This document shows positions 1 to 6,622 of a stretch of 6,622 nucleotides of DNA, in pieces. This DNA comes from Candidatus Margulisiibacteriota bacterium (lineage in GTDB: Bacteria; Margulisbacteria; WOR-1; JAUWWO01): contig JAUWWO010000022.1 of assembly GCA_030616825.1 (NCBI GenBank), positions 1 to 6,622 of the forward strand, in the 5' to 3' direction. The position numbers and the translations under genes are program-made. Positions within the stretch are counted from its first letter, which is position 1, and every line of letters begins with the position of its first letter. Below the pieces are notes generated by a model. The model was not told where the DNA came from. It worked only from the letters and a program-made list of their open reading frames with translations, and ran no database searches.

Positions 1-388
1 CTACAAACACGGCAAAAAGAGCTGTTCCCACTTTAAGGCCAATACCAATATTGCAAACTGGAATAATACCTGCGCTAAAGAGCGTATATGCCCTTCCCTT
101 TGGCAGAAGATTTAGAAAGAAATAGCCCCCAGCAAAACCAAGAAGAGCCACCCCTAGAAAGATAAGAGCCCCAACGCTCTCAAAGATTGAAGCTGCTTTC
201 TCACTTAATTTACTAAGCGGCAACGCCTTGCCAAAGGCAAGGGTCAAAAGTACAAACCCCGCAGCAATGATAACGCCTCCAGCAAAACCGCCACCCGGGG
301 TCAAGTGACCATGAAGAATAAGATATACCCCAAAGAGTATTATCAATGAAGCTAAGAGTCTAGCTACTGTCTTAACTATCAGTGTCAT
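1..388 (-). CDS. MnhB/MrpB-like (MbhF-like) membrane subunit, 3' end cut by window edge
   Basis: Integral membrane subunit of the Mrp-type Na+/H+ antiporter module that docks onto group 4 hydrogenases (MbhF position in Pyrococcus Mbh). My own translation from ATG at 388 stays open to base 1 and gives 129 residues. The family signature HGHLTPGGGFAGG lies at residues 26-38, followed by hydrophobic helices at about 39-52, 70-90 and 105-129. The end, reading NIGIGLKVGTALFAVFV, matches the last helix of MnhB proteins, so probably only some 10-20 residues are missing. The start was chosen because MTLIVKTVARLLA is the usual beginning of the family. No good Shine-Dalgarno site precedes it: the 40 bases between the upstream stop and this ATG are mostly a GCGGAT-rich repeat. 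It is the next structural gene of the hydrogenase operon after the D/E-type subunit, from which it is split by the GxxExxY gene. Family assignment is firm; the ion carried is not known. Confidence 0.9.
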   Translation of the reverse strand, partial: MTLIVKTVARLLASLIILFGVYLILHGHLTPGGGFAGGVIIAAGFVLLTLAFGKALPLSKLSEKAASIFESVGALIFLGVALLGFAGGYFFLNLLPKGRAYTLFSAGIIPVCNIGIGLKVGTALFAVFV

Positions 389-391
389 CCC

Positions 392-431
392 TAACCGCGG
401 ACTATGCAGAATTCGCGGATTACGCGGATTA
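392..431 (-). repeat. GCGGAT-rich repeat, left arm of imperfect inverted pair
   Basis: The plus strand carries stacked GCGGATT/CGCGGA units, including TTCGCGGATTACGCGGATTA at 412-431. Bases 408-428 match the reverse complement of 847-867 at 17 of 21 positions by eye, so this arm and the arm at 845-886 form an inverted pair around the GxxExxY gene. The repeat overlaps the stop codon of that gene (429-431) and fills the leader of the MnhB-like gene. A CCGCGG palindrome lies at 395-400. GCGG-rich repeats of this look are, to my recollection, common as dispersed repeats in bacterial genomes that carry many GxxExxY genes; that is not proven here. Confidence 0.75.
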
Positions 432-821
432 CTTTTTGTCATATTTTGACTCCTCACAAATGAATCTTTTAAACTCAAGTTTCTTCTTTCCAAAATTAAC
501 TAACAGCCCGACTTTATAATTTGTCGATTTTAGATATGAAATTAATTGTGCCTCATGGATTGGCTCAAGCATCGATGTCACCTTCAATTCCAGTATTACT
601 TTTTCATCCACTAAAATATCAACTCGATATTTACCTACGCTCTTGCATTTGTAAAATACAGAAATTTCTTTTTCTGCTTCTGCTTTAAGCCCCCGTAATC
701 CTAACTCATGCAATAATGCTCTTTTATAAATAACTTCTGTTAAACCTGGCCCAATATCCTTATGAACTTCAAATAAGGCTCCAATTATTTTTTCTGTAAG
801 ATTCCTATATAAAAGCTCCAT
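429..821 (-). CDS. GxxExxY family protein (PDDEXK_3-like), inserted in the hydrogenase operon
   Basis: Small soluble protein of 130 residues, the normal length for the GxxExxY family (TIGR04256/PF13366). The naming motif is seen as GLTEVIY at residues 26-32, preceded by the typical EVHKDIGPG. The rest looks like a PD-(D/E)XK nuclease core: RVD with D68, then ILELK with E78 and K80, and Q92 in AQLISYL. The biological role of the family is not established; nuclease activity is inferred from the fold. It has no link to hydrogenase chemistry. It lies between two Mrp-type subunits that would otherwise be adjacent. No clear Shine-Dalgarno site precedes the ATG (upstream is AAAAGTTTAAAA), but this start matches the family N-terminus. 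A count over 300 bases of the gene (481-780) gives about 34% G+C, against 37-60% in neighbouring 60-base lines that I counted. With the flanking inverted repeats this suggests arrival by transfer or transposition-like insertion. Confidence 0.9.
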   Translation of the reverse strand: MELLYRNLTEKIIGALFEVHKDIGPGLTEVIYKRALLHELGLRGLKAEAEKEISVFYKCKSVGKYRVDILVDEKVILELKVTSMLEPIHEAQLISYLKSTNYKVGLLVNFGKKKLEFKRFICEESKYDKK

Positions 822-839
822 TTTTAAACTTTTAAATCG

Positions 840-1409
840 TTACTCTTCCGCGACATCCGCGGTTTCTTCTTCAGCGGATTCCGCTGTTTTCTTACGTCCC
901 TTCTTTCTTAAAATTGCAATTGCTCCGATGACCGCTGTAAAAAGCACCGTTGCTTCGCCTAACGTATCATAAGCTCGATAGTCGAGTAAAACCGAAGTCA
1001 CAAGATTTGCTGCGCCGGTTTGCTTAAGTCCATTGGCGATATAATTTTTGGATACTTCCATAATCGGAATGCCAAATTGGGGTAAATCATAAAGAGCCCA
1101 AATTGAAAAGAGACCAAAGACAGCAACAAAGAGAATCATCGTCGCTAATGCAAATATCTCTTTTCTTCCGCCTTTAATTTCGGTTAAATCCTTCTTTACT
1201 CCAGTAGCTCGAATGAGTATTACCAAAACCACTATCTCCACAATTATCTGGGTGATGGCTACATCTGGTGCCCGGAGCATAAAGAAAATCAAGCACAGGA
1301 CAAATCCAACTACACCAAGAGCAACAACAGAAGACAAAAGACTTCTTATCTCAACCGCAATTACGGCCCCAATTAACACAAAGACAAGCAAAAGATAAAG
1401 CTCGATCAT
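840..1409 (-). CDS. MbhD-MbhE fused Mrp-type membrane subunit (DUF4040 + MrpA C-terminal domain)
   Basis: Membrane subunit of 189 residues combining two modules. Residues about 1-68 are a DUF4040/MbhD domain with three helices and the hallmark RAPDVAITQ at 46-54, with E58 after it. Residues about 86-168 match the MbhE/MrpA C-terminal domain: a helix at 86-106, then ANLVTSVLLDYRAYDTLGE (134-152) and a last helix at 153-168. In Pyrococcus Mbh these are separate proteins of about 100 residues each, and in Mrp antiporters both belong to MrpA. The acidic residues D49 and E58 are candidates for the ion path, by family analogy. The start is supported by a strong Shine-Dalgarno site, AGGTGAGGGG at 1422-1413, which overlaps the stop of the antiporter gene. 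The C-terminal tail (about 169-189) is a basic stretch followed by TAESAEEETADVAEE, is not family-like, and is encoded by a GCGGAT-rich repeat. Confidence 0.92.
   Translation of the reverse strand: MIELYLLLVFVLIGAVIAVEIRSLLSSVVALGVVGFVLCLIFFMLRAPDVAITQIIVEIVVLVILIRATGVKKDLTEIKGGRKEIFALATMILFVAVFGLFSIWALYDLPQFGIPIMEVSKNYIANGLKQTGAANLVTSVLLDYRAYDTLGEATVLFTAVIGAIAILRKKGRKKTAESAEEETADVAEE
845..886 (+). repeat. GCGGAT-rich repeat, right arm, translated as C-terminal tail of the D/E-type subunit
   Basis: The plus strand reads TCCGCGACATCCGCGG from 847 and then, after a TTTCTTCTTC spacer, AGCGGATTCCGCT (873-885), an exact 13-base palindrome around its centre. Bases 847-867 pair with the left arm (408-428) as an imperfect inverted repeat, 17 of 21. 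On the coding (minus) strand it contains two tandem related units, ACAGCGGAATCCGCTGAAGAA and then ACCGCGGATGTCGCGGAAGAG, giving TAESAEE-E-TADVAEE. The repeat therefore lies inside an open reading frame. Confidence 0.75.
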
Positions 1410-1412
1410 AGT

Positions 1413-1422
1413 CCCCTCACCT
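1413..1422 (-). promoter_or_regulatory. Ribosome binding site of the D/E-type subunit, embedded in the preceding stop codon
   Basis: The minus strand reads AGGTGAGGGG followed by ACT and ATG. TGA in this string (1419-1417) is the stop codon of the antiporter subunit, so termination and re-initiation are close together, which suggests translational coupling. It fixes the ATG at 1409 as the start. Confidence 0.7.
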
Positions 1423-3237
1423 AATTAAGACAATAAAAAGTAAAACAAGGCCGATCAAACACCAAGCAAGATAGGTATGCAACAACCCATCATGTATTCG
1501 CCGCAGTACCTGAAAGAAGAAAAAGGTAACCTTAGATAAAATCTCATATATATCGTAAAGCTTTGCCTCAGCCTCATCATAGAACTCAGCCACTATGGGA
1601 AGTTCTCTTATTGTATCATAGAAGCGAACCCCGGATACCTTAAGCCTTTCCTCTGGTATAACTTCTCCTCCTATAAACGCAGCATCACGCCTCACACCTT
1701 TGGTTTTCCCTAAAAAGTAGATCCCAGCTCCAATGGCAAGACCAACTATTATCAACGTAGCAGCTAGTACCGGAGACCACAGTCCCGAGAAGAACACAAA
1801 GGGAATGACAGGTAATATAAAATAGTGGAGTGGAAGCTCGAAAGCAAAGATCCCAAAGAGGACACAAAGCACTGCCAGGATGACCATGGGAATCCACATA
1901 GCCGGTGGCGTCTCTTTAATGCTCCCTGGCTTTATCTCCACACTCATCTTACCCAAAAATGTGGCATGGATTAATTTCATAAATGAGGCCAGAGTCAAAG
2001 CACTGCCAAACATGGCCGCAACTAACCAGATGATCCACCATCCCCCTCCACTTTTGCCAAGCTCTATGACACCCTGATATATCATCCACTTCGAGAAGAA
2101 CCCATTAAACGGTGGAATACCGGAGATGGCAAGCGCTGCAATGAGTGTTGTTATAAAAGTTATAGGCATGACACTGGCCAGCCCGCCAAGTTTATCAAGC
2201 TCAGAAGTTCCCGCCTCTCGCTCAACTGCTCCGCCCCCCAAAAAGAGGCAACACTTATATATAGCATGGTTTATCATGTGGAAAAGGCCGCCAGCTATTC
2301 CTACAGGTACACCTGTTCCGATTCCCATAACCATGTAACCAACCTGACTCACTGCATGAAAGGATAGAAGTTTCTTTAAATTATGTTGCACAAGAGCGGC
2401 AAGAACTGCTGCAATAATCGTTACTGACCCCACAGTGAGAAGCACCACGGACATAAAAGAGTTTGGAACAATGATAAATAAATCAAGGGAAATCCTGGCC
2501 AAAAGATAGATCCCCAGGAGTTTATCAAGCGATGCCGGCAAATAGGCCATAACAGAAGTTGGCGCCACTTCTGCAGAATCTGGTATCCATGTGTGAAATG
2601 GAATTGCTCCTGCTTTCGCCAAGGCAGGAGCAGCCAGAGCAAGATAAGCTATAATCGGAAGTGCTCCCTGAAGAGGAAGTCGTATGGAATCCATATCGAA
2701 TGTCCCGGTCAGATACCAGATTATCGAAATGCCCAGGACCATGATCGCATCTGTTCCGCCTACAATGACAAAAGTTTTCTTGGCAGCACCTGTAGCATTT
2801 GGTCCTCCAAGATTTATAAGATTGTACAGGGTTAGACCCGAAATTCCCCAGAAAACCAGGAAGATTACAAGGTTAGTTGAAAGTACTGCTCCGCAAGATG
2901 CACCAAGCGTTATCAGAATATTCCCATAATATTCATTTACACGCTCCATTTTCTCTATAAACTTCAGGGAATAAATTACGATAATGCAAGAGAAGAAAGC
3001 AATGGCCATAAGAATAAAGGCACTCAGATCATAACTTTTAAGACTAAATCTGATTCCCATTTCGCCAAGATCAAAACCAAATTGTAGGTTCCCTCCTACG
3101 AAGATCAGTACGGACAGAATAAAAGTGAAAACAGTGACAGCAAACGATATACTCCAGATCTTTCTCTTAAAGCACATGACAAGAAGACCGAAAATAATAG
3201 GCACAAAAATTGGATAAAGTAAAATATTGTTACTCAT
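1417..3237 (-). CDS. NuoL/MrpD-like (MbhH-like) antiporter subunit with long C-terminal arm
   Basis: Polytopic proton/Na+-translocating subunit of 606 residues, about 100 longer than archaeal MbhH. The proton-conducting membrane transporter domain spans roughly 70-430. Visible family motifs are LAKAGAIPFHTWIPDS (206-221; K208, H215), PTSVMAYLPASLDKLLGIYLLAR (226-248; K239), HNLKKLLSFHAVSQVGYM (285-302), the LFHMINHAIYKCCLF helix (318-332; H320, H324, K328) and SGIPPFNGFFSKW (372-384; K383). At the usual TM5 glutamate the sequence reads VFWGISGLTLYNLI, with G131 where other members have WE; D163 in TM6 is kept. After helices at about 445-510, a region rich in charged and aromatic residues (520-590) resembles the amphipathic lateral helix of NuoL/HyfB or MbhI, and a final helix spans 590-605. 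The start overlaps the large-subunit stop as ATGA, and AAAGG lies upstream of it. Confidence 0.93.
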   Translation of the reverse strand: MSNNILLYPIFVPIIFGLLVMCFKRKIWSISFAVTVFTFILSVLIFVGGNLQFGFDLGEMGIRFSLKSYDLSAFILMAIAFFSCIIVIYSLKFIEKMERVNEYYGNILITLGASCGAVLSTNLVIFLVFWGISGLTLYNLINLGGPNATGAAKKTFVIVGGTDAIMVLGISIIWYLTGTFDMDSIRLPLQGALPIIAYLALAAPALAKAGAIPFHTWIPDSAEVAPTSVMAYLPASLDKLLGIYLLARISLDLFIIVPNSFMSVVLLTVGSVTIIAAVLAALVQHNLKKLLSFHAVSQVGYMVMGIGTGVPVGIAGGLFHMINHAIYKCCLFLGGGAVEREAGTSELDKLGGLASVMPITFITTLIAALAISGIPPFNGFFSKWMIYQGVIELGKSGGGWWIIWLVAAMFGSALTLASFMKLIHATFLGKMSVEIKPGSIKETPPAMWIPMVILAVLCVLFGIFAFELPLHYFILPVIPFVFFSGLWSPVLAATLIIVGLAIGAGIYFLGKTKGVRRDAAFIGGEVIPEERLKVSGVRFYDTIRELPIVAEFYDEAEAKLYDIYEILSKVTFFFFQVLRRIHDGLLHTYLAWCLIGLVLLFIVLIR

Positions 3238-4415
3238 AACAGACCTTTAAGTTTTTCCGTTTTCTCCTGAGAGAGCTTGATGAGATCCTGACCATTAAAA
3301 AGCCCCTTCCCTGTTTCGCAGTCTACTGCCGCCGTTCTCTCAGTACAACAATAGCATGGATCAACTGCAGCAAGTATGAGTGCTGCATCGGCAATGGACT
3401 CTCCAATAATCGTCCTCTTGAAAGAGGGGACATTCATAAACGATGGAGCCCTGATTTTAACACGCTCAGGGTAGTTGCCTCCATTTGACCTGATATAATG
3501 AAAGACTTCTCCGCGAGGAGCCTCATGTACTCCTATGCCTTCGCCTTTTGGGATCTCCCAGACCTCTACCTCTATTGGTCCCTTTGGGAGTCCTTTAAGG
3601 CATTGTCTCACGATATTTACGGATTCCCTGATCTCAAGAAGCCGCACGACCGCCTTTGCAAAAACATCGCCTTCTTCACGGACGATTACCTTCCAATCGA
3701 CTTTATCATAAGCAGCATAGGGATGATCACGTCTCACATCTATTGCTACTCCAGACGGCCTTGCGGTTGGTCCAGTTACAGACAGTGCTATTGCATCTTC
3801 TTTCTTCAGCACACCAATCCCTTTGAGTCTTGCCTGTATTACCGGATCATCAAGCACTGCCCCAGTTAACATCTTTGTAAAAGAGTCAACTTCACCCAGG
3901 GCCTTAAGAAGATCAGGAATATCCTCTGCTTTGATGTCGCGCCTAACACCGCCAACCTTAAACATCGCATAATGGTTTCTGTTTCCTGATATCCTCTCAT
4001 ACATATCAAGCACCGGCTCCCTGTATCTCCATGCCCACATAAATACCGTATTGTATCCTATAAAATGCCCGGCAAGTCCAACCCAGAGTAAGTGACTGTG
4101 AATCCTCTCAAGTTCGCCAATTATCGTCCTTATGTAATGCGCCCTCTCAGGAACCTCAATGCCTGATACATCCTCAGCTGCTTGAACATAGGCAAATGGA
4201 TGCGAAGTTGAACAAATCCCGCAAATACGCTCCACCAAGAATACTCCCTGCTCATAGGTCTTACTCTCAGCAAGCTTCTCAATTCCCCTGTGGTTATATC
4301 CTATCCGGGCCTCTATATCGACGACCTTCTCCCCTTCAACCTTCAACGTAAAGAATTCTGGTTCCTCCTGAAGAGGATGAAATGGTCCTATCGGTATTAT
4401 GCACTCTTTCGCCAT
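3234..4415 (-). CDS. Group 4 [NiFe] hydrogenase large (catalytic) subunit, NuoD/MbhL-like
   Basis: Catalytic subunit (393 residues) that would reduce protons to H2 or oxidise H2 at a Ni-Fe(CN)2CO site on the cytoplasmic face. Both ligand pairs are present: VERICGICSTSH at 61-72 (C65, C68) and DPCYCCTER at 352-360 (C354, C357). Complex I NuoD lacks these cysteines, so this is a true hydrogenase. EAPRG at 298-302 is the conserved active-site-neighbouring motif of the superfamily. The N-terminal GPFHPLQEEPEFF and the WRYREPVLDMYERISGNR segment (129-146) are typical of group 4 enzymes. Residues after R360 form a 33-residue tail that may be removed by an endopeptidase of the HycI type after metal insertion, as in HycE. 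The extra cysteines C356 and C366 near the site are unusual. Subgroup within group 4 was not resolved; Mrp-type neighbours favour an Mrp-linked type. The start follows GGGAG, and the upstream stop is directly adjacent. Confidence 0.96.
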   Translation of the reverse strand: MAKECIIPIGPFHPLQEEPEFFTLKVEGEKVVDIEARIGYNHRGIEKLAESKTYEQGVFLVERICGICSTSHPFAYVQAAEDVSGIEVPERAHYIRTIIGELERIHSHLLWVGLAGHFIGYNTVFMWAWRYREPVLDMYERISGNRNHYAMFKVGGVRRDIKAEDIPDLLKALGEVDSFTKMLTGAVLDDPVIQARLKGIGVLKKEDAIALSVTGPTARPSGVAIDVRRDHPYAAYDKVDWKVIVREEGDVFAKAVVRLLEIRESVNIVRQCLKGLPKGPIEVEVWEIPKGEGIGVHEAPRGEVFHYIRSNGGNYPERVKIRAPSFMNVPSFKRTIIGESIADAALILAAVDPCYCCTERTAAVDCETGKGLFNGQDLIKLSQEKTEKLKGLL

Positions 4416-4847
4416 TTACTCTCCCTTTCTTAATGGATAAACGCCATCGGGCCAGTCATCTGCAAGAAGCAGTTTTACTAAATTTGGATGCCCAATGAAA
4501 TTCACGCCGAGCAGTTCGTGTATCTCTCTCTCTATCCAGTCGGCCGCTGGCATAAAACTTGTAGCACTAGGCATCTCCGGATATGGTTTCTCTGCTAGGG
4601 TCCGAACTGTTATTACCCTACCGGTTTTATCGTCGGACATATGATAAAGAATCTCGATACCCTCCCGGGTATCAACCCCTGAGGCAATGGCAAACCTTAA
4701 TCTCTCATCTAAAAAAAGGAACTTAACAACCTCCAGAGCATCCTTTTTGTTAGATGCGTTTACATAAATCCTCTTCGTGTTCTTCTCGAAGACCTCTATC
4801 TTCTTCCCGAACTTTTCTTTTAATCTATCTATAATATCCCCTGCCAT
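4416..4847 (-). CDS. NuoC/MbhK-like 30 kDa-type hydrogenase subunit
   Basis: Peripheral, cofactor-free subunit that packs against the large subunit in group 4 hydrogenases and complex I. At 143 residues it is short for the family. The diagnostic C-terminal block is clear: WIEREIHELLGVNFIGHP at 104-121, then LLADDWPDGVYPLRK at 127-141, which matches the Complex1_30kDa signature of ERE-x-x-D/E-L-x-G followed by GHP and DDWP-x-GVYPLRK. The N-terminal half (about 1-85) is a mixed alpha/beta domain with weak identity to the family. The start is fixed by GAGGAG (4858-4853) five bases before the ATG. The stop codon TAA directly abuts the ATG of the large subunit, so the two are very likely translated together in equal amounts, as expected for partners. 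Confidence 0.94.
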   Translation of the reverse strand: MAGDIIDRLKEKFGKKIEVFEKNTKRIYVNASNKKDALEVVKFLFLDERLRFAIASGVDTREGIEILYHMSDDKTGRVITVRTLAEKPYPEMPSATSFMPAADWIEREIHELLGVNFIGHPNLVKLLLADDWPDGVYPLRKGE

Positions 4848-4857
4848 GCAGTCTCCT

Positions 4858-5271
4858 CTACAGTTTTTTTAACGCCTTCACGATCCCGGAAATTATTGCC
4901 TCTGGCTTTGGAGGACACCCAGGAACATATATATCCACAGGAATAATCTTATCCAAAGGCATAACATAATTGTAACTATCCCTGAACATATGCCCGGTAA
5001 GTGGACAGGACCCAATGGCTACCACTATTTTTGGATTAGGTGTTTGCTCATAAACTCTCTTCACCCTGGGAAGAGCATGTCTATTTATCATGCCCGACAC
5101 AAGAAGCACATCCGCGTGCCTCGGGGAACCAACCAGAAGTATGCCAAACCTCTCCACATCAAAGCGTGGGGTTAAACAATCAATGACCTCTATGTCACAA
5201 TTATTGCAACCAGAAGCGCCTAGGTGAAAAACCCAGGGAGATTTCTTTAACCCCCATTTAAACAGATTCAT
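4858..5271 (-). CDS. Hydrogenase small subunit, NuoB/MbhJ-like, proximal [4Fe-4S] cluster
   Basis: Electron-transfer subunit carrying the [4Fe-4S] cluster nearest the Ni-Fe site. The protein has 137 residues, a normal length for the short group 4 form without the medial and distal clusters of periplasmic hydrogenases. Ligands visible by position are C22 and C25 in SGCNNCDIE, C89 in AIGSCPLTG and C119 in VPGCPPKPEAI. The CxxC spacing of the first pair is the hydrogenase form, whereas complex I NuoB has adjacent cysteines there. C32 is an additional non-ligand cysteine. There is no Tat signal, which fits a cytoplasm-facing complex. The gene starts four bases after the NuoH-like stop, and GGAG lies eight bases before the ATG. 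Together with the large subunit this defines the hydrogenase catalytic core. Confidence 0.96.
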   Translation of the reverse strand: MNLFKWGLKKSPWVFHLGASGCNNCDIEVIDCLTPRFDVERFGILLVGSPRHADVLLVSGMINRHALPRVKRVYEQTPNPKIVVAIGSCPLTGHMFRDSYNYVMPLDKIIPVDIYVPGCPPKPEAIISGIVKALKKL

Positions 5272-5274
5272 AGC

Positions 5275-6210
5275 TCACACTCCAAACATGGCAAGCACAA
5301 AACCAAGAATTGCCAGCGCCATCATCGGCCCCCAAAACAGCTTTATTACTTGATCAATCCTAAGCCTTGGATTTGTGTTTCTGATTAAAGTTATTAAAAC
5401 CAGAATAAGAACATACTTTAGTGCAAAATAACCGATTCCCCCACCTGAGCTTAAATCAACCCCGCCAAAAAAAAGTGTAATCAGCAAAACAGGAAGCGTT
5501 GCCAGCATCATTGCTTTAGTAAGTTTATATATCGCAAGCAGAGGTCCGGAGTATTCAATGAACGCACCCCCTACAATCTCCTGCTCTGCTTCTGGAGCAT
5601 CAAAAGGAACAAGTGCAAGTTTTGCTTGAGAACAAAGCAGCGCAACAATAAAGGCAACAATACAAGATGGAGATGCAATCATCATTCCATTAATAGATTG
5701 GTATTTCAAAATTTCGCCAAACAGTATCGAGCCCGTTTTGGCTACAACTGTAAATACTGCGATGATAAAGGGTAACTCATATGCCAGTATCAACTTCATC
5801 TCTCTGCTTGACCCTAAAGCTGCAAGGGGATTACCGGAAGAAAACCCTCCAAGTATTATGGCGAGTGACGGGAGAAGAAGAAGATATAAAACCACAATCA
5901 GGTCGCCAATAAATGTTACTCCCACATTCATATTCAGAACCCAAAGCATGGTGGACACAAGGGTAACCCCAGCAAGGCCTACCATCGGAGAGGCTACAAA
6001 GGCAGCAACTGAAGCTCCTCTGGGGATTATGGTTTCCTTACCCAGGAGCTTTAATATATCTGCAAATGGCTGATACCATGGAGGTCCCACTCTCCACTGA
6101 ACGCGCGCAGTTACTTTTCTGTCTACAAAGCTCGAGATGAGTCCCAACGCAGCTGTAAACAAAAAACCAGGAAATATTATAAATTTATATAGAATATCTA
6201 AAATCATCAT
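5275..6210 (-). CDS. NuoH/MbhM-like membrane anchor subunit
   Basis: Membrane subunit that forms the interface between the hydrogenase core and the ion-pumping arm. It has 311 residues and about eight hydrophobic helices, close to the family length of 300-330. Conserved loops can be read in order: DRKVTARVQWRVGPPW (30-45), ADILKLLGKE (50-59), SSREMKLILAYELPF (134-148), VPFDAPEAEQEIVGG (201-215) with EYSGP (219-223), and RNTNPRLRIDQ (277-287). The acidic loop around D204-E211 and E219 corresponds to the proton/ion entry funnel known in NuoH and MbhM. The start is ATGATG; the first ATG is used here, but the second (6207) is equally possible because there is no strong Shine-Dalgarno site and translation may be coupled to the TPR gene ending four bases upstream. 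It leads the order M-J-K-L, unlike Pyrococcus Mbh where M follows L. Confidence 0.95.
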   Translation of the reverse strand: MMILDILYKFIIFPGFLFTAALGLISSFVDRKVTARVQWRVGPPWYQPFADILKLLGKETIIPRGASVAAFVASPMVGLAGVTLVSTMLWVLNMNVGVTFIGDLIVVLYLLLLPSLAIILGGFSSGNPLAALGSSREMKLILAYELPFIIAVFTVVAKTGSILFGEILKYQSINGMMIASPSCIVAFIVALLCSQAKLALVPFDAPEAEQEIVGGAFIEYSGPLLAIYKLTKAMMLATLPVLLITLFFGGVDLSSGGGIGYFALKYVLILVLITLIRNTNPRLRIDQVIKLFWGPMMALAILGFVLAMFGV

Positions 6211-6213
6211 ATT

Positions 6214-6622
6214 CTAAAAGAACCTAGCTTTGACCTCCTCAAGCATTTCAAGGTTTTTCTTTGATCTTTCATCCGAGGGATCGATCTTGACTGCACGAGA
6301 GAAGTTCTCGATCGATCTCTCAACATCACCTATATTATAATAAGCCACTCCAAGATGATAATGTGCTGTAGCACTTGCAGGACATTTTTCAAGGAATTTT
6401 TCAAATTCCGCAATAGCCTCATCGGTCCTCCCCTCCCTGGCCAATGCCACCCCAAGATGATAATCTGCTATGGCTATCTTGGGCTCGCGATCAATTGTGG
6501 CCCTAAATTCATTGATGGCCTCTTTAAGCTTACCCGTATAATAATGAGAAAGGCCTATCCAGTACCTTGCTATATGAAAATTTGGATTTATGCTCAGTGC
6601 TTTCTTAAAAGATTTTATTGCC
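6214..6622 (-). CDS. TPR-repeat protein, 5' end beyond the window
   Basis: C-terminal part of a tetratricopeptide-repeat protein. The reading frame is open to the right edge: my translation from 6621 gives 135 residues without a stop. The GTG at 6450 is an internal valine in YHLGVAL, not a start. Three 34-residue TPR units can be read, beginning at ARYWIGLSHYYTG, ADYHLGVALAREG and AHYHLGVAYYNIG, each closing with a proline-containing turn such as NPN, EPK, CPA or DPS; the tail of an earlier unit lies at the edge. TPR domains bind partner proteins. The stop is four bases before the NuoH-like start, so it shares the operon and may help assembly or anchoring of the hydrogenase, but no such role is shown. 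No signal peptide can be judged because the N-terminus is missing. Confidence 0.9.
   Translation of the reverse strand, partial: AIKSFKKALSINPNFHIARYWIGLSHYYTGKLKEAINEFRATIDREPKIAIADYHLGVALAREGRTDEAIAEFEKFLEKCPASATAHYHLGVAYYNIGDVERSIENFSRAVKIDPSDERSKKNLEMLEEVKARFF
6344..6469 (-). repeat. Direct repeat within TPR coding sequence, 102-base period
   Basis: Bases 6344-6367 and 6446-6469 match at 22 of 24 positions and lie 102 bases apart, exactly one 34-codon TPR unit. Both encode the helix-A core A(D/H)YHLGVA. The match is high at the DNA level for TPR units, and the third unit (6548-6571) is clearly more diverged. It points to a fairly recent unit duplication or gene conversion. Confidence 0.6.

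Follow-up and report, generated by a model that had tools for sequence, protein, structure and literature searches.

The locus raises the question of why a compact hydrogenase operon opens at a single junction to hold a small gene of another family, and what the repeats on both sides of that gene represent. The minus strand of the window, i.e., of the whole 6,622-nucleotide stretch analysed here, encodes an operon for a membrane-bound hydrogenase, as recognized from its ORFs and Pfam profiles; the large subunit is nearest to loci labelled Candidatus Margulisiibacteriota, with a best identity of 77%. The first-pass annotation of this DNA had pointed to a gap of 451 bases amid junctions of -4 to +10, and the ORF coordinates bear out both figures: 451 nt, holding the GxxExxY gene, separate the stop codon of the MbhD/MbhE-type fused subunit (MbhDE; 840) from the start of the MnhB-like subunit (388), whereas the remaining junctions, including those of the genes at 1417..6210, measure -4 to +10 nt. 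For MnhB, the start was placed at the ATG in agreement with relatives, the ORF listing alone having a longer frame from a TTG; this start codon lies 4 nt from the end of the unit described below. The GC content is 0.34-0.36 near the GxxExxY gene and 0.36-0.49 elsewhere, apart from a second dip at about 2901-3300, because of which the gene, although richer in AT as had been proposed, is not uniquely so.

Table 1. Features of the window, with positions numbered from its first letter
Feature	Positions	Strand	Description and basis
Whole unit	393..888	.	496 bp; AACC-type outer end at 393, GTT-type at 888; arm alignment
Left arm, downstream of GxxExxY	393..431	+	Units from 396: CGCGGACTA, TGCAGAATT, CGCGGATTA, CGCGGATTA
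GxxExxY protein, 130 aa	429..821	-	TIGR04256 141.5 bits, PF13366, alignment, model pLDDT 93.4
Right arm, upstream of GxxExxY	847..888	-	Inverted copy of the array; overlaps the MbhDE coding end
MnhB-like subunit	2..388	-	Host operon, runs off the window; PF04039 E 7e-27; start matched to relatives
MbhD/MbhE-type fused subunit (MbhDE)	840..1409	-	Host operon; PF13244 and PF20501; tails of relatives
Rest of host operon	1417..6210	-	NuoL/Mnh-like, large subunit (49 kDa type), 30 kDa type, 20 kDa type and NADHdh-type genes; Pfam

The GxxExxY gene lies between two arms that are inverted arrays of the 9-nt unit CGCGGATTA (Table 1). The left arm consists of four such units (396-431), two of them decayed, and contains the GxxExxY stop codon (429-431). 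The right arm codes for the tail of MbhDE, GRKK|TAESAEEETADVAEE, and for its stop, the last codons and the stop being in or beside the arm. The outer matches in the arm alignment are AACCGCGGA (393-401) and TCCGCTGTT (880-888); both ends of the unit were set by inspection, with no empty site from the same species among those seen, and its length is about 496 bp. A look at these ends by eye revealed no target-site duplication. Between the arms, ORFs and TIGR04256/Pfam profiles yield GxxExxY as the sole family match and no transposase gene. The inverted repeat reported earlier (408-428 against 847-867) was recovered at the same 17/21, a match that 0 of 300 dinucleotide shuffles of both flanks reached. 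GCGGA/TCCGC words number 14 in the window, 7 of them within 83 nt of arms, with the caveat that the word was picked after being seen. When 150-nt flanks are compared by a general gapped score, the window attains 14, as do 5.8% of 1138 control genes, so that the window alone is only moderately unusual; the convincing case is the family-wide comparison.

The protein is a clear member of its family. It matches TIGR04256 over residues 8-121 (E 1.4e-41; 141.5 bits against a curated cut-off of 35) and PF13366 (E 1.4e-39; 135.5 bits against a cut-off of 22), the latter being its only Pfam match at E 0.001. Residues D68, E78, K80 and Q92 occupy invariant columns among 62 aligned family proteins and are presumably the catalytic residues of the PD-(D/E)XK type. 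A fold search returned Cas4/RecB-type neighbours, and PADLOC matched the window protein to Cas4b at E 0.005, with no match for a planctomycete member of the family (L225). A sequence-profile search of the PDB gave 0 matches, as did Rfam in six sources. One query of viral contigs found no relative; 0 of 50,697 phage records and 8 of 72,556 plasmid records matched, so that carriage by phages is not supported, although a paper on an algal virus contains the term GxxExxY once (PMC12085832).

Flanks were compared across the family by the best local alignment of the upstream flank with the reverse complement of the downstream flank, the threshold of 17 being the 99th percentile of the 1138 control genes; the upstream flank begins at the tblastn match for GxxExxY genes and at the start codon for control ORFs. 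Most of the genomes compared are drafts, and the phylum labels follow the centre loci L003, L060 and L074. Many GxxExxY loci of Margulisiibacteriota have short repeats upstream and inverted copies of them downstream, with a unit that differs by locus. For 25 genes taken from 33 loci of this phylum (partial matches, contig edges and L093 left out), the mean score of a gene's own arms is 22.0, compared with 11.1 between loci. For 57 genes at 56 of 60 loci of Bacteroidota and Planctomycetota, the corresponding means are 20.3 and 10.7; 35 of the 57 exceed 17, and 23 exceed the 99th percentile of between-locus pairs. Among hold-out loci, inverted flanks above 17 were found at 38/59 GxxExxY loci and at 9/182 other ORFs (Fisher p 9e-21), which leaves 21 of the 59 below the threshold. 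It should be noted that loci rather than genomes were held out, the genomes having been used already, that L312 and L317 nearly duplicate L138 and L140, and that the 182 ORFs were drawn from all scored loci, with L351 omitted as a repeat of L225. Most scored GxxExxY loci, then, have an anatomy similar to that of the window. Direct arm similarity is above its own control 99th percentile at 15/57 and 15/59 loci, and the arms of some genes (L100, L092, L410) are direct, not inverted. Loci from the plasmid collection are divided, two of five passing the threshold and three missing it. A separate observation concerns the four-helix-bundle family TIGR02436, which we take to be named from 23S intervening-sequence elements: at 11 of the 21 Bacteroidota loci scored out of 30 (L268-L297), inverted short-repeat flanks are above the control 99th percentile, with units of another class (AAGTATCAAGAT, CAGTAATCAGT, GAAAAGAAGAAAGA).

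The description of the repeat as GCGGAT-rich proved too narrow, as the unit sequence varies by locus. Many units fit CRCNRAK, for example, CACGAAG, CGCAGAT, CGCGGAT and CACAGAG, and the outer ends, judged by eye, are often AACC...GGTT. Around and within 141 genes, a set that contains the very loci used to derive the unit and is not a hold-out, the density of CRCNRAK is 14.6/kb upstream (plus orientation), 17.7/kb downstream (minus orientation) and about 2/kb inside genes. A pattern of two units with AACC is present at 8/30 Bacteroidota, 12/30 Planctomycetota and 3/34 Margulisiibacteriota loci and at 1/80 operon loci. A second type of arm starts with TGTCTGAATCAGGATTT.

Arms and proteins are linked between loci as well. 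The similarity of arms from different loci climbs with protein identity, from a mean of 12.3 at 20-35% to 22.9 at 65-80% (rho 0.30), as computed for the 114 of 143 genes whose arms score at least 15; the pairs are non-independent and include orthologous places. One gene-plus-arms unit occurs in two phyla among unrelated neighbours: L099 (Margulisiibacteriota) and L143 (Bacteroidota) have 80% protein identity and identical termini next to different neighbours, and their blastn similarity stops at the arms. A mis-binned contig is a possible source of this sharing. At L081, L082, L084 and L096, by contrast with such dispersed copies, four Margulisiibacteriota genomes have GxxExxY at what seems to be one place, between putative comEA- and comEC-like genes, so that some copies look vertically kept; here the arms match within each genome and differ between genomes. 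The names comEA, comEC, radC, hsdM, hsdS, rarA and rex, and the transposase type at L210 (below), were read from translations.

Relatives of the host operon supply empty sites. A comparison of orthologous operons had been proposed in the first-pass annotation, and it came out in favour of an insertion: the MbhDE and MnhB genes are in order in 55 of 80 operon relatives, and GxxExxY is between or near them in 0 of these 55. Their MbhDE-MnhB gap has a median of 17 nt and a range of -176 to 279, with three above 100. Within the host phylum, L007 alone gives an empty-site comparison, because L001-L005 are without the two genes in order. Among 25 inspected MbhDE ends of relatives, 9 stop at most 2 residues from GRKK, where the arm-encoded tail of the window protein starts; other relatives (L042, L071, L075) carry acidic tails of up to about 15 residues. 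Given these acidic tails, the window's MbhDE could either have gained its tail recently or have an earlier tail there that the arm overlaps, and 888 is uncertain as the end of the unit. A second example comes from Bacteroidales. The radA gene and an FAD-dependent gene of Bacteroides finegoldii are separated by a GxxExxY gene whose arms read CACCACAGAGGACGCAGAGG...CCTCTGTGTCCTCTGTGGTG; in Parabacteroides distasonis, these two neighbours are 13 nt apart with no arrays, and in Phocaeicola massiliensis a different coding-like sequence lies between them. The empty sites, both in the hydrogenase operons and in the Bacteroidales pair, could represent losses instead of gains. Elsewhere in B. finegoldii (L412, about 3001-3060), a gene-less hairpin of the window's motif (GCGCGGATTACGCGGATTACACGGATT...AATCCGCGC) is situated between secG and an MFS transporter gene.

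Gene-less hairpins built of related units are dispersed in some GxxExxY-bearing genomes. Arrays were counted with the general pattern AACCRCNRAK-N1-3-CRCNRAK, with the reversed pattern as control, and in many genomes the former far exceeds the latter. The planctomycete genome G488 has 665 matches of at least two motif types against 2 of the control, and 16 of the 23 matches listed form inverted pairs with a spacing of about 50 nt. Of the two GxxExxY genes in this genome, one (L225) encodes a protein 38% identical to that of the window and is framed by the window's own motif. The gene-less pairs inspected in G488 read GGTT-spacer-AACC, opposite to the arms around its GxxExxY gene, and are thus not simply the element minus its gene; this orientation is left unexplained by a simple element model. 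In G485, which has 230 matches, 18 of the listed loci were sampled with preference for paired ones, and 9 of these carry a family of 64-79-nt hairpins with a variable count of 10-nt units; the sequence outside the hairpins is mostly unrelated, with some right flank shared by L388 and L390, and the GxxExxY gene of this genome (L402) lies within a cluster of the same arrays. Inverted pairs also occur in G493 and G101. Four chosen hairpins fold, under RNA parameters, with z scores of -4.0, -4.3, -12.3 and -7.3. In G101, four GxxExxY copies (L210, L213, L214, L217), in segments 97-99% identical, are within a larger repeat (GTATATATTCACTGAACCACG...), which shows 8-bp flanking duplications by eye at L210 and L213 and none at L214, L217 being cut off; L210 also carries an inserted transposase-like gene.

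Array-rich genomes mostly encode GxxExxY, with exceptions. At least five matches are present in 19 of 28 Bacteroidota genomes with GxxExxY and in 1 of 33 without it (61 genomes; Fisher p 3.7e-8; rank correlation 0.72), and the corresponding counts for 59 Planctomycetota genomes are 16/27 and 5/32 (p 8.6e-4; rho 0.50). In Bacteroidota, the partial correlation is 0.57 for GxxExxY and 0.13 for four-helix-bundle copies. These genome-level statistics ignore the relatedness of genomes, and the link is partly self-made because each GxxExxY gene brings its own arms: sampled loci hold 13 matches per 30 in Bacteroidota and 26 per 30 in Planctomycetota. After subtraction of one match per gene, the Fisher p is 1.2e-5 and 8.6e-4, respectively; after subtraction of two, it is 3.7e-3 and 1.0e-2, and the rank correlation is weak or absent. 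The exceptions, array-rich with no TIGR04256 match, are the planctomycete genomes G453 (62 matches), G483 (107), G495 (87) and G477 (13) and, in Bacteroidota, G429 (7).

With moderate confidence, we read the 393-888 unit as a small mobile element, RAYT/REPIN-like in its logic, that employs a PD-(D/E)XK nuclease and no known transposase, and that settled in the mbhDE-mnhB gap with neither gene broken. Such an element would consist of one PD-(D/E)XK gene (GxxExxY) between inverted short-unit arrays serving as its ends. On insertion into the gap, the right arm would have come to supply the MbhDE tail and stop. The arms would fold into hairpins in single-stranded DNA, the GxxExxY nuclease would recognise and process these hairpins, and arm copies, whether accompanied by the gene or not, would spread to other intergenic gaps, the gene-less hairpins being mobilised in trans. 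We infer the movement of the element from comparison of sequences, and the same holds for GxxExxY as the moving enzyme, for hairpin DNA as its substrate and for movement of gene-less copies in trans; gene and arms co-occur, and the nuclease may act on the arms. The earlier idea that gene plus repeats form a transposase-free mobile unit gains from the unfilled operons (0/55), the hold-out loci (38/59 vs 9/182), the same termini in two phyla and the Bacteroidales pair, and is limited by the four Margulisiibacteriota genomes with GxxExxY at the comEA/comEC-like place. Vertical descent at one place, which would speak against mobility, was not found at the hydrogenase locus, while some copies elsewhere look vertical.

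Other readings of the same data should be considered. GxxExxY may be a homing-type settler: it would cut intergenic hairpin arrays that another system had already made, and repair would copy the gene into these arrays, which would be landing sites rather than ends. This would suit the abundance of gene-less arrays, the array-rich genomes with no TIGR04256 match and the single enclosing repeat of G101 that exists both with and without the gene (L210, L213). We consider it improbable, given that gene and arms are common to two phyla, that arm similarity tracks protein identity, that the P. distasonis gap has no array, and that at least five matches were found in only 1/33 Bacteroidota genomes without the gene as against 19/28 with it. 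The gene might alternatively be a passenger, taken along for the ride while an unrelated transposase moves the arms in trans, as with MITEs. In its favour, the unit of G101 is enclosed in a larger repeat, two copies of which show 8-bp duplications by eye and one of these a putative inserted transposase-like gene. Against it, the family that accompanies widely differing arms across several phyla is always GxxExxY. Y1 transposases, the type counted, are moreover unsupported as the driver: in 41 of the 59 Planctomycetota genomes, picked with array-rich ones first, Y1 copies do not track match density (rho 0.17, compared with 0.45 for GxxExxY in the same genomes), the AACC pattern is present at 1/30 Y1 loci versus 12/30 GxxExxY loci, and G485 has no Y1 match despite its 230 pattern matches. 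A passenger role is in our opinion unlikely.

An explanation at the level of RNA appears very unlikely to us. It holds that the arms form a stem around the GxxExxY message that RNase III excises, as it does with intervening sequences of 23S rRNA, the insert thereby being silent in the operon transcript. The arms are indeed inverted and matched within a locus, and flanks of TIGR02436 four-helix-bundle genes are likewise inverted (11/21 loci); in Coxiella, RNase III cuts out a 23S intervening sequence that is bounded by terminal inverted repeats (PMC4990558). The pairing of the arms is, however, imperfect, with the variable unit position often mismatched (L081, L082), gene-less hairpins are dispersed, and excision from mRNA would sever the operon transcript.

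For the mobile-element reading, RAYT/REPIN systems are the closest known kind, by analogy of logic. In these systems, a chromosomal DNA-processing gene is flanked by repeats that are dispersed as gene-less inverted pairs (PMC3116915, PMC3733652). The repeats studied here are similarly dispersed as inverted, hairpin-forming doublets (16/23 listed matches in G488; also G485, G493 and G101), and in G488 (L225, with the opposite pair orientation) and G485 (L402) the repeat that flanks the gene also recurs elsewhere in that genome. The differences are that the window enzyme is of the PD-(D/E)XK type, not an HUH/Y1 tyrosine transposase; that the sampled hairpins end in AACC/GGTT and are not GTAG-tagged, the sample having been drawn with the AACC pattern; that GxxExxY units are variable, at 7-10 nt; and that genomes hold up to 12 GxxExxY-family matches, fragments included. 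Since enzyme and GTAG tag are both different, the unit is not classed as a RAYT/REPIN member. A 2013 survey (PMC3733652) describes two further relatives in form, namely, dispersed CGTC-tagged palindromes without a known dedicated transposase and TIRtrons, in which RAYT transposase genes lie between long terminal inverted repeats; tags and enzyme family differ from those of the GxxExxY unit in both. The 23S rRNA intervening sequence with its S23 ORF is also a lone small ORF between inverted repeats that is scattered among bacteria (PMC4990558), whereas the GxxExxY unit resides in a hydrogenase operon, not in rRNA, and encodes a protein of another family; TIGR02436 loci, for their part, show a different unit class. 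A classical insertion sequence would have a transposase gene between its terminal repeats, whereas GxxExxY is the only family match between the window's arms; by eye, no target-site duplication was visible at the ends of the unit, the 8-bp pairs of G101 belonging to the larger repeat. PD-(D/E)XK homing endonucleases and TnsA of Tn7 are nucleases that drive the movement of their own DNA, but neither an intron nor a partner transposase is present between the GxxExxY arms.

More broadly, and tentatively, GxxExxY proteins may be the enzymes of a phylum-spanning class of mobile DNA, mobilising not only their own ends but also, in trans, gene-less hairpins by the tens to hundreds; many palindromes between genes of Bacteroidota, Planctomycetota and candidate phyla would then share one driver, unrelated to known transposases, with TIGR02436 perhaps a parallel system with its own unit class. 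If true, a widespread family of nucleases whose function is unknown would acquire a substrate and a role, one class of hairpins found between genes in several phyla would be accounted for, and RAYT/REPIN-like DNA mobility would be seen to exist with an unrelated enzyme. Some odd protein ends, such as that of MbhDE, where arms overlap the coding ends of neighbours, would likewise find an explanation. Even with a nuclease inactive on the arms, the fixed pairing of one gene family with locus-specific inverted arrays needs explaining. Among the papers listed in searches of open-licence literature, with subscription journals mostly outside their scope, none describes arrays that flank GxxExxY genes.

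Some minor observations should be added. The exact tandem motif CGCGGATTNCGCGGATT was rejected as a genome-wide tag, being too narrow: it is present in 1/74 Margulisiibacteriota genomes, inside a rex-like gene, in 0/34 other relatives and in 4/285 Omnitrophota, with a GxxExxY match at 0 of these 4 loci. In the omnitrophote locus L118 (about 1501-1525), where no GxxExxY match was found, an array of CGCGGATTA supplies the opening codons (MKNADYADLF) of a gene for a RarA-like ATPase, and in L117 (about 1501) one intergenic region combines CGCGGATTT, AACTACGAACTAC with its inverse, and CCTTTATCC. A second group of GxxExxY genes in Margulisiibacteriota (L087-L092, L102-L113), about 40% identical to the queries, often has a Shine-Dalgarno-like AGGAGG upstream together with a recurring GGTAATAACATTGCT-like stretch.
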